Part shown: positions 1-64,000 of the stretch, one piece after another | Numbering within the stretch: position 1 is the first letter of the stretch | How the letters are laid out: each line of letters begins with the position of its first letter | Assembly: GCF_013407145.1 (NCBI RefSeq) | Contig: NZ_CP026993.1 | Coordinates: forward strand, 1,262,590 to 1,326,589 | Reading direction: 5' to 3' | Length of the DNA: 64,000 nucleotides | Source of the DNA: Nitrosopumilus cobalaminigenes | Lineage (GTDB): Archaea; Thermoproteota; Nitrososphaeria; Nitrososphaerales; Nitrosopumilaceae | Program-made: the position numbers and the translations under genes | The notes under the pieces: generated by a model | Seen by the model: only the letters and a program-made list of their open reading frames with translations | Told to the model about the DNA's origin: nothing | Databases searched by the model: none

Positions 1-222
1 CATTATGAAATTTGTCAAACTTTGTGGTATTTAGGCAGAGGCTGTGAAAATTATTTCACTATAGACTAGATGTGCGTAAATTTTTTTAGGCATCAAAAAA
101 GTGATTTTGCCAATATTTCTAAAAAATAAGAGTATTTTTTAAAAAATCTTGTACAAGAGTTTAAAAAAGCAATTTTTTCCCAACATTTGTTTAGAAATTC
201 AGGATTTTATCAAGTATTATCA

Positions 223-230
223 ATTATAAA
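223..230 (+). promoter_or_regulatory. TATA box for leaderless gene at 254
   Basis: The box AATTATAAA is centred about 27 nt before the ATG at 254. That is the archaeal TATA-to-start-site distance, so the transcript should begin at or next to the start codon. No ribosome binding site is visible between them. Confidence 0.5.
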
Positions 231-253
231 CTCCTTAATAGTAAAATTACAAA

Positions 254-754
254 ATGGCATCAAAAAAAGGAATAGCTGTAACTGCAATTATTTTGGCTGC
301 AATTACAGGTGCAAGTTTTTTGTTGTGGATTGTTCCACAGGATGTCGAGACAACTTTTGTTGTAACAGATTATGAAAATTATTTGGATGGAGTAAAAAAC
401 ATCCATGAAGTCTTAGAAGAATCAATAGATTTGGAATATCAAAATCTACAAACAGGCAAAATTTCTCCACAAGATTACATTGCAGTAACTGAGGTGACAT
501 CATCTCAAGTAACTACACAGATAAGCGAATTTGTAACTTCAAAACCATCAGAAGAATGGCAAGTAAGTTACATCAATTACATGGAAGCCATGAAGTCCTT
601 TAATTCATACATTATAGAGACAAAAGTCTTAGCCAATATGATTGAAAATGAAAGCACTGAAGAGAAAATGAATGAAGTCATTGAGAGGATTCAATCATTA
701 AAGAGCGAATCTGGAGAATTCGTAAAAATCTCTGATCAGTCAAGACCAGGCTAG
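254..754 (+). CDS. Membrane-anchored protein of unknown function
   Basis: I do not recognise this 166-residue protein. A single hydrophobic segment at about residues 7-27 follows a short basic N-terminus (MASKKG), so it is likely anchored in the cytoplasmic membrane. The remaining ~135 residues would face outside. They are acidic, lack cysteine and are predicted helical (for example YLDGVKNIHEVLEES). The ATG fits the leaderless promoter just upstream. It is followed 71 nt later by a DUF373 membrane protein on the same strand, which has its own TATA-like element, so the two are probably separate units. Confidence 0.75.
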   Translation: MASKKGIAVTAIILAAITGASFLLWIVPQDVETTFVVTDYENYLDGVKNIHEVLEESIDLEYQNLQTGKISPQDYIAVTEVTSSQVTTQISEFVTSKPSEEWQVSYINYMEAMKSFNSYIIETKVLANMIENESTEEKMNEVIERIQSLKSESGEFVKISDQSRPG

Positions 755-825
755 CCTCAAAACCGAATTTTACTATTGATATTTGTTGGAAATCGTTAAA
801 AACCAATTTTGTATAAAAAATTAGA

Positions 826-1971
826 ATGTCTCAACATACAGGTAAAGTTGAAAAAGATGTCAACGCATCTACAGCCAACAAATTACTAGTAATTTGCATT
901 GATAGAGATAACGATGTGGGCGAAAAAGCAGGAATCATAACCCCAGTAATAGGAAGAGATGCATGTATTGAGGCAGCCCAAAGATTAGCTTTGGAAGATC
1001 CAGAAGATGCGGATTCAAATTCAATTTTTGCAGCAATCAAAACGTATGAGGATTTAATCAGTAAAGGATACCAAGTAGAAGTTGTTACTGTTGCAGGAGT
1101 TAAAAATAGAGGCGTTCAAGCAGATGAAAAAATTCTATCTGAAACAAGAACAGTTTTAGAAAAATTTTCTGCAAATGGTGCAGTTATTGTTTCAGATGGT
1201 GAAGATGACGAGAGTGTTATTCCAGTTATCCAAAATGTACTTCCAGTTGTATCAGTTCAACGTGTGGTAATGAAAGTTAGTAGAAGTGTAGAATATTCGT
1301 ATGCAGTATTTGGTAAATATCTAAAAATGCTTGCATATGATTCAAAATATTCAAAATTCTTTTTAGGAGTTCCAGGTATTCTTTTGTTAATTGGTGGTGT
1401 TGCAACAGTATTTGGTTATACTGCAGAAATATTTGCAGTACTTGTAAGTATTCTAGGTGGAGCATTTTTGATTAGAGCATTTGATATTGATAGAGTATGG
1501 TCAAGCTGGTCAAAACCAACGCCGATGGGTTTTATCAGAATGTTTACTATGGTTGCAGGAGTATTACTAATTTTGTCATCAGTACCAGCTGGAGTAAGTG
1601 CTGTTGATTCAGAATTAATAAAATCTGATTCACCATTCATTTCAATAATTACAGACAAAGTAATTGTAGGACAGTTTGTATCTGGCGCAATACCAATTTT
1701 ATGGATTGGTATGGGTTCCATATTTGCTGGAACATTACTAAGTAATTGGATTGGAGGAATTCCAAGACAAATTAGTGATATTTTAAGAATAATTGTTTTA
1801 GGTGCCCTATACCCAACAGTTTTGCAATTTACCAAAATAATGATTAACGATGAACCTTCATTTACCTTAATTCCTCCTCTACTAGGAGGATTAGCAGCCA
1901 CATTGATTTCAGCCACAATTCTATTCAAAAAATACAGAAAACATAAAGATCAAGAAATGATATCAGACTAA
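826..1971 (+). CDS. DUF373 family membrane protein
   Basis: This 381-residue protein has a soluble N-terminal half (about 1-165) and a membrane half with several helices (about 175-365). The N-terminal pattern LLVICIDRDNDVGEKAGI, followed by an acidic ALEDPEDADSN stretch and VIVSDGEDDE, is the signature I associate with archaeal DUF373 (COG2237). That family is widespread in archaea and its biochemical role is not known. A TATA-like GTTAAAAAC sits about 26 nt before the ATG, supporting this start. Family assignment is confident; function is unknown. Confidence 0.85.
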   Translation: MSQHTGKVEKDVNASTANKLLVICIDRDNDVGEKAGIITPVIGRDACIEAAQRLALEDPEDADSNSIFAAIKTYEDLISKGYQVEVVTVAGVKNRGVQADEKILSETRTVLEKFSANGAVIVSDGEDDESVIPVIQNVLPVVSVQRVVMKVSRSVEYSYAVFGKYLKMLAYDSKYSKFFLGVPGILLLIGGVATVFGYTAEIFAVLVSILGGAFLIRAFDIDRVWSSWSKPTPMGFIRMFTMVAGVLLILSSVPAGVSAVDSELIKSDSPFISIITDKVIVGQFVSGAIPILWIGMGSIFAGTLLSNWIGGIPRQISDILRIIVLGALYPTVLQFTKIMINDEPSFTLIPPLLGGLAATLISATILFKKYRKHKDQEMISD

Positions 1972-2058
1972 ACCCATTTCAGCATACATCAATTGGACTA
2001 ATTTTTGAAAAACACTGATATCTTCAATCATGCATGAATCATCAAGTGGTGATAAGAG

Positions 2059-2850
2059 ATTAGTAAGATCAAAGATTTAGTATTTCAGCTATCAGGTCTC
2101 TACAAAATTTATGGAAAAAGACTAGAAAGTGAAATTCAAAATGGAGACATTCCAAATCATGTTGCTTTAATTTTGGATGGGAATAGAAGATGGGCTAAAA
2201 GACATCTATCTATGCCAAAAAAAGGACATTGGAAAGGTGCTGATGCCGTAGAAAATCTTCTTGATTGGTGTGAAGAATTTGATATCAAAATTGTAACTTT
2301 GTATGCATTATCAGCAGAAAATCTAGATAGAAATGATGAAGAATTAGAATATCTCTATGAATTAATTCGAATGCGATTAGAAAAATTATACAATGATCCT
2401 AGAATTCATCGAAGCAAGATGAGAGTGAAGGGAATTGGAAGAATTGAATTACTTCCAGATTCCATTAAAGAAATTTTAAAACGATTAGATGATGCAACCA
2501 AAGATTATGATAATCATTTTCTAAATATTGCACTGGCATATGGGGGACAAAATGAATTGGTAGATGCAGTGAAAAAAATTGGAGACAAAATCAAAGATGG
2601 TTCACTTGATGTAAAAGACATTGACAAAAAAGAGATTGAGTCAAATCTTTACACATCTCATTTACCACAATCATCTCCAGATATGGTGTTACGAACTTCA
2701 GGAGAAAAGAGATTGAGTGGATTTTTAATGTGGCAAAGTGCCTATAGTGAATTAGTCTTTATGGATATTTTTTGGCCTGAATTTAGAAAAATAGATTTAA
2801 TGAGGGCAATTAGAACATATCAGGAAAGGAAGAGAAGATTAGGTAAATGA
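2059..2850 (+). CDS. uppS: Polyprenyl diphosphate synthase (cis-prenyltransferase)
   Basis: This cis-prenyltransferase makes long-chain polyprenyl diphosphate from isopentenyl diphosphate, the precursor of the dolichol-type lipid carrier used in archaeal glycosylation. Family motifs are all present: HVALILDGNRRWA (catalytic Asp), SAENLDR, and RTSGEKRLSGFLMWQ. The first canonical start (TTG 2173) falls inside the first motif and would remove its beta strand. The frame upstream encodes family-like sequence (LYKIYGKRLESEIQNG) back to a stop at 2053 but has no ATG, GTG or TTG. I therefore place the start tentatively at ATT 2059; ATC 2068 is another option. A frameshift near 2070 is also possible. 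The stop overlaps the next start by 4 nt. Confidence 0.85.
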   Translation: MSKIKDLVFQLSGLYKIYGKRLESEIQNGDIPNHVALILDGNRRWAKRHLSMPKKGHWKGADAVENLLDWCEEFDIKIVTLYALSAENLDRNDEELEYLYELIRMRLEKLYNDPRIHRSKMRVKGIGRIELLPDSIKEILKRLDDATKDYDNHFLNIALAYGGQNELVDAVKKIGDKIKDGSLDVKDIDKKEIESNLYTSHLPQSSPDMVLRTSGEKRLSGFLMWQSAYSELVFMDIFWPEFRKIDLMRAIRTYQERKRRLGK

Positions 2851-3266
2851 TAGAAGAAACATCTGCAGGAATTGTATTGTTTAGAAAAGAAGATTCTAAA
2901 AAATTATTTTTGCTTTTACATTATCCATCAGGACATTGGGATTTTGTAAAAGGAAAAATGGAAAAGGGTGAATCAATTCATGAAACCGCAGTAAGAGAGA
3001 CAGAAGAAGAGACAGGAATCACGGATGTAACATTTTTAGAAAATTTTGAAGAATGGATAGAATATAATTTTCAATATCAAGGGGAATTGGTTCATAAAAA
3101 AGTGGTATTTTTCTTGGCTGAAACAAAAACAAAAGAGATTAAAATTTCACATGAACATCTAGATTATACATGGATGGATTACAATACCGCAATGGAAAAA
3201 ACTACATTTGATAATGCAAAAACAGTACTAACTAAAGCACAAATGTTACTTTCCAAAACTTTGTAG
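2847..3266 (+). CDS. Nudix hydrolase (diadenosine tetraphosphatase-like)
   Basis: A 139-residue Nudix hydrolase. The Nudix box runs from GKMEKGESIHETAV into RETEEETGI, giving the full G-x5-E-x7-RE-x-x-EE-x-G pattern for binding the catalytic Mg2+. The N-terminal ETSAGIVLFRKE and the HWDFVKGK segment resemble bis(5'-nucleosyl)-tetraphosphatases, which clear Ap4A and similar dinucleotides; the substrate is inferred from resemblance only. The start overlaps the uppS stop by 4 nt (ATGA), so the two are probably translationally coupled. The gene is convergent with pyrF, and the two coding ends overlap by about 20 nt. Confidence 0.85.
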   Translation: MIEETSAGIVLFRKEDSKKLFLLLHYPSGHWDFVKGKMEKGESIHETAVRETEEETGITDVTFLENFEEWIEYNFQYQGELVHKKVVFFLAETKTKEIKISHEHLDYTWMDYNTAMEKTTFDNAKTVLTKAQMLLSKTL

Positions 3267-3986
3267 TTGTAATTCTTTTGCAATATCAACTTGATTTTTA
3301 GCATTGAGGATGGTTCTACCTACAATCAGATAATTTGTTCCAGATGAAATTACTTCACTTGCACTACCACCTTGAGTTCCAACACCAGGAGAAAAAATAC
3401 TCAAATTTTTTCCAGCTTTTTTAGAACAGTATTGAATAATTTTTGGGAATGTAGCCCCAACTACAATTCCATCTACCTTTGCAGTAAGTGCCCAATTCAA
3501 AAATAATTGGTACAGTTGTTGTTTTTTTCCCATTTTAATTTCCATATCATATGACAATTTAGCCTCAGGGGCACTCATATGACATAAAGTGATAACACCT
3601 TTTCCATTTTTGTGGGCAGATTTTACTAGATTTTTCAGACTATCTAGACCCATTATTGGATTTGCAATAACTGCATCAAATCCCAAATTCCACAAATGTT
3701 CTGCAGTTACTCTGTTTGTGTTTCCTATATCATTGAGTTTAATGTCTGCAATTGTTTGTAATCCATATCTATGAGCAGTTTTATTGATTTTTAGAATTTC
3801 TTTTCCACTTAATGGAAGAAGTAAATGGAAATTTAATTTGATTCCACAAAGATATGGATGTAATTGTTTTATGTTTTGAATTGTTTTTGATTCTAAGTTT
3901 TTTACAGAGAGATCATAGTCATTGGCAAGAATGACTTTACCATTTGTTTTTGAGATCTGTGAAAGTCTAGTTTTGAAGGTGGCCAT
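3246..3986 (-). CDS. pyrF: Orotidine 5'-phosphate decarboxylase
   Basis: PyrF converts OMP to UMP, the last step of pyrimidine synthesis. The 246-residue protein has the catalytic charge network of the family: K50 in CGIKLNF, and D81-x-K83-x-x-D86 in ADIKLNDIGNT. A C-terminal phosphate-binding GVGTQGG is followed by the VGRTIL loop. The N-terminal LANDYD replaces the usual LALD. Length and order are those of the archaeal enzyme. It begins inside the 3' end of the upstream unknown gene (20-nt overlap), suggesting one transcript. Confidence 0.9.
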   Translation of the reverse strand: MATFKTRLSQISKTNGKVILANDYDLSVKNLESKTIQNIKQLHPYLCGIKLNFHLLLPLSGKEILKINKTAHRYGLQTIADIKLNDIGNTNRVTAEHLWNLGFDAVIANPIMGLDSLKNLVKSAHKNGKGVITLCHMSAPEAKLSYDMEIKMGKKQQLYQLFLNWALTAKVDGIVVGATFPKIIQYCSKKAGKNLSIFSPGVGTQGGSASEVISSGTNYLIVGRTILNAKNQVDIAKELQLQSFGK

Positions 3987-4647
3987 AATCTACTAACGGA
4001 TGAGTGTCTTTTAATTTTATTATTTTGATATATGAATATCCATGTTCAGATGGATTTTCGACGAATGTAGGTTGAGAACTATTACCTGTAGAGAACTTCA
4101 AAAATGGCATTCTTGGATCAGAATCCAATACAACATGACAAAAATATGAAGTTCCTTCATCATTGAAATTCATGAATACTCCAATTAACCATTTATCATT
4201 ATGTGGGAATAAGAATAAGGGAAAAGGAATTTCTTCAATGCCCCAAGTTAGTTTTGCCAGACTAGACATATCTTCCAATTGGATTGGTTGGTATCTATCA
4301 AGAGTTCCATTACCAGGTTGCAATGTTTTAGGTAGAGATTTTATTCTAACAATCGGGGAATAAAGTTTACTTGCATCAGAAGTAGTATCTACAATTTCAG
4401 ATTCTTCTTTTCCACCTTTTAATCCATAACAAAGATAATGACCATTATTTTCTAAATGAGTATAGTAGACAATTGGTTTTTCTTTTAGTACATCCATCTG
4501 TACTGATAAAATTTTCTTACCATCATAATCATGTAAGAATGAAACACGTGGGGCACGCTCTAAGGCACAAACGAGCCTAGTAAATTCTAACGTAGAGTGA
4601 ACTTGTATGTAACGTGGTAATTTATCAGTAGTTTGTAACTTGTCCAC
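3967..4647 (-). CDS. Conserved hypothetical protein upstream of pyrF
   Basis: I do not recognise this 226-residue soluble protein. It has no signal peptide or membrane segment and is rich in beta-prone and aromatic residues (PIVYYTHLE, YSYIKIIKL). It contains no obvious catalytic motif. It overlaps pyrF by 20 nt and follows purA on the same strand after a 49-nt gap, so it may be co-transcribed with two nucleotide-synthesis genes. A role in that pathway is only a guess from position. Confidence 0.75.
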   Translation of the reverse strand: MDKLQTTDKLPRYIQVHSTLEFTRLVCALERAPRVSFLHDYDGKKILSVQMDVLKEKPIVYYTHLENNGHYLCYGLKGGKEESEIVDTTSDASKLYSPIVRIKSLPKTLQPGNGTLDRYQPIQLEDMSSLAKLTWGIEEIPFPLFLFPHNDKWLIGVFMNFNDEGTSYFCHVVLDSDPRMPFLKFSTGNSSQPTFVENPSEHGYSYIKIIKLKDTHPLVDYGHLQN

Positions 4648-4696
4648 AGGGATTAGCTGTTGGTTATCAAATTAAACTTATCCAAAATAAAGGAGC

Positions 4697-5698
4697 CTAG
4701 TTTCTTCTATCAATGACATCATTGACAGCTGGACCAGTTCCAATAATTGTTACAGGCGTGTTTAATTCTTTTTCAATATTTGCAACGAATGCTTTTGCAT
4801 CATCTGACAAATCATTGTAAGAAGTTTTTCCTGCACAATCTTCAAAGAGCACATCTAATTTTGTTATAGAGATTTGTGTTGCACCATTTAGCATGATTGC
4901 ACGCCTAGCTAAATCAAAATCAAAATCGGCAGCTCTTCTTTGACGACCAGTAACTGTTCCAAATTCAGACCAACCTTTTTTTTCTGCCTCTTCAAGTGAG
5001 AGTTCTTTATCCAGAGGACCTGTACCCACGCGTGTTACATATGATTTGAAAACAACAATTACTTCATCCACCTTTGTTGGTCCTAGACCAATATCTGCAC
5101 ATATTCCTGAGGCTGTAACATCTTTTGAGGTTACAAATGGATATGTTCCATGCCATAAAGAAAGAAAAGTTCCTTGAGTACCTTCTACCAAGACATTTTC
5201 ATTTGCATCAAGTGCAGAATTTACCTCTAAAGGAACATCTACAATAAGTGAAGACAAAGAATCAAAATCTTTTGCGAGTTTTAAAACTCTCATAGCACGG
5301 TCTGCATTTGCAGGACCAGTTCCAGAACCAGTACTACCAATTTTTTCTTTTAGTTCACCTTTTGAATCTCTATTAAGATGAGTTTCCTCAATTATTCCAC
5401 AGTGTTTATCAATAAATGAACGTCCTGTTACATCAAAATCTTGAATTTCTTTGTTAAGAACTTCTGGATTAATTACAACACCAGGTCCAATCATTACTTT
5501 GGCATTTTTGTTTAGAAATCCACTAGGTAACATTCGAACTTTGTAGACTTTATCGCCATCTCTAATTGTGTGACCAGCGTTAGGGCCAGCACCACCACGT
5601 ACAATTATTTTTGGATTATCTTTAATTGCCAAATATGAGATGATCTTTCCTTTACCCTCATCACCAAAAAAGCCCCCAACAACAACAGTTGATGTCAT
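4697..5698 (-). CDS. purA: Adenylosuccinate synthetase
   Basis: PurA condenses IMP with aspartate using GTP to make adenylosuccinate on the route to AMP. The N-terminal VVVGGFFGDEGKGK carries the GDEGKGK phosphate loop, GAGPNAGHT binds IMP, and VEGTQGTFLSL is the family's central motif. At about 334 residues it is the short archaeal form. I chose the ATG at 5698 (MTSTVVVGG) because homologues begin just before the first strand; the in-frame ATG nine bases upstream is possible. The partner lyase purB is also in this window, at 23.3 kb. Confidence 0.92.
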   Translation of the reverse strand: MTSTVVVGGFFGDEGKGKIISYLAIKDNPKIIVRGGAGPNAGHTIRDGDKVYKVRMLPSGFLNKNAKVMIGPGVVINPEVLNKEIQDFDVTGRSFIDKHCGIIEETHLNRDSKGELKEKIGSTGSGTGPANADRAMRVLKLAKDFDSLSSLIVDVPLEVNSALDANENVLVEGTQGTFLSLWHGTYPFVTSKDVTASGICADIGLGPTKVDEVIVVFKSYVTRVGTGPLDKELSLEEAEKKGWSEFGTVTGRQRRAADFDFDLARRAIMLNGATQISITKLDVLFEDCAGKTSYNDLSDDAKAFVANIEKELNTPVTIIGTGPAVNDVIDRRN

Positions 5699-5778
5699 AT
5701 CGTACAAATTCTAATTCGTTTATTTAAGCTAAAGTGTTTTGACATGATTTTATATTCAACACTGATTTGTTTAGATCG

Positions 5779-6240
5779 ATGGTAGGCGAAAATTTTGCAG
5801 GAAATATTATCATTAATTTAGCAAATTTGCCAGATTTTCTAAGAAATCCTATTTTGAAAAAAAGAATGATAGAATTCTTTTCTTTAGCAGAAACTGAAAG
5901 AATGGAAGTAATTAACAACGCATTAGAAGCAGGTCCTACTATTCCATTTCCAAACTTTTCAAAACTTTTCAAAACATGGCTTAAAATTTTAACAACGTTA
6001 TCTGAAGAACAAAGAGAGGGATTATTTTCAGCCTATATTACAGAAGTAGCAAGATCACCACAAAAATTAATCACATTCAATGTTGATGGAATATTGGAAA
6101 TATTCTTAACATTAGAAGAAAATGAAAGACAAATTCTTGCAAGTACGATTAAAAAAATTATTAGTAATCTAGATGAAAATTCGAAAAAGCGAATTATGTT
6201 AGTGATTCCAGAAAATGCTAAAAAGCATTTGAATATTTAG
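5779..6240 (+). CDS. Helical hypothetical protein
   Basis: An unrecognised, largely helical protein of about 153 residues without signal peptide, cysteines or membrane segments. The sequence reads as repeated amphipathic helices (LKKRMIEFFSLAETERMEVINNAL; EENERQILASTIKKIISNLDE). I chose the ATG at 5779 (MVGENFAGN); an in-frame TTG at 5767 would add four residues. It is divergent from purA and convergent with the Fe(II)-trafficking-like gene, with coding ends overlapping by 4 nt. No function can be assigned. Confidence 0.7.
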   Translation: MVGENFAGNIIINLANLPDFLRNPILKKRMIEFFSLAETERMEVINNALEAGPTIPFPNFSKLFKTWLKILTTLSEEQREGLFSAYITEVARSPQKLITFNVDGILEIFLTLEENERQILASTIKKIISNLDENSKKRIMLVIPENAKKHLNI

Positions 6241-6518
6241 GCACCTGTAGGCTCATCAGGTTTTCTATTATCTTCATTTGTGTAATCAATTACTTCCCCT
6301 TCAGGAGATAAGACACCTACGAAGATTTTTTCATGTTTTTTCAATAATTTTCTATGATCTAGCATAGACATGTCAAGTTTCATTTCATTCATTACCATGA
6401 TTTGATACTCTTTCCATTCTGCCCAACATTTGTTACAAGTTGGGTATTTTGCAGCAACTATTCCAAGTTCTTCACTATCAGGAATAGAATTCTTACATTT
6501 GGTACAAGTACGACTCAT
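6237..6518 (-). CDS. YggX-like Fe(II)-trafficking protein with zinc ribbon
   Basis: A 93-residue protein that I match by eye to bacterial YggX (oxidative damage protection / Fe(II) trafficking). The segment WAEWKEYQIMVMNEMKLD, followed by the helix around DHRKLLKKHEKIF, parallels YggX WAQWQHKQTMLINEKKLN and the helix around EHRKLLEQEMVNF. In place of the YggX N-terminus it carries CxxC-x18-CxxC (CTKC, CNKC), a likely zinc or iron ribbon. The start is the ATG at 6518 (MSRTCTKC); the frame continues upstream but reads as non-coding. The role in iron or Fe-S protection is inferred from resemblance. Confidence 0.65.
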   Translation of the reverse strand: MSRTCTKCKNSIPDSEELGIVAAKYPTCNKCWAEWKEYQIMVMNEMKLDMSMLDHRKLLKKHEKIFVGVLSPEGEVIDYTNEDNRKPDEPTGA

Positions 6519-6595
6519 AGGAAATGTGCATAAAGAACTCCTTTTATCTTTTTTTGAATGTAAAACAATAATAATTATCAAAGACCTATGTGGGC

Positions 6596-6805
6596 ATGAA
6601 GATAAAATGCCCAAAATGTAAAGAAGACGCAGATTTAGCAATGGATTATTCTGTTGTAAAATGTAGTTCTTGTGATTTGGACATGAGTTATGGTGAATAC
6701 GTAAAATTTGTGGCTCATAATGAATCAAAATATTCAGATATTTTGGGAGATTATGCAAGTAGTACAGAAGGACATACTTCAGGTTCTTTGGATGAATGGG
6801 ATTAA
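6596..6805 (+). CDS. Small zinc-ribbon protein
   Basis: A 69-residue protein starting at the ATG 6596 (MKIKCPKCK). Two CxxC knuckles (CPKC and CSSC, 16 residues apart) indicate one bound zinc. The acidic C-terminus has no known motif. It is divergent from the YggX-like gene, with 77 nt between the starts. Such small zinc ribbons often bind nucleic acid or a protein partner, but nothing here says which. Confidence 0.7.
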   Translation: MKIKCPKCKEDADLAMDYSVVKCSSCDLDMSYGEYVKFVAHNESKYSDILGDYASSTEGHTSGSLDEWD

Positions 6806-6865
6806 CAAAATAGTGTAATCATTCATCAGATTAAAATAATTAGTTAAACGCATTTCTATTCATCA

Positions 6866-7507
6866 TTGGAATTTTTATTAGAAAATATTCTTAATTTAGT
6901 TGGATTTTTAGTAGGACTTGCAATTGGAATTATGTCATATATTGGATTCAGGAATACCGGAAGTCCAACATTATTTAGATTAACAATTGCATTTTCTTCA
7001 ATCAGTTTAGGTTTTTTTATCATATGGACTGGATATATGGTAGAAGATTTTGTAACAAAGTCAGGAAGTATAGAAAGATGGATTCAAACTTTAGGAATTG
7101 CAGTTCAAACAGTAGGATATTTTTTTATTGCATTTTCACATAGTATCAAATCATTTTTTCCAAAGTCCAGTTACTTTAGATCAATTGGGATTTTTCCTTT
7201 ATTCTTAGTATCATCAGTTCAATTAGAACATATTTTCAGATCTGTTTCGTTCATTTTGCTAGCATATGGTGCAATTGAAACCATGCTATCATATTTTGAA
7301 AATCGGAATAAAGGAGCAATATCAGTAGCTATAGGATTAGCACTTTTAGCATTAGGTGAATTCTTAGGATGGTACTCTTTTGTGTTCCCAGAATCAATCC
7401 TATATTCAGCATCAATGATAATCAAAATTGGCGGATTGATAGCATTATTCATTCCAGTAAGCAAAGTACCTTTGACAAAAATAAAATTCGATGACGATTT
7501 TGAATAA
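6866..7507 (+). CDS. Multi-spanning membrane protein
   Basis: A 213-residue integral membrane protein of unknown function with about six or seven hydrophobic segments through its length, joined by short loops. It begins at TTG 6866 (MEFLLENIL), because no ATG precedes the first membrane segment. The layout resembles small archaeal histidine-kinase-like sensors that lack the kinase, but I see no diagnostic motif. It is followed by a wHTH gene on the same strand after about 120 nt. Confidence 0.7.
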   Translation: MEFLLENILNLVGFLVGLAIGIMSYIGFRNTGSPTLFRLTIAFSSISLGFFIIWTGYMVEDFVTKSGSIERWIQTLGIAVQTVGYFFIAFSHSIKSFFPKSSYFRSIGIFPLFLVSSVQLEHIFRSVSFILLAYGAIETMLSYFENRNKGAISVAIGLALLALGEFLGWYSFVFPESILYSASMIIKIGGLIALFIPVSKVPLTKIKFDDDFE

Positions 7508-7628
7508 TTTTTCATCTCAGGCTCAAAAATTTAAGAAATCAAAAATTTGTCAAATTCTTTTATCTTTTTAGTATATTGGAAAATATCAGCCCCCTCTCAT
7601 AGAAATTAGAACAAACAGAGATAGAGAA

Positions 7629-7916
7629 ATGGCTGAATATAGAACTCATATGAAAATTATTGGAGATATTCTAGCAACTACAAGAGACGATTTACAAGAT
7701 GAGGATGGAGCATCAGTTACTTATCTAATCAGAAAAGCAAATATTTCTCATTCTAGAATTTCAGCAATTTTGAAAACACTAGTTTCACAAGGTCTCTTGG
7801 AAAAAGTAGACAATCAGGGTTCAAATAAATACAAAATTAGTGAACCAGGAAGAGAATTTTTACAAGCATATTATACATTTACAAACTTTGCAGATAATTT
7901 TGGTCTAAGTATTTAG
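7629..7916 (+). CDS. Winged-helix transcriptional regulator
   Basis: A 95-residue winged helix-turn-helix DNA-binding protein. The recognition helix region reads LIRKANISHSRISAILKTL and the wing GLLEKVDNQGSNKYKIS, followed by a helical C-terminus (GREFLQAYYTF) that could dimerise. It is of the single-domain type common in these archaea. A close paralogue lies at 14803. Targets are unknown. Confidence 0.85.
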   Translation: MAEYRTHMKIIGDILATTRDDLQDEDGASVTYLIRKANISHSRISAILKTLVSQGLLEKVDNQGSNKYKISEPGREFLQAYYTFTNFADNFGLSI

Positions 7917-7996
7917 TCACTGGTTTCTTCAATTTCATCAAGATCATCATCAAAATCATCTTCAAAATCTGTATCTTCATAATCAGCAGCAGACAT
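7913..7996 (-). CDS. Very acidic 27-residue micropeptide candidate
   Basis: A short ORF encoding MSAADYEDTDFEDDFDDD and then LDEIEETSD. Fourteen of its 27 residues are Asp or Glu. The ATG sits about 29 nt downstream of a TATA-like GTTAAAAAC (reverse strand of 8021-8030), the spacing expected for a leaderless gene. Its stop overlaps the stop of the wHTH gene in a tail-to-tail arrangement. The low-complexity acid run could be chance, so I hold this at moderate confidence. Confidence 0.45.
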   Translation of the reverse strand: MSAADYEDTDFEDDFDDDLDEIEETSD

Positions 7997-8076
7997 ACTT
8001 TACAAATCAATGCATGAACTGTTAAAAACTTATTCAAATGTAAATGATAATTAAAGAAAAAGATTATTGAAAAATA

Positions 8077-8673
8077 TTGAAAGTAGATTGCGATAGCGAA
8101 GGAATTGAAAAGGCCATACAAATTATTAATCATGGAGGAATTGTAGTCTATCCAACAGATACAGTTTATGGAATAGGATGTAATCCATTTGATAAAGAAT
8201 CAGTAAAAAAAATCTATAAAATTAAATCTAGAGATATTTCAAAATTAGTTCCAGTTTTAACATATTCTCTAAAAACAGCTGAAAAAATTGTTGAGTTTGA
8301 TAAAATTTCAAGAAAATTAGTCGAAAAGTTTTGGCCAGGACCATTAACATTAATTTTAAAACTAACTAATGAAAAAATTAAAGAATCATTACATTTAGAA
8401 AACAAAATTGCAGTTAGAGTACCAAATCACAAATGTACATTAGAATTACTGAAAAAATGTGAATTTCTTGTCGGTACTAGTGCAAATGTTTCAGGAGATC
8501 AACCACATACAAATCCAAAAGAATGTATGAAAAAATTACAAGATTATGATATTTTTGTTGATGGGGGGATAATTCAAAGTCAAGGAGAATCAACAATAAT
8601 TGAAATAGAAAATAATGAGATCAAAATTATCCGGGAAGGTTCTTTAACCAAAGAAGAAATTTTAGAAATATGA
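8077..8673 (+). CDS. tsaC: Threonylcarbamoyl-AMP synthase (YrdC/TsaC/Sua5)
   Basis: A 198-residue YrdC-domain enzyme that makes threonylcarbamoyl-AMP from threonine, bicarbonate and ATP, the first step of the universal tRNA t6A37 modification. Diagnostic motifs are VYPTDTVYGIGC near the N-terminus, KFWPGPLTLIL, and GTSANVSGDQPHT. It lacks the C-terminal Sua5 domain. The start is TTG 8077. The stop overlaps the next start by 4 nt. A KEOPS-subunit fusion lies immediately downstream on the opposite strand, so two t6A genes cluster here. Confidence 0.92.
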   Translation: MKVDCDSEGIEKAIQIINHGGIVVYPTDTVYGIGCNPFDKESVKKIYKIKSRDISKLVPVLTYSLKTAEKIVEFDKISRKLVEKFWPGPLTLILKLTNEKIKESLHLENKIAVRVPNHKCTLELLKKCEFLVGTSANVSGDQPHTNPKECMKKLQDYDIFVDGGIIQSQGESTIIEIENNEIKIIREGSLTKEEILEI

Positions 8674-9191
8674 ATCTGATAATAACTTGTCCAAGGCATC
8701 TCGAACCTGATACTGAAGATGAATTAAAGGATATTTTAGAAGAATTTGGAGATACAGATCTCAAAGTTACGATTACCAGTATGTCAGGCATTCTAACTGC
8801 TGAAACTAAACTAGATCCTGTTGAAGTTGTAAGAAAAATGAAAGAAATGCTTCTAGATGAACCATGGAGTATAAGATATTGTAAAAGAGTAATTCCCATA
8901 CAGAAAGTAATTGAATCAAACATAGACGAAATTGAAAAAACTGTTGATGAATTATCTAATCAAATTTCAGAAGAAGAGACATATCGAATTTCAATTGAGA
9001 AAAGAAACTCAGATTTGTCAAGTAAAGAGATAATTACAAAAATTGCAGATAAAATCAAAAATAAAGTATCATTAGAATTTCCAGACAAGATTCTATTAAT
9101 CGAAATTTTAGGAAGCAAAACAGGTGTTTCTATCCTAAAAAAATCAGATATTCTAAGTACAGAAAAAACAAAACGAAGTATGTCAGAGTAA
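8670..9191 (+). CDS. THUMP-domain protein (Tan1-like)
   Basis: A 173-residue THUMP-domain protein. The N-terminal MNLIITCPRHLEPDTEDEL and the central RYCKRVIPIQKVIES are characteristic of the Tan1/THUMPD1 group, which presents tRNA to the N4-acetylcytidine acetyltransferase. The C-terminal SKEIITKIADKIKNKV leads into the last strand of the THUMP fold. There is no catalytic domain. It is coupled to tsaC by a 4-nt overlap, consistent with a tRNA modification role, and its 3' end overlaps the convergent gene by 9 nt. Confidence 0.82.
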   Translation: MNLIITCPRHLEPDTEDELKDILEEFGDTDLKVTITSMSGILTAETKLDPVEVVRKMKEMLLDEPWSIRYCKRVIPIQKVIESNIDEIEKTVDELSNQISEEETYRISIEKRNSDLSSKEIITKIADKIKNKVSLEFPDKILLIEILGSKTGVSILKKSDILSTEKTKRSMSE

Positions 9192-9956
9192 TACTGCTGC
9201 TTTTTCTATCAAAATATCAGCCAAAGGATTTTTTGAATTTATTGAATCATAGTGTTTTTTTGTAATTTTAAAATGTTTTTTTAGATATTGTTCATTATTT
9301 TTTATGAATAAATTAATTGAAAGGGGTTTTAACTCAAGATATAATGAATCCAGATTTTTCTTATTTCCAATTCCAATCAACATAAAATTAGTTTTTGGTT
9401 TTACTCCCACATTTTTTATTGCATCAGAAATTTGGGTAGATATAGCAAATCTCATAAGAATATCTGTTTCAAGTTTATTTGAAAGCAATACATTATTTTT
9501 TTTAGATTCAAATGACAATGAAATAATTTTTTTTAGATGATAATTATTTAGAACAAAGTTACTAGATATGGCCTGAATTAGAATTTTAGGGTATTTTTTT
9601 CTAAGATCATCAAGAAATTTAACATCAATTGTTTTGTCACCTTTAATTTCGATTACCTGAATTTGTTTTTTAGATAACTCAAAAGTAGATTTTTTTGATG
9701 CTCCACCATGAATTATTGGAATTATGCTTACTAGATCATTATCTTTTATTGTTGTAGATTTACCATTCATTGCAGAAGAATCAGCCCCATTAATTGCGAT
9801 TAAAACATTTTCAGTATCAAGTTCAGGGGTGTCTTTAGGTTTTAGATCTATTAGTAATGTGATTAATTCTTGAATCGATATATTTGATTTATCGATTTTT
9901 AATTGTTCATCTGGAAAAGATTTTTTTGCTCCACCAACAAATTTGACAGTAAACAT
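9183..9956 (-). CDS. Fusion of ubiquitin-like (MoaD/Urm1/SAMP) domain and KEOPS subunit Cgi121
   Basis: A 257-residue two-domain protein. Residues 1-85 read as a beta-grasp fold of the MoaD/ThiS/SAMP/Urm1 type: MFTVKFVGGA, a helix (IQELITLLIDL), VLIAINGAD, then LVSIIPIIHGG, ending in the family's Gly-Gly at 84-85. In stand-alone homologues this pair is the C-terminus and is adenylated. Here it runs on into residues ~95-257, which match Cgi121, the KEOPS subunit that holds the tRNA CCA end (QAISSNFVLNNYHLKKII; ILMRFAISTQISDAIKNVGV). The neighbour tsaC acts in the same t6A pathway. Cleavage after GG is possible but unproven. Confidence 0.75.
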   Translation of the reverse strand: MFTVKFVGGAKKSFPDEQLKIDKSNISIQELITLLIDLKPKDTPELDTENVLIAINGADSSAMNGKSTTIKDNDLVSIIPIIHGGASKKSTFELSKKQIQVIEIKGDKTIDVKFLDDLRKKYPKILIQAISSNFVLNNYHLKKIISLSFESKKNNVLLSNKLETDILMRFAISTQISDAIKNVGVKPKTNFMLIGIGNKKNLDSLYLELKPLSINLFIKNNEQYLKKHFKITKKHYDSINSKNPLADILIEKAAVLL

Positions 9957-9997
9957 ATCTATATCTTATTTAAAATCTAGAAATAATATTTAATTTA

Positions 9998-10348
9998 TTA
10001 TTCAGTTTTTTCTTCTGTAATTTCAGAAGATTCTTCCTCAGAAGTTGCTTCTATGACAGTTTCTGGTACTTCTTCGGTAGTAGTTGTATCTTCAGTAAGT
10101 TCAATTTCAGATTGTTCTTCAGTTTGTTGTTCTGCTTTAGAAGCTTCAATACGGGCTTGCTTTGCTTTTTCTTCACGAATCTCTTTTTTGATAAATTTTG
10201 TAATATAACCTGCAATTTCATTTTTCAATCCTTTTGAGCGGACAATAGAAACTTGATCTAAGGCTTTTTTATTATCAACGAAATCTTCTCCAAATTTTGA
10301 CTTGTGTTCATCTAGAACTTCATATGAGAGTCGTTTTATTCTATCCAC
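9998..10348 (-). CDS. rps17e: 30S ribosomal protein S17e with acidic tail
   Basis: Residues 1-65 match archaeal/eukaryotic S17e: MDRIKRLSYEVLDEHKSKF, the NKKALDQV stretch, and KNEIAGYITKFIKKE. The family core is about 65 residues. This protein adds ~50 residues, first a basic helix and then a long Glu/Thr-rich acidic tail (EEQSEIELTEDTTTTEE). S11 in this window has an acidic extension at its N-terminus, so the feature may be general in this organism. Confidence 0.85.
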   Translation of the reverse strand: MDRIKRLSYEVLDEHKSKFGEDFVDNKKALDQVSIVRSKGLKNEIAGYITKFIKKEIREEKAKQARIEASKAEQQTEEQSEIELTEDTTTTEEVPETVIEATSEEESSEITEEKTE

Positions 10349-10379
10349 TGAACGTGTAAAGGAAGGGGGTATTTTATAC

Positions 10380-11198
10380 CTATATTCCTAGAAATGTATT
10401 AGAATTCTTTTCCAACATAGCAGTCATCTCATCAAAGGATTTTCCTAGAATTTTTGAAGCACAAAAAACAACGCTAGGAATAAAGCTAATTTGTCCTGAT
10501 TTCATTTCAAAACATCTAGAAAATCTTACTGGACCATCAGTTTCAACAAGGATTTGAGATTCATTGGTTTTTGACAACAAAGTTTGTTTGTCATTTGCAT
10601 ATATCATAACAGGTCCAAAGGAAACAAAAAATCCCATATCCATGGCTCGAGCAAGTTGTTTTTTACTACCATCAAACCAGTGGAGCAAGGCATGTTTCGT
10701 ATCATAAGAAGTCATAATTTCAAAAACATCATCCAAATTTTTTCTAGAATGAATTGAAACGGGTTTGTTAAATTTTTCTGCATAAGATAGTAATGTTTCA
10801 AATACATGATTTTGTTTTTTGACATCATCATCTCCATTAACATATGTTGGATCTAAACCAATTTCCCCTATACCAGAAAGTTTTGAATGATTATCCTCAA
10901 TTAATTTAGATATTTTTTCAATTTCTTCATTGGCACATTCTGGATGAATTCCAATAAATGGTAAAACAAGATCACTTTTAGTTGCAAGTTCTAAAGTTTG
11001 TAATGAATTGTTATAATCCATTGAAACACAACATGCTTTAATTTTTAAAAACTCCATTTGTTTTAAGATAAATTCCATGTCTGGCACATATGCAGGATCT
11101 GACAAATGTATGTGAGAATCAAAATACCAAGACATTTCTTTATCAATTCTTGAAATAGTCTGTATAAATCGATTCCTTAGTGATATTTTTTCACTCAT
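10380..11198 (-). CDS. TatD-family metal-dependent hydrolase
   Basis: A 272-residue TIM-barrel hydrolase of the TatD family, metal-dependent DNases also linked to RNA processing. The metal ligands are visible: DSHIHL at about residue 27, [23 protein letters not shown], and VETDGP near the C-terminus. The frame is open from an ATG at 11198. An ATG at 11135 ([11 protein letters not shown]) gives the typical family start, and I regard it as equally likely. It is divergent from the histone gene by 33 nt. Confidence 0.85.
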
Positions 11199-11231
11199 TA
11201 TCTTTTTTCGGAAAAAACTGAATTAAGATTC

Positions 11232-11453
11232 ATGAAATCATCGGAATTGGGTTTATCTGCAATGTATAGAATTCTAAAGAAAGCAGGAGCTGAAAGAGTC
11301 AGTGATGAATCAGCCGATGAATTAAGAAGGATAATTGAAGAAATTGCAGATAGTATTGCTAAAAGTGCAGTCGACATGGCATCTCATGCGAGTAGGAAAA
11401 CCGTGAAAGGGGAGGATGTAAAGTTGGCTTCAAAACCCTTTAACAAATTCTAA
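11232..11453 (+). CDS. Archaeal histone
   Basis: A 73-residue single histone fold without tails. The pattern is helix 1 ([17 protein letters not shown]), long helix 2 ([22 protein letters not shown]), the loop [12 protein letters not shown], then a short helix 3 ending in KPFNKF. It will form dimers and longer polymers that wrap DNA. It is followed directly by tRNA-Cys. Confidence 0.93.
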
Positions 11454-11492
11454 TCTAAAGAGTTTAATTATTCATTTTGTGTTTTTTAAAAC

Positions 11493-11564
11493 GGTACTCT
11501 GGCAGAACGGTTATGCGTGAGCCTGCAAAGCTTATACAAGGGGGTTCGACTCCCTCGGGTACCT
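11493..11564 (+). tRNA. tRNA-Cys (GCA)
   Basis: A 72-nt cloverleaf. Acceptor GGTACTC pairs with GGGTACC, the D stem is a short GCA/TGC, the anticodon stem is TGAGC/GCTTA around loop CTGCAAA (anticodon GCA), and the T arm is GGGGG-TTCGACT-CCCTC. The discriminator is U73, normal for tRNA-Cys. It has no intron and no encoded CCA. Its last base is also the first base of the reverse-complement stop codon of the convergent copper protein gene. Confidence 0.93.
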
Positions 11565-11974
11565 TATTCTACTATAACTTTACCTTTCATCCACGGATGA
11601 AGAGTACAAAAATAATCAAAAGTTCCTGTTTCATTAAAATCAAGTGTGTATGATTCAAACGGATCTAAATGTCCACTATCAAACAATTCAGTTGGAGATT
11701 CATAAAAACCAGAAGTTACACTGTGAAATGCAGAATCTTCATTCACCCATGTAACTTGTTGTCCTGATTGAATTGTGATTACAGATGGAATGTAGCATCT
11801 ATCAGTCTCTTCACATCCTGGACGTGCAACTTTTGTGGGCATAATCACATCACCTTTTACAACTGGTTCAGAATCTTCAGAAGTGTTTTCTATTGATGAA
11901 TTTGAAAATGCAACTCCAATTATCACAATTACAAGTACTGACAATACAGCAATAATGGTTATTTTTTTTATCAA
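11564..11974 (-). CDS. Plastocyanin-like blue copper protein
   Basis: A 136-residue exported cupredoxin. An N-terminal hydrophobic anchor (about residues 3-23) is followed by a Ser/Glu-rich linker and one cupredoxin domain. The type 1 copper ligands are visible: His in DSAFHSV, then Cys, His and Met in YFCTLHPWMKG. Ammonia-oxidising archaea use many such proteins as electron carriers outside the membrane in place of c-type cytochromes, so a role in respiration is likely. The extra Cys pair (GCEETDRC) may form a disulfide. Its stop codon touches the tRNA-Cys end. Confidence 0.9.
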   Translation of the reverse strand: MIKKITIIAVLSVLVIVIIGVAFSNSSIENTSEDSEPVVKGDVIMPTKVARPGCEETDRCYIPSVITIQSGQQVTWVNEDSAFHSVTSGFYESPTELFDSGHLDPFESYTLDFNETGTFDYFCTLHPWMKGKVIVE

Positions 11975-12042
11975 ATCATATCATTCCTTTACAGAGTTAT
12001 TACATAATTACCAAATTCTCTAAATATATAACATATCAGAAC

Positions 12043-13800
12043 ATGCAATTGTCTCAAAATGGAAAGGGGTTACTAGAATACATACCAGGCTCACACACAT
12101 TGTTGGTTCAGAAGAATTCTAGTCCACCTCTAGAAGGATTTGCAGAAAATATTCAAGAAAGTATTCATGAATATGCACAGAACTCAAAAAGCGAAGTCGA
12201 AAAAGGAAATAATTTTCTTCAGTGGATTTTAACAAGGGTTTTTGAGGCCACTGAAGATGACGCTGCAGATGCAATTGTAGATGGAGCAAATGATCTTGGA
12301 ATTGACGCCTATCTTCCAGTAGACTTTTCAGATAATACAATTAGATTATTCCAATCAAAATATGGAACATCACATTCTCTTGAGGCCATTGCAAAATTCA
12401 AAGAAGATGCCAAAAGATTACTAGCAAAAGATGTAGTAAAAATGAGACCAGAGCTTGCACAGCTTGTTACAAAAATTAAAGAGAAAAATCTTAAGATAAA
12501 ATGTTGTTATGTCACAGATCAGGAAGTAGATTATCATGATGACATTGTAGAAATCATAGATCAAAAAGTAATTATTCAAAAATTATGGGATAGAATAAAA
12601 AAACCTGCAGCAGGAAAAAAATCATCTATTAAACTAGAAAGAATGCTTAGACATGAAAATACAATTTTAGGAATTTTGAAACTACGTGATCTAACTGACT
12701 TTGTAAGCAAGAATAGAGACTATGTTTTTGAATCAAACATTAGACAATGGATGCAATTTAAGACCACAGTTAACAAAGGATTAAGAGAAACACTACAAAC
12801 TAATCCAGGAAAATTTTTCTTTTACAATAATGGAATAACAATTGTAGTTAGCGATTTTTCAGAATTGGGTGAAAATATGATTGAATTGCATGCTCCACAA
12901 ATTGTTAATGGTGCACAGACATCAAACTCTATTCTTGATCACTCAAAGAGAACAAAGAACATGGATGGTTCTATGACAGTTACAATCATCAAAGCAGATG
13001 ATGAACAAGAACAAAATAATATTACAAAATATAGAAATTCTCAAAATTCAGTTAGAGGCAAAGATCTTGTTTCATTAATGGATTTTCACAAATCTATTAA
13101 ATCGCAATTGAAAAGTTGTGGTTATTTTTATGAAATTCAAGCAGGTTCTTTTGATACAAAAACTAAATCAAAACAATGTGAATATGATGGAGATACAATA
13201 TACAACAACTATCTTCCAGATAATCACAAAAAAGTCATTGTTGCTAAAGATGCAATTCAATCACTAGTTGCAGGGATTGAACAAAGGCCAACTGAAGCTT
13301 ATAGTTCTCCAGCTCAATTTCTTCCAAGAGGAAGCAAGTACGATGATGTATTCAATGATAATCTAAAGGATGATTATAGAATTCTGTTATACCCATATCT
13401 TGTTAAAGAATATGCCAAAAAATCATTGAAATTCGGTAAACAAGGCGGCCATAAAACAAAAAGATATGCAACACTATTTTTTGTTGCAGTATATTTTAGA
13501 ATCCTTCATAAGAAAATTATTGAATCAAAAGGGGATTTTAAAGGAGATGTAAGGAAATTGGAACCTATTTTTCGTAGTTTCAAACTAAATTCTAGGATTT
13601 TAAAGATTACAGATGTAGTTGTTACTAAATTCCTTGAAGATACTGTAGTAGATGATGAGATTGAATTAGCAAATACCAAACATAATTTCTTTTCACAGCA
13701 TGTTTGGAATGATTCAATGCTTAGAGTAATTGATAAAAAAATTAGACAAGAAGAAGATGAAATTTTAGCATTGAAAAAACTTGCAACAAGTTTATTTTAA
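12043..13800 (+). CDS. AIPR-family protein with nuclease-like N-terminus (putative phage defence)
   Basis: A 585-residue protein. The central region carries the hallmark motifs of the AIPR family (abortive infection phage resistance, PF10592): FFFYNNGIT at ~258-266, QIVNGAQTSNSI at ~286-297, and a YRNSQNSV segment at ~338. The N-terminal GANDLGIDAYLPV...IRLFQSKY (D84, D88, Q104-x-K106) resembles a Mrr-like PD-(D/E)xK nuclease core. AIPR proteins are found with restriction-modification and abortive infection genes in bacteria and archaea. No methylase or toxin partner adjoins it here. A TATA box (AAATATATAA) lies about 18 nt before the ATG. Confidence 0.85.
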   Translation: MQLSQNGKGLLEYIPGSHTLLVQKNSSPPLEGFAENIQESIHEYAQNSKSEVEKGNNFLQWILTRVFEATEDDAADAIVDGANDLGIDAYLPVDFSDNTIRLFQSKYGTSHSLEAIAKFKEDAKRLLAKDVVKMRPELAQLVTKIKEKNLKIKCCYVTDQEVDYHDDIVEIIDQKVIIQKLWDRIKKPAAGKKSSIKLERMLRHENTILGILKLRDLTDFVSKNRDYVFESNIRQWMQFKTTVNKGLRETLQTNPGKFFFYNNGITIVVSDFSELGENMIELHAPQIVNGAQTSNSILDHSKRTKNMDGSMTVTIIKADDEQEQNNITKYRNSQNSVRGKDLVSLMDFHKSIKSQLKSCGYFYEIQAGSFDTKTKSKQCEYDGDTIYNNYLPDNHKKVIVAKDAIQSLVAGIEQRPTEAYSSPAQFLPRGSKYDDVFNDNLKDDYRILLYPYLVKEYAKKSLKFGKQGGHKTKRYATLFFVAVYFRILHKKIIESKGDFKGDVRKLEPIFRSFKLNSRILKITDVVVTKFLEDTVVDDEIELANTKHNFFSQHVWNDSMLRVIDKKIRQEEDEILALKKLATSLF

Positions 13801-13927
13801 TTTCAAAGGCAGTAGTCTAACCAAGTAAAAATCTTGCAGGAGGTTTACATTGGTCAGACTTCCTACCTAAATTCAGTAATAAACCAGTAATATTTAACAT
13901 AATTTTTCTGAGCAGGGTTTTTCTAGT

Positions 13928-14131
13928 ATGTTTTTTATACTGATTAAAAAGAGCACAAGTACTTTGGGTAAAAAAGAAAAATGTACTATCTGTAGTGAAG
14001 AAGTAGGATTCCGTTTTAAGGCAATGGAAGAATGGGGAATTGAAGGTACATTATGTGGTAAATGCTATTCAAAAAAAGTTGATGAACATTATCCTGGAGA
14101 TCACATTAGAGTGAACAAACATTTAGATTAA
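13928..14131 (+). CDS. Small zinc-binding protein
   Basis: A 67-residue ORF whose recognisable part begins at LGKKEKCTICSEEVGFRF. Two knuckles, CTIC and CGKC, are about 26 residues apart and form a probable zinc ribbon. The C-terminal DEHYPGDH adds possible ligands. The first 12 residues are hydrophobic and atypical for the rest of the protein, so TTG 13964 is a plausible alternative start. Function unknown. Confidence 0.65.
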   Translation: MFFILIKKSTSTLGKKEKCTICSEEVGFRFKAMEEWGIEGTLCGKCYSKKVDEHYPGDHIRVNKHLD

Positions 14132-14133
14132 TT

Positions 14134-14718
14134 TCATTTTGTTTTAGATAATTTATTTGCGTTTATACAATTCCAAACAAGTGGATCAGTTTTCATGTCT
14201 TTTTCTTCTAGAAATTTAATATCAGTGAGAATTTTTTTCTTTTTTAACAAATTAACTTGGAAACTAGAAAATTTTTTACAATCACATGAGTTGAAGAGGC
14301 AAACATCTCCATCCCCTTCATCATGATCTTGTGCTTCATGAGTACAATCACAAACTGCATCTTTCTTTACATCATCAAGTGATTTTTTTGCATATACACC
14401 TAATCTTAGATACGCCTCACCACCATGACCTTTTTTGAATCGTTCATAGTTTTCAGACTTTGGTAGTTCTTTAAAGAAAGAAAGATTAGTGTCAGGTTTT
14501 TGAGTATCAGAACCCATAATGAACCAATAAGTATCATCAAGTTCTAGAAATCGGATTTTAATTGAGGGATCTACCCAAGGATGAATGGTATCATGCCAAA
14601 GTGAAGCAGCTTCCTTTCTCTCAGTAAACAATGGAACAACATTCATTCTAAGATCATAGTATCTATAGGCAACACCTACAAAGTCATCATACCATGGTAC
14701 GGATGATTGTGAAGACAT
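14134..14718 (-). CDS. Conserved hypothetical protein with Cys/His cluster
   Basis: An unrecognised 194-residue soluble protein. Its N-terminal two thirds are aromatic-rich (VPWYDDFVGVAYRYYDLRM; DTYWFIMGSD). A C-terminal cluster CDCTHEAQDHDEGDGD...CLFNSCDCKKF at about residues 122-150 looks like a zinc-binding module. It converges with the preceding small zinc protein with 2 nt between the stops. Function unknown. Confidence 0.72.
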   Translation of the reverse strand: MSSQSSVPWYDDFVGVAYRYYDLRMNVVPLFTERKEAASLWHDTIHPWVDPSIKIRFLELDDTYWFIMGSDTQKPDTNLSFFKELPKSENYERFKKGHGGEAYLRLGVYAKKSLDDVKKDAVCDCTHEAQDHDEGDGDVCLFNSCDCKKFSSFQVNLLKKKKILTDIKFLEEKDMKTDPLVWNCINANKLSKTK

Positions 14719-14802
14719 TGGACAAAAATCAGTTCAGTGCTTATTTATCTGATCTGAATTGGTGGTAATACCCTTATATCATAGTTTTAGACTTAGTTAC
14801 AT

Positions 14803-15084
14803 ATGGCTTCCTATAGAACCAGTATGCAAATTGTTGCAGATTTACTAGTTGCTACTCAACAATCTGGTCAAGAAGGAATCAAAACAACATCACTTCTTAC
14901 AAAGGCAAATCTATCACATTCAAGATTATCAAAATTCTTGGAAAATTTGACAGGTGCAGGTCTTATCAATAAAATAGAATTTGATGGAAAGAATACTTTT
15001 GTTATTACTTCAAAAGGTAGACAATATTTGGATTCATATGTTAACTTTTCAAGTATTGCAGAATCATTTGGTTTAGAACTTTAA
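14803..15084 (+). CDS. Winged-helix transcriptional regulator (paralogue)
   Basis: A 93-residue winged helix protein closely related to the one at 7629: MASYRTSMQIVADLL versus MAEYRTHMKIIGDIL, and KANLSHSRLS versus KANISHSRIS. The recognition helix and the C-terminal SFGLEL/NFGLSI ends are conserved. The wing differs, so DNA targets may overlap but not be identical. It converges with a small membrane protein gene, with 3 nt between the stops. Confidence 0.85.
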   Translation: MASYRTSMQIVADLLVATQQSGQEGIKTTSLLTKANLSHSRLSKFLENLTGAGLINKIEFDGKNTFVITSKGRQYLDSYVNFSSIAESFGLEL

Positions 15085-15087
15085 AAT

Positions 15088-15300
15088 CTATTTTCTTGAT
15101 CTTCGTTTTGCATTAGCTTCTCGTCGTTCTTTTCTTTCTTTGAAAGAGCTATAAAGAACAATAATTATGATACCACCTATTGCAGCCCACATTAATGCGA
15201 AAAAGGGTTGATCTCGAAGTTCTCCAGTAGAGGGTTCAACAAAAGCTATTGGAATAGTTACAACCATGAAAATTAAAATTACTAAGAGGTATTTATCCAC
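15088..15300 (-). CDS. Small two-helix membrane protein
   Basis: A 70-residue protein with two hydrophobic segments (about 4-20 and 30-50), the second ending in a strongly basic tail (KERKERREANAKRRSRK) expected in the cytoplasm. It resembles the small membrane gene at 15362 in plan but is not obviously homologous. Function unknown. Confidence 0.65.
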   Translation of the reverse strand: MDKYLLVILIFMVVTIPIAFVEPSTGELRDQPFFALMWAAIGGIIIIVLYSSFKERKERREANAKRRSRK

Positions 15301-15361
15301 AAATTTCTTGGTTTACAAAACCATATATCTTTTTGATTTAACAAAATGAACAGATAGAAAA

Positions 15362-15547
15362 ATGGCCAAAATGTTGGAAATTTTAGGACTAGTTCTTGTT
15401 GGAATTATGTCATTAGGTTTTATGGGACTCCTACAACCCACCATTGAACCAGGATTATCTCCATTGTTTTGGGGTTGTGCAGGTGCTACACTAATGATCA
15501 TCATTTACAGAAAAATGAAAAGAAAGCAAGAAGAAAAAGAGAAATAG
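15362..15547 (+). CDS. Small two-helix membrane protein
   Basis: A 61-residue protein: helix 1 at about 7-24, a loop with PTIEPGLSPLFWG, helix 2 at about 38-50, then a basic tail (RKMKRKQEEKEK). The central GLSPL motif recurs in the hypothetical membrane protein at 18115 (DPGLSPLEQD). That hints at a shared family of small membrane proteins. It is divergent from the previous gene, with 61 nt between the starts. Confidence 0.65.
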   Translation: MAKMLEILGLVLVGIMSLGFMGLLQPTIEPGLSPLFWGCAGATLMIIIYRKMKRKQEEKEK

Positions 15548-15638
15548 GAAATTTCGAGAATTAGCTAGTAATTGATCAATTGTTAATCAACCGACAGATC
15601 TATAAAGGACAATTCCAAGTAAATGATGAGGGGAGTAT

Positions 15639-15722
15639 TTGACAGAACAAAATAAACAATGGTGGGAAGGTTTAGGAAAAGAATTAGAAACAGACATCGA
15701 AACCTTCGATGAATCAAACTAG
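15639..15722 (+). CDS. 27-residue peptide candidate
   Basis: A short ORF encoding MTEQNKQWWEGLGKELETD and then IETFDESN from a TTG. It has a purine-rich GATGAGGGG nine or so bases upstream and a TATA box (TCTATAAAG) about 35 nt upstream. Those signals and the non-random composition (WW, acidic helix) support a real small gene, but I cannot show conservation. Confidence 0.5.
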   Translation: MTEQNKQWWEGLGKELETDIETFDESN

Positions 15723-15754
15723 TAATTATTTACAAATTTTTAAAAAATTATCAA

Positions 15755-15828
15755 AGCCTTGAACGGGGTACGAACCCGCGACCTAACGCTTACGAGGCGT
15801 TCGCTCTACCAGGCTGAGCTACCAAGGC
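15755..15828 (-). tRNA. tRNA-Thr (CGT)
   Basis: A 74-nt cloverleaf on the reverse strand. Acceptor GCCTTGG pairs with TCAAGGC, the D stem is GCTC/GAGC, the anticodon stem is AACGC/GCGTT around CTCGTAA (anticodon CGT), and the T arm is GCGGG-TTCGTAC-CCCGT. Discriminator U73 is usual for archaeal tRNA-Thr. It has no intron. Confidence 0.93.
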
Positions 15829-15881
15829 ACGATTGGATAAATCCATCAGAGTTAATAAAAAGCCTTTCCGAAATGGACTAA

Positions 15882-17180
15882 ATGAAAAAAACAATTTCTG
15901 GAATTAGAGGAATATTTGGAGAAGATCTTAACCTAAAAGACGTACTAGAATTTTGTAATAATTTTTCATCACTAATAAAATCAAAAAAATGTGTTATTGG
16001 AAAAGACACAAGACCATCAGGTCAAATGGTAAAAGATGTTGCTAGTGCTTCATTGATGAAAAATGGAATAGACATTTTCAATTTAGAAACTGTGCCAACA
16101 CCAGTAGTTTTTAGGGAAGCCAGAAACTATGGCGCAGGATTAGTTATTTCATCATCGCATAATCCATTAGAATGGAATGGAATAAAATTCATCATAGAAG
16201 GTAGAGGGATTAATGAACACGAACTACCAAAAATAATCGAACATCAAGAAATTTTGAAAACAAAAATAGGAATTGAAACTGATCTGTCATCGTCATACAT
16301 TGACGATGCAAAAAAGATCATAGGTAATGTAGAAAATAATCCTGAAATTGTCATAGATATAGGTGGAGGGGCAGCCAAAGGATTTGCACCTGAGTTATTA
16401 AAGAAAATTGGTTGTAATGTACTTTCAATAAATGAAAATCTATCTGAATGCACTAGAGGGCCTGATCCCACATCAGATAATTTAGCAGATTTAATTCAAG
16501 CAACAACCAAAAAAGAAATTGGATTTGCCTTTGATTTAGATGGAGATCGATTAGTAGTAGTAAGAAATGGTAAAAAACAATCAGCAGATGTTACTCTAGG
16601 ATTGGGTGTAGCAAAATCATTAGAGTTAGGTTACAAAAAATTTGTTCTAAGTATAGACACAAGTGTTTCAGTTGAAAAATTTATCAAAGAAAAAGGTGGA
16701 ACTGTTCAGAGATCTAAAGTAGGAGAAGCAAATGTGATTGATCTCATGTTACAAAATAATGCTCAAGCTGGAGGTGAAGGAAGCAGTGGTGGTTTTATTT
16801 TACCTGAATTCAATTATTGTAGAGAAGGGATTCTCACTAGCGGTTTAATAGCATCAATGTTAGGAACAACAGAATTTAATGAAATATTGAACTACATGGA
16901 AAGTTATTATCAAATTAGAGATAAAACTAAAATCGATTCAGAATTTCATGATAAAGTTATTGATGAAATTAAATCAGAATTTTCTAAAGAATATTCTGAA
17001 ATTATTTCATTAGATGGAATTAAAGGAATTATTGATGAAAACAGTTGGGTTTTGATTAGAAAATCAAACACAGAAGATATCATTAGAGTTTCAGCAGAAT
17101 CAAACAATGAAGAGAAATGTAAAAAAATTGTAAAAGACACAATCAAGTTGGTGAATCAAAGCTATGAAAAAATTAGATGA
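15882..17180 (+). CDS. Phosphohexomutase (phosphoglucosamine/phosphomannomutase)
   Basis: A 432-residue alpha-D-phosphohexomutase that interconverts sugar 1- and 6-phosphates for glycan precursor synthesis. Motifs in order: SGIRGIFGE at the start, the phosphoserine loop VISSSHNPLEWNGIKF (~86-101), the metal loop FDLDGDRLVV (~218), the sugar-binding GGEGSSGG (~303), and a C-terminal phosphate-binding region. The GEGSSGG motif and size favour a GlmM-like enzyme, but ManB activity cannot be excluded. It overlaps thiL by 17 nt. Confidence 0.88.
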   Translation: MKKTISGIRGIFGEDLNLKDVLEFCNNFSSLIKSKKCVIGKDTRPSGQMVKDVASASLMKNGIDIFNLETVPTPVVFREARNYGAGLVISSSHNPLEWNGIKFIIEGRGINEHELPKIIEHQEILKTKIGIETDLSSSYIDDAKKIIGNVENNPEIVIDIGGGAAKGFAPELLKKIGCNVLSINENLSECTRGPDPTSDNLADLIQATTKKEIGFAFDLDGDRLVVVRNGKKQSADVTLGLGVAKSLELGYKKFVLSIDTSVSVEKFIKEKGGTVQRSKVGEANVIDLMLQNNAQAGGEGSSGGFILPEFNYCREGILTSGLIASMLGTTEFNEILNYMESYYQIRDKTKIDSEFHDKVIDEIKSEFSKEYSEIISLDGIKGIIDENSWVLIRKSNTEDIIRVSAESNNEEKCKKIVKDTIKLVNQSYEKIR

Positions 17181-18114
17181 AACTGAAATAATTAAAATTT
17201 TTCAGAAGGGATTAGGTAAGAAAAAGTTTGAATCTGAGGATGTAGAAATTTTAAACTTTGACAAAGTAAAGATAATAGCAAAAATAGACACACTAGTTGA
17301 AAGTACAGATATTCCATCAAAAATGAAATTATCTGATGCTGCAAGGAAAAGTGTCGTAGCATGTGTTAGTGATTTTGCCTCAAAAGGAGTCAAACCAAAA
17401 TACGGAATGATTTCAATTAATCTTCCAAAGACAATTTCACGCTTAAAAATAAACGAAATTGTGTCAGGTTTCAAAAAAGCCTGTAAAGAATATGATATTT
17501 CATTTCTAGGTGGAGATACTAACGAAGGTAAAGAAATTGTGTTTAACGTATGTCTTTTTGGAATTACAGACAAAATAGTCACGAGAAAAGATTCAAAGAA
17601 GAAAGATCTGATATTTGTGACAGGTCCATTTGGTTATACTTCAGCAGGGCTGAATATGTTGTTAGGAAAGAAACGTGGAAAAGAAACTTTTGTAAAAAAA
17701 GCTATAAAATCAGTCATCAAACCAAAACCTAGACTTGAATTTGGCTTAAAAAATAAAAAATATTTTTCATCATCAATGGATTCTAGTGATGGATTATCTA
17801 CAACATTAAATGAAATGTCAAAACTTAGTAAAAACAAGTTTATCATAAACAAAATTCCAGCTTTGAGGGATTTACAAGATTTTTCCAAAAATTATAGATT
17901 AAATTTGGATGATTTAGTTTTTAATGGTGGAGAAGAATATGAGTTTGTTTTTACTACATCGTCAAATAACAGAAACGTTATTGAAAAAAATGCTAAATTG
18001 TTAAAAATTCCAATTATTGAAATAGGTTTTGTCACAACAGGCAAGGGCGTTTATCTAGAAAATGAAAGTAGGTTGATTCGCTTAAAAGATTTAGGTTGGA
18101 AACATCTCAAATAA
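17164..18114 (+). CDS. thiL: Thiamine-monophosphate kinase
   Basis: ThiL phosphorylates thiamine monophosphate to the active cofactor thiamine diphosphate. The 316-residue protein has the PurM/ThiL fold. The segment IAKIDTLVESTDIPS replaces the usual TTD metal motif. It is followed by SVVACVSDFASKGVKPKYG, SFLGGDTNEG (ATP/Mg site), VTGPFGYTSAGL, and SMDSSDGL. The start lies inside the upstream mutase gene (17-nt overlap), so the two are likely co-transcribed. Confidence 0.88.
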   Translation: MKKLDETEIIKIFQKGLGKKKFESEDVEILNFDKVKIIAKIDTLVESTDIPSKMKLSDAARKSVVACVSDFASKGVKPKYGMISINLPKTISRLKINEIVSGFKKACKEYDISFLGGDTNEGKEIVFNVCLFGITDKIVTRKDSKKKDLIFVTGPFGYTSAGLNMLLGKKRGKETFVKKAIKSVIKPKPRLEFGLKNKKYFSSSMDSSDGLSTTLNEMSKLSKNKFIINKIPALRDLQDFSKNYRLNLDDLVFNGGEEYEFVFTTSSNNRNVIEKNAKLLKIPIIEIGFVTTGKGVYLENESRLIRLKDLGWKHLK

Positions 18115-18435
18115 TTATTCTCCAGGATATAGATTTCTTTCAACATTATTTACAATACTAAAAACTGATTCAGCAGGTAATCCATTAACACATTTTGTCA
18201 TCCATAAATTATCAAGATATGTTAATCGTTTAAAATCATCTACAGGTAGTTCATCGGGATTTGAATCAGGATACATTGCATGTATTCTATATCCTTCATT
18301 AGCAATTTCTTGACAATCTTGTTCTAAGGGTGACAAACCAGGATCATTGATCGGAGTTAAGAAATTAATCGCTACTGAAGCTATCAAAGCGACAGCTACT
18401 GCTACACCTATTGCCAACAAGAAAATAGATGCCAT
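18115..18435 (-). CDS. Membrane-anchored hypothetical protein
   Basis: A 106-residue protein with an N-terminal hydrophobic helix (about 3-24) and a soluble remainder containing two Cys residues (LEQDCQEIANEGY; WMTKCVNGL) that could form a disulfide outside the cell. The PINDPGLSPL motif after the helix resembles the small protein at 15362. It converges with thiL with no gap between the coding ends. Function unknown. Confidence 0.7.
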   Translation of the reverse strand: MASIFLLAIGVAVAVALIASVAINFLTPINDPGLSPLEQDCQEIANEGYRIHAMYPDSNPDELPVDDFKRLTYLDNLWMTKCVNGLPAESVFSIVNNVERNLYPGE

Positions 18436-18552
18436 TTAATGCAAAATGACTATGACAGTATATGAATAGTCAGTGATTTGTATTCAAGTGCCCAAAATAA
18501 GCCAAGTTTGAAAAATCAATGTATTTTAAACCCTTTAAGACCTGAATACACA

Positions 18553-19062
18553 TTGTCAGAAGTCGAATCTGAGGTAAAAGAAGTACCAGTCGAAGAGACT
18601 GAAGCTGTAGTAGAAGAAACAGAGGCAGTAGTAGAGCAAGTAGAATCAAAGGCTCAACCAGAGACTAAAAAAGAAGGCCCTGAAAAATGGGGAATTGCCC
18701 ACATTTACAGTAGTTATAATAATACAATTATTCACATGACCGACCTAACAGGTGGAGAAACAGTTTCCATCAGTTCTGGTGGAATTCATGTCAATGCAGA
18801 CAGATACGAATCATCACCATTTGCTGCAATGAAAGCTGCAAATGCAGTAGTTGAATCTGCAAGAACAAAAGGATTTACAGGATTTCACATCAGAGTTCGC
18901 GCTGTAGGTGGAGTTGGTTCCAGAGTTCCTGGTCCAGGTGCACAAGCTGCAATTAGAGCATTAGCAAGAGGCGGATTCAAAATTGGAAGAATTGATGACG
19001 TAACACCAATTCCTCATGATACCACCAGAAAGAAAGGTGGAAAAAGAGGAAGAAGAGTCTAG
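18553..19062 (+). CDS. rps11: 30S ribosomal protein S11 with acidic N-terminal extension
   Basis: The C-terminal ~125 residues are S11: [51 protein letters not shown], and the basic end [14 protein letters not shown]. It binds 16S rRNA in the platform. I chose TTG 18553 ([10 protein letters not shown]). The frame stays open upstream but reads less well. The first ~45 residues are a Glu/Val-rich acidic extension with an internal repeat ([15 protein letters not shown]). S11 stands alone here, away from the usual S13-S4-S11-rpoD cluster. Confidence 0.92.
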
Positions 19063-19373
19063 TCAGAAATTTTTATTTTAAGTTCACAACCTCTAGAAAT
19101 AAAATAATCTGTCATAAATTTTGCAAACTTTTCTGCAGGATAATTTGCTTGATACTTTTCAATCATATCAGAAAACTTTTCTTCTATACCATTTTGTAAA
19201 TCAGGTTTAAATGCAATTTTAAAAAATGTCCATCCAAATTTTGAAGATGGTTCACTTAGAGCATATCCATTATAGCCACTAACTAAACTTTCCATGTGAG
19301 ATAATGCTTTTTTGATTGATAACAAATCATCTTCATAATTTTTTGTACCAACTTCTAATACAATATTCATCAT
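19059..19373 (-). CDS. Conserved hypothetical protein downstream of PDCD5-like gene
   Basis: An unrecognised 104-residue soluble protein with mixed helix and strand pattern ([32 protein letters not shown]). It overlaps the upstream PDCD5-like gene by 4 nt, and that gene overlaps rtcB by 4 nt, so three genes form one coupled unit rtcB-PDCD5-this gene. A role linked to RNA ligation or its regulation is possible from position only. Confidence 0.72.
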
Positions 19374-19777
19374 TCATCACCAGATGATTTATTACTAAAT
19401 TTATCACTCAACGAAACAAATTTTCCATCTTGTTCTACATTAATTTTTGTAGCCATCCTGACATTCAATCCAACTGATCTAAACAAGCTCAATAGTTTTC
19501 CTCCATCTAGACTTTCATTAATTTCACCAGTTTTAATTAATTCAGATAATTTGTCTACAATCATTTTAGTTTCAGTTGGAAATTGTGATTCAGCATTTTC
19601 TAAAACTTCCAATCCTCTAAATCCAAGGATTTTGACAACATGATCTCTAGGATTTTCAGTGATGATTTCTTTTGTAGTTGATGTGGGTTCAGGTTCTTGT
19701 TTTGTAGAAATATTTTTCTGCATCTCTGCAAGTCTCCTTGCCTTTAGTCTTTCAAGTTCAGAATCTTCTTCGCTCAA
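19370..19777 (-). CDS. PDCD5-like DNA-binding protein
   Basis: A 135-residue protein. The N-terminal SELERLKARRLAEMQKN matches the start of archaeal PDCD5/TFAR19-type DNA-binding proteins, and the core (FPTETKMIVDKLSELIKTGEI) is compatible with their helical bundle. The C-terminal strand-rich VRMATKINVEQDGKFVSLSD is longer than usual, so I keep this tentative. It is coupled by 4-nt overlaps to rtcB upstream and a hypothetical gene downstream. Confidence 0.6.
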   Translation of the reverse strand: MSEEDSELERLKARRLAEMQKNISTKQEPEPTSTTKEIITENPRDHVVKILGFRGLEVLENAESQFPTETKMIVDKLSELIKTGEINESLDGGKLLSLFRSVGLNVRMATKINVEQDGKFVSLSDKFSNKSSGDE

Positions 19778-21222
19778 CCTTTAATCACACCAATAGGCAC
19801 TAATTTAGCAACTTTTGTGGCAATTCCCAGATTATGAGATACGTTAACTACAGAATCAACATCTTTGTAGGCTTGAGGAGTTTCTTCCACAACACCATCT
19901 CGAGTTAATGCTTTGATAAATATGCCCTTGTCATTGAGTGATTTTTTAACATCATTCTCTGTAAAATTCCGCCTAGCCTTAGATCTCGACATTGTTCTAC
20001 CTGCGCCATGAGCAGTAGAGCCAAAACTCAAATCCATTGAATTTGGCTGACCAAGTAAAATCCAGCTTGCAGTTCCCATTGAACCTGGAACCAATACAGG
20101 CTGACCTAAATCTCGATATCTAGATGGTATTTCATCGCGATTTGCAGGAAATGCTCTAGTTGCACCTTTTCTATGAACTACTAATTTTCGATCTTGGCCA
20201 TCAACTTTGTGTTTTTCTACTTTAGCAATATTATGAGCAACATCATAAACTAATTTCATATCAAGATCAGATTCAGACTGATTGAAAACACGTTGAAATG
20301 AATTTCTAGTCCAATGCGTTAGCATTTGTCTATTACTCCATGCAAAATTTAATGCTGAAAACATTGCTTTTCTATATGACTCACCTTCTTCAGAATTATT
20401 TGGAACACATGCAAGTTCCCTGTCGGGTAAATTGATATCATATTTTTCCATAGCTTGTTCAGAAACTCTAAGATAATCACTACATACCTGATGACCAAAT
20501 CCCCTAGAACCACAATGAATTAAAGTTGTAATTGTTCCTTCTTCAATTCCCATTCTTTTTGCTGCTTCTTCATCATGTATTTCTGCAACTTTTTGAACTT
20601 CAAGAAAGTGATTACCAGAACCTAAACTTCCTAATTGAGGTGCTCCACGTTTTCTTGCTTTATCAGAAACTTTGTTTGGATCAGCATTTTGAATTTGTCC
20701 ATTTTCTTCACAAACATCAGCATCATCTGATGAACCATAACCATGATCAATTGCCCAGTTAACTCCTTTAACTAAAACTTCATCAAGTTCTGAATGAGTA
20801 AGTTTTACAGCACCTTTAGAACCTACACCGGAAGGAATTGAGCTAAATAGATCAGTTACAAGTTCTTTTAGTTTTGAACGAACCATATCTTCTGTTAAAT
20901 TAGAACGAAGTAATCTAACACCACAATTGATATCATATCCAACACCTCCAGGACTAATCATTCCTTCTTCTGCATCCATTGCTGCAACTCCACCAACAGG
21001 AAAACCATAACCTTCATGACCGTCAGGTAATACAACACTATGTCCAACTATACCAGGTATAGAAGCAACATTTCGTGCCTGCATGATTGTTCTATCTGAG
21101 AGCATTTTCTGCATTAGAGATTCATCAGCATAAATCCGAACTGGAACTTTCATTCCAAGATTGGAATCTGCATCAATTTGATATTGATTTTCTCCAATTT
21201 TTCTTGGATTGGTAGAGGACAT
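19774..21222 (-). CDS. rtcB: RNA-splicing ligase RtcB
   Basis: RtcB joins RNA 2',3'-cyclic phosphate ends to 5'-OH ends with GTP and Mn2+, and is the archaeal ligase that seals tRNA exons after intron removal. The 482-residue protein shows PGIVGHSVVLPDGHEGYGFPVGG, GGVGYDINCGVRLL (metal Cys), LGSLGSGNHFLEVQ, and near the C-terminus the guanylylated His in FGSTAHGAGRTMSR. It is the full family length with no intein. An intron-containing tRNA-Leu in this window is an expected substrate. Confidence 0.95.
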   Translation of the reverse strand: MSSTNPRKIGENQYQIDADSNLGMKVPVRIYADESLMQKMLSDRTIMQARNVASIPGIVGHSVVLPDGHEGYGFPVGGVAAMDAEEGMISPGGVGYDINCGVRLLRSNLTEDMVRSKLKELVTDLFSSIPSGVGSKGAVKLTHSELDEVLVKGVNWAIDHGYGSSDDADVCEENGQIQNADPNKVSDKARKRGAPQLGSLGSGNHFLEVQKVAEIHDEEAAKRMGIEEGTITTLIHCGSRGFGHQVCSDYLRVSEQAMEKYDINLPDRELACVPNNSEEGESYRKAMFSALNFAWSNRQMLTHWTRNSFQRVFNQSESDLDMKLVYDVAHNIAKVEKHKVDGQDRKLVVHRKGATRAFPANRDEIPSRYRDLGQPVLVPGSMGTASWILLGQPNSMDLSFGSTAHGAGRTMSRSKARRNFTENDVKKSLNDKGIFIKALTRDGVVEETPQAYKDVDSVVNVSHNLGIATKVAKLVPIGVIKG

Positions 21223-21311
21223 GAGTATGGGTAAAAATTCCTTTCAATCCAATTTAAATCATCAGGAGATTTGTAAAATAATTTTAAATTAATCAAGATT
21301 AATTCTGATGT

Positions 21312-21467
21312 ATGTTAGATGAAGCAATAATCACACAAAAAGCAAATCAATTACTTGCAGAATTAAGATCAAACCCAGATTGGGCAATTGATGAAAAAAA
21401 TTTCAAACAAGGGTATTTCAAAGCTTTAGAGTGGGTTTTACAAGATACAGGGATTATAGAAAGGTAA
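21312..21467 (+). CDS. 51-residue hypothetical protein
   Basis: A short ORF from ATG 21312 encoding MLDEAIITQKANQLLAELRS, then a segment with DWAIDEKNFKQGYFKALEWV and a charged end. It is helical and soluble with no motif that I recognise. A TATA-like TTTTAAATTA is centred about 26 nt before the ATG, the leaderless spacing seen for other genes in the window. It is divergent from rtcB. Confidence 0.7.
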   Translation: MLDEAIITQKANQLLAELRSNPDWAIDEKNFKQGYFKALEWVLQDTGIIER

Positions 21468-21536
21468 TTTTGATAATTATTATCAAATACGAGACTAATG
21501 ATCTAATTTATCTATGATAAAATAAATTCATTCTTT

Positions 21537-21737
21537 ATGGTAAGAAAAAAGCTAACTGAAAAAGAAATTGAAAAACAAAAAGAAGAGCAAAAAGTAAGAG
21601 CCAAAGCTTCTCGTGCAGCTAGAAGAAGTGGAAAAAGCATAAAAACTGAAGGAAAAGTTAGCAAAGCAACTGCAAAGACAAAAGAAGTTAGATCATCAAA
21701 GAAGGTTGCAGCTGTAAAAAAGAGAACAAGAAGTTAA
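21537..21737 (+). CDS. Lysine/arginine-rich small protein
   Basis: A 66-residue, very basic protein. The N-terminal half is a charged helix (KKLTEKEIEKQKEEQKVRAK) and the rest is a Lys/Ala/Ser/Thr/Arg-rich tail (SRAARRSGKS; KKVAAVKKRTRS), like a histone tail or a nucleic-acid-binding extension. It has no globular motif. A TATA-like GATAAAATAAA precedes the ATG by about 24 nt. Binding to DNA or RNA is inferred from charge only. Confidence 0.7.
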   Translation: MVRKKLTEKEIEKQKEEQKVRAKASRAARRSGKSIKTEGKVSKATAKTKEVRSSKKVAAVKKRTRS

Positions 21738-21766
21738 TCATATAGAATTAATTTTATTGGAATAGA

Positions 21767-21862
21767 TTACTCTTGAAAATAGAATACATCATATTTTTTA
21801 TGCAATGATCTTACAAGTTCACGACATTTCATCCAAAATTGTCTATATTCATGGTCAGTCAT
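21767..21862 (-). CDS. Small ORF with conserved-looking but start-less reading frame
   Basis: From ATG 21862 this frame encodes MTDHEYRQFWMKCREL and then VRSLHKKYDVFYFQE. It stays open upstream to 21928 with protein-like sequence (NYLEDSFIQWFYSEHGRS), but no ATG, GTG or TTG lies between the upstream stop and this ATG. The gene may use an unusual start, be a decayed fragment, or be the short form listed. I give the ATG form. Confidence 0.45.
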   Translation of the reverse strand: MTDHEYRQFWMKCRELVRSLHKKYDVFYFQE

Positions 21863-21944
21863 CGACCTTCCATGTTCTGAATAGAACCATTGAATAAAAG
21901 AATCTTCTAAATAATTAAATGTTTTTTTCTAATTCAATCAAATT

Positions 21945-22370
21945 CTATTTCACTACCAGGACAGGCTTCTTGGATTTATGGAGAACATAGTTGGAAGTAC
22001 TACCTAAGAAAATTTCTTTTGCTGCACCCATTCCTCTGGAACCAATTACAATTAGATCAAAATTCTGTTTATCTGCAACTTCAACTATCCTTTTACCATC
22101 ATCACCATAAGATACTCTATCAAAAAACAAAATTCCTTTTTTGGCTGCCTTCAACTTGGCTTTTTTCATAATTTTTTGAGCGTGTCCTAACAAAATTTTC
22201 TCTAATGGAGTAATAGGATCATTTGTTCGTGGTTTTACAATTCCTGCAACATAAAGACCAGTAATAGTAGCATGGGAATCTCTTGCCATGTGAATTGCAA
22301 CATCAAGACCCCTAAAAGAATTAGATGAACCGTCTAAAGGTACAAGAATTTTTTTAATTTGGATTCCCAT
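21945..22370 (-). CDS. Universal stress protein (UspA family)
   Basis: A ~141-residue single Usp domain. The N-terminal KKILVPLDGSSNSFRGLDVA is the nucleotide-binding start and DLIVIGSRGMGAAKEIFLGS gives the ATP-binding G-x-x-G-x9-GS motif, indicating the ATP-binding subtype. I chose the ATG at 22370 (MGIQIKKIL) over one five codons upstream. It is divergent from the CBS-domain gene, and both belong to families that sense adenylates. Confidence 0.87.
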   Translation of the reverse strand: MGIQIKKILVPLDGSSNSFRGLDVAIHMARDSHATITGLYVAGIVKPRTNDPITPLEKILLGHAQKIMKKAKLKAAKKGILFFDRVSYGDDGKRIVEVADKQNFDLIVIGSRGMGAAKEIFLGSTSNYVLHKSKKPVLVVK

Positions 22371-22457
22371 GGTAAAATTAATCAATTTTTTAATTTAAAG
22401 CAGATTGAGATTATCTAGTATGATTTTCAGCTTTGATATTCTAGAAGATCATAAAAT

Positions 22458-22946
22458 ATGGAATTAGACAACATTATGTGTAAAATGACAAATGGAAAAA
22501 CAACAACTATAGCAGATGTAATGACTAAATCAGTAATTTCAGTAGATGCTTCAATCACAGTAAATGAAGCAGCAAAAATGATGGAAGATGCAAAAGTAGG
22601 TGCAGTGATTGTAATGGAAAACAATTCACCAGTAGGAATTGTAACAGACAGAGATTTTTCAGTTAAAGTTGTGGCTCATGCTTATCAAATAACAGAACCT
22701 GTAAAACAAATAATGTCATCTCCATTATTTTCAATTAATTCTGATGAACCAATAAGGATTGCAGCAGATTTGATGCACGACAGAGGAATAAGAAAATTAC
22801 CAGTAATTGATAACGGAAAGGTCGTAGGAATAGTTACTGCAACAGATATTGTGAATTTATTGGCCGTATCAGTAGAGGAAGATATGAGAGACATGTATTT
22901 TCATTCAGTAGCAAAAATTTATACAAATTATAGTCCATATAATTAG
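22458..22946 (+). CDS. Two-CBS-domain protein
   Basis: A 162-residue protein formed of one CBS pair (Bateman module). CBS1 covers about 14-75 (VMTKSVISVDASITVNEAA; GAVIVMENNSPVGIVTDRD) and CBS2 about 83-142 (IMSSPLFSINSDEPIRIAA; LPVIDNGKVVGIVTATDI). Such stand-alone pairs bind AMP, ATP or S-adenosylmethionine and act on unknown partners. It lies 5 nt upstream of a small membrane protein gene. Confidence 0.88.
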   Translation: MELDNIMCKMTNGKTTTIADVMTKSVISVDASITVNEAAKMMEDAKVGAVIVMENNSPVGIVTDRDFSVKVVAHAYQITEPVKQIMSSPLFSINSDEPIRIAADLMHDRGIRKLPVIDNGKVVGIVTATDIVNLLAVSVEEDMRDMYFHSVAKIYTNYSPYN

Positions 22947-22951
22947 AAATC

Positions 22952-23173
22952 ATGGTAATTCCAATTATTGTACTTGTGTCAATACCAATTTTTCTTGGAA
23001 TTGTATACATGCCTCCATATGATCTGCCAGTAGAAGAAGAACCTAGAGAGATTCCAGAAGAACATGATGTGAGTGTATTATACTATATCTTAATGGGGAT
23101 TTGGACGCTGTATTTAATCAAAATTCTTCTTCAAGTAAAAAGAAAGACATTCAAGGTAACACAGAGGTATTAG
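22952..23173 (+). CDS. Small two-helix membrane protein
   Basis: A 73-residue protein with hydrophobic segments at about 2-19 and 44-62, separated by an acidic proline-rich loop (DLPVEEEPREIPEEHD). A basic tail follows (KVKRKTF-like). It starts 5 nt after the CBS gene and is followed 1 nt later by a Cys-rich ORF, suggesting one transcript of three. Function unknown. Confidence 0.7.
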   Translation: MVIPIIVLVSIPIFLGIVYMPPYDLPVEEEPREIPEEHDVSVLYYILMGIWTLYLIKILLQVKRKTFKVTQRY

Positions 23174-23174
23174 T

Positions 23175-23324
23175 TTGAACACAGCGCCATATTGGAGAAA
23201 AAATATTTGTTCAGATTGTAAGAGAGTAAAATGTCAAAAAGGTTGTTTATGTGATTGTCATCAACTAAGAGACAGAATAAATTGAGTTCAGATTTCATGA
23301 GTAGATTTATTTTCCATGTATAAA
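23175..23324 (+). CDS. Cysteine-rich 49-residue protein candidate
   Basis: An ORF from TTG 23175 preceded by a good ribosome binding site (GAGGT, seven nt upstream) inside the end of the previous gene. It encodes APYWRKNICSDCKRVKCQKG, then CLCDCHQ and a short tail. Six Cys and one His in 19 residues (C-x2-C-x4-C-x3-C-x-C-x-C-H) point to bound metal, or to an Fe-S or zinc knuckle. The stop lies just before purB. The spacing and Cys pattern support a real gene; I do not know the family. Confidence 0.55.
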
Positions 23325-23335
23325 GAATAGAAACA

Positions 23336-24697
23336 TTGGCAATTTTACCTATTGATAATGGTCGATATGGGACCAAGGAAATGATGGAAATTTTCAGTGA
23401 ACAAAAGAAAGTAGATTATCAATTAGAGATCGAAGGGGCAGCTGCTATTTCCCAAAGTGAGATAGGAATGATCTCAAAGAGTGTAGGTAAAGAAATTCAC
23501 AGGGCTGCATTATCAGGAAAAATTACTGCAAAAAGAATCAAGCAGTTAGAAGCAAAGAGTGATCACGATACAGCCGCTTTAGTAGAATCACTTAGTGAAA
23601 AATGTTCTAAAAATGCAAGACCTTGGATTCACTATGGTCTTACAAGTAATGATTTAGTTGATACAAGTAATTCAATGCAGATGAGAGATGCATTGCAAAT
23701 TATTGAACCCAAAGTTGCAAAGATGGCATCAATTCTTGCAAAGAAAGCTGTGAAACATTCAAAGATTCCAGCAGTTGGCAGAACACATGGACAACATGCA
23801 AGTATTATTTCATTTGGATTAAAATTTGCAAATTGGGCTGCAGAGATGGCAAAGCATGTAGAACGTATTGAAGAGATTAAGAAAAGAATTTTGATTTGTA
23901 AAACATTAGGTGTTGTCGGTACAGGCTCACTAATGGGTGCAAAATCACTTAAAGTACAAAAAAGAGCTGCTAAACGATTAAAATTATTCCCAGCAGAAGT
24001 TACAACACAAGTTGTTCCCAGAGAAAGATATGCAGAATATGTATTTGAATTAGCATTGATTGGGGCCACTTTGGAAAAAATTGCAATAGAGATTAGAAAT
24101 TTGCAGAGAACCGAAATAGGAGAAGTTGCTGAACAATTTAAGAAAGGTCAAATGGGAAGCAGTGCAGTTCCAGTAAAAAGAAATCCAATAAAGAGTGAAC
24201 GTGTATCATCATTATCAAAGTTAGTAAGAAGTCAAGTTGCAGTTGCATTTGAAAATATTCCATTATGGCATGAACGTGATTTATCAAATTCAGCAAATGA
24301 GCGATTTGTAATTCCAACTGTATCAATTCTAGTTGATGAAATGTTAGAAACTATGACCAGAATTGTTTCAAACTTGATGGTAAATGAGAAAAGAATAGTA
24401 GATAATCTCTACATTACAAAGGGGCAAATCTTTGCAGAGTTTGTTTTAGAGGCCTTAATCAAAAAAGGAATTCCAAGATTTGAAGCATATAGAGATGTTC
24501 AGAGAGTAGCATTTGAGGCAAATGACAAAGGAATGTTTTACAAAGATGCAATCAAAAATGATAAAGCATTTTCTTCAAAGTTAACTGAAAAAGAAATTGA
24601 TGCGATATTCTCACCAGAAAAACACCTTGGTGCATCACCTGCAATTATTAGCAATGTAGAGAAATCAGTAAAGAAAACAGTTCAGAAATTTATCTAG
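23336..24697 (+). CDS. purB: Adenylosuccinate lyase
   Basis: PurB cleaves adenylosuccinate to AMP and SAICAR to AICAR, two steps of purine synthesis. The 453-residue protein shows PWIHYGLTSNDLVDTSNSMQ, the catalytic His in GRTHGQHASIISFG, and the superfamily signature GQMGSSAVPVKRNPIKSE. The start is TTG 23336. Its partner purA is at 4.7 kb. The gene converges with an AsnB-like ligase, with coding ends overlapping by 8 nt. Confidence 0.94.
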   Translation: MAILPIDNGRYGTKEMMEIFSEQKKVDYQLEIEGAAAISQSEIGMISKSVGKEIHRAALSGKITAKRIKQLEAKSDHDTAALVESLSEKCSKNARPWIHYGLTSNDLVDTSNSMQMRDALQIIEPKVAKMASILAKKAVKHSKIPAVGRTHGQHASIISFGLKFANWAAEMAKHVERIEEIKKRILICKTLGVVGTGSLMGAKSLKVQKRAAKRLKLFPAEVTTQVVPRERYAEYVFELALIGATLEKIAIEIRNLQRTEIGEVAEQFKKGQMGSSAVPVKRNPIKSERVSSLSKLVRSQVAVAFENIPLWHERDLSNSANERFVIPTVSILVDEMLETMTRIVSNLMVNEKRIVDNLYITKGQIFAEFVLEALIKKGIPRFEAYRDVQRVAFEANDKGMFYKDAIKNDKAFSSKLTEKEIDAIFSPEKHLGASPAIISNVEKSVKKTVQKFI

Positions 24698-25445
24698 TTT
24701 TCAGTAAAGACTTGTGAATTTTAGTACCATATTGTAATGCTTTTTTTCGTTTTGTACAAGAAAGTTCTGGAACATTAACTTCGCTGGCTAATTTTCGAAT
24801 AATATGTTTGCGATATAGATCTTCTGAATCATGTATTTTTTCAGATATAGGAACAGTTTTTGCATATTCGATAAATTTTTCAGAGAGTAATGGCTGGAGT
24901 ATTCTTACTCCAAATTCAGATGCAACTAAATTAACAGCCTTCATCATTTTGAGTTCGTTATCTAGTTTAGCAGTCATTACTTCATGGATTTTTGATGCTC
25001 CACCAGAAAACGCTTCTCTGTATGCATTATACCCGCAAAATAATTCATCTATCCCATTTGCAGTAATTACAGTATCAAGTCCTAAAGAATTTGCCAGTTT
25101 TGAAACATAATGAAAAGCAATACAGTTTTCATTCCAAGATAAATTATCAGTCTTTATTGTTTGATTAATTTTTGAAGAAATGGATGCAAATGTGTCTGGA
25201 TCAATTTCTAAAATATGATGAGGGTATTTTAGAAATTCATTGACATGTTTTGCAAATAAAATATCATGTGATTCTGAAAATCCAATTGTAAGTAATGTAA
25301 CATCAAAATCCATGTCTGAGCAAATTTTTGAAATTAATGTACTGTCAACTCCGCCAGAAAAAGCAATTCCAATTTTCTTTACTTTGACAGTTTCAGAGAT
25401 AGAATTCTTGATATTATCAAGTAATTTTTTGTTCATATCATCCAT
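24690..25445 (-). CDS. Asparagine-synthase-like ATP-pyrophosphatase lacking glutaminase domain
   Basis: A 251-residue protein matching only the C-terminal synthetase half of asparagine synthase. The PP-loop GIAFSGGVDSTLISK at ~26-40 binds ATP. VITANGIDELFCGYNAYRE matches the family's G-x-D-E-x-F-x-G-Y motif, and the C-terminus has SCTKRKKALQYGT. The usual N-terminal glutamine amidotransferase domain (Cys2) is absent, so it would use free ammonia or act on another substrate. Ammonia use would suit an ammonia oxidiser, but that is inference. Confidence 0.82.
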   Translation of the reverse strand: MDDMNKKLLDNIKNSISETVKVKKIGIAFSGGVDSTLISKICSDMDFDVTLLTIGFSESHDILFAKHVNEFLKYPHHILEIDPDTFASISSKINQTIKTDNLSWNENCIAFHYVSKLANSLGLDTVITANGIDELFCGYNAYREAFSGGASKIHEVMTAKLDNELKMMKAVNLVASEFGVRILQPLLSEKFIEYAKTVPISEKIHDSEDLYRKHIIRKLASEVNVPELSCTKRKKALQYGTKIHKSLLKTR

Positions 25446-25505
25446 TTTGGCTTACTCCACAGATTCCATAAAGGGTAATGAATCAATCTTTTAATTTAAC
25501 ATTAA

Positions 25506-25799
25506 ATGCAATACAGTATGATGCGATTATCTCAACTAGATATCGAGGAGCAATTAAAAAATCTCTCAGGATGGAGTGTTGTTAATGAAAAACTACACAA
25601 GGAATTTCAATTTGATAGTTTCAATCAGGCATTTGGTTTTATGACCAGAGCAGCAATGGAAATTGAAAAAATGAATCACCATCCAGAGTGGTTTAACGTG
25701 TACAATAGAATAACTGTAGAATTGACAACTCATGACGCTGGCGGGATCACAAAAAATGATGTCAATCTGGCTAAAATTCTAAATTCTTTAGCACAGTAA
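25506..25799 (+). CDS. Pterin-4a-carbinolamine dehydratase
   Basis: A 97-residue PCD/DCoH-fold protein: [37 protein letters not shown] (the catalytic HHP motif), and [16 protein letters not shown]. In hydroxylase pathways it dehydrates 4a-hydroxy-tetrahydropterin, and in other settings it serves molybdopterin or folate pathways. A QueD/PTPS-like gene follows on the same strand 65 nt later, so both may serve one pterin route. The exact N-terminus (several ATGs) is uncertain. Confidence 0.88.
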
Positions 25800-25864
25800 T
25801 TTTGAAGAATTTCAGGCACGTTCATTACAGAATTTATATTATATCCATAGTCAGTTGACTTCAC

Positions 25865-26680
25865 ATGTCTTCAAGTCCTACAATTTTAGATTCAGATTTT
25901 AGATATATTGATAAAAAGGGGAATTTGCTCAAAACTAGAACAGAATTAACAGTAGCTCAAATGCTTACATTTCTTGAACAGGATTACGAATACAATCACA
26001 AGGTCACCCTAAAGAACGGAACTGAAGTAGTAATTGATTTTAAAACCGAAAAGGGATTGATTGAGGTTATTGATACCGATGAAGATATTGAAAAATACAA
26101 ACAGGTCAAAGAAGATTTTCCTGAAAATAAAGTAATGGCTATAGGACATGCAAAATATGTTGCACAGATTAAAGAATTACAAGATGTTGTATTCTATGAT
26201 AAAACTCCACAGACAGGATCTATATTTTTAGAAGATGCATCATTCTCTTTTGATTATGCACATATTCTTCCACTAGTTGAAAAATGTTCTATCCTTCATG
26301 GACATACATCTTCTGTGATGGTTGAACTTGTAGGACAAATGAAAGATAATCTTCTTTTAGATTTTGGAGAGGCCAAAAAAATTATCAAAGAAGTAGTCAA
26401 TGTATTTGATCATAAATTTTTCATAAATAGAAAATATCTAAAGAAAGAAGATGAGTCACATTATCAAATACAGTTTGAAGGTCCAAAAGGAATGTTTGAG
26501 TTACAAGTTCCTAAAAATACTACATATCTATTAGAAGGTGAAGCTACAGTTGAAAATCTTTCAAGTGAAATTATCAAATTATTAGTACCAAAAATGCCAT
26601 CAAATGTAGAAGCAGTAGGTGTTTACATCTATGAAGGTTACAATAAAGGATCTCATATTATTTCAAACATAGAAAGATAG
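25865..26680 (+). CDS. QueD/6-pyruvoyltetrahydropterin synthase-like protein with extra N-terminal domain
   Basis: A 271-residue protein. Residues ~126-271 are the T-fold synthase: H133 in FDYAH, C141-x3-H145-G-H147 (zinc ligands plus the catalytic Cys of the QueD type), DFGEAKKIIKEVVNVFDHKFF, and GEATVENLSSEII. QueD makes 6-carboxytetrahydropterin for 7-deazaguanine (archaeosine) synthesis. Residues ~20-110 are an added domain with E27, VVIDF (D59) and LIEVID (E67). It resembles a small PD-(D/E)xK nuclease core in which the catalytic Lys is replaced by Ile. Normal QueD is ~120-150 residues. Confidence 0.82.
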   Translation: MSSSPTILDSDFRYIDKKGNLLKTRTELTVAQMLTFLEQDYEYNHKVTLKNGTEVVIDFKTEKGLIEVIDTDEDIEKYKQVKEDFPENKVMAIGHAKYVAQIKELQDVVFYDKTPQTGSIFLEDASFSFDYAHILPLVEKCSILHGHTSSVMVELVGQMKDNLLLDFGEAKKIIKEVVNVFDHKFFINRKYLKKEDESHYQIQFEGPKGMFELQVPKNTTYLLEGEATVENLSSEIIKLLVPKMPSNVEAVGVYIYEGYNKGSHIISNIER

Positions 26681-26687
26681 TTAGAAA

Positions 26688-29006
26688 ATGGACCCTAAAA
26701 TATCAGAGAAAGCATGGAATCCAGAATTAGAAAAAAAAATTCTAAAACAGTGGGATGAAGAAAAAATTTATGATTTTACACCACAAGATGACAATTATAC
26801 AATAGATACACCTCCCCCTTATCCATCAGGTAGACCTTGGCACATTGGTGCTGCAGCACATTATTCACAAATTGATATGATTGCAAGAACTGCAAGAATG
26901 GCAGGCAAAAATGTCTATTTCCCAATAGGAATTGACAGAAATGGACTTCCAGTAGAACTCTACACTGAAAAAAAACACAAGATTCGAATGAGAGAAACAG
27001 AAAGAGGGGAATTTCTGAATCTATGCAGAGAAGCACTAGATGATTTAGAAGCTGAAATGATTCTCATTATGAAAAGTTTGGGCCTTAGTGGAGATTTTGC
27101 AAATTACTATAGAACAGATTCAGAAGAATACAGAACTCTTACTCAATCAACATTCATTGATTTGTGGAAGAAAGGACAAGTGTATCTTGCAAATAGACCA
27201 AACAATTACGATTGGGTATCAGGTACAACAATAGCTGATGCAGAAATAATCTATGAAGATTTACCTACAAAACTAGTTTATATGAAATTCAAAATTAAAG
27301 ATACAGACAAAGAAATAGTCATTGCAAGTACAAGACCAGAGTTGCTTTGCGCATGTAGGACGATTATTGTAAATCCAGAAGATGAAAGATATTCTCAATA
27401 TATTGGAAAAAAGATCATTGTTCCAATTACAAATACAGAAGTAGAATTAAGAACTCATCATTCAGCTCAACAAGAATTTGGTTCAGGTGCAGTAATGGTA
27501 TGTAGCTATGGTGATCAAAACGATGTTGCATTATTTAGAGAATTAGAGTTGGAAGAAATTGTTGCAATTGGATTAGACGGAAGAATGACAGAAGTGGCAG
27601 GAGAATATACTGGATTAAAACCAAAACAAGCAAGAACCAAAATCATTGAAGATTTAGAAACAAAAGGATTTTTGGATAAGGTGGAAGATATTGTTCATAG
27701 AACACCAGTTTCAGAGAGAAGTAAAACGCCAATAGAAATTATTCCAATGGAAGAATACTATCTCAAACAAAAAGAGGCAGTTGGAAAAATTAAAAAATTA
27801 GGAGAAGAAATTACATTTCATCCATCAATGCATAAACAAATTCTAATGAATTGGCTAGAGTCAATCAATATCGACTGGCCAATCTCAAGAAGGAGGTATT
27901 ATGGTACTGAAATCCCAATTTGGTACTGTAAAAACTGCTCAGAACCACATGTTCCTGAGCCTGGAAAGTACTATAGACCATGGGAGGAAAAGTGCCCAAT
28001 TAGTAATTGTACTAAATGTGATTCCACTGAATTTGTGGGAGAAGAACGAACATTTGACACATGGATGGATTCTAGCGTATCTCCACTTTTCATTAGTAAA
28101 TTCAACAGAGACGATGAATTTTTCAAAAAAGTGTATCCTGCATCAATTAGACCTCAAGCAAAAGATATTGTTAGAACTTGGTTATATTATACTCTCCTAA
28201 GATGTGAACAACTCACTGGAGAAAAACCTTGGTCTGAAGCTTGGGTAATGGGATATGGTTTGGATGAAAAAGGAATGAAGATGAGTAAAAGTAAAGGTAA
28301 TGCAATTGATCCTTTACCTGTAATAGAAAAATTGGGTGCAGACACTTTTAGATTTTGGAGTGCAAGTGAAATTAATCACGGATATGACTTTAGATGCAAT
28401 GAACAAAAAATTGAATCAACTAAAAAATTCCTTAGTAAGTTATGGAATGTGTCAAGATTTTTGTCTAGCTTCCCAGTAATTGAATCAGGTAAACTTTCTG
28501 CATCTGATGAATGGATTTTATCTGAATTAGATAAATTAGTCAAAGAATGCAAAAAAGGATATGAAGATTATAATTTCTTCATTCCAGCAATTGCAATTAG
28601 AGAATTTACATGGAATGTATTTGCTGCGCATTATATTGAAATGGTAAAAGCCAGAGCATATGGAATCGATTTCTCAGATGAGGAAAGAGATGGTGCAATA
28701 TTTACACTGCACAAAACTTTATCAACAATTTTAAAATTATTAGCACCAATTACTCCATTCATTACAGAGCATCTTTGGAAAGAATTGTATTCTAAAGAAA
28801 GTATTCACAAAGAAAAACATGTTGAGCCAGAAAATATTGAAGACAAAAGTAATGTCACAAAGGAAATTTCTGAATTTAACTCAAAAGTATGGAATGAGAA
28901 AAAATCTCAAAATTTGTCATTAAAAGATTCAATTAAAATAGAAATTCCTGAATCATTGGAACCATTCAAAAAAGATTTGAAATCTATGCATAATTTGCTG
29001 GATTGA
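26688..29006 (+). CDS. valS: Valyl-tRNA synthetase
   Basis: A 772-residue class I synthetase of the archaeal ValRS type. TPPPYPSGRPWHIGAAAHY carries the HIGH-type motif, an editing (CP1) domain occupies about 150-370 (STRPELLCACRTIIVNPED), a zinc-ribbon insertion has CKNC and CTKC near residue 430, and GMKMSKSKGNAIDPLPV is the KMSKS loop. It starts 7 nt after the QueD-like gene. The helical C-terminal anticodon domain is followed by a charged end. Confidence 0.95.
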   Translation: MDPKISEKAWNPELEKKILKQWDEEKIYDFTPQDDNYTIDTPPPYPSGRPWHIGAAAHYSQIDMIARTARMAGKNVYFPIGIDRNGLPVELYTEKKHKIRMRETERGEFLNLCREALDDLEAEMILIMKSLGLSGDFANYYRTDSEEYRTLTQSTFIDLWKKGQVYLANRPNNYDWVSGTTIADAEIIYEDLPTKLVYMKFKIKDTDKEIVIASTRPELLCACRTIIVNPEDERYSQYIGKKIIVPITNTEVELRTHHSAQQEFGSGAVMVCSYGDQNDVALFRELELEEIVAIGLDGRMTEVAGEYTGLKPKQARTKIIEDLETKGFLDKVEDIVHRTPVSERSKTPIEIIPMEEYYLKQKEAVGKIKKLGEEITFHPSMHKQILMNWLESINIDWPISRRRYYGTEIPIWYCKNCSEPHVPEPGKYYRPWEEKCPISNCTKCDSTEFVGEERTFDTWMDSSVSPLFISKFNRDDEFFKKVYPASIRPQAKDIVRTWLYYTLLRCEQLTGEKPWSEAWVMGYGLDEKGMKMSKSKGNAIDPLPVIEKLGADTFRFWSASEINHGYDFRCNEQKIESTKKFLSKLWNVSRFLSSFPVIESGKLSASDEWILSELDKLVKECKKGYEDYNFFIPAIAIREFTWNVFAAHYIEMVKARAYGIDFSDEERDGAIFTLHKTLSTILKLLAPITPFITEHLWKELYSKESIHKEKHVEPENIEDKSNVTKEISEFNSKVWNEKKSQNLSLKDSIKIEIPESLEPFKKDLKSMHNLLD

Positions 29007-29012
29007 GCCTGA

Positions 29013-29702
29013 TTATACCTGCAAAATACCATTTGTTATCATAAATTGAATTCCTTGAATGAACGCAGTGTCATCTATTTGTCCATCAGCCCACCATCCT
29101 GCATTATTTTTAATCCAAGATGGAATTTCGTTTCCAGATGATTCTCCTGATTCAGTTTGAGGAATACTCATTATTTCCTCAGAAATTAGATATTGAATTC
29201 CTTGAATGAACGCAGTGTCATCTATTTGTCCATCAGCCCACCATCCTGCATTATTTTTAATCCAAGATGGAATTTCAGGTTCTAAAGAAAATGGATTTAG
29301 TGCATCAGTACCAATAATGCCAATCACAGAATCACCACTAAAAAATGGAATTACAAGTGTTCTAGAATCAGTTGTTGATTCTATTTCAGCATAATCAGTT
29401 TCAAATCCATCTACTAAAACAAAAAAGACATCATCAGATGTATCAAATTTTGAGTCTAAAAGTGAACGGGGGATGGTGATTTCAACAGTACCATCAGATG
29501 TTGTATCCATAGTAAGAATTAATTCAATAAAATCAGGATCTAAAAAGATTGTATCTAGTACTCCATTTTCAATTGTATATTCAACATCAAATGAATCAAC
29601 TGAGACAATACCTGTATCACCATATGAAAATTGCGAAGACAGTGGAAGTATAGATAGTGATAGAATTAATGTGAAAATTAAGGATTTGTGATTTTTCAAC
29701 AT
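29013..29702 (-). CDS. Secreted protein with two WIKNNAGWW repeats
   Basis: A 229-residue exported protein. The signal peptide is MLKNHKSLIFTLILSLSILP with a likely cut near SYG. The middle is beta-rich. The C-terminal third has two copies of a ~35-residue unit: IPSWIKNNAGWWADGQIDD, then TAFIQGIQYLIS. The same unit occurs twice in the protein at 44853. I recognise it as a recurrent module of exported thaumarchaeal proteins, with no known function. It overlaps the upstream coiled-coil gene by 1 nt (TAATG-type junction). Confidence 0.82.
   Translation of the reverse strand: MLKNHKSLIFTLILSLSILPLSSQFSYGDTGIVSVDSFDVEYTIENGVLDTIFLDPDFIELILTMDTTSDGTVEITIPRSLLDSKFDTSDDVFFVLVDGFETDYAEIESTTDSRTLVIPFFSGDSVIGIIGTDALNPFSLEPEIPSWIKNNAGWWADGQIDDTAFIQGIQYLISEEIMSIPQTESGESSGNEIPSWIKNNAGWWADGQIDDTAFIQGIQFMITNGILQV
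29046..29276. repeat. Two identical 84-bp copies encoding the WIKNNAGWW module
   Basis: Positions 29046-29129 and 29193-29276 are identical over 84 bp, at a period of 147 bp. Both lie inside the secreted protein gene. Identity at synonymous positions implies recent duplication or gene conversion. A shorter core, CCATCAGCCCACCATCCTGC and the bases after it, is also identical in the two copies near 44.9 kb. Confidence 0.9.
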
Positions 29703-30838
29703 TATCGATCACCAGTAGAAATTCCATCATTTAGTGAAATGCTAAAGTGATTTCCATCGGCATCATCAGTTGTATCATCAGTTGTATCATCAATGGATGA
29801 AATTGTTTTACTCAAAGTTCCTGTGCCATCAAGGAACCACATTCCAGAGATTTTACTTTGAGGATCTAAAATAGAAACTTGTGATGAACCATCTATTTCA
29901 CGAATAGGAGAATCAGCATTTAGTGAAATTTTGAGTGTAGAATGAACTTCTTCAAGTACATCATCTTCTAAAAATGCAAGAATTACAAGAGAATCTTTTG
30001 AACCAGAATCCCCAGAAGATGTGGTTCTAGCTTTTCCAAAACCACAATTGAAAGGAACATCATCTACAACAATTCTACATTCTTTTAATTCAAGTTTAAG
30101 ATTGGACTTACCTTTATCAAATGTATTAAAAATCATAAATCCTTCAAGAGTAGATGATTGTGTTTTATCATGAATTCCTCTTGCAGTAACAGAATCAAAC
30201 ACTAACTCATAAGTTTCAAGTGAACTTGAAGTACCGATTTTATCTCCCAAATAATTACCATCACTAATTTTGTCAAGGATTTTTTGTGTTCTTGAATCTA
30301 ATTTTTCTTGTTTTTCTTGTAATTTTTTACGAACATCTTCAGATTTTTTACCAATTTTATCTTCTAGTTTTTCTATTTTAGCAGAAAATTTATCAACGTC
30401 ACCTGTAAAACCAGATTCAATTTTATATTGATATTTTTCTTTGATTTCACGTAACTTTTCTTCATATTTGTTAATTTTCTTAGATAATTTCTCTTCAAGT
30501 TTTTTTCTATCAGAATCCAACTTGGCTTGTTTTTCTTCTAGTTTTTGTTTTCGTTCTTCAGCTTTTTGTTTTGCTTTTTCTTGTTTTTCTTCTAGTTTTT
30601 GTTTTCGTTCTTCAGCTTTTTGTTTTGCTTTTTCTTGTTTTTCTTCTAGTTTTTGTTTTCGTTCTTCAGCTTTCTCTTTTTCCTTTTCTGTCTTTTCTAA
30701 TTGTTTTTTGTATGCTTCTGAATCTTCTCTGCTGACAGATAGATTATCTTCAGCAAAAGAATCATTTATTGAAAATAGACCGAAACCACCCATCAAAATA
30801 GAGGCTAAAATACCAAATAAGACAAAATTTTTGTTCAT
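29702..30838 (-). CDS. Secreted coiled-coil protein
   Basis: A 378-residue exported protein. The signal peptide (residues ~1-29) ends with NDSFAED. About 40-190 is an uninterrupted charged coiled coil of Lys/Glu/Gln/Arg, including three near-identical 18-residue blocks (KAEERKQKLEEKQEKAKQ). About 200-350 is a beta-rich globular domain with one Cys pair (KECRIVVDDVPFNCGFG). An Asp/Thr-rich linker (DDTTDDTTDD) precedes the end. It may be a cell-surface spacer or filament protein. It is coupled to the downstream repeat protein by a 1-nt overlap. Confidence 0.82.
   Translation of the reverse strand: MNKNFVLFGILASILMGGFGLFSINDSFAEDNLSVSREDSEAYKKQLEKTEKEKEKAEERKQKLEEKQEKAKQKAEERKQKLEEKQEKAKQKAEERKQKLEEKQAKLDSDRKKLEEKLSKKINKYEEKLREIKEKYQYKIESGFTGDVDKFSAKIEKLEDKIGKKSEDVRKKLQEKQEKLDSRTQKILDKISDGNYLGDKIGTSSSLETYELVFDSVTARGIHDKTQSSTLEGFMIFNTFDKGKSNLKLELKECRIVVDDVPFNCGFGKARTTSSGDSGSKDSLVILAFLEDDVLEEVHSTLKISLNADSPIREIDGSSQVSILDPQSKISGMWFLDGTGTLSKTISSIDDTTDDTTDDADGNHFSISLNDGISTGDR
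30526..30680. repeat. 54-bp tandem repeat within coiled-coil gene
   Basis: Roughly three copies of a 54-bp unit lie in tandem, with the marker CTTCTAGTTTTTGTTTTCG starting at 30535, 30589 and 30643. Each encodes an 18-residue coiled-coil block. Near-identity at DNA level suggests that repeat number can change by slippage or recombination. Confidence 0.88.
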
Positions 30839-30898
30839 TTTAAAAGCTCGACTAAACTATAGTTAAAAAGAATTGCTCAGGATTCATAGTTTTGTAGT

Positions 30899-31516
30899 TT
30901 AATTTTTTGAGGTATTTACAAGATTGATGAAATATTTGTGAATTGCAGTATCTTCAGTTAATTCAGGGTGAAATGCAGTTCCGATAACATTTCCTTTTTT
31001 GATTGCAACAATACGATCATTAAATTTTGACAATACTTCCACATCTGAACCAACATCAGAGACAGATGGTGCTCTAATGAAAACTCCATTGAATTTTGGA
31101 ATATTTATTGAATCTAAAGATACATCGGATTCAAATGATTCTTTTTGTCTTCCAAATGAATTTCTCTCTAATTTAATATCAAAAATATCCAATAACGGTT
31201 GATCAGTTTTACCAACAACACGATCATCTGCTGTATTTGATAACATAATCATGCCAGCACAAATTCCAAGTACAGGCATACCATTTTGGATTTTTTCTTT
31301 TAGAATCTTAAGAGAACCGTTTACTAATGATAATTGGCCAATAGTGGTGCTTTCTCCCCCTGGAATAATCAAACCATCTATTTGTGAGATTTCTTCAGGG
31401 GTTCTTACATCTATTACTTGTACATCAATTCCTAATTCATCAACAGCAGTTTTTGCGGAGATAAGATTTTCTTGGACATCTCCTTGAATGGATAATACAC
31501 CAACAGTAAGACTCAT
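30899..31516 (-). CDS. pdxT: Pyridoxal 5'-phosphate synthase glutaminase subunit
   Basis: PdxT hydrolyses glutamine and passes ammonia to PdxS for de novo vitamin B6 synthesis. The 205-residue protein has the class I glutaminase triad: Cys in [10 protein letters not shown], and His/Glu in [10 protein letters not shown]. It also has the family motifs [13 protein letters not shown] and [12 protein letters not shown]. It overlaps pdxS by 4 nt, matching the fixed order pdxS-pdxT. Confidence 0.94.
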
Positions 31517-32481
31517 GCTGAACCACCACGATCTTGCATACGTAATTCTAAAGTGTTAACATCTAATCCAATCATGGATTGTCTTTCATCAATCATTTTT
31601 TGAGCCTCTTTGACTTTATCAGATTCATTCCAAAAAGTAGTAGCTAAAACAATTGCTCTTGCTCTCTCTTTTGCATCATCTGAATTAAAAATTCCAGATC
31701 CTACAAAAATGCCATCACAGCCAAGAGACATCAGATATGCTGCATCAGCAGGTGTAGCAATTCCACCAGCTGCAAAATTCACGACCGGTAATCTGCCTAG
31801 TTTAGCAGTTTGTTCAACAATATCATATGATACTTTGAATTCTCTTGCCATTCTAACTAAGTCTTGATTATCGCCAGAATCATAAATTGATTTTATTGTT
31901 CTTAATTCATCATTTACTTTTTTGATATGTTTGATAGCTTCTGCAACATTTCCAGTTCCAGGTTCTCCTTTTGTTCTAATCATTGAAGCGCCTTCTTCAA
32001 TTCTTCTCAAAGCTTCTGCCAAAGATCTCGCACCATTAACAACTGGAGTAGTAAAATCCCATTTCCAAATGTGACGAAGTTCATCAGCTGGTGTTAAAAC
32101 TTCAGATTCATCTATCATATCAACATCAGTTTCTTGTAGAACTAGTGCCTCATTGACATGTCCAATTCTACATTTTGCCATTACAGGAATCGTAACTGAG
32201 TCCATTATTTCTTCAATAATTCTAATACTTGCAGTTCGTGCAACTCCACCAGCTTTTCTAACTTCAGATGGAAGTTTGTCTAAGACCATTACTGAAACTG
32301 CACCAGCTTCTTCAGCAATTTGAGCTTGTTCTACAGTTGTTACATCCATTACAACTCCATTTTTTAGCATATGTGCAAAACCTCGTTTTACAGTAGATGA
32401 ACCGCGTAAAGTATCAATAGAATTTAATTTATCTGAAACTATTCCTTTTGCATCTTTTCGTTCACCAGATAATGGAAGCAT
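31513..32481 (-). CDS. pdxS: Pyridoxal 5'-phosphate synthase lyase subunit
   Basis: PdxS builds pyridoxal phosphate from ribose 5-phosphate, glyceraldehyde 3-phosphate and ammonia in a dodecameric complex with PdxT. The 322-residue TIM barrel contains [20 protein letters not shown], the catalytic lysines in [10 protein letters not shown] and [12 protein letters not shown], and [19 protein letters not shown]. The ~25-residue N-terminal extension ([13 protein letters not shown]) is longer than in many homologues, so the start is somewhat uncertain. Confidence 0.94.
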
Positions 32482-32511
32482 GTTCTAATTTTTCCTAAAG
32501 ACTATTTGTAT

Positions 32512-33045
32512 CTATTCACTAAATTCAGACATAATCAAATCAAGTTCTGATTCAACCATAGTAATTATTGGTGGAATAAAATCCTCTGTGACATTTTGTT
32601 GAGGCCAATGAATTTGATTTACTTTCCCATTAAGAGTAACTTTGACATTAGATTTTTGGTATTCTGTTGCATTATCCATTATTGCAAATGATTCAGAAGG
32701 AATTGCAATGAAACCAGTTTCTTTAATCAATGCTTTAATTTTGTTAAGTTTTGGTTCATCTAATTTTGAACGTATATCAGGACTAAGATATCCATTTTCA
32801 GTTACTGAATATTTCAATTCACCATCATTTTTTATGTATAGAATTTCAGTTTTTTGTGCACCAATTCTTTCTGTAACACCATACGAAATTTTCTTTAATT
32901 GATGTTTAGTGTATTCAATTTCAAGTCTATCAGTATAATTTGAAGCAGATGTTGGAATTTCATTTTTTAATATTAACGGAGTAACAAGTAACAAAGCTGC
33001 AATTACAGGAATAGCACCTAAAACTAAGTAAACTGTTTTTACCAT
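32512..33045 (-). CDS. Membrane-anchored hypothetical protein
   Basis: A ~177-residue protein with an N-terminal hydrophobic helix (about 4-25) and a soluble, likely external domain of mixed strands and helices. I chose the ATG at 33045 (MVKTVYLVL); a TTG nine codons upstream is also in frame. The segment ISYGVTERIGAQKTEILYIK, followed by TENGYLSPDIR, shows no known motif. It lies 30 nt upstream of pdxS and could share its transcript. Function unknown. Confidence 0.7.
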   Translation of the reverse strand: MVKTVYLVLGAIPVIAALLLVTPLILKNEIPTSASNYTDRLEIEYTKHQLKKISYGVTERIGAQKTEILYIKNDGELKYSVTENGYLSPDIRSKLDEPKLNKIKALIKETGFIAIPSESFAIMDNATEYQKSNVKVTLNGKVNQIHWPQQNVTEDFIPPIITMVESELDLIMSEFSE

Positions 33046-33121
33046 TTCACTGCAAATACTGCTAATTTGCAAATAAATCTTAGTAATAGTTAAAATTCAA
33101 GCAGAATATTTCGGTTCTTGT

Positions 33122-33195
33122 GGGTCTGTAGCCTAGCCTGGTAGGGCGATGGTCTCCAAAACCATCGATCGTCGGTTCAAATCCGATTGGGCCCA
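33122..33195 (+). tRNA. tRNA-Trp (CCA)
   Basis: A 74-nt cloverleaf. Acceptor GGGTCTG pairs with TGGGCCC, the D stem is GCCT/GGGC, the anticodon stem is ATGGT/ACCAT around CTCCAAA (anticodon CCA), and the T arm is GTCGG-TTCAAAT-CCGAT. The discriminator is A73 and the bases CCA follow directly in the DNA (33196-33198). The tryptophan tRNA often has an intron in other archaea; none is present here. Confidence 0.94.
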
Positions 33196-33206
33196 CCATT
33201 ATTTTA

Positions 33207-35471
33207 TTATCTATTTCTCAAAACATTAAGAGCAGAACCAGCTTTGAACCACTCTATCTGAGCTTGATTGTAAGAGTGATTTAACATAATCTCATCTTTG
33301 ATTCCATCAGAATGTGAAATTACACATTTGACTTGTTTATCAGGTTGAATATTTTTTAGATCAAGTAAACTAATCTTATCATCTTCGAGAATTTTTTCAT
33401 AATCATCAGGATTACTAAATGTCAAAGCTAAGATGCCTTGCTTTTTCAGATTTGTTTCATGTATTCTTGCCAAACTTTTTGTAATTACTGCAGCACATCC
33501 CAAAAATCTTGGAGTCATTGCTGCATGTTCTCTACTACTTCCTTCCCCATAATTTTTATCCCCAATTATTACCCATCTCATTTGATTTTCTTTGTATTGT
33601 CTAGCAATGCTTGAAAAAGATTCAATGTTATTATTTAGAATATTTTTGCCCTCGCCTACTTTATCATTAAATGCATTTACAGCACCTAATAGCATATTAT
33701 CACTTAGATTATTCAAATGACCTCGTAATGATAGCCATGCACCGGCTGGAGAAATGTGATCAGTAGTACATTTTCCTTTAGCTTTTACCATAATCGGAAT
33801 ATCTTCAAAATCTTTACCATCCCATTTTGGAAATGGCTCTAAACGTTGCAGTCTCTTACTATTAGGATCAATTATGACTTCAACGTCATCAGAATTAGAA
33901 GGAGGTGCAACAAAAATGCCATCAGGTCTCATGAAACCTTCTTCAGGTACTTCAGGAGCAGGTTTTGGTGGTTCAAGTTTGAATTTTGTTCCATCAGATG
34001 CAATTAGATCATCCTTTAATGGATTAAATGATAGTTTTCCACCTAATGCTAATGCAATAATCATTTCAGGGCTGCCAATAAAATTAAGAGTATTTCTACG
34101 TCCATCATTTCTTCCAGGGAAATTTCTGTTAAATGTAGTTACAATAGTATTCTGTTGATCATTTTCTAATTCAGGTCTATTCCATTGACCAATACAAGGA
34201 CCACATGCATTTGCTAAAACAGTTGCACCAATATCTTTTAGAGAATCCATTTGTCCATCTCTCTCTATAGTTCCACGAATTTGTTCAGAACCAGGAGTAA
34301 CAAGTAAAGGGATTTTTGCTTTGATTCCTTTTGCTTTTGCTTGTTCAGCTATACTTGCTGCTCTTGACATGTCTTCATATGATGAATTAGTACAGCTTCC
34401 CATCAATGCAACAGAAATTGGATCAACATAATCTTTTGATACTACATCATCAGATAATTCTGAAATAGTTCTTGCCAAATCAGGTGTGTGAGGTCCAACA
34501 ATATGTGGTTCTAATGTTGAAAGATTGATTTCAATTACTCTATCAAAGAATTTTTCAGGATTATTTTCAACTTCAGAATCGGCAACAAGTGATTCTTTGT
34601 TTTGATTAGCCAATTCAGCAATATTTTCTCTGTTTGTATATTTTAGATAAGTTTCCATTCGTTCATCATAAGGAAAGAGAGAACATGTTGCTCCAATTTC
34701 AGCTCCCATGTTTGTAATAGTTGCTTTTCCAGTACAACTGATAGATTTTGTTCCAGGTCCAAAGTATTCAACAATTGCATTTGTACCTCCAGATACTGTT
34801 AATTCATCAGCAACTTTCAAAATGATATCTTTAGGTGCCGTCCATCCATTAAGTTCGCCAGTAAGTTTAACGCCTATTCTTTTAGGATAAAGTAATTCCC
34901 AAGGCATGCCAGCCATAGTTTCAGCAGCATCTAATCCACCAACTCCAATAGCAATCATGCCAAGACCTCCAGCATTTGGAGTATGAGAATCTGTACCAAT
35001 CATTAGTCCACCAGGGAATGCATAATTTTCAAGAACAACTTGATGAATAATTCCCGCACCGGGTTTCCAAAATCCACATCCATATTTTGCACAAGCTGAT
35101 TGAAGAAATTTGAAAACTTCACTATTTTCATCAAGAGAAACTTTCATGTCTATATCTCCTTGAACTTCTGCTCGAATAAGATGATCACAATGTACAGTTG
35201 TAGGTAGAGATGTTTGTTTAAGTCCTGCTTGCATAAATTGAAGCATTACCATTTGACCTGTAACATCTTGTAATGCAACTCTATCTGGTTTTAAAAATAC
35301 ATAATCTTTGCCACCTGAGTATACAGTCTCATCAATATTGTTGAAATGCCCAGATAAGATTTTCTCAGTTAAAGTTAATGGTCTTCCTACAATATTTCTA
35401 TATTTTACAATATTTTCTTTTAATTTCAAATAAACATTAGAAACAAGTTCTGAAGTTGTATCAGTTTCCAT
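33207..35471 (-). CDS. acn: Aconitate hydratase
   Basis: Aconitase isomerises citrate and isocitrate with a [4Fe-4S] cluster. The 754-residue protein is of the mitochondrial/AcnA-like type. It shows VHCDHLIRAE, GFWKPGAGIIHQV, GTDSHTPNAGG, the cluster Cys in MGSCTNSSYED and NACGPCIGQWNRP, NRNFPGRNDGR, and the C-terminal swivelling domain with GDKNYGEGSSREHAA. It would serve the TCA cycle, which supplies carbon skeletons in ammonia-oxidising archaea. It sits beside tRNA-Trp in the convergent orientation. Confidence 0.95.
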   Translation of the reverse strand: METDTTSELVSNVYLKLKENIVKYRNIVGRPLTLTEKILSGHFNNIDETVYSGGKDYVFLKPDRVALQDVTGQMVMLQFMQAGLKQTSLPTTVHCDHLIRAEVQGDIDMKVSLDENSEVFKFLQSACAKYGCGFWKPGAGIIHQVVLENYAFPGGLMIGTDSHTPNAGGLGMIAIGVGGLDAAETMAGMPWELLYPKRIGVKLTGELNGWTAPKDIILKVADELTVSGGTNAIVEYFGPGTKSISCTGKATITNMGAEIGATCSLFPYDERMETYLKYTNRENIAELANQNKESLVADSEVENNPEKFFDRVIEINLSTLEPHIVGPHTPDLARTISELSDDVVSKDYVDPISVALMGSCTNSSYEDMSRAASIAEQAKAKGIKAKIPLLVTPGSEQIRGTIERDGQMDSLKDIGATVLANACGPCIGQWNRPELENDQQNTIVTTFNRNFPGRNDGRRNTLNFIGSPEMIIALALGGKLSFNPLKDDLIASDGTKFKLEPPKPAPEVPEEGFMRPDGIFVAPPSNSDDVEVIIDPNSKRLQRLEPFPKWDGKDFEDIPIMVKAKGKCTTDHISPAGAWLSLRGHLNNLSDNMLLGAVNAFNDKVGEGKNILNNNIESFSSIARQYKENQMRWVIIGDKNYGEGSSREHAAMTPRFLGCAAVITKSLARIHETNLKKQGILALTFSNPDDYEKILEDDKISLLDLKNIQPDKQVKCVISHSDGIKDEIMLNHSYNQAQIEWFKAGSALNVLRNR

Positions 35472-35626
35472 AATATGCGATAAATTTATCCCGAATTTAA
35501 TATTTGCAATTAAAAAATTCAGAAAATTGTTTCAATAGGCATGTAAATTCTTAACAATTATAAGCCAAAAGCAGCTTTTTAATACAGTGTTGGGGAGTTG
35601 CAGGTTTTCTAAAATGAGGTATAATT

Positions 35627-36259
35627 ATGGTCAATAAAGGATTTCCAAAATTTGGAATGTCACAAGCAGGAGCATTTGTTGCCGCCCTAAAAAATTACAA
35701 TTTACCAGATTTCATTTTAGTATTAGTTGCAAAAGAGTGTAAATCTGAACTTTTGGAAAGAGGAAGAATTGATGATAGATTACAAAGTATGAATGATGAT
35801 GCTTTAGAATTATTGCATAAAGTTTTTGTCGGATGTGAAGAAGATGATGCTGGAAAATATGCTCAGTATAGATTCTATGCATATGTATCTAGCATGTATC
35901 ACAAATGTGAAGTAATTGTTAATGATACCATTCCTGGAGTGTCAGGTAAAAATCACAAAATTCCTGTTGCAGTTAAAAATAATGGCATGTACATTGCTGT
36001 TGCATACAATAAAGCAACTGGAAATCCAGTTAACAAAAAAGAAACTACTAGATTTTATGACATGGTAGATGACATCAAAAAAGGTGATCACGGAACAATG
36101 TTAACTGATGGAATTTACGGTTCTTCAGTTGGATTTAGAGGGGATGCATTAGTAGAACTTGAAACATTAAGTAAATCAAGAAATGATGATCCTGAAAATA
36201 AATTAGATTTTAAAACTGCAAATTTTGAAAATAATATTTATTCAGTTACAAAATGTTAA
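35627..36259 (+). CDS. Conserved hypothetical protein
   Basis: An unrecognised 210-residue soluble protein. It starts at ATG 35627 with a strong ribosome binding site (GAGGT) eight nt upstream. Distinct blocks are a helical N-terminus (DDRLQSMNDDALELLHKVFVG), KIPVAVKNNGMYIAVAYNKAT, and GIYGSSVGFRGDALVELETLS. The middle strands followed by VEL-type ends could suggest an enzyme fold, but no catalytic motif stands out. It converges with the HELIH gene. Confidence 0.72.
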   Translation: MVNKGFPKFGMSQAGAFVAALKNYNLPDFILVLVAKECKSELLERGRIDDRLQSMNDDALELLHKVFVGCEEDDAGKYAQYRFYAYVSSMYHKCEVIVNDTIPGVSGKNHKIPVAVKNNGMYIAVAYNKATGNPVNKKETTRFYDMVDDIKKGDHGTMLTDGIYGSSVGFRGDALVELETLSKSRNDDPENKLDFKTANFENNIYSVTKC

Positions 36260-36270
36260 CTGTAAAAATT

Positions 36271-36840
36271 TTATTGTAAATTAAATTGTGTAGTATCCAT
36301 TGTTAGAAACATAGGTTTACCATCAGTTTTTTTAAAATCTTCACCATATTGTTCGAATTCTAATTGTTCAAAGAGATGTTTTGTCCACACATCATGAACA
36401 TCTTGAATGAATTTTTTATGTCCTTTAATTCTCAACATTTCATGAATTAATTCGTGAGATACAGTAGTACAATTCTTTTCTGCAAGATACAAAGTGTCAT
36501 TAGATTCTTTTGGAGTTTGCCAAAATACCATTCCAAAATTTTCAGCATGGTATCCTTCACAGGTACAATCAGTCCACCAAGGTTTGAAATGAGTTAGATA
36601 GAAATGAAAAACATCCTTTCCTCGTTGTTCATGATCACGTACAAGTGTGTGTGTATCAAGACGTTGAAGAATACTTCTAGGTTTAGTTATCATCTCATCA
36701 CATTGAATTTCATATTCTTGACCAAACTTTTCCTTTAGCCAAACTTGATAAAATTTACTCATTTTTTTAACATATTCAAATTCAAATTGTCGTTTTTCAC
36801 GATCTTCTTCAGGTACTACAAAAATAAAATGTAGAATCAT
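36271..36840 (-). CDS. Putative zinc metallopeptidase-like protein (HELIH)
   Basis: A 189-residue protein with the zincin motif H129-E-L-I-H133, preceded by TTVS and followed by a helix with H141 as a possible third ligand. A cluster TDCTCEGYHAE at ~90-100 may bind metal. No signal peptide is seen, so it would act in the cytoplasm. I do not recognise the family, and peptidase activity is inferred only from the HExxH motif. It lies 18 nt downstream of the Lrp-type RAM gene. Confidence 0.65.
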   Translation of the reverse strand: MILHFIFVVPEEDREKRQFEFEYVKKMSKFYQVWLKEKFGQEYEIQCDEMITKPRSILQRLDTHTLVRDHEQRGKDVFHFYLTHFKPWWTDCTCEGYHAENFGMVFWQTPKESNDTLYLAEKNCTTVSHELIHEMLRIKGHKKFIQDVHDVWTKHLFEQLEFEQYGEDFKKTDGKPMFLTMDTTQFNLQ

Positions 36841-36858
36841 AATAAGAAAAAAGGGTGT

Positions 36859-37098
36859 TTATGTTTGACCTTCAATACCCATCAAGGTAAGAGTTGAACG
36901 AATCTTTTCAATTTTTCGGATTTTCCAAGTAATTGTTTCTCTAAGTTTTTCAACAGTATCAGATTCGATCTTGGCCAAAATATCGTATGCACCAAAAGTT
37001 CCATGAACTTCCTTAACACCTTCCAAGCCCTTTAGTTGCTGAATAATAGCTTCTTCAGAACCCAATTCACAGTTTATTAAAACATAAGCTGTTGCCAT
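36859..37098 (-). CDS. Stand-alone Lrp/AsnC ligand-binding (RAM) domain protein
   Basis: A 79-residue protein consisting only of the RAM domain of Lrp/AsnC regulators: TAYVLINCELGSEEAIIQQL, GVKEVHGTFGAYDILAKIES, and a C-terminal helix and strand (IRSTLTLMGIEGQ). There is no DNA-binding domain, so it probably binds amino acids or partners with full-length regulators. It is upstream of the HELIH gene in the same direction. Confidence 0.87.
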   Translation of the reverse strand: MATAYVLINCELGSEEAIIQQLKGLEGVKEVHGTFGAYDILAKIESDTVEKLRETITWKIRKIEKIRSTLTLMGIEGQT

Positions 37099-37141
37099 AC
37101 AGAAATTAAATAAATCGACTATATCAATAAAGCGATTATTG

Positions 37142-37561
37142 TTAGTTTTGAGACATCTTTAGGATAGCATCCCAGATAGCCTTTGGAACAGGCATTACAG
37201 ACAATCTTGAAATTCTAATCAACTCCCAATCTTTGAATTTTTTCTCTTTTTTCATCTCATCAAGGGTCACTGGACGTTTTAATGATTTTTTGTATTTTAC
37301 ATCCACCACTATGAAACGTTCTACATCTTCTTTTGGATTTGGATATGGTTTTGAAGTCACTTGCATGATTCCTACAGCTTGCCTTTCATCACCGGTATGA
37401 TAAAACAAAACTAAATCCCCAGATTTCATTTCTCTCATATGTTTTAGTGCAAGATTGTTATGAACACCATCCCATACAGTGGTTTTTTCTTTTTTTAGTT
37501 GCTCAAAATTATATCCTCTTGGGCCACTTGGTTCTTGTTTTGCTAACCAATAATTTACCAT
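37142..37561 (-). CDS. EVE-domain protein
   Basis: A ~139-residue EVE (PUA-like) domain protein: NYWLAKQEPSGPRGYNFEQL, TVWDGVHNNLALKHMREMK, GDLVLFYHTGDERQAVGIMQ, and DWELIRISRLSVMPVPKAIWDAIL. EVE domains bind modified bases in DNA or RNA, and are found in archaeal tRNA-related proteins and in restriction systems. I chose the ATG at 37561 (MVNYWLAK). The frame runs on upstream into a structured GC-rich region that is unlikely to be coding. Confidence 0.87.
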   Translation of the reverse strand: MVNYWLAKQEPSGPRGYNFEQLKKEKTTVWDGVHNNLALKHMREMKSGDLVLFYHTGDERQAVGIMQVTSKPYPNPKEDVERFIVVDVKYKKSLKRPVTLDEMKKEKKFKDWELIRISRLSVMPVPKAIWDAILKMSQN

Positions 37562-37604
37562 TAAATTTTCTGTAGAATTATCGTGGTTTAATGTTTTTGA
37601 AAAA

Positions 37605-37805
37605 GAAATGTTCCCCGGTTCTGACTCGCACAAAATCATTGGTCATAGCCATACGCCTCCTCGCGTTCTAAAACCGGGGTTGCCCATAATGTAGCACGCC
37701 TGGGTGAATTAGAAATCACTGGTATCATTACGATCGACTCATCCTAATCCGTCTGCATGCCTGCTCTTGGGCGCATAACGATAATCATACTCCTACTAAA
37801 AACCA
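37605..37805. ncRNA. GC-rich structured RNA candidate, strand not settled
   Basis: About 200 bases of much higher GC than the surroundings lie between divergent genes, with stops in every frame. Perfect pairing CCCCGGTT (37613-37620) / AACCGGGG (37672-37679) closes one domain. A second domain is bounded by GCCCA (37682-37686) and TGGGC (37768-37772), with smaller internal stems such as GTGA/TCAC. On the minus strand a TATA-like TTTAAATAA lies upstream and a T-rich run (TTTCTTTTT) follows the stem, so I slightly favour minus. I could not match it to RNase P, SRP or 5S RNA. Confidence 0.5.
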
Positions 37806-37870
37806 TTGAAATTTTTATTCAAAAAAATGAATTTATTTAAAAATAAATTTCGTGACAAAATATCATTTTT

Positions 37871-38131
37871 GTGGAACTCAAAAATGAAACGCTTTTTTTT
37901 GTTGGAATTTCCCTGTTAATTTTGGGGTTAATGATCATAATTTTCGATTATCCTCAAATTCAATTTCTTGATGAAGTAACATCAAATCAAGATTATGGAT
38001 ATCTTGAAATTTTAGATATACATGAAAGATTAAAAATTGAGATTTCTATTGGAATGGGATTTGTAATTATAGGAATAGTTTTGTTGATTATTTCATTTCT
38101 CAAGGGATTTAAGAACAGAATCAGACAATGA
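37871..38131 (+). CDS. Small two-helix membrane protein
   Basis: An 86-residue protein with hydrophobic helices at about 8-26 and 55-78, a polar loop with QFLDEVTSNQDYGY, and a basic C-terminus (KGFKNRIRQ). The start is GTG 37871. Its 3' end overlaps the convergent pheT gene by 39 nt. Function unknown. Confidence 0.62.
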   Translation: MELKNETLFFVGISLLILGLMIIIFDYPQIQFLDEVTSNQDYGYLEILDIHERLKIEISIGMGFVIIGIVLLIISFLKGFKNRIRQ

Positions 38132-39742
38132 AATTTCAAACCCTACAACGGGTACACGGATTTTATAATTTTCAATAATCTTTGAATCAATTTTTCCAAT
38201 GACACCTATTGGAATATTATTTAGAAGAACTGTTGCACAGTGACCTTTTTCAAAGGTAGGATTAGTGCTGGTTTTTGTTTCAATTTGAACATCAAATCCA
38301 ATGTTCAATGCAGATTGAAGAATTGATTTAATTTCTGTAAAATTAGCATCTTTGTGGGCACTAATTCCTGAGAAATTAATTTTTTCAGAAATAGGATTAT
38401 CAATATTAAAGATGGTTCCAGTCTCAAACATTTTTTGAGGATATGATTCATGAATATTTCTAGAAAGATTTTCTAATAATCCAGGAAGAATAGAGTCACG
38501 TAAAATTGTGTGTTCTTGACTTTTTGAATCCAATACAGAAATTACTTTTGTAGAATCCCTGTTTGTCATATCATATAATACTCGTTTGCTGGTTAAACTA
38601 GAATTCAATGCTTCAAGATATCCTAATCCAATCATTGTTTTGTCTAATGATTTTAGTTTGAGAGATATAGGATTAATTTCTCCAACAGTTTGAGAAGGAG
38701 TTAATGTAGGTTCAAGATTTTGAATTCCATAACCTAATGCGACTTCTTCAACTAAATCCATTGATCCAAAAATATCAAATCTATATGCCGGAACAGAACA
38801 AACTACGTTATTTCCTTTAGAGGATGCATCCAAACGGGATTTTTTCAAACATGAAATGATTTTAGGAGTTTTCAAATCCAATCCAAGTGTCTGGTTGATC
38901 AAGGATGAATTAACTGAAAGTTTTCTTGAATCAAATTTAGGTGAAGAGTTTTTAGATCCTGTAATATTTACTGATTCGAGTGAAAACCCTGCACTTTGTA
39001 GCATTGTAGCGACTACAGATAACATATCTTCAGCATCGTCTTTATTAATTCCAGTTACCTCTACGAAGAGATTTTTTGTTTTGGTAGTAACAATAGTTAC
39101 GGCTGCATTAATTATAGGAGGAAAAGAGACAGTATTTCCATCATCATCTAAAATTAATGGAACTTTAGAAGATTGTCCCAGTAAAGGACCATAATCTTTT
39201 CCAACATCGGTATTTATCAAAATTTCTGAAATAGGAACTTCTGTTTCAGAATTTAGCGGGATGAATTTATGATTTCTATTTGTAGTAGTGTAAATGAGAG
39301 GAAATGAAATTTTATCAAGATCATGAATGCCGATTGAAGATTTCTTTCTCTTCCTACCTATTCCAAAATGAAGATCCTCTTGCATTGTCATTAATTGTTT
39401 GATAGTTTTATCATCGATTTTTCCATTTTTAGCTATAATTCCAGTTACAAATGGTCGAATTTTTGATACATCAGGTTTAACAGAAATTTTGTAGTTGTTT
39501 GATTTTTTTATTTTGAGTTTTACTGAACCAGTTTTAATTCCCAGTAATCCTTGTAATCCAAGTGCAATTCCAAAATCAGTAGAGTAGTCAGGCCTATTTG
39601 GACTATATTCAATTCTAACTAGATCTTTATCTTCAGATTCAATATCCAATCCAAGAAATGGTAAAGAATCAGAAATTTGTTTTTTTGATACTTTCCCAAC
39701 TAATTTTTGAAGGCGAGAATAAGATAATTCGACTACTGGCAT
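38093..39742 (-). CDS. pheT: Phenylalanyl-tRNA synthetase beta subunit
   Basis: The ~549-residue beta subunit of the archaeal (alpha-beta)2 PheRS, which holds the B3/B4 editing region and the catalytic-like module. Visible blocks are MPVVELSYSRLQKLVGK at the start, SPNRPDYSTDFGIALGLQG, YRFDIFGSMDLVEEVALGYG (B5), and YPQKMFETGTIFN. I chose ATG 39742 because homologues begin with MPVVE; an in-frame ATG seven codons upstream exists. The start overlaps the pheS stop by 10 nt. Confidence 0.93.
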   Translation of the reverse strand: MPVVELSYSRLQKLVGKVSKKQISDSLPFLGLDIESEDKDLVRIEYSPNRPDYSTDFGIALGLQGLLGIKTGSVKLKIKKSNNYKISVKPDVSKIRPFVTGIIAKNGKIDDKTIKQLMTMQEDLHFGIGRKRKKSSIGIHDLDKISFPLIYTTTNRNHKFIPLNSETEVPISEILINTDVGKDYGPLLGQSSKVPLILDDDGNTVSFPPIINAAVTIVTTKTKNLFVEVTGINKDDAEDMLSVVATMLQSAGFSLESVNITGSKNSSPKFDSRKLSVNSSLINQTLGLDLKTPKIISCLKKSRLDASSKGNNVVCSVPAYRFDIFGSMDLVEEVALGYGIQNLEPTLTPSQTVGEINPISLKLKSLDKTMIGLGYLEALNSSLTSKRVLYDMTNRDSTKVISVLDSKSQEHTILRDSILPGLLENLSRNIHESYPQKMFETGTIFNIDNPISEKINFSGISAHKDANFTEIKSILQSALNIGFDVQIETKTSTNPTFEKGHCATVLLNNIPIGVIGKIDSKIIENYKIRVPVVGFEISLSDSVLKSLEK

Positions 39743-41127
39743 TTTGTAGTACTCCTTAACCATCCTAGATTATTATTGTAAAATTCCCTTACATCATCTA
39801 GATCATATTTTAGCATGGCAATTCTTTCAATACCTCCACCCCAAGCTAAAACAGGTTTAGTGATTCCAAGAGGTTTAGTTACTTCTGGTCTAAAAATACC
39901 CATACCAAATAATTCAATCCATTTTCCTAACTTTTCATTGTATACCATTGTTTGAAGAGAAGGTTCAGTATATGGGAAAAAGGTTGGCCAAAATTTTATT
40001 TTAGTAATTCCTATTCGTTTGTAAAATTCACGTTGAATTCCCATCAAGTTTCTCAGATTGGCATCTTTTCCAACCACTACCCCTTCTATTTGGTTAAATT
40101 CAACAAGATGTTTGTAGCTAACTTTTTCGTTACGGAATACTCTACCTAATGAGAAAATCCGTGCCTCGTCAGGTTTCTGTTCAGCTAAGTGTTTGATTGT
40201 AACACATGTTGTATGGGTTCTCAAAACCATTTTTCTTGCTTCGTTAATATCCCATTGATATCGCCAATTCTTTTTGTGAGACTCAGAAACTTTTCTAATT
40301 TGTTCAGGAGTTCCAATTTTTTTAGCATTTATTTTATCTAGATAAAATGTATCTTGTAATTCTCTTGCAGGATGATCTTGTGGTGTAAATAACGAATCAA
40401 AATTCCAAAAGCTTGATTGAGTCATGTTACCAAGAATTTCAGAGAAACCAAGTGTAACGAATATTTCTCGAATTTCATCTATTGTATCTTTGAGAGGATG
40501 TGTTCTTGCTACAAAAATTTCGGGAACTTTTGCTTCAACATCAATTCCCCCAGTGGAGTCAGAAAGAATAATTGATTTAGCAGAATCAGATAAAGTAATT
40601 TCTTGAGTCTTTAATACATCCTCAATAATAAAATCAGGTCGTTTCAAAAGTGTGGATAAATCATCTACATCAACTTTATCTTTGGATAATTTTCCATTTC
40701 CAATTAATTTGAGAGTTTTTTCTCCAGGTAGTTCAGATGGAGAATTTTTAAGATTGATTTGATCATTTGATGCTTCAACCCAATTATTTTTTCTAGCTAA
40801 ACCCATTGATGGTCCAAAGACAAAACCTAATTCTTTTTGTAAATCAGATAATTTTTTTGGGCCATTCTTTAGTAGATTTAATAATCTTCTTTCAGGCAAT
40901 CCTTTTTCAAAAGATTCAATTCCATTTTTACCCAAACTAATAACACTTGATTTTGATTCATTTACAATTGCCAATTCTTTTAATCTAAGCCACTCAATTC
41001 CTCGTCGAATTTGATCAGGTGAAAGTTGTGTTGATTTTTCAAGAGATGCAGGAGTTTGTTTGGAAGTATCTCTTAGAGAAGTGATAATTTTTTTTTCAAT
41101 TTCATGAAAAACTTGCGACAACAGCAA
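39733..41127 (-). CDS. pheS: Phenylalanyl-tRNA synthetase alpha subunit
   Basis: The 464-residue catalytic subunit of PheRS, class II. The N-terminal ~180 residues are winged-helix-like and bind tRNA. The catalytic core shows motif 1 (HPLKDTIDEIREIFVTLGF), motif 2 (FSLGRVFRNEKVSYKHLVEF), WPTFFPYTEPSLQTMVY, and motif 3 (AWGGGIERIAMLKYDLDDV). It lies directly upstream of pheT with a 10-nt overlap and is divergent from trpS. Confidence 0.94.
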   Translation of the reverse strand: MLLSQVFHEIEKKIITSLRDTSKQTPASLEKSTQLSPDQIRRGIEWLRLKELAIVNESKSSVISLGKNGIESFEKGLPERRLLNLLKNGPKKLSDLQKELGFVFGPSMGLARKNNWVEASNDQINLKNSPSELPGEKTLKLIGNGKLSKDKVDVDDLSTLLKRPDFIIEDVLKTQEITLSDSAKSIILSDSTGGIDVEAKVPEIFVARTHPLKDTIDEIREIFVTLGFSEILGNMTQSSFWNFDSLFTPQDHPARELQDTFYLDKINAKKIGTPEQIRKVSESHKKNWRYQWDINEARKMVLRTHTTCVTIKHLAEQKPDEARIFSLGRVFRNEKVSYKHLVEFNQIEGVVVGKDANLRNLMGIQREFYKRIGITKIKFWPTFFPYTEPSLQTMVYNEKLGKWIELFGMGIFRPEVTKPLGITKPVLAWGGGIERIAMLKYDLDDVREFYNNNLGWLRSTTKCQ

Positions 41128-41172
41128 AGAATCCGAAAAAGACTTTTTAAACCTTAACCTAAGTCAAGATGA

Positions 41173-42285
41173 ATGTCAGCTGATGACTTTATTGTAACTC
41201 CTTGGCATGTAGAGGGGGATATTGACTATGATAAATTAATCAAGCAATTTGGAACAGAGAAAATTACTTCTGAATTATTAGACAGAATCAAGAAAATTAC
41301 TGGAGAAGACCATTTTATGCTTAGAAGAGGCGTTTTCTTCTCCCATAGAGAAATGACTAGAATATTAGATGAATATGAAAAAGGTAACAAATTCTTTCTA
41401 TATACTGGAAGAGGACCATCTGGACATACACATATTGGACATTTGGTACCTTGGATGTTTGCAAAATGGCTACAAGAAAAGTTTGATGTCAACATGTATT
41501 TCCAACTTACAGATGATGAAAAATTCTTCTCAAAACCAAATCTCACTTTGGAAGAAACAAAAAATTTTGCATATGAGAATGCTTTAGATTTTATTGCTTT
41601 AGGATTCAAACCAGAAAAAACTAAGATTATTATCAATACAAGAAATATTCAAACACTTTATCCAATTGCAGCTCAAGTAGCAAAAAAAATTAATTTTTCA
41701 AATACAAAAGCAACATTTGGATTTACTAATGATACAAACATTGGAATGATTTTTTACACATCTCTACAATCTGCTCCATGTTTTATTGAAGATAAGCCAG
41801 TATTGATTCCACTAGGAGTTGACCAAGATCCACATTTCAGACTAACTCGTGATATAGCACAAAAAATTGGAAAACAAAAACCTGCATTGATTCATAACAT
41901 AATGATTCCAGCATTAGAAGGTCCAGGGGGAAAAATGTCAGCATCAGACAACAAGGGTACAGTTTACACAACAGATTCTCCAGATGTTGTTAAAAAGAAA
42001 ATTAACAAACATGCATTTTCAGGTGGACAGCCAGATATTGAACAACATAGAAAGCTTGGTGGAAATCCAGACATTGATGTGTCATATCAATATCTTAGAA
42101 TATTTTTTGAACCAGATGATCAAAAATTAAAAACAATTTATGAAGATTATAAATCTGGAAAATTACTTTCAGGAGAATTAAAAGCAATATTGATTGAAAA
42201 AATTAATGCATTTCTTGCAGTTCATCAAGAAAACAGAGAAAAAGCAAAAAACCAGATAGACCAATTCTTGTTTGAAGATAAATGA
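41173..42285 (+). CDS. trpS: Tryptophanyl-tRNA synthetase
   Basis: A 370-residue archaeal/eukaryotic-type TrpRS, class I: FLYTGRGPSGHTHIGHLVPW (HIGH-type motif), YFQLTDDEKFFSK, GVDQDPHFRLTRDIAQKIG, and the KMSAS loop in GPGGKMSASDNKGTVY. It overlaps the next small gene by 4 nt. The cognate tRNA-Trp is at 33.1 kb, not adjacent. Confidence 0.95.
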   Translation: MSADDFIVTPWHVEGDIDYDKLIKQFGTEKITSELLDRIKKITGEDHFMLRRGVFFSHREMTRILDEYEKGNKFFLYTGRGPSGHTHIGHLVPWMFAKWLQEKFDVNMYFQLTDDEKFFSKPNLTLEETKNFAYENALDFIALGFKPEKTKIIINTRNIQTLYPIAAQVAKKINFSNTKATFGFTNDTNIGMIFYTSLQSAPCFIEDKPVLIPLGVDQDPHFRLTRDIAQKIGKQKPALIHNIMIPALEGPGGKMSASDNKGTVYTTDSPDVVKKKINKHAFSGGQPDIEQHRKLGGNPDIDVSYQYLRIFFEPDDQKLKTIYEDYKSGKLLSGELKAILIEKINAFLAVHQENREKAKNQIDQFLFEDK

Positions 42286-42563
42286 AAATCCAAATCACAT
42301 GTGAAGATAAATACGAGGCTCAAAAATTAGCCAGCCTTATTTTCATCAAAGAAGGAAAAGAGACATACATTACAGGAATTCTAAACGTTGTTAAAAATGA
42401 GTTAGTAATTTCATTGAAGGATAAATCAGCTCACAGTATATTACTCAAAAATGAGGATGAAGTTGAAAATTTTGCAGATTTTATTCAGTCAGTAATCGAT
42501 AAGGAACATACGTTAATTTCCACCAAAATTAATGAGTATGTTGTAGAAATAGTCAAAGAGTAG
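42282..42563 (+). CDS. Conserved hypothetical protein coupled to trpS
   Basis: A 93-residue soluble protein: KIQITCEDKYEAQKLASLIF, GILNVVKNELVISLKDKS, and a helical C-terminus with NEYVVEIVKE. The alternating strands and helices resemble a small KEOPS-Pcc1-like or ACT-like alpha/beta fold, but I am not certain of either. It is coupled to trpS by a 4-nt ATGA overlap. Function unknown. Confidence 0.75.
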   Translation: MKIQITCEDKYEAQKLASLIFIKEGKETYITGILNVVKNELVISLKDKSAHSILLKNEDEVENFADFIQSVIDKEHTLISTKINEYVVEIVKE

Positions 42564-42565
42564 TT

Positions 42566-42649
42566 CTATAGATTAAGGAAGAAATACCCAGTTACAATTC
42601 CAACAACCGCAATTAGAGATACTCCTAATGCCTTGAAATCACTATTCAT
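42566..42649 (-). CDS. 27-residue single-helix membrane peptide candidate
   Basis: A short ORF encoding MNSDFKALGVSLIAVVG and then IVTGYFFLNL, a single hydrophobic helix with a polar N-terminus. A TATA-like ATTATAATTA sits about 21 nt upstream of the ATG. Similar tiny one-helix peptides (see 46804) could be subunits of membrane complexes. Conservation is not tested. Confidence 0.5.
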   Translation of the reverse strand: MNSDFKALGVSLIAVVGIVTGYFFLNL

Positions 42650-42711
42650 GAATTAATTTTAAAATAATTATAATTAAAGTGTTAACAAATTCTCAAAGAT
42701 GATTTTACTAT

Positions 42712-43860
42712 CTATCTAGGAAAATATTTACTCTTTTTTGATTTTGGTCTTGATTTATCTTCAGTTCGTTTTGGTGTAGGTTCTCTTATTTGATTACAAT
42801 TTAGGCAAAATACCTTTAATTCTTCTCTAGCACGATCTGGTGCTGAAATATATTTTCCCCATGAAGCAGCATCACCACCACGACCTGAATTATCTGAAGT
42901 GACATCATCAGAAATTGGACTAATTCCTAATGCTCGTTCATCTTTAAAACCACAATTGGAACAAATTTTTCCTCCCAAAATTTCATATAATTTTTCTTTA
43001 ATAGTTTCAAAAAATTTGTCTGAACCACCTGAAAAGAAACTCTCTTGTTTTCTCAAAAATTTGTCATTTCGTGGTTTACTAGATCTAGAATTACCTCTAC
43101 TAGATTCTCGTCGAGATGAATTTCGTGAACCTCTGTCATCTCTTGAATATCTTGAACCTCTATCATCTCTTGAATATCTATCATTTCCTGAATCTTGTGG
43201 TTTGTTTTGTCTGAAACAATCACTACAGTAAACAGGTTTGTTACTTCTTGGAACAAATGGAACTGTACATTCATCACCACAATCAGCACAAGTTACAGTT
43301 GTGGATTCATCTCTACGGTCATTTCGTGAACCTCTGTCATCTCTTGAATATCTTGAACCTCTATCATCTCTTGAATATCTATCATTTCCTGAATCTTGTG
43401 GTTTGTTTTGTCTGAAACAATCACTACAGTAAACAGGTTTGTTACTTCTTGGAACAAATGGAACTGTACATTCATCACCACAATCAGCACAAGTTACAGT
43501 TGTGGATTCATCTCTACGGTCATTTCGTGAACCTCTGTCATCTCTTGAATATCTTGAACCTCTATCATCTCTTGAATATCTATCATTTCCTGAATCTTGT
43601 GGTTTGTTTTGTCTGAAACAATCACTACAGTAAACAGGTTTGTTACTTCTTGGAACAAATGGAACTGTACATTCATCACCACAATCAGCACAAGTTACAG
43701 TTGTGGATTCATCTCTACGGTCATTTCGTGAACCTCTGTCATCACCAGAATTTCTAAAAGAACGAGATGTTTTGTTATCTCGTCTGGAATTTCTTCCGTC
43801 TGTTTTTCCATCAGAATACTTTGATTTGTAGAGTTCCATTGATAGAGAATTTGTAATCAA
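42712..43860 (-). CDS. Zinc-ribbon/arginine-rich repeat protein
   Basis: A 382-residue basic protein. After an Arg/Asp/Ser-rich N-terminus come three 67-residue repeats, each with a zinc ribbon (VTCADCGDECTVPFVPRSN...VYCSDCFRQNKP, CxxC-x17-CxxC) and a DRGSRYSRDDRGSRNDRR linker like an RGG/SR region. A different C-terminal domain follows (GGKICSNCGFKDERALG...VFCLNCNQIREP), with CxxC pairs resembling an HNH-like knuckle. The CxxC-x17-CxxC module with RG-rich linkers is known from small RNA/DNA-binding proteins, usually single-copy. Nucleic acid binding is inferred. Confidence 0.82.
   Translation of the reverse strand: MITNSLSMELYKSKYSDGKTDGRNSRRDNKTSRSFRNSGDDRGSRNDRRDESTTVTCADCGDECTVPFVPRSNKPVYCSDCFRQNKPQDSGNDRYSRDDRGSRYSRDDRGSRNDRRDESTTVTCADCGDECTVPFVPRSNKPVYCSDCFRQNKPQDSGNDRYSRDDRGSRYSRDDRGSRNDRRDESTTVTCADCGDECTVPFVPRSNKPVYCSDCFRQNKPQDSGNDRYSRDDRGSRYSRDDRGSRNSSRRESSRGNSRSSKPRNDKFLRKQESFFSGGSDKFFETIKEKLYEILGGKICSNCGFKDERALGISPISDDVTSDNSGRGGDAASWGKYISAPDRAREELKVFCLNCNQIREPTPKRTEDKSRPKSKKSKYFPR
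43121..43745. repeat. Three tandem 201-bp repeats plus partial copy
   Basis: Copies start at 43121, 43322 and 43523, marked by TTTCGTGAACCTCTGTCATC, and appear identical over the full 201-bp unit. A partial copy of about 22 bp starts at 43724. The unit is in frame (67 codons) in the zinc-ribbon gene. Complete identity, including third codon positions, implies recent expansion. Confidence 0.95.
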
Positions 43861-43912
43861 TTGGTTATAGATACTTAGAGCTTTGATTTGTGCCTAGAAT
43901 AAAAAAATCACA

Positions 43913-44251
43913 TTAAACTAGAGATTTGTCCATCTCAATTGACATTATTTCTTGTACTTTGAGAAAATAGAGTTTTGTCGAATATGGCATATCATCCAAA
44001 TTATTGTCTACTACAATCATAAAATATCTTACAGCACGTTTTGAAATATCTAAATTAAATTTCATTGTTAAAACAGGATCTTGGTGCACTTTGATTTTAT
44101 CTTGAAGCCAAGGAGGGGCCATCTCAATAGTTTCTTTGATAATTTTATCATACCAATATGACAAATTTTGAGGATGTAAACCCTGTTTGAGGTTAGATAC
44201 ATCAGTATCAATTTTTTTCATCATGTGATTAATGATTGCCATGAGGCTCAA
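43913..44251 (-). CDS. Conserved hypothetical protein
   Basis: An unrecognised 112-residue soluble helical protein (KKIDTDVSNLKQGLHPQNLS; LDISKRAVRYFMIVVDNNLD). The start could be ATG 44251 or the ATG three codons later (MAIINHMMKK). It lies between the zinc-ribbon gene and coaD on the same strand, with modest gaps. Function unknown. Confidence 0.7.
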   Translation of the reverse strand: MSLMAIINHMMKKIDTDVSNLKQGLHPQNLSYWYDKIIKETIEMAPPWLQDKIKVHQDPVLTMKFNLDISKRAVRYFMIVVDNNLDDMPYSTKLYFLKVQEIMSIEMDKSLV

Positions 44252-44294
44252 TCCAAGAATTTTGTTTTATTCCAATTACTCAAAGTTCGGTAAG

Positions 44295-44771
44295 CTATTT
44301 GTCAATTGATAGCAAGTTTCCATCAGAGTCAATTTCTGAGTTTTTGATTCGGGTGGTTGAAATTCTTGTTCCATCCTTTGCCAGAAACATAGGAACAGTG
44401 ACAATTTGAACATGGGGGAGGTTTTTCTCAGATCTTAATTCATTTAGTTTGTTCCCTTGATTGCTTGTTTCATCACTGACAACTAAAGCCTCAACTTCTT
44501 TTTCCAAAACTGCAGGTCCAAAATCATTTTCCAATTTACTAATTTGAAAAGAATTGTCAGGAAATTCTTTTGAAATAATATTTGTCAAATTTTCAAAACG
44601 TTGATCATAATTGTTTGTGGGGATTTTGCCTTTTTTTGATGCAAATTCATCACTAGTTAGACCAATGATTACTTTATCGGCAATATCAAATGCATTTGAA
44701 AGTAATTTTAGATGACCTTTATGAATAATATCAAAAGTTCCACCCGTTGCAACAAGAGCATATTTTGACAT
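44295..44771 (-). CDS. coaD: Phosphopantetheine adenylyltransferase (archaeal type)
   Basis: PPAT transfers AMP from ATP to 4'-phosphopantetheine in coenzyme A synthesis. The 158-residue nucleotidyltransferase has ALVATGGTFDIIHKGHLKLL (the HxGH-type motif), IIGLTSDEFASKKGK, LVVSDETSNQGNKLNELR, and a C-terminal ISTTRIKNSEID. This is the archaeal/eukaryotic COG1019 form, distinct from bacterial CoaD. Confidence 0.9.
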   Translation of the reverse strand: MSKYALVATGGTFDIIHKGHLKLLSNAFDIADKVIIGLTSDEFASKKGKIPTNNYDQRFENLTNIISKEFPDNSFQISKLENDFGPAVLEKEVEALVVSDETSNQGNKLNELRSEKNLPHVQIVTVPMFLAKDGTRISTTRIKNSEIDSDGNLLSIDK

Positions 44772-44852
44772 ACAAAGTAACAGTATTCTTTGAAAATAAA
44801 TCTACTAGTCTTAGACGTGTGATTAGAATCTAAATTATTCAGAAATATTATT

Positions 44853-45548
44853 TTATTTTGATAATTTCATGAATCCTTCTTTGATTAAAAATTGGATTCC
44901 TTCAACAAAGGAATTGTCATCAATTTGACCATCAGCCCACCATCCTGCATTATTTTTAATCCAAGCAGGGATTTTGTTATCTTGAGAAACAGAACCTTGT
45001 TCAGTTATTGGAATTTTCATGAATCCTTCTTTGATTAAGAATTGGATTCCTTCAACAAAGGAATTGTCATCAATTTGACCATCAGCCCACCATCCTGCAT
45101 TATTTTTAATCCAAGCAGGGATTTTGTTATCTTGAGAAACAGTGTTTTCAGATGAATTAATTTCAAATGAGATAATTGCAATCGTTGCCTTTGAGTTACC
45201 ATATTGAGCTTTTACAGTAAATTTCCCTTCACTGAATTTTTCATTTAATGATACCTCATGAGAAAAATTCCTATCAGAATCTACAGAGGTTTTCTGAGTT
45301 ACAATAAGACTATTTCCAGAACCAAAAATTGTAATTCGTAATGTTCTATCTTCATCATACTTGTTTACAGCTCCAGAAAATATTACAGATTCTCCAAGAA
45401 GATATGATTCTTTATCAGATTGAATATCTACAGTGTAATTATTTGAACTGTTTTGTTCAGGAGGTCCACCATATCCTAAGACCATTTGTCCAGTAGAAAA
45501 TACCAGTATTGAAATTATTGAAATAATGAAAATATTTTTTGTCATCAT
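44853..45548 (-). CDS. Secreted protein with two WIKNNAGWW repeats
   Basis: A 231-residue exported protein. The signal peptide is at ~1-26, ending near QMVLGYGG. An Ig-like beta domain follows at ~35-130 (ESVIFSGAVNKYDEDRTLRI; EGKFTVKAQYGNSKAT). Two C-terminal modules have IPAWIKNNAGWWADGQIDDN, then SFVEGIQFLIKEGFMK. The overall plan matches the protein at 29013 but the beta domain differs. A link to cell surface or adhesion is a guess. Confidence 0.82.
   Translation of the reverse strand: MMTKNIFIISIISILVFSTGQMVLGYGGPPEQNSSNNYTVDIQSDKESYLLGESVIFSGAVNKYDEDRTLRITIFGSGNSLIVTQKTSVDSDRNFSHEVSLNEKFSEGKFTVKAQYGNSKATIAIISFEINSSENTVSQDNKIPAWIKNNAGWWADGQIDDNSFVEGIQFLIKEGFMKIPITEQGSVSQDNKIPAWIKNNAGWWADGQIDDNSFVEGIQFLIKEGFMKLSK
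44868..45142. repeat. Two ~125-bp copies encoding the WIKNNAGWW module
   Basis: 44868-44992 and 45018-45142 are identical except for one base (AAAATTGG versus AAGATTGG context), at a period of 150 bp. The core CATCAGCCCACCATCCTGCA and following bases are also identical to the copies near 29.1 kb, although the two genes differ elsewhere. Confidence 0.9.
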
Positions 45549-45605
45549 GATTGAAATTTGATATATCTTTCTGCATTTAAACGGTTAGAAGATTGGGGTA
45601 ATTTT

Positions 45606-46673
45606 CTATTTTACAATAATTAAAACAAATGGACCTTGCTCAGCAATTGGGATATTATTTCGATCCCATACAAAAGTTTCAATAAAATACAATCCAGATT
45701 TTGTAGGAATCCAATCTATTGTCTGAGTTTCTTCTCCAGTTCCAATAAATCGTCCATCAAATTTTCCAATATACTCAACGTATGGAGATTCACCAGATTC
45801 TTTTATCTGAACATAGTAGGTATAGGCAGTTTCATTTGATTCTTGATCTGCTGCAAATTGAATCCAAGTTTTACTCTTAATGTTTACAGGAGAACCAACA
45901 GTTAACTCAGATAACGGATTGCCATTAGAATCCTCTACAGATACACCAGAAATTGTAATTAGTTTATCAGGAATTCGTGATTCAGGAATTGGGATATCTA
46001 CCAAGTCAGAAATAAAAACACTAGATTCTGCAAATAAGAAAAATCCTACTGCTCTAGAATCAATTTCTTCATCTAACTCAAAGGATACATCAGTGTTCAA
46101 ATCTACGTTTCCTAGTTCTATTGTAGATACACTTAGAATTCTTGGAGGTTCAAAGCCATCATAAAATGCAAGATGGACTTTAGTATCAGAACTTGGAGCT
46201 CCTCCATTTTGAAGAACTCCTGAAAATCTAAAGGATTTGTCTAAAAATACATCAGTAGAATATACAGTAAGTCCTTTTTGTTTTTCTACAGAGGAATCAA
46301 ATCCCAATAGAGAAACGGATGCCTCAGTGATGGCAGGATTTGGGGTTTGAGAACGTATTGAATAAGTAGATTTTCCATTTGGAGCAATTACCTCAAGAGT
46401 TGTATTTCCCTGTACAATTTCTAAAGGAGTTGGATCAAAATCATCATAGAAATTTACTTGAATTTTGACATTAGTTACAGGGGTTAAGGGATTGTTATTT
46501 TCAACAATTCCAACCACAACAGTATGACCTTCTGAATCTTGATACACAAATGGTGATTCATCTTGTAATGAGACGGTTAGTGTTGGAGCATTATCATAGT
46601 ATTCTTGAGAAAAACCTTGTGAAATAGGAATTAAGAGTAATACCAAAAATGAGCATAAAATTACTTTCATCAT
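45606..46673 (-). CDS. Secreted beta-sandwich protein
   Basis: A ~355-residue exported protein. The signal peptide is MMKVILCSFLVLLLIPISQG, and the start at ATG 46673 is chosen so that it comes first. The rest is three or more Ig-like/FxLYD-like beta domains: TVSLQDESPFVYQDSEGHTV, TVYSTDVFLDKSFRFSGVLQ, and a C-terminal GLYFIETFVWDRNNIPIAEQ. There is no membrane anchor at the C-terminus. It may be a surface or periplasm-like protein. It lies 57 nt upstream of the WIKNNAGWW protein gene. Confidence 0.78.
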   Translation of the reverse strand: MMKVILCSFLVLLLIPISQGFSQEYYDNAPTLTVSLQDESPFVYQDSEGHTVVVGIVENNNPLTPVTNVKIQVNFYDDFDPTPLEIVQGNTTLEVIAPNGKSTYSIRSQTPNPAITEASVSLLGFDSSVEKQKGLTVYSTDVFLDKSFRFSGVLQNGGAPSSDTKVHLAFYDGFEPPRILSVSTIELGNVDLNTDVSFELDEEIDSRAVGFFLFAESSVFISDLVDIPIPESRIPDKLITISGVSVEDSNGNPLSELTVGSPVNIKSKTWIQFAADQESNETAYTYYVQIKESGESPYVEYIGKFDGRFIGTGEETQTIDWIPTKSGLYFIETFVWDRNNIPIAEQGPFVLIIVK

Positions 46674-46803
46674 AATTTTCTTTAGTTTGGAGATTAATTT
46701 CAGGTAGCATAACAAATAGTGAACAAGAAAGGTAACAACGTTAAACCCAGTTTACACTAAAAGTTAGAAGAATAAAAAGAAATTAAAAATAGATGTAATT
46801 ATT

Positions 46804-46905
46804 TTATTTTCTCTTTGCGGTAATTGCTAACCAGTAAATCAAACCTGGTGCTAAACCAACAATGAGTGGAATCCATACAGGCCATCCATCGACTACACTT
46901 GCCAT
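46804..46905 (-). CDS. 33-residue single-helix membrane peptide
   Basis: A short ORF encoding MASVVDGWPVWIPLIVG and then LAPGLIYWLAITAKRK: one hydrophobic helix with a cytoplasmic basic end. A TATA box (ATTTAAATAGG, reverse strand near 46927-46937) is centred ~27 nt before the ATG, exactly the leaderless spacing, which makes this a likely real gene. It could be a small subunit of a membrane complex; nothing shows which. Confidence 0.68.
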   Translation of the reverse strand: MASVVDGWPVWIPLIVGLAPGLIYWLAITAKRK

Positions 46906-46981
46906 AAGAGAAAACCGAAACTTATCCTATTTAAATCCATCCAGCAGTCTGAATTTCAGCATAGATCGGGAAGTTAGAAAG

Positions 46982-47055
46982 TGGACCGGACGGAATTTGA
47001 ATCCGTGACCCCCCGCGTGCAAGGCGGGTATACTACCAGGCTATACTACCGGCCC
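46982..47055 (-). tRNA. tRNA-Ala (TGC)
   Basis: A 74-nt cloverleaf on the reverse strand. Acceptor GGGCCGG/CCGGTCC contains the G3:U70 pair that identifies alanine tRNA. The D stem is GTAT/GTAT with wobble pairs, the anticodon stem is CCCGC/GCGGG around CTTGCAC (anticodon TGC), the T arm is ACGGA-TTCAAAT-TCCGT, and the discriminator is A73. No intron. Confidence 0.93.
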
Positions 47056-47135
47056 ACACGAAGAATGAATAAACTGTGGATTTTAATTGTTGTCTTCTTG
47101 GCAAGGATTTTATTTGAAAACATGATCGATTCAAC

Positions 47136-47684
47136 ATGGTACTTTTAGAATCTCAAATCAAACTAAAGACAGGAGACATAGCTCCTGATTTTGAATTAAT
47201 GGGAATTGATGATAAAAAACATTCATTGAATGATTATAGTAACTACAAGGGAATTTTAGTAATTTTCATGTGTAATCATTGTCCATATGTTAAAGCCAAA
47301 GTAGATGCACTCAATGAACTCTATGAAAAATGTGGAAAAGACATAGCAATAATTGGAATTAACAGTAATGATTCTATAGATTATCCAGAAGACAGTTTTG
47401 ATGCAATGAAAGAAACAGCAAAAGAGAAAGGATTTGGATTTGATTATTTAGTTGATGAAACCCAAGAGATTGCTAAGAAATATGGTGCAATGTGCACTCC
47501 AGACCCATTCTTGTTTAATGCACAAAAACAACTAGTTTTTCATGGAAAAATAGACAATGCAATGAAACCAGATGATGAAGCAACTGAAAAAACAATGATT
47601 CTCAATATGGAGAAATTAATTGCAGGTGAAAAAATTGAAAAAGATTTTGACCCCTCAATTGGCTGCTCAATCAAGTGGAAATAA
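47136..47684 (+). CDS. Thioredoxin-fold protein (peroxiredoxin/TlpA-like)
   Basis: A 182-residue cytoplasmic thioredoxin-family protein of the AhpC/TSA-redoxin type. It shows KTGDIAPDFELMGIDDKKHS, GILVIFMCNHCPYVKAKVDA with a CxxC redox pair, GINSNDSIDYPEDSFDAMK, and GAMCTPDPFLFN with the cis-Pro. The CNHCPYVKA motif is typical of the DUF899-free 'thioredoxin family protein' group common in marine microbes. It probably reduces disulfides or peroxides; the substrate is unknown. Confidence 0.88.
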   Translation: MVLLESQIKLKTGDIAPDFELMGIDDKKHSLNDYSNYKGILVIFMCNHCPYVKAKVDALNELYEKCGKDIAIIGINSNDSIDYPEDSFDAMKETAKEKGFGFDYLVDETQEIAKKYGAMCTPDPFLFNAQKQLVFHGKIDNAMKPDDEATEKTMILNMEKLIAGEKIEKDFDPSIGCSIKWK

Positions 47685-47723
47685 AATTAAACTTAAATGA
47701 CTCTAGCCTAGAGATTTGTTCGT

Positions 47724-47798
47724 GGGCTCGTAGCTCAGCTTGGCTGGAGCGTTCGACTGATAATCGAAAGGTCATGTGTTCGAATCACATCGGGCCCA
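47724..47798 (+). tRNA. tRNA-Ile (GAT)
   Basis: A 75-nt cloverleaf. Acceptor GGGCTCG/CGGGCCC, D stem GCTC/GAGC, anticodon stem TTCGA/TCGAA around CTGATAA (anticodon GAT), T arm ATGTG-TTCGAAT-CACAT, discriminator A73. No intron. Confidence 0.94.
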
Positions 47799-47805
47799 TT
47801 TTTCA

Positions 47806-48699
47806 TTATTTTAAATTTTCAGATACTGTATGAGACCATTGTAAAATTTCTTCAATTTTTTCAGATACCAAGTCAGAATTCATTTTTGTTTTTTTAGATG
47901 CTTTTCCACAAAGGACCAATTTCATTTTTTCCCCAGATTTCTCTTTTATTGGATTAATAGAATCTGCAAAAAAGTTTAGGCCTTCATCAGTTTGTGAAAA
48001 GACGACTATTACCAAAATACCAGGTTTTTGCTTCCAAATTTTAGATATTAATTTTTGAAAATCAAGATCAAACAATACATCAATTGCTGAGGACATATCT
48101 CCCAAATGAGAAACCTTCCAACCATCAGAATGGTAAACTGCAGATGCTGCTTCAGAATACAATCTACTTTGAGCATCAGATGCAATGACTACAATGTTCT
48201 TTTTTACATCAGAGACCACTTGAATCTGATTAAAAATTTGCAGGGATTTTGATATGGTATTCATTAAGAGGTTTTGTTCTGAAGTTCCAATTTTTCCATC
48301 ATCAAATAATTTCTTCACATGATCAATTGATGGGAAAATCACTTCTAAAATCAAACGATTTACTGTTCCTCCAGAATGCAAACAATTACGAATTAAAGAA
48401 TAAACTTGGTCCTCAGTTCCTTTAACCAAATATTCAAGATATTGTGGTGCCACTTTGAAATAATCATCAGGGAAATTGAATGATTCTTGTCCTGGTTCTA
48501 AAAACCACAAAGTAACATTTCCAATGTTTTTTTGTCGGAGCAATCCTTCAGCTGCAAAAACTTTGAGATATTTTGACATGGTAATTCTGTTAATTCCAAT
48601 TTTTTCAGAAATCTCTACTCCAGACATTCCAGAGACGGCATCATCTAATACTGAAATCAGTTTTTGTCTTACCTCTTCTGTAGAGTAACCTTTTCCCAT
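47806..48699 (-). CDS. HTH regulator with cobalamin-binding-like domain
   Basis: A 297-residue protein. A winged helix N-terminus (~10-65, GVEISEKIGINRITMSKYLK) is joined to a helical cap (~75-165) and a Rossmann-like domain (~168-290, NIVVIASDAQSRLY...GWKVSHLGDMSSAIDVL). The layout is that of B12-binding photoregulators and methyltransferase-associated B12 proteins. The cobalamin-ligand motif D-x-H-x-x-G is replaced by D175-A-Q-S-R-L, so it probably binds something else or lacks a lower ligand. A TATA box 27 nt upstream makes it leaderless. It is divergent from the gene at 48816. Confidence 0.75.
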   Translation of the reverse strand: MGKGYSTEEVRQKLISVLDDAVSGMSGVEISEKIGINRITMSKYLKVFAAEGLLRQKNIGNVTLWFLEPGQESFNFPDDYFKVAPQYLEYLVKGTEDQVYSLIRNCLHSGGTVNRLILEVIFPSIDHVKKLFDDGKIGTSEQNLLMNTISKSLQIFNQIQVVSDVKKNIVVIASDAQSRLYSEAASAVYHSDGWKVSHLGDMSSAIDVLFDLDFQKLISKIWKQKPGILVIVVFSQTDEGLNFFADSINPIKEKSGEKMKLVLCGKASKKTKMNSDLVSEKIEEILQWSHTVSENLK

Positions 48700-48721
48700 A
48701 GTGCTCTTGGACTATGGTATT

Positions 48722-48804
48722 CTATAAAGACTAATTTTCATTAGTGCCATGAGGCATGAGTTTAGAATAAAACATTATATACTTAGTACTGTATAGTACG
48801 GTAA
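48722..48804. promoter_or_regulatory. Divergent promoter region with palindromes
   Basis: Leftward TATA CTTTATAGA (reverse of 48722-48729) and rightward TATA TTATATAC (48775-48782) flank two inverted repeats. One is TGCC-ATGA-GGCA (48745-48756). The other is TACT-GTAT-AGTA (48787-48798), with a TAGTAC direct repeat ten bases apart at the predicted rightward start site. Such positions suit repressor binding, perhaps by one of the two flanking regulators. Confidence 0.55.
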
Positions 48805-48815
48805 GGAAAAGTAAA

Positions 48816-49202
48816 TTGCCAAAAGCCGGATTCAAATCAATCACTGTCTCAGAAACTGTTTATGATAAATTCCATGAAGTTTATCAAAAGAGTAAAGACG
48901 ACCTAACAATGAAAGGGGTCAACAGTTTTGCTGGCTATGTAACTTACATGTTAGAGGAGATGATGCAAAAGGACAAGACCTTTGCAAGATATGCTCCAAA
49001 GATTGAAAAAATTTCAATTGATGATGACCGTGTTGTACTAAAAGATAATATTAAAAATAGAATTGCCGAAGTTGCGATTCAGAAAGGAGAATTGTTTTGT
49101 CAACTATGTGATGAGAAAGATTGTGTCCACGTTGGATTTGTATTCTCATTACCAGATGTTTACGAAGTCCTAAACTCTAGAGGAATTAAAAATCCAAGAT
49201 AG
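48816..49202 (+). CDS. Putative ribbon-helix-helix-like regulator with zinc motif
   Basis: A 128-residue protein starting at TTG 48816. The N-terminus (FKSITVSETVYDKFHEVYQK, then VNSFAGYVTYMLEEMM) resembles a ribbon-helix-helix DNA-binding dimer: one strand followed by two helices. The C-terminus has CQLCDEKDCVHVGF, a likely metal site. It is divergent from the B12-like regulator across a palindrome-rich promoter. It may autoregulate; the function is inferred from fold pattern only. Confidence 0.65.
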   Translation: MPKAGFKSITVSETVYDKFHEVYQKSKDDLTMKGVNSFAGYVTYMLEEMMQKDKTFARYAPKIEKISIDDDRVVLKDNIKNRIAEVAIQKGELFCQLCDEKDCVHVGFVFSLPDVYEVLNSRGIKNPR

Positions 49203-49204
49203 AG

Positions 49205-49326
49205 TGGAGGAGGTGGGATTTGAACCCACGAACTCCTGAGAGACAGGATCACCCATTATTTGATCTTAAGTCCTGCATGTCCAAAAGCACAAAGTGCTTA
49301 CTTTGGCCAGGCTTGATTACTCCTCC
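49205..49326 (-). tRNA. tRNA-Leu (TAA) with two introns
   Basis: A 122-nt gene on the reverse strand. Removing 49279-49300 (22 nt, in the D arm) and 49250-49264 (15 nt, between positions 37 and 38) leaves an 85-nt class II tRNA. Its acceptor is GGAGGAG/CTCCTCC, the D stem ATC/GAT, the anticodon stem CAGGA/TCCTG around CTTAAGA (anticodon TAA), and there is a long variable arm (CTC-TCAG-GAG). The T arm is GTGGG-TTCAAAT-CCCAC and the discriminator is A73. The first intron folds as CCAA-[AGT]-AAGCAC-TTT-GTGCTT-TTGG-[ACA], a bulge-helix-bulge element cut at AG|T and AC|A. Confidence 0.9.
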
Positions 49327-49417
49327 AAAAGGATAAAAATCTGAGTGAAATTTAACAGTTTAGAGTAAATTCGCCCAGAATGAAGAATTATAAGGATTTT
49401 CTGCAGGGTGAATTTGT

Positions 49418-49491
49418 GCTTCGGTAGCTCAGTCTGGTAGAGCGTTACATTGGTAATGTAAAGGTCACGGGTTCAGATCCCGTTCGAAGCT
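49418..49491 (+). tRNA. tRNA-Thr (GGT)
   Basis: A 74-nt cloverleaf. Acceptor GCTTCGG/TCGAAGC, D stem GCTC/GAGC, anticodon stem TTACA/TGTAA around TTGGTAA (anticodon GGT), T arm ACGGG-TTCAGAT-CCCGT, discriminator U73 as in the other tRNA-Thr in this window. No intron. Confidence 0.94.
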
Positions 49492-49637
49492 CCTTATTCC
49501 TTAATTATGTAAATTATCATGAATTTCGAGTAAATTACAAAATTTGTATTTAAGCTATTCTGAGACTAGGAAAAAGTTAGTTCAAGATCAAATTATTTTA
49601 TCTAAAGCACAGTTAATGATTTTTGCAATAGCAATTA

Positions 49638-50498
49638 TTGAAACAAGTTTACCGACAAATTGCAACTACCCCAAAACCATTTGTAAAATGGGCAGGTGGT
49701 AAACGTCAACTAATTCCTATCTTAAATGAAAATCTCCCAAAATCTTTTGGCACGTATTTTGAACCATTTATCGGGGGAGGTGCATTATTGTTTCATATTC
49801 TTACTGAGAGAAATGCTCAAAAATGCAGTATCTCAGATTTGAACACAGATTTAGTTTTAACATACACTACAATTCGAAATAGAATAGATGAACTAATTTC
49901 GTCTCTAAAAAGCCATGAAAGAAATTATCAAAAAGATTCAAAAACATACTATTATTCAGTTAGAGAATCTAATCCTAGAAGCGAAATTGAAAAAACATCA
50001 AGATTGCTCTTTTTGAATAGAACTTGTTTCAACGGATTATACAGAGTCAATAGTAAGGGGAAATTCAATGTACCTCTAGGCAGTTACACAAATCCTAACA
50101 TAGTAAATGAAGAGAATTTACGCTCAGTTAGTGCCATTTTGAACACAAGTAAAGTCGCTATCAAATGTAGAGATTTCGAAGCAGTTCTAAGAGATGCAAA
50201 AAAAGGAGATCTAGTATATTTTGATCCCCCATATCAACCAGTAAGCGAAACTGCCAATTTTACAAGTTATACAAATAAGAGCTTCACATATGATGATCTT
50301 AATAGATTATCTGAACTTTGTATGAAGTTAGACTCTAAAGGATGTAAAGTTCTATTATCAAATTCTGATTCAAAAGAAGTTGCAGAAATATTCTCAAACA
50401 AATCTTGGAAAATAAATAGAATCCAAGCTAATCGTTCTATCAATTCAAACTCCAAAAAACGAACTGGACACTTTGAGTTATTGATAAAAAATTATTAG
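49638..50498 (+). CDS. dam: DNA adenine methylase (Dam/D12 class)
   Basis: A 286-residue N6-adenine methyltransferase of the D12 (Dam/DpnM) class. FVKWAGGKRQLIPIL and FEPFIGGGALLF bind S-adenosylmethionine, and LVYFDPPYQPVSETANFTSY carries the catalytic DPPY. The likely target is GATC by family, not shown. No restriction endonuclease gene adjoins it. It lies between tRNA-Thr and the amo cluster, a place where mobile genes can insert, though I found no flanking repeat of the tRNA end. The start is TTG 49638. Confidence 0.92.
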   Translation: MKQVYRQIATTPKPFVKWAGGKRQLIPILNENLPKSFGTYFEPFIGGGALLFHILTERNAQKCSISDLNTDLVLTYTTIRNRIDELISSLKSHERNYQKDSKTYYYSVRESNPRSEIEKTSRLLFLNRTCFNGLYRVNSKGKFNVPLGSYTNPNIVNEENLRSVSAILNTSKVAIKCRDFEAVLRDAKKGDLVYFDPPYQPVSETANFTSYTNKSFTYDDLNRLSELCMKLDSKGCKVLLSNSDSKEVAEIFSNKSWKINRIQANRSINSNSKKRTGHFELLIKNY

Positions 50499-50599
50499 GA
50501 AACTTCAAACAAGATTTTTTTAATTTTCATAATCAAAAAATTTTGTAGAGAATACTCTAAGGAATAGATAATAAAATGAAAAGGAAAAGGTTGGAGTTT

Positions 50600-51250
50600 T
50601 TAGTCCCACTTTGACCAAGCGGCCATCCATCTGTATGTCCAAGTGTTCAATTTACAACCTAAAGCTGCAAATGTACATGCCAATACTGCACCTGCACCTG
50701 CACCGAGAGCAACTGGGCTGTTATAGAATTTACCTACTTGCGGTTCGATTGGTGTCATATATGGTGGCAATGTTGGTCTTGGATATTTGAATGCCGTTTC
50801 TAGTGGGTCTGCTACTGTTATCAGGTTTACCATGTTGAACAATGGTAATGACATTCCTACTAGTACGCCGCCGAACAGTATCAAGCTGTGCTTGTTCTTC
50901 TTTGTTGCCCAGTAAACCAAGTCCAACAGCATTGCTGAAGGTAGCCAAACTGGAGTTACAATGAAGTCATATGGATAACCAAGTGCGAACCATGCGCCTT
51001 TTGCTACCCATGTGTATACCGTCATAATTAGAGCGTAGTACGTTGCTGTGCCTGGAACGCCTGTAAATGTAAGATAGTATGTAGCACCTACAATTAGCAT
51101 CAACGTTTGCGATATTGAGAATACCGTGTACGAAGTCCAAGCCCAGTCAGTGTAGAAGATGTAGTCTCCTGCATTAATTGTTAACAGTGTTGAGTTAACT
51201 GCAACTACTACTATGAATAAGTAGTGTGTACATCGTCTTAACCAGACCAT
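50600..51250 (-). CDS. amoA: Ammonia monooxygenase subunit A
   Basis: AmoA is a membrane subunit of the copper enzyme that oxidises ammonia to hydroxylamine, the first step of nitrification. The 216-residue length is exactly that of marine archaeal AmoA. Landmarks are the start MVWLRRCTHYLFIVVVAVNS, NAGDYIFYTDWAWTSYTVFS, GYPYDFIVTPVWLPSAMLLD, and the end NTWTYRWMAAWSKWD, with about five or six membrane helices. It has its own TATA box (TTTTATATACTG) ~27 nt before the ATG and so is probably a separate leaderless transcript. Confidence 0.99.
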   Translation of the reverse strand: MVWLRRCTHYLFIVVVAVNSTLLTINAGDYIFYTDWAWTSYTVFSISQTLMLIVGATYYLTFTGVPGTATYYALIMTVYTWVAKGAWFALGYPYDFIVTPVWLPSAMLLDLVYWATKKNKHSLILFGGVLVGMSLPLFNMVNLITVADPLETAFKYPRPTLPPYMTPIEPQVGKFYNSPVALGAGAGAVLACTFAALGCKLNTWTYRWMAAWSKWD

Positions 51251-51271
51251 ATGAAGGTGAAGAAACGGTCA

Positions 51272-51283
51272 GTATATAAAATT
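51272..51283 (-). promoter_or_regulatory. TATA box of amoA (leaderless)
   Basis: TTTTATATACTG on the reverse strand is centred about 27 nt before the amoA ATG at 51250, which places the transcription start at the first codon. No Shine-Dalgarno-like sequence lies between them. Confidence 0.7.
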
Positions 51284-51357
51284 TTAGAGTTTGATGAAGA
51301 TCGTTAATCTAAACTAAAAAGGAAAATGAAAAAGAAGTGTCTGAAGGGTTTATCCTT

Positions 51358-51720
51358 CTAGTTACCAACGTATAGTGATATGAATAATGTACCTGCTGTA
51401 ACTGCAGCAATACTGCCTGCTACGATACCATTACTATTCTTGTTGGAACCTTCTTCCATGACTTTAACACAGAAGATGTAACCTATTGCCTCAATGATTG
51501 TCAAGACGATGAATGCAAAGTGACCACTTTGAGTTGGGTATGCCCATGGATAATAGAAGTATCCTGCTGCGGTACCACCAAAAGTTGCTAACCATGCTGC
51601 CCAGAATGAAATTGTAATCATACCAGTCATGTTTTCAACACGTCTACCAATCATTCGTTCTACGTCAGCGCTTGATGATCCGCCGCCACCGCCAGAACCG
51701 AATCCTTTAGGAAGAGTCAT
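51358..51720 (-). CDS. amoX: Ammonia monooxygenase-associated subunit AmoX
   Basis: A 120-residue protein lying between amoA and amoC, the conserved place of amoX in archaea. It has a Gly/Ser-rich N-terminus (KGFGSGGGGGSSS), a short amphipathic helix and about three membrane helices (TISFWAAWLATFGGTAAGYF; FIVLTIIEAIGYIFCV; AGSIAAVTAGTLFISLYV). It is reported to be a structural part of the archaeal AMO complex, with no known catalytic residues. A TATA-like CTTAAAAGG lies ~29 nt upstream of the ATG. Confidence 0.95.
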   Translation of the reverse strand: MTLPKGFGSGGGGGSSSADVERMIGRRVENMTGMITISFWAAWLATFGGTAAGYFYYPWAYPTQSGHFAFIVLTIIEAIGYIFCVKVMEEGSNKNSNGIVAGSIAAVTAGTLFISLYVGN

Positions 51721-51835
51721 TATGGAATTATTCTAATTCAGAATCCTTTTAAGTCTTTCTTAAACTGGGGGGCTAAGTACGATCTACGGCTTTAAGAAAA
51801 ATAATAAAAATAAAAAATGTGCTAATGCACTTTTT

Positions 51836-52399
51836 CTAAGGAATTGCTCTGCTGTACAATTTGCCTTCTAAGGCCATCTTGTACATCTCTGCAACGTATG
51901 GATTCTCTCCTGGAGTTTCTGCACCAAGTTCTACGAGTCGAGCATATACTCTAACTACGTATGCGAGTGCACCCATGAAAGCCACTACGACTCCCATGTT
52001 AAACATCCAGTGATTTGGAACTGCAAAGATTTCTTCTACAAACCAGAAATGCCACATCTCATTGACACCAATAGTAAACATGGTTGCAAGGTAACCAAGA
52101 ATGGTCATCTTCAATCCAGTGTTCATTGAATTATTTGGGCCTCTAAGAACTGGGATTTTTCTATCATAGATTGCTGCTGCTCCCCATCCAAGTGGTAATG
52201 TGATGAAATGGGAATATAGCCACCAGTGAGCTGGTGTAAAAGCACTATCTCTGATAGAGGTTTGATGCAAAGAACCATCAACGAAGTTATCAACTTCGAC
52301 TGATGCTGCAGTAGAACCCATAGCAATAACGATGAGCCAGATTTTCTTTAGTCTCTGGATCTCAACTTCTTTTGGGATTAATGCGGGCATCTGTGCCAT
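51836..52399 (-). CDS. amoC: Ammonia monooxygenase subunit C
   Basis: A ~187-residue membrane subunit carrying candidate copper ligands. VEVDNFVDGSLHQTSIRDSA followed by FTPAHWWLYSHF gives the conserved Asp and His residues that form the CuC/CuD site in related copper monooxygenases. I chose ATG 52399 (MAQMPALIP) because a TATA box at 52421-52430 is centred ~26 nt upstream and would place the start site there. The in-frame ATG four codons earlier would then lie outside the transcript. Confidence 0.98.
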   Translation of the reverse strand: MAQMPALIPKEVEIQRLKKIWLIVIAMGSTAASVEVDNFVDGSLHQTSIRDSAFTPAHWWLYSHFITLPLGWGAAAIYDRKIPVLRGPNNSMNTGLKMTILGYLATMFTIGVNEMWHFWFVEEIFAVPNHWMFNMGVVVAFMGALAYVVRVYARLVELGAETPGENPYVAEMYKMALEGKLYSRAIP

Positions 52400-52420
52400 G
52401 TATACAATCATGTGAATTCG

Positions 52421-52430
52421 GAATATAAAG
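52421..52430 (-). promoter_or_regulatory. TATA box of amoC (leaderless)
   Basis: CTTTATATTC on the reverse strand is centred about 26 nt from ATG 52399. This spacing both predicts a leaderless amoC transcript and decides between two candidate ATGs. Confidence 0.7.
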
Positions 52431-52551
52431 TAAGAGTTCTAGATAGGGGATTTTTTATCCAATATTTTATAATAACTTAGAAATAATATCAAAATATTAC
52501 ATTTTATTATCTTTAAAACTATTTAAATTTGAACATTATTTTATTGATTTC

Positions 52552-52577
52552 AATGTTATACATCAACGATTAACATT
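52552..52577. promoter_or_regulatory. Inverted repeat between amoC and amoB
   Basis: AATGTTA (52552-52558) and TAACATT (52571-52577) form a perfect 7-bp inverted repeat with 12 nt between. It lies upstream of the amoB TATA box, in the divergent amoC-amoB interval. It could be a regulator binding site; it is too AT-rich and widely spaced to be a strong terminator. Confidence 0.45.
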
Positions 52578-52607
52578 AAAGATAGCATCGATCCTCGCTG
52601 TTAAGGT

Positions 52608-52617
52608 AAAACATATA
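52608..52617 (+). promoter_or_regulatory. TATA box of amoB
   Basis: AAACATATAA is centred about 41 nt before the amoB ATG at 52653, which predicts a short leader of roughly 15 nt, unlike amoA, amoX and amoC. The leader holds TTAGGGATAACT, only a weak ribosome binding site. Confidence 0.6.
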
Positions 52618-52652
52618 ACGACGTGTTTTGATTCCAAAACTTAGGGATAACT

Positions 52653-53222
52653 ATGGTCGAAAAAAGAATTTTCGTATTTGGACTAGCTGTCGTACTTGCA
52701 CTAGGAACATTAGGTTTCAACTGGGTTGAATCCGTACTTCCAACTGCAGATGCACACGGTGTCCAAGCACAACTCCAGAGTCGTTTCATCAGAATTGAGG
52801 ATGAAACCTTCAACAGACAATCCCTACAAACTGGCGAAACCTTGACACTTCAAGGAACTTTAGTTAGTTTAGTAGAAAGAGACCTAAGAGGATGGCTATC
52901 CATTTTCACAGAGTCAACCAACGCAGGTAACAGATGGGAGATGTTGGCAAGAGATCCACCAGGAAACGTCTTTGACATTCCAGGTAACTCAGTCATCGAT
53001 TACTCACTATCTGCCAAAGCACTTGAAGCAGGTGTATACCACGTACACACCCAACTCAATGTAGCAAAAGTTGGTCCAGGACTTGGTCCAGGTCAAACAG
53101 TAGTAGTTGAAGGAGATCCAATTATCAAACCAATCCCATATACTAACATCGCATATCAATCAATCATTATCGGTGTTGGATATGTCATTACGTTTGCAAC
53201 ACGACCCTGGCAAGTAATCTAA
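52653..53222 (+). CDS. amoB: Ammonia monooxygenase subunit B
   Basis: A 189-residue AmoB, the mostly external cupredoxin subunit. The N-terminal signal helix (~5-30) ends at TADAH, so the mature protein likely begins near H35, a copper ligand. H130 and H132 in GVYHVHTQL complete the CuB site. One C-terminal membrane helix (IAYQSIIIGVGYVITFA) anchors it. The archaeal form lacks the second cupredoxin domain of bacterial AmoB. It is transcribed away from amoC. Confidence 0.98.
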   Translation: MVEKRIFVFGLAVVLALGTLGFNWVESVLPTADAHGVQAQLQSRFIRIEDETFNRQSLQTGETLTLQGTLVSLVERDLRGWLSIFTESTNAGNRWEMLARDPPGNVFDIPGNSVIDYSLSAKALEAGVYHVHTQLNVAKVGPGLGPGQTVVVEGDPIIKPIPYTNIAYQSIIIGVGYVITFATRPWQVI

Positions 53223-53317
53223 ACCACCCACTTTTCCTTTTCATTTATTAGATATTCCTTACGTTTGGCGTAAGAAAACAGACCAAGTTTTATCTTCTAG
53301 AAAACAGTAATGAAAAT

Positions 53318-53632
53318 ATGCTAAGTTTCAAAATTACAAAGTTAGATATTTTTCAAAGTTATTTTTTTGGGGAAACAGAATTCCGTTCTGACAAATACAA
53401 AGTGAACATACAAAATCAAAGAAGAGGAAAAGTTCTAAAGTTACCTTTTGAGATAAAACCAAAAAGTGAAAAAATTGTTGTGAGAGTATCAGGAGAAGGA
53501 GGTTTGTTTATGGAAGATTATCTTCCTTACAAAGGAGAATCAGAATGGCTTGAAATTGACTCTGATGAAATTACCTATTTTCTTGCAGATCATCAAGATC
53601 AATGCGATACTATCGAAGTCATGTATGAATAA
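53318..53632 (+). CDS. Conserved hypothetical protein downstream of amoB
   Basis: A 104-residue protein without signal or membrane segment, mostly beta strands (MLSFKITKLDIFQSYFFGE; SEKIVVRVSGEGGLFMEDY), with an acidic C-terminus. I do not recognise the fold. It stands between amoB and the anchored gene at 53671 on the same strand. Its place in the amo neighbourhood is the only hint of function. Confidence 0.72.
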   Translation: MLSFKITKLDIFQSYFFGETEFRSDKYKVNIQNQRRGKVLKLPFEIKPKSEKIVVRVSGEGGLFMEDYLPYKGESEWLEIDSDEITYFLADHQDQCDTIEVMYE

Positions 53633-53670
53633 AGGAAAGGACTTTAAGGAATCTGGTCAAAGCCATCACG

Positions 53671-54210
53671 ATGAAATATCCTGGAATGGGCGATCCCTTC
53701 AAAAGGAAAAAAACACTCAGATTTCTAGCAATCACAGCAATTATTGCAATCTCAGTAGGAGTCACCAGTTCAGTTCTTCAAGGTCAGTTTAGTCAAAACG
53801 ATCCTCTCAAAGTCTGTATTAACGATAGAGATACACCTTACAAAATGAAAATCAGTTTAGAGTTAATTATTGATGGTCTCCCAACAGAGATTCCTGCAAA
53901 TATCAATGCCGGATTAAATGAAGGAGAATGTAAGAGAACGATGTATACTTTGACAGATGATGGAACCATCTATGTTGAATGGGAAGAAGAATATGATTGG
54001 CAAATTGGACACTTTCTGTGGATGTGGGATTTCCCTCTAAGAGATATGGATCAGGATAAATCTACATTTTATGTAAATGATAAAGAATCATCACAATTCA
54101 TCAATACTCCATTACAAGATGGATATCACTACAAAGGAGTATTCACTACAAAGGATTATGATTCATCCAAAGACAAAGACTTCCTCCCAGAACTAAAACC
54201 AGAAAACTAG
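53671..54210 (+). CDS. Membrane-anchored protein near amo cluster
   Basis: A 179-residue protein with a basic N-terminus (MKYPGMGDPFKRKKTLR), one hydrophobic helix (~18-38), and an external domain with Cys residues (LKVCINDRDTPYK; LNEGECKRT) that could form a disulfide. A tryptophan-rich stretch (EYDWQIGHFLWMWDF) stands out. It follows the previous gene by 38 nt. I do not recognise it; an accessory role in ammonia oxidation is possible from position and topology. Confidence 0.74.
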   Translation: MKYPGMGDPFKRKKTLRFLAITAIIAISVGVTSSVLQGQFSQNDPLKVCINDRDTPYKMKISLELIIDGLPTEIPANINAGLNEGECKRTMYTLTDDGTIYVEWEEEYDWQIGHFLWMWDFPLRDMDQDKSTFYVNDKESSQFINTPLQDGYHYKGVFTTKDYDSSKDKDFLPELKPEN

Positions 54211-54315
54211 AATTTGTAGACTTTGTAAAAATTTATTCTAATTTGTATTAAAGAAAAATTCCATAGTTTTCACTGAAGGATATTAAAAATAATGAAAAGA
54301 TGAAAGTTGGTAATT

Positions 54316-54585
54316 TTACCAGTATTTACCGTTGTCTGGAATGAGACCGATACCTTCTCTTTCAAAGTGTCTGTCTAATTCATCAACCCATCTTTCACGG
54401 TTGTCTTTGTAAGCCCAGCCGTGTACACGTAACCAGAATGAGATAATTCCAAGAAGGAATATTGTGAACATAATGGTTCCGAAGATGTAAATCATTACAT
54501 CGTAAAATAATGGATCATAGTTTGGTCCTAGTTGTCCTGTGATTGAAGACAGGATGCTTAGGAAAGTACCTACGATAGGAATCAT
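54316..54585 (-). CDS. Probable AMO subunit AmoY
   Basis: An 89-residue membrane protein with one strong helix (~26-50, DVMIYIFGTIMFTIFLLGII), a preceding hydrophobic stretch, and a charged C-terminus (RERWVDELDRHFEREGIG). Work on archaeal AMO complexes (AmoA, B, C, X plus small subunits named AmoY and AmoZ) describes small membrane proteins encoded near the amo genes. This one and the gene at 54727 fit by size, place and promoter strength. The name is from memory of that work, not from alignment. The TATA box GTATATATC lies 27 nt upstream. Confidence 0.65.
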   Translation of the reverse strand: MIPIVGTFLSILSSITGQLGPNYDPLFYDVMIYIFGTIMFTIFLLGIISFWLRVHGWAYKDNRERWVDELDRHFEREGIGLIPDNGKYW

Positions 54586-54607
54586 AATAATTTGGCTCTA
54601 TTTGTGC

Positions 54608-54616
54608 GATATATAC
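54608..54616 (-). promoter_or_regulatory. TATA box of the putative amoY gene (leaderless)
   Basis: GTATATATC on the reverse strand is centred 27 nt before the ATG at 54585, the same leaderless geometry as amoA and amoC. Confidence 0.65.
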
Positions 54617-54726
54617 ATTTCTTTTATTATCATAAAGTACGAGATCAGTATTCACTATTAGAGAGAAATTTTGTTCTTAGTATCCACTAAGGATAGATAA
54701 TAAAATAAGAGAAAAGTGAGGATTGA

Positions 54727-55059
54727 TTATCCTCTTCCCATTGCTGCGTATTTGCCTGATCTTCCTCTAATGAAGAAGGCTCCTGCAATACCACCGAACA
54801 CTGCACCTGCAATAACGGCTGCACCAACTACACCACTGGCATCAAGATATGGAGTTCCTGAACCAGAAGATGGATTTGCTTCAGCTGCTGCGATTCTTCT
54901 TGTTTGAATCTCAAGTGCTTCTTCTAATGTGTATGATCCGGTTTGTCCTTCGCTACCTACATTACCCATGTATTGTGCAAATGCTACGGATGAACTTGCA
55001 GACATTCCGATAGTGAAGACAGCGATTAAGGATGCTGCTAATAGTATTTTTGTATTCAT
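54727..55059 (-). CDS. Probable AMO subunit AmoZ
   Basis: A 110-residue exported protein. The signal peptide is MNTKILLAASLIAVFTIGMS, with a cut likely after SVAFA. An external helix follows (YTLEEALEIQTRRIAAAEAN), then a Ser/Gly linker, one membrane helix (~75-95, GVVGAAVIAGAVFGGIAGAF) and a basic cytoplasmic tail. Its place near amo and its size fit the small subunit called AmoZ. A TATA box (TTAAATAAG) lies ~36 nt upstream with an AGGT ribosome site, so it has a short leader. Assignment is tentative. Confidence 0.62.
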   Translation of the reverse strand: MNTKILLAASLIAVFTIGMSASSSVAFAQYMGNVGSEGQTGSYTLEEALEIQTRRIAAAEANPSSGSGTPYLDASGVVGAAVIAGAVFGGIAGAFFIRGRSGKYAAMGRG

Positions 55060-55183
55060 ACTGTTTACCTGCTCGTTTTGGCGCCAGAGACTTATTTAAC
55101 TTTTATTCTGAACCCCAATTTCGAGTTCAATGTACGAGATCAGTATAAGTAACGTTTAATTCTGTTCTATTATGAGCCAAATC

Positions 55184-55633
55184 ATGGGACGAATGCATAC
55201 ACATAGACACGGAAAATCACATTCCATTAGACCAGCTACACTTCGTGCACCATCATGGATTACTCAAAGTCCTGCAGAAATTGAAGAACTTGTAATAAAA
55301 TATTCTAAAGACGGTTTAACTCCTAGTCAAATTGGAATTAAATTAAGAGATCAACATTCCATTCCTCTAATCAAACCAATTACCAAAAAAAGTATGGGTC
55401 AAATTTTAGAGGAAAATGATTTGAAAGCAGAAATGCCAGAAGATCTTGAAAACATTGTTAGAAAAGCAGTGGGTCTTCAAAAACACCTCAAAGCAAACAA
55501 GGGAGATAATAGAAATGTCAGATCTTTGGAATTAATTGAAGCCAAAGTTCACAGACTATCAGTCTACTACAAAAGAATTGGAAGAATTTCCAAAACATGG
55601 AAGTATAAATCCGTGGTTGCTCAACTAGAGTAA
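55184..55633 (+). CDS. rps15: 30S ribosomal protein S15
   Basis: A ~149-residue archaeal S15 (eukaryotic S13 type): MGRMHTHRHGKSHSIRPA at the start, PSWITQSPAEIEELVIKYSK, GLTPSQIGIKLRDQ, and the C-terminal KVHRLSVYYKRIGRI. It binds 16S rRNA. I chose ATG 55184 because homologues start with MGRMH; an in-frame ATG four codons upstream exists. Its stop overlaps the RecJ-like start by 1 nt. The order S15-RecJ-Pcc1 is a recurrent archaeal arrangement as I recall it. Confidence 0.95.
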   Translation: MGRMHTHRHGKSHSIRPATLRAPSWITQSPAEIEELVIKYSKDGLTPSQIGIKLRDQHSIPLIKPITKKSMGQILEENDLKAEMPEDLENIVRKAVGLQKHLKANKGDNRNVRSLELIEAKVHRLSVYYKRIGRISKTWKYKSVVAQLE

Positions 55634-57054
55634 TGACAAAATCACTTGATGAATCACTTTCATTTTTCAAAGATAAAATTACAGATTGTATAAAATCAAA
55701 AAAATCAATTTCAGTTACAACTCATATGGATTGTGATGGATTAACATCAGGAAGTATTATCACCAAAGCACTAATCAGAGCAGGAGCAAATTGTACTGTT
55801 AGAACATCTAAAGAATTTAGTAAAAATGTTCTAGAATCATTCAAAACAGATTCTCGAGACTTTCATGTAGTTACCGATTTGGGAGGAGGCTTTGCAAATG
55901 AATTAGACAAAACACTTGGAGATAATTGGATAGTTTTAGATCATCATCAAATTTCAGACGAAGAGAAAGAAAATCAAAATGTCATAAACTCTTGGAAATA
56001 TGGAATTGATGGAGGAACAGAAATCTGTGCTGGAGGTATGGCATATTTAGCCTCAGTAGCCCTTGATGAAAGAAACTCAGATTTATCAGCACTAGCTATT
56101 GTTTCAGCATTAGGGGATAGGCAAGACCAAGGAGAAAGAAAATCATTTACTGGTAAAAATTTTGAAATTGCCAACATTGCAAAAGAGCAGGGTTTGGTCG
56201 ATATTGATTTAGATTTGTTATTGGTAGGTAGAGAAACAAGACCACTTGCAGATGCATTGGCATTTACCTCACAGCCATTTATCGAGGGATTAACATGGAA
56301 TAGAGAAGCATGTTTTTCAATCCTAAATTCCTCAGGAGTAAATCTGAAAGAAGAAGGCAGATGGAGAGTTCCAGCCGAACTAAATGAAGAAGAAAAGAGA
56401 CAAGTGATTGAAGCAATTACAAAATTTGCCTCTGGAAAAAATGCCACGGAAATAATGACAGAGTTAATCGGATATACCTACACATTCCCAAGAGAAGATA
56501 ATCGAAGTTTCCTACGAGATGGAAGAGAATATTCAACCATGCTAAACTCATGTGGAAGAATTAATCGTTCAGGTGTTGGAATGGCAGTTTGTATGGGAGA
56601 TCGAAATAAAATTCTAAGAGAAGCTGAAACTATTCTAACAGATTATAGAAAAATGATTAGAGAATATATGAATATTTTATCTAATGAAAGATGGAGAATT
56701 TCTGAAAGTGAGACATGTGTTATGGTAAATGGTGAAGATATAGTCCCAGAAACAATGACTGGGACAATTTCATCACTCATTGCAGGTTCTCCTAAAAATT
56801 CAGGAAAAATTGTAATCTTGAGAACAAAGGCTGAAGAAAATACCATAAAGTTCTCGTCACGAAAATCATTTAGTTGTACATCAGATATCAACCTCAGTGA
56901 AATAATGAGAACAGGTGCTGAGAGATTTGATGGTATAGGTGGAGGTCACAATGCAGCAGCTGGAGCAAAAATAACTAAAGACAAATTGGATGAATTCCTC
57001 AAATATTTAGAAGTAAATGTCGTTAACGTGTCAAGTTCAGGTAACTCTCAATAA
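55633..57054 (+). CDS. RecJ-like DHH-family phosphoesterase
   Basis: A 473-residue single-strand-specific exonuclease of the DHH family (archaeal RecJ/GAN group). SVTTHMDCDGLTSGSI and DLGGG bind metal, DHH at residues 103-105 gives the family name, ALGDRQDQGER follows, and a DHHA1 domain near the C-terminus has the GGGHNAAAGAKI motif. In archaea such proteins act in replication-fork processing with the CMG complex or in RNA decay. It overlaps S15 by 1 nt and pcc1 by 38 nt. Confidence 0.9.
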   Translation: MTKSLDESLSFFKDKITDCIKSKKSISVTTHMDCDGLTSGSIITKALIRAGANCTVRTSKEFSKNVLESFKTDSRDFHVVTDLGGGFANELDKTLGDNWIVLDHHQISDEEKENQNVINSWKYGIDGGTEICAGGMAYLASVALDERNSDLSALAIVSALGDRQDQGERKSFTGKNFEIANIAKEQGLVDIDLDLLLVGRETRPLADALAFTSQPFIEGLTWNREACFSILNSSGVNLKEEGRWRVPAELNEEEKRQVIEAITKFASGKNATEIMTELIGYTYTFPREDNRSFLRDGREYSTMLNSCGRINRSGVGMAVCMGDRNKILREAETILTDYRKMIREYMNILSNERWRISESETCVMVNGEDIVPETMTGTISSLIAGSPKNSGKIVILRTKAEENTIKFSSRKSFSCTSDINLSEIMRTGAERFDGIGGGHNAAAGAKITKDKLDEFLKYLEVNVVNVSSSGNSQ

Positions 57055-57259
57055 CATATCTAAAGAAAAAGCCGAAACGGTGAAAAAAGCCTTAGAGCCA
57101 GACAATGTGGATTTTCCAGAAGGATTGAGTCTTTATGTTGAAAATATTGATAACAAACTAGTTTTTAATTTCGAAAGTAAAAAGAATATGAAACATCTTA
57201 CCAGTACAGTTGATGAAGTAATGGAACATATCCAGGTTGCACTAATGGTGATAGAATAA
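57017..57259 (+). CDS. pcc1: KEOPS complex subunit Pcc1
   Basis: An 80-residue Pcc1, the dimerisation subunit of KEOPS that completes t6A on tRNA. It shows LTCQVQVTLNNISKEKAETV, LSLYVENIDNKLVFNFES, and a C-terminal helix (LTSTVDEVMEHIQVALMV). It starts inside recJ and ends directly against serS, so the three are probably one transcript. With tsaC and the Cgi121 fusion, three t6A components lie in this window. Confidence 0.88.
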   Translation: MSLTCQVQVTLNNISKEKAETVKKALEPDNVDFPEGLSLYVENIDNKLVFNFESKKNMKHLTSTVDEVMEHIQVALMVIE

Positions 57260-58522
57260 ATGCTAGATCCAAAAATTATCAAGGAAAAATCCCAAGTCAT
57301 TAGAGATATGCTCAAAGCTAGAGCAGTGGATTTTAATTTAGATGCATTAATTGAGTCAGATCAAAAAAGACGTGAATTCATTCTCAAAACAGATGAATTA
57401 CGAAAAAAGAAAAATGAGATAGGTATTCAAATTGCTCAAAAGAAGAAAGCAGGAGAAAACACAACTCAGATTTTAAATAAGATGGTTCAAGTTTCTGCTG
57501 ATCTTACAAAATTAGAATCTGAACAAGAATCAATTGAAAAAATCTATTCTAAATTATCATTAACAATTCCAAATCTAATTCATGAATCAGTTCCAATAGG
57601 AGATGAAAGTGCAAACAAAGAAGTGAAGAAATGGGGGAATATTCCAAATTTTGATTTTAAAATAAATGATCATATCGATATTTCAGAAAATTTAGATTTA
57701 GTTGACCTTGAAAGGGCAGCAAAAGTAGCTGGTGCCAGATTTTATTATTTAAAAAATGATCTTGTAAGATTAAATCAATCACTGATTCACTATGGATTAG
57801 ATTTTCTAGCAAAAAAAGAATATTCTTTGGTTCAGCCTCCATACATGATTAATAGAGAATCAATGGAAGGAGCAGTAATTGCTGATGATTTTGAAGAAGT
57901 CATCTACAAAGTAGAAGAAGAAGATCTGTACATGATTGGAACATCTGAGCATGCCATGGCAGCAATGAGAGCAAAAGAAATCATCGAAGGTAAAGAATTA
58001 CCCTTAAGATATGCTGGTGTTAGTCCATGTTTTAGAAAAGAAGCAGGTGCACATGGAAGAGATCAAAAGGGGATTTTTAGAGTTCATCAATTTGATAAAA
58101 TCGAACAGTTTGTATTTTCAAGACCTGAAGATTCTTGGAAAGAACATGAGAAAATGCTAGCTGTTGCTGAAGAATTTTATCAAAGTTTGGAAATTCCTCA
58201 CAGAGTCATGCTATTATCATCTGTAGATATGGGAAAAGTCTCAGCAAAAACATATGATATTGAAGCTTGGATGGCAGGACAAAATGCCTATAGAGAAATA
58301 GTTTCATGTTCAAACTGTTTAGAATATCAAGCAAGACGATTGAAGATTAGATTTAGAGATAAAACAAATGAAGATACACAATATTTGCATACTCTAAACA
58401 GTACTTTGATAGCCACAACCAGAGTTATGGTATCAATTATGGAGAATTTCCAAACCAAAGATGGACACATTAGAATTCCTAGTGTTTTACAGAGTTACAT
58501 GGGAAATCAGAAAGAGATCTAG
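57260..58522 (+). CDS. serS: Seryl-tRNA synthetase
   Basis: A 420-residue class II SerRS of the common (not methanogenic) type. The N-terminal coiled-coil arm (~30-100) grips the long variable arm of tRNA-Ser. The core shows motif 1 (GARFYYLKNDLVRLNQSLIH), motif 2 (SPCFRKEAGAHGRDQKGIFR), and motif 3 (NSTLIATTRVMVSIMENFQ). It abuts pcc1 with no gap. Confidence 0.95.
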   Translation: MLDPKIIKEKSQVIRDMLKARAVDFNLDALIESDQKRREFILKTDELRKKKNEIGIQIAQKKKAGENTTQILNKMVQVSADLTKLESEQESIEKIYSKLSLTIPNLIHESVPIGDESANKEVKKWGNIPNFDFKINDHIDISENLDLVDLERAAKVAGARFYYLKNDLVRLNQSLIHYGLDFLAKKEYSLVQPPYMINRESMEGAVIADDFEEVIYKVEEEDLYMIGTSEHAMAAMRAKEIIEGKELPLRYAGVSPCFRKEAGAHGRDQKGIFRVHQFDKIEQFVFSRPEDSWKEHEKMLAVAEEFYQSLEIPHRVMLLSSVDMGKVSAKTYDIEAWMAGQNAYREIVSCSNCLEYQARRLKIRFRDKTNEDTQYLHTLNSTLIATTRVMVSIMENFQTKDGHIRIPSVLQSYMGNQKEI

Positions 58523-58562
58523 TGATATACCCTTATATTTTGGGTTCAAAGGTCGTTAATAA

Positions 58563-59174
58563 TTGGCACGTAGAAAAGGTCGAGTAAAGGACAAGTGGCG
58601 AGAAAAACGCTGGGTTACAGTATATGCACCAGATTCGTTCAACAATGTCCCGATCGCATATGTTCCAATAACAGATGATGAAAATGCAGTTGGAAGAGTT
58701 TTAGAAGTTACATTATATGATATTCTAAAAGGTGATCCTTCACAACATCAATACAAAATCTATTTCCAAATCAACAAAGTTGAAGGTGACAAAGCAACAA
58801 CAATTTTCAAGAGATATGAGTATTCAAAAGAATTTTTGCGTAGTTTAGTTAGAAGAGGTTCTTCAAAAATTAATTTCATTATCGATATTAAAACAAAAGA
58901 TGGCTATATCTTTAGAATCAAATTACTTGCATTAACACATAGACAACTTAACACATCTAGACAACATGCACTCAGACTTATCGCAAGAGATGTAATTAAC
59001 AAAACAATTCCTGAAATGACAATTGATCAATTTGTTCAAGCAACATGTTATAGTAAAATTAATTCAGACATTATGGCAGCATTCAAGAAAGTAATTAGAG
59101 TAAGACATGTAGGTCTTGAGAAAGTCAAACTCATTAGAACTGCAGATAAAGAAACAAAATTACTTGAAGCATAA
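58563..59174 (+). CDS. rps3ae: 30S ribosomal protein S3Ae
   Basis: A 203-residue archaeal/eukaryotic S3Ae (eS1), a small-subunit protein near the mRNA exit channel. It shows KWREKRWVTVYAPDSFNNVP, the GRVLEVTLYDILKGDPSQH motif, and VRRGSSKINFIIDIKTKDG. The start is TTG 58563. A TATA-like element (CCCTTATATTT) lies about 25 nt upstream, so the gene is probably leaderless. Confidence 0.94.
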   Translation: MARRKGRVKDKWREKRWVTVYAPDSFNNVPIAYVPITDDENAVGRVLEVTLYDILKGDPSQHQYKIYFQINKVEGDKATTIFKRYEYSKEFLRSLVRRGSSKINFIIDIKTKDGYIFRIKLLALTHRQLNTSRQHALRLIARDVINKTIPEMTIDQFVQATCYSKINSDIMAAFKKVIRVRHVGLEKVKLIRTADKETKLLEA

Positions 59175-59200
59175 TCAAGTAAAATTTATCTTTCATAATT

Positions 59201-59629
59201 ATGGTTCATAAGATTGAAATTTCAATTCATGTGATAGTTCATGCAACTGAAGATATTACAAAAATTTTCCAATCTTTTGAAGATGTTTTGAATGTAAAAG
59301 AAGAAGATTTTGTAATTGAGGAGACAGAAGGACATTACGAAAATCCAATAACATTACTAAATGCAAATATTGTAAAAAAACAGGCTCAAAATCTTATAGA
59401 TAAACTGCTTGAACTTCTCCCAGATGATCAAGTGGAAGATTTGATTGAAGAAATTGAAGACAGGATAGAAGATTCTAGATTCCATTTAAGATTAGACAAA
59501 CAAGAACTTGTGAAAGGTAATCTAGTCGTAAAAGAAAAAGGCACAATAAAATTAAAAATTCACACACCCATTTACAACAAAAAAGACACTGTCAAAATAT
59601 TTTCTGAAATTTTGAAGATTGTCAACTAG
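59201..59629 (+). CDS. Archaeal RNA-binding protein (exosome-subunit-like, COG1325)
   Basis: A 142-residue alpha/beta protein: IEISIHVIVHATEDITKIFQ, FVIEETEGHYENPITLLNA, DSRFHLRLDKQELVKGNL, and a last strand before HTPIYNKKDT. This is the pattern of COG1325/DUF54 RNA-binding proteins, predicted exosome partners with a ribosomal-L5-like fold. It lies 26 nt after S3Ae and is probably co-transcribed. The biochemical role is not established. Confidence 0.85.
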   Translation: MVHKIEISIHVIVHATEDITKIFQSFEDVLNVKEEDFVIEETEGHYENPITLLNANIVKKQAQNLIDKLLELLPDDQVEDLIEEIEDRIEDSRFHLRLDKQELVKGNLVVKEKGTIKLKIHTPIYNKKDTVKIFSEILKIVN

Positions 59630-59662
59630 ATTAAATAGTAATAAAACAACTATACAATTTGG

Positions 59663-59730
59663 GAATGAGGAAATAACAGCCGCTCCAGTCTGAGCGAAAG
59701 CTTTGAAGACGCCGCGACGAACCGACCCCT
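59663..59730 (+). ncRNA. C/D-box guide RNA candidate
   Basis: An isolated GC-rich stretch in an AT-rich gap. Boxes in order: C ATGAGGA (59665-59671), D' CTGA (59690-59693), C' TGAAGA (59704-59709), and D-like CCGA (59722-59725). It is followed by CCCC-TTTT, which could end transcription. Guide regions would be AACAGCCGCTCCAGT and CGCCGCGACGAAC. The D box departs from CTGA, and no TATA match is clear, so it stays a candidate. No ORF fits the segment. Confidence 0.55.
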
Positions 59731-59815
59731 TTTATCGATCAATATTTTCAATATACAGATTTTGTAGACTATTTCATGGTATTATTTTAAATACGGATAA
59801 ACAGACCGGAATATC

Positions 59816-61279
59816 GTGTCAGATTATGATGTTATCATAGCAGGAGGAGGTCTTGCTGGGACAATTACTGCACAAGCTATTGCTCATTATGGAAATCAAA
59901 ATCTGAAAATTTTAGTTGTTGATAGAAATACAGAATTTCTACCAGGTAGAAAATCATTAGCTGGTTGGGTATGTGGAGATGCATGTTCAAAAGAAGCAGT
60001 TGATTTTATGTCAGAGAGAATCAAAGTTGAATGGACTAGACCTGAAATTGAACATGATGTAAAAGGAGTAATGGCATTTTCACCTGACAAAGAAACTTCA
60101 ATTCCTTTTGATGGTGATGGATTTATGTTAAATCGTCAAAAATTACCAGAAATTCAAAATGAAAGATGTAAAAAAATGGGTATCGAATTTGAATATGAAA
60201 TTAATCTTACAGGCTTAATCTACGAAGGACAACAAGCAGTTGGAATTCAAGGAGTAGATAATAAAACAAAACAGCCATACAAAAAAACAGCAAAAATTGT
60301 AATTGATGCTACAGGGGTTACATCCATGCTTAGAAATGGACTCAAAAATTCTACAAAAGTAGAAAAAAGAATCGATAGACGCGATTTAGAATCTACTGGA
60401 AGATACATCATGCATTTTGAAAAAGGTGAAAATGATCTTACTGAATTTGATCCAGATTATTGTATTATTCATTTAGATCAAGACATTGCACCAGGTGGAT
60501 ACGGATGGGTATTTCCAAAAGGAGACACTAAAGTTAACATTGGTCTAGGTGTTGAGAAATCTCTTTTAGATAGAAGGAACAAACGACTAGGTAAAAAAGA
60601 CAATGTTGAATCACTAATGAAAGAATATCTTCACAGAAATACTGCAATTAAAAATCCAAAATTATCAGAGGAACCACAAGACATTAACAATAATTCAGGA
60701 GTATTCCAAGTTTCAGTTAGAAGACAAAATGATTGCATGGTATCTGGAGGATATATGATGGTTGGAGATTCAGCATGGATGCCAAAACCAATTGATGCTG
60801 GTGGTATAGGTCCTGCTTTGATTGCAGGTACAATTCTAGGAAACAATGTAGCTCAAGCATTAGAAGCAAATGATGTTTCTGAAGCAGGATTATGGCAATA
60901 CAATTTAGATTACATCAAAGAGTATGGATACAAAACTGCAGGTCTTGAACTCTTTAGACGATTAATACAACAAATGTCCAATGAACAAATTAGTTATGGT
61001 ATGAAACACTTTTTGGGTAAACTTGATGCTGAATCAATCAGTAAAGGTGAACATCCAGACTTTTCAGGATTAGGAAAAGTTGGCATGATAATCAGAGGTG
61101 CAATGAATAAAACAGTTGCAGATGGACTCAGATACACTTCTAAAGAAAATCAATGGTTAGTTGAACATTATAATAATTATCCAAAAGATCCATCAGGATT
61201 TGATGATTGGAATAAAACATTACATCAAAGACTAGAGGAAGCATTTACAAAAATAGAATCATTTGATTCTAAGAACTAA
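59816..61279 (+). CDS. Geranylgeranyl reductase family flavoprotein
   Basis: A 487-residue FAD-dependent reductase (FixC/GGR family) that saturates the isoprenoid chains of archaeal lipids or quinones. VIIAGGGLAGTITAQAIAHYG is the FAD-binding start, GWVCGDACSKEAVDF matches the GGR Cys motif, and MMVGDSAWMPKPIDAGGIGPALIAG is the second FAD motif. It starts at GTG 59816. The following MoxR gene starts 35 nt downstream, so they may be co-transcribed. Confidence 0.9.
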   Translation: MSDYDVIIAGGGLAGTITAQAIAHYGNQNLKILVVDRNTEFLPGRKSLAGWVCGDACSKEAVDFMSERIKVEWTRPEIEHDVKGVMAFSPDKETSIPFDGDGFMLNRQKLPEIQNERCKKMGIEFEYEINLTGLIYEGQQAVGIQGVDNKTKQPYKKTAKIVIDATGVTSMLRNGLKNSTKVEKRIDRRDLESTGRYIMHFEKGENDLTEFDPDYCIIHLDQDIAPGGYGWVFPKGDTKVNIGLGVEKSLLDRRNKRLGKKDNVESLMKEYLHRNTAIKNPKLSEEPQDINNNSGVFQVSVRRQNDCMVSGGYMMVGDSAWMPKPIDAGGIGPALIAGTILGNNVAQALEANDVSEAGLWQYNLDYIKEYGYKTAGLELFRRLIQQMSNEQISYGMKHFLGKLDAESISKGEHPDFSGLGKVGMIIRGAMNKTVADGLRYTSKENQWLVEHYNNYPKDPSGFDDWNKTLHQRLEEAFTKIESFDSKN

Positions 61280-61313
61280 TATTAAATATTGTAGAAATCA
61301 TTGAAAACATACT

Positions 61314-62108
61314 TTGGAAGAAGCTCAATATCTTGATTGGAATAATTCAACTCAAATTCTAAACAAAGCATATGAAGCAGGTCTTTTTGTGCTCATTATC
61401 GGTCCAAAAGGAACTGGTAAAACATCTCTAGTCAGAGATTTTGCTAAAAACAAGAATATCAATCAAGAATCAATCAATTTTAGTCTCAGAACTAGAGAAA
61501 GTCATTTGATTGGAACTAAAACATTGACAGATGGTACTGTGAGTTTTGAAGAAGGATTACTCATAAAATCCATGACGAGCGGAGATATGCTTTATCTAGA
61601 TGAAATTAATTCAGCAGAGGCAGATGTCTTACTCAGATTAGATGAGGCATTAGATGATAGACGTCAAATTGTATTAAAAGAATCAACGGGAGAAGTTGTT
61701 AAAGCAAAAGAAGGATGGTTTGTAGTTGCTACAATTAATCCACTATCACATAGTGGAACAAAAGAATTACCACCACAATTACTGAGTAGATTTCCAGTAA
61801 GAATAAGATTAGAATATCCACCAGAAAATATAGAATTAGAAATTGTGAAAAAATATGTTTCAGGAAATCATGAAGCAGAAATTATTCAAGCAATTAAACT
61901 AGCAAATACATTAAGACAAGCTGCCGCTGTTGAAGAATTATTTTATTCACCCAGCTTACGAGAGACCATTGCTTTTGGAAAATTATTAGACAAGGGAATG
62001 TCACCAAAAGAAGTTGCAGATATTGTTTTTGGAAATGTCTATACACAATGGGGCAATATTGAATATCAAAAGGTAAGTGACATTATTACTTCGATGTTTG
62101 GAAATTAA
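61314..62108 (+). CDS. MoxR-type AAA+ ATPase
   Basis: A 264-residue AAA+ ATPase of the MoxR/CbbQ/NorQ type. Walker A is GPKGTGKT (30-37), Walker B is MLYLDEINSAEADVLLRLDE, sensor 1 lies in GWFVVATINPLSHSGTKELP, and the Arg finger is in LSRFPVRIR. Such ATPases act with a VWA protein as a chaperone that activates or inserts metal into an enzyme. The VWA gene follows directly with no gap. The target enzyme is unknown. The start is TTG 61314. Confidence 0.9.
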   Translation: MEEAQYLDWNNSTQILNKAYEAGLFVLIIGPKGTGKTSLVRDFAKNKNINQESINFSLRTRESHLIGTKTLTDGTVSFEEGLLIKSMTSGDMLYLDEINSAEADVLLRLDEALDDRRQIVLKESTGEVVKAKEGWFVVATINPLSHSGTKELPPQLLSRFPVRIRLEYPPENIELEIVKKYVSGNHEAEIIQAIKLANTLRQAAAVEELFYSPSLRETIAFGKLLDKGMSPKEVADIVFGNVYTQWGNIEYQKVSDIITSMFGN

Positions 62109-63671
62109 ATGCAATTAATTAAACTACAAAACGATTCATTAGTTGAAATAGCAACTTTTCTTGTTAGAAGATGGTCTGAAAAAGACAACATTACAATAGA
62201 AATTTCAGATAAGACAGAAACTAAATCACGATTAAAAGAAAATAAAGTAATCATAACTCCATTAGAAAAAAGAATTGGGGACGATTTCCAAAAATATCGT
62301 CAATTTAGAACATCACTATGGTATGAAGCCATGAGAATAAAGTATTGTAAAAAAATTCTCAGTGATGATCATGCATTTGGTTTTATTCTCAATACAATGG
62401 AAACTCAAAGGATTGAACAGTTGGGAAGAAAAGTTTGGAAGGGGATGGATAATGAAATTCTATTCAATTACACCTACATGCTAGTTTCACGGCCTCAATT
62501 ACACACAGTTTATGGAAAAGCAAGGATTGTAGAGGCATTTTATCAATATTTTATGTTCGGCGTAATCAAAGGAGAGATGCAATCAAGTAATTTTGAGAAA
62601 ATTAAAAAAGCAACAATATTCGCAAAAAAAATTGTCAGTCAAGCAATTGATGAAAAACAAGATACTGATTGGGTTGAGAAAAAAGTTAGTGAAATAATCA
62701 AAATGCTGGATATTGATTCCCTTCTAACCATTCCAATATCATTACCATTTATGAAAGCTGGAATGGCATTATCAGAAGAAGAACTACTAAAGGTCTTAAA
62801 AATAATTTCAAAAAATAAAGAAGGAGACATAGGAACTGTTGATCCTTCGTCAATTCTTCGCGGGGATGATGTGTATGACGAATACAAAGTGTTGCTAGAT
62901 GAAAATAAAAAAACAGAAAACAAAGGATTATCTTCTGAAACTATTGGGATTCAAATTCCATCTACAAGAAATGTAGATGAATCAATAATCTACGATATGC
63001 GATTGATAAATGGATTGAAAATAAAATTTAAAGAATGGAAATCAGGTTGGAAAGAACAACATCTTAGATCTGGAGATGAATTTGATGAAGAAAACTACAT
63101 TGAAGGACATGAACCATTTTTTACAGATGTGAAAAAATCAATTAAAACAAAAATTGTAATTTTATTGGATCATTCCTCCAGCATTGCATCTGATGCTATT
63201 GAATACAAAAAAGCAACTCTAGCACTTTGTGAAGTCTTGGCTTTTCTTAAAGTAAAATTTGCAGTTTACGCCTTTAGTACAGAAAACAGAGCAATGGTAT
63301 GCTGGTCAATAAAGCCTGATAACGTTAAATGGAATAGCATAACTGCAAAAAGACTAGCACAAATTGTTGCAAATGGTTCTACACCATTAGCAGAGGTATA
63401 TGGCAAAATGTTTCCAACATTGCAATCAAAAAGACCAGATATTTTTTTGACATTAACTGATGGTGAGCCATCAGATCCAGATGCAGTTAGAAGTATGACA
63501 AAATCATTCAAAGGATTGGGGATAAACATGGTTGCGTTAGGATTAGGCCCAAACACTATCAGAGCTACCACAATAGCCAATAATCTAAAACATTTAGGAT
63601 ATGAAAAAACCATGGCAGTGAGTAGGTTAAATGATATTCCAAATAAGGTAATGAGTATTTTAGAAGGTTAA
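62109..63671 (+). CDS. VWA-domain protein (CbbO/NorD-like) partner of MoxR
   Basis: A 520-residue protein with a C-terminal von Willebrand A domain. The MIDAS is TKIVILLDHSSSIASDA (D354-x-S-x-S), with further metal residues in GSTPLAEVY and FLTLTDGEPSDPDAV. The N-terminal ~330 residues are helical and charged, as in CbbO/NorD co-chaperones. It abuts the MoxR gene, so the two form one unit. In an ammonia oxidiser a copper enzyme would be an attractive client, but that is speculation. Confidence 0.88.
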   Translation: MQLIKLQNDSLVEIATFLVRRWSEKDNITIEISDKTETKSRLKENKVIITPLEKRIGDDFQKYRQFRTSLWYEAMRIKYCKKILSDDHAFGFILNTMETQRIEQLGRKVWKGMDNEILFNYTYMLVSRPQLHTVYGKARIVEAFYQYFMFGVIKGEMQSSNFEKIKKATIFAKKIVSQAIDEKQDTDWVEKKVSEIIKMLDIDSLLTIPISLPFMKAGMALSEEELLKVLKIISKNKEGDIGTVDPSSILRGDDVYDEYKVLLDENKKTENKGLSSETIGIQIPSTRNVDESIIYDMRLINGLKIKFKEWKSGWKEQHLRSGDEFDEENYIEGHEPFFTDVKKSIKTKIVILLDHSSSIASDAIEYKKATLALCEVLAFLKVKFAVYAFSTENRAMVCWSIKPDNVKWNSITAKRLAQIVANGSTPLAEVYGKMFPTLQSKRPDIFLTLTDGEPSDPDAVRSMTKSFKGLGINMVALGLGPNTIRATTIANNLKHLGYEKTMAVSRLNDIPNKVMSILEG

Positions 63672-63734
63672 TTTTTCAAAATTATATCAGGATGTTATAT
63701 ATGAAGCAAAAAATTGAATGGTTCTAGAGAAAAT

Positions 63735-64000
63735 ATGGCTGAAATAGATTTCGATAAACCATTACTTGAGAAGTTTGAGCAAGAAATTTGGAATAAAATT
63801 CCACATTTAGAAGGAGGAAAAGTGGTTAACGCAACTCCATTAGTTGATCTTACAAGTGATCTTAAAGAATGTGCAAAAAGTGTGTACAAATTGGATATTT
63901 CAGATTTAGATTTGAAAGTGTATGGAAAATTTGATGCTAATTTATTATCAGGTTCAATCAAAGTTAGACCTGCAATTCACATAATGCATGATGCCATTAA
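63735..64000 (+). CDS. Cysteine-synthase-like PLP enzyme, 5' part only
   Basis: The first ~88 residues of a gene that runs off the end of the window. It contains GGKVVNATPLVDLTSDLKE, then LKVYGKFDANLLSGSIKVRP, where the Lys in SGSIKVRPA is the expected PLP lysine of the cysteine synthase/cystathionine beta-synthase fold (usual pattern GSxKDRxA). The Asp-to-Val change in that motif is unusual. Function within the family cannot be fixed from this part. Confidence 0.7.
   Translation, partial: MAEIDFDKPLLEKFEQEIWNKIPHLEGGKVVNATPLVDLTSDLKECAKSVYKLDISDLDLKVYGKFDANLLSGSIKVRPAIHIMHDAI

Follow-up and report, generated by a model that had tools for sequence, protein, structure and literature searches.

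A ubiquitin-like domain joined to the KEOPS subunit Cgi121 in Nitrosopumilus: a labile gene fusion and candidate precursor for cleavage after Gly-Gly

Introduction

A Gly-Gly motif held inside a peptide bond does not allow a ubiquitin-like (Ubl) protein to be activated by E1, thiocarboxylated or conjugated. In the stretch of DNA of the ammonia-oxidising archaeon Nitrosopumilus cobalaminigenes analysed here (64,000 nucleotides of contig NZ_CP026993.1, hereafter the window), one gene encodes a Ubl domain whose Gly-Gly, residues 84-85, is followed in the encoded protein by 172 further residues, those of Cgi121, a subunit of the essential tRNA-modifying complex KEOPS. The free C-terminal Gly-Gly of the Urm1/SAMP family is thus obtained only if this protein is cleaved, and the locus raises the question of whether the fusion is a precursor or works as it is. 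An initial annotation of the sequence had proposed both: a link between sulfur transfer or protein modification and t6A synthesis, or a precursor cleaved after the Gly-Gly.

The fusion itself is already known, which the initial annotation missed. Makarova and Koonin described it in 2010 in all Thaumarchaea then sequenced, reported ribosomal protein S17e as its neighbour and proposed that KEOPS is controlled by SAMPylation (PMC2948915). In the literature searched we found no experimental follow-up of that hypothesis, and cleavage after the Gly-Gly seems not to have been tested experimentally by anyone so far. What the present analysis adds is the lability of the fusion and a circumstantial case for its processing.

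Results

A Urm1/SAMP-type domain and a Cgi121 domain meet at an HGG hinge

When residues 1-86 were scanned alone, the part at residues 5-85 matched the Pfam families ThiS (PF02597) at 37.9 bits against a cut-off of 22.5 and Urm1 (PF09138) at 25.6 bits against 21.8. The remainder of the protein matched CGI-121 (PF08617; 31.8 bits, cut-off 25), and the NCBIfam equivalog 'KEOPS complex subunit Cgi121' (NF011465) was matched at 157 bits, with a cut-off of 40. The Ubl part fell below the cut-offs of all NCBIfam Ubl models, reaching 28.3 of the 70 bits set for the Urm1_like equivalog, and we therefore give it no single subfamily name. A sequence search of the PDB returned as its top match, weak at E 0.0066, the Urm1 of S. 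solfataricus (4wwm), which also has an HGG end.

The AlphaFold2 model, made with 19 fused homologues, had a mean pLDDT of 88.6, and its sole segment below 50 was residues 82-85, the HGG hinge; its pTM was 0.65, so the relative placement of the Ubl and Cgi121 domains is not to be trusted. Residues 1-85 were modelled as a beta-grasp. In Foldseek searches, the N-terminal part matched structures of Urm1 and SAMP1, whereas the matches of the C-terminal part were to Cgi121 as it occurs in complexes with Bud32 and in KEOPS. Fold and profile together place the two parts in the Urm1/SAMP/MoaD-ThiS family and in Cgi121, respectively, in line with the initial annotation, which had made its reading depend on the beta-grasp and on the Cgi121 match. 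The Gly-Gly that it had read is also where it was placed, at the end of an HGG (Table 1).

Kae1 and Bud32 are reported to have orthologues in all archaea (PMC2948915), and Cgi121 holds the CCA end of tRNA in other species (PMC7718258); by analogy, we assume that the Cgi121 of the fusion would do the same.

Table 1. Features of the fusion locus, in positions of the window, and the Ubl-E1 gene elsewhere in the genome
Feature	Position	Strand	Details and evidence
Ubl-Cgi121 fusion gene	9183..9956	-	257 aa, ATG start, single open frame
Ubiquitin-like (ThiS/Urm1-type) beta-grasp domain, residues 1-85	9702..9956	-	PF02597 and PF09138 above cut-off; Urm1/SAMP1 structural matches
HGG, residues 83-85, internal Gly-Gly; presumed cleavage point after 85	9702..9710	-	Conservation, model pLDDT
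Short variable linker, residues 86-88	9693..9701	-	Columns after the Gly-Gly average 27.5% identity
Cgi121 domain, residues 89-257	9186..9692	-	PF08617 and NF011465 above cut-off; Foldseek matches to Cgi121 in KEOPS
Ribosomal protein S17e, same-strand upstream neighbour of the fusion	9998..10348	-	PF00833 2.3e-18
TatD-like DNase gene, next upstream neighbour after S17e	10380..11198	-	PF01026; position conserved
THUMP-domain protein, convergent, 9-base overlap with the end of the fusion gene	8670..9191	+	PF02926
TsaC/Sua5-type threonylcarbamoyl-AMP synthase (t6A pathway)	8077..8673	+	PF01300 2.4e-54
Ubl-E1 fusion, outside the window	G000:C1:1363043-1364371 (L307 5541-6872)	-	

The fusion sits in a conserved neighbourhood

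A scan with one genome per species yielded 80 loci that match the fusion practically from end to end, nearly all of them named Nitrosopumilus, Nitrosarchaeum or Thaumarchaeota. In 78 of the 80 named loci, no more than 300 nt separate the Ubl from an S17e gene upstream, and the THUMP gene is convergent with and adjacent to the fusion in all 80. The gene order TatD, S17e, Ubl, Cgi121, facing convergent THUMP and TsaC genes, is kept far beyond the fused lineages. The gene tsaC, described in the initial annotation as adjoining the fusion, is indeed near it, but the THUMP-domain gene stands between the two. THUMP is the sole domain recognised in the intervening protein, which is possibly a further tRNA-modification partner.

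The HGG border is conserved and the residues behind it are not

HGG is present at the border in 107 of 108 distinct fusions and is invariant in the 19 that were aligned; the residue after it is Ser in 65 of the 108 and Ala in 24. Mean identity is 81% in the last 10 Ubl columns and 27.5% in the 11 columns after the Gly-Gly. Such a sharp drop, together with the low-confidence hinge of the model, is what a cut site should show. Binding of a partner, with no cleavage involved, could also account for the conserved HGG. Mean identity over the whole domain is 55% for the Ubl and 46% for Cgi121, and dN/dS in six close pairs was 0.06-0.18 for the Ubl and 0.10-0.20 for Cgi121; purifying selection thus acts on the Ubl domain in these pairs, and the Ubl is, if anything, more constrained than Cgi121.

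The sole fusion without HGG (L217 of genome G379, 688-1614, plus strand) reads LSTLHCSAF at the border and comes from a genome that is 82% complete; it is either degenerate or misassembled.

We also considered whether a free Cgi121 could be made from an internal start. This was rejected for the window's gene, where none of the 20 codons past the HGG is an ATG, GTG or TTG, and an in-frame start within that distance is absent in 62 of the 108 fusions. The Gly-Gly codons resemble a Shine-Dalgarno site, and some fusions, L205 and L207 among them, have an in-frame start after the HGG; in such fusions an internal Cgi121 start is possible.

Fused and split forms alternate across the order

The same fusion occurs in more than 100 related genomes, and for that reason assembly error was rejected as its origin. 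The initial annotation had asked whether it is general among relatives. It is not: across the order, a profile of the fusion found the gene fused and at full length in the family to which the window belongs and in certain members of family f3, and in most other families it found the Ubl and cgi121 as adjacent gene pairs, so that many relatives have two genes (f1, f2 and f3 presumably being Nitrosopumilaceae, Nitrosocaldaceae and Nitrososphaeraceae). Most non-fused Ubl genes overlap or abut cgi121. When 55 of them were read, 41 ended exactly at HGG-stop, seven of these at loci without an adjacent Cgi121; 13 had 1-9 residues past the HGG (e.g., HGGCL in family f2), and one, L244, was joined to a phosphoribosyltransferase.

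In the split genes of f2 (L064, L065, L067, L250, L257), the Ubl ends in HGGCL, HGGCI or a longer tail (HGGGCL, HGGCLRYDGEVE) and overlaps cgi121 in another frame; a mature Gly-Gly would need trimming there too. L244 (G375:C62:800-6200; 1997-2836, plus strand), from another family of the order, joins this Ubl to another partner: a xanthine/hypoxanthine phosphoribosyltransferase-like domain follows the HGG, and Cgi121 is the next, overlapping gene.

On an unrooted quick tree built from 71 rows of joined Ubl and Cgi121 sequence (SH-aLRT support only), the fused or split state requires six changes, at least three of which are forced by well supported branches, and genus g132 of family f3 has fused genes intermingled with split ones. 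From this alternation, it seems that either form can stand in for the other. In the window's family, a single fusion and a single reversal, the latter in G061, appear to account for the pattern. This genome belongs to the fused family; its fusion (L063, 2429-2689 and 1919-2428, both on the minus strand) is split by a single TGA, one codon past the Gly-Gly, with a TTG start directly behind the TGA and the Gly-Gly codons forming GGAGGTG ahead of the TTG. The distribution suggests that two adjacent genes were joined to give the fusion. The ancestor most plausibly had an S17e-Ubl-Cgi121 operon, with fusion by stop loss, a direction that we infer on an unrooted tree.

This history bears on two rival explanations. 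In one, the tight S17e-Ubl-Cgi121 operon produced the fusion as a near-neutral accident that gives equal expression only, the two halves being functionally unlinked whether cut or not. The overlap or abutment of the genes in split relatives, where one frameshift or lost stop suffices, and the repeated changes between states both speak for it. We nevertheless regard it as distinctly improbable: the S17e, Ubl and Cgi121 neighbourhood is kept through most of the order, more than expected of unrelated genes, and an accident alone leaves the exposure of the Gly-Gly unexplained.

The other holds that the fusion works uncut, its Ubl serving as a permanent KEOPS docking module that brings E1, thiolase or proteasome to tRNA-bound KEOPS and so couples t6A with sulfur transfer or turnover. 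One fusion is kept in nearly all Nitrosopumilaceae sampled, its linker is very short, and its conserved neighbours are S17e, tsaC and the THUMP gene, all of which would suit such a module; moreover, yeast Cgi121 can hold tRNA by the CCA end outside KEOPS (PMC7718258), and a Urm1-GFP fusion of S. acidocaldarius engages the 20S core (PMC4569737). However, the Gly-Gly would then stay locked in a peptide bond, its strict conservation would need another reason, the fused state varies within genus g132 and was lost in G061, and the hinge of the model shows no sign of a fixed arrangement. A permanent docking module thus strikes us as rather unlikely.

The genome encodes an E1, JAMM-type proteins and a thiolase-like protein

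The window's genome is a single contig, 99% complete. It holds one match to the Cgi121 family and two to the ThiS family, namely the Cgi121 fusion and a Ubl-E1 protein, both of whose Ubl domains carry an internal Gly-Gly. A separate Urm1, which the initial annotation had suggested looking for, was not found by the ThiS profile, both domains being fused. The Ubl-E1 protein (Table 1) provides the E1-type activating enzyme that a Urm1/SAMP-type Ubl calls for, its ThiF domain scoring 247 bits. Its gene abuts a threonine synthase-like PALP gene, a pair kept in the four genomes compared (its own and three relatives), and threonine is also a substrate of t6A synthesis. In genomes G192 and G348, the Ubl and the E1 lie in separate frames. 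The genome further encodes a PP-loop protein with the N-terminal zinc domain of TtuA, whose best match is NcsA/TtuA; this protein appears to be a TtuA/NcsA-like tRNA thiolase.

Two JAMM-type (PF14464) proteins with complete HxHP-x6-S-x2-D (HSHP) motifs, HSHPNSEAYPSNTD and HSHPSGSAEPSVTD, are also encoded. The first resembles the haloarchaeal desampylase at 61.6 bits, below the equivalog cut-off of 130. Features expected of a MoaX-type precursor are thus present: a Ubl followed in frame by a partner, a Gly-Gly kept at the border, and a candidate JAMM protease with an intact catalytic motif.

A desampylase-like JAMM would also serve a further reading, in which the Ubl is a removable inhibitor and the fusion is inactive in KEOPS until JAMM removes it, tying t6A synthesis to protease activity. 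Such control was proposed for SAMP1-linked MoaE, which stays inactive until HvJAMM1 reactivates it (PMC4443979). In that case the linkage blocks the active site, for which Cgi121 offers no parallel evidence, and split relatives manage without such control; we consider this reading very unlikely.

The ThiF family was matched strongly in 24 of 24 single-contig Nitrosopumilaceae genomes scanned and went unmatched in 14 of 110 genomes of this family that are at least 95% complete; the E1-lacking genomes examined retained the full fusion. Loss of E1 with the Gly-Gly kept would argue for an E1-independent role of the Gly-Gly, an argument that we dropped as unsafe. In 16 E1-lacking genomes followed up, which include some with weak ThiF hits below the cut-off, the PALP gene beside E1 was missing in 12 and shortened in the other four, two of these shortened genes sitting at the very first bases of contigs. 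As this neighbour is missing or truncated and ThiF is present in all 24 single-contig genomes, assembly gaps are a simpler explanation than loss, and the apparent absence of E1 is probably missing sequence. A joint loss of the tRNA thiolase and E1 was also considered and rejected, PF01171 matches being present in 42 of 42 genomes tested, with no pattern.

Discussion

Taken together, these results lead us to favour, with some reserve, a Ubl precursor that arose from a fused two-gene operon and is cut after HGG by a JAMM metalloprotease. A Gly-Gly is unusable in a peptide bond, yet the HGG is invariant in the aligned fusions, the genome carries JAMM genes, and close precedents exist; hence our preference. 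Of the two proposals in the initial annotation, the precursor is the better supported, by the invariant HGG and the variable segment behind it, by the Ubl proteins of relatives that stop at HGG, by the genomic JAMM proteins and by published precedents; the cleavage is what we infer from them. The other, a link between sulfur transfer and t6A synthesis, is possible. A more far-reaching reading, an uncut fusion that is a working KEOPS subunit and whose Ubl physically couples E1-driven sulfur transfer or protein tagging to t6A on the same CCA-held tRNA, we hold to be improbable. If it is true, ammonia-oxidising archaea and their relatives would have a tRNA-modification hub of their own.

In the precursor model, the fusion would descend from an operon of two genes, a urm1/samp-like Ubl gene and the cgi121 that followed it, now translated as one protein. 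The fusion protein would be made as a precursor and cut after the HGG by a JAMM metalloprotease, releasing an 85-residue Ubl with a C-terminal Gly-Gly that the genome's Ubl-E1 protein could activate. The activated Ubl would then pass sulfur to the TtuA/NcsA-like tRNA thiolase, modify proteins, or both, and the released Cgi121 would join KEOPS and bind tRNA via its CCA end. That the fusion has lasted so long across Nitrosopumilaceae could, however, point to a function of the joined form in its own right.

Eukaryotic ubiquitin is freed from ribosomal proteins, and a parallel can be drawn for Ubl-Cgi121. If cut after the Gly-Gly, this would be an archaeal ubiquitin-family protein that is synthesised in one chain with a translation-machinery protein and then released by a JAMM protease, and proteolysis would be needed to supply the ThiS-family Ubl found in the genome. 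If uncut, the fusion would physically connect Ubl chemistry with t6A, an essential modification. The split relatives are natural controls, and the 2010 hypothesis is directly testable.

How does the fusion compare with known systems? It is the one described for Thaumarchaea in 2010, with the same lineage and the same S17e neighbour; that paper took it to be conserved in all Thaumarchaea available (PMC2948915), whereas our wider sampling shows separate genes in many families and, within Nitrosopumilaceae, one genome in which the fusion has been split again. The Urm1 of Sulfolobus, our top though weak PDB match, also has a gene associated with S17e but differs in having no fused partner, and Sulfolobales lack Cgi121 (PMC2948915). 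Compared with the Cgi121 of KEOPS, the fusion has the same profile and fold and differs by the 85-residue Ubl in front.

MoaX of Mycobacterium tuberculosis, a MoaD-MoaE fusion, likewise has an N-terminal Ubl, an internal Gly-Gly and a fused partner. That partner, MoaE of molybdopterin synthase, is a direct user of the Ubl, whereas Cgi121 is not, to our knowledge, known to use one. MoaX has a Ser after the Gly-Gly, as do most Ubl-Cgi121 fusions, and is cut at Gly82/Ser83, a cut that is required for its activity (PMC4326299). Among archaea, CsJAMM of Caldiarchaeum cuts SAMP precursors (PMC6043591). In Haloferax, HvJAMM1 cuts the SAMP1-MoaE linear fusion after the Gly-Gly in vivo, and only when the Gly-Gly is present (PMC4443979); that archaeal Ubl fusion was built in the laboratory, whereas the Ubl-Cgi121 fusion is genomic and its protease presumed.
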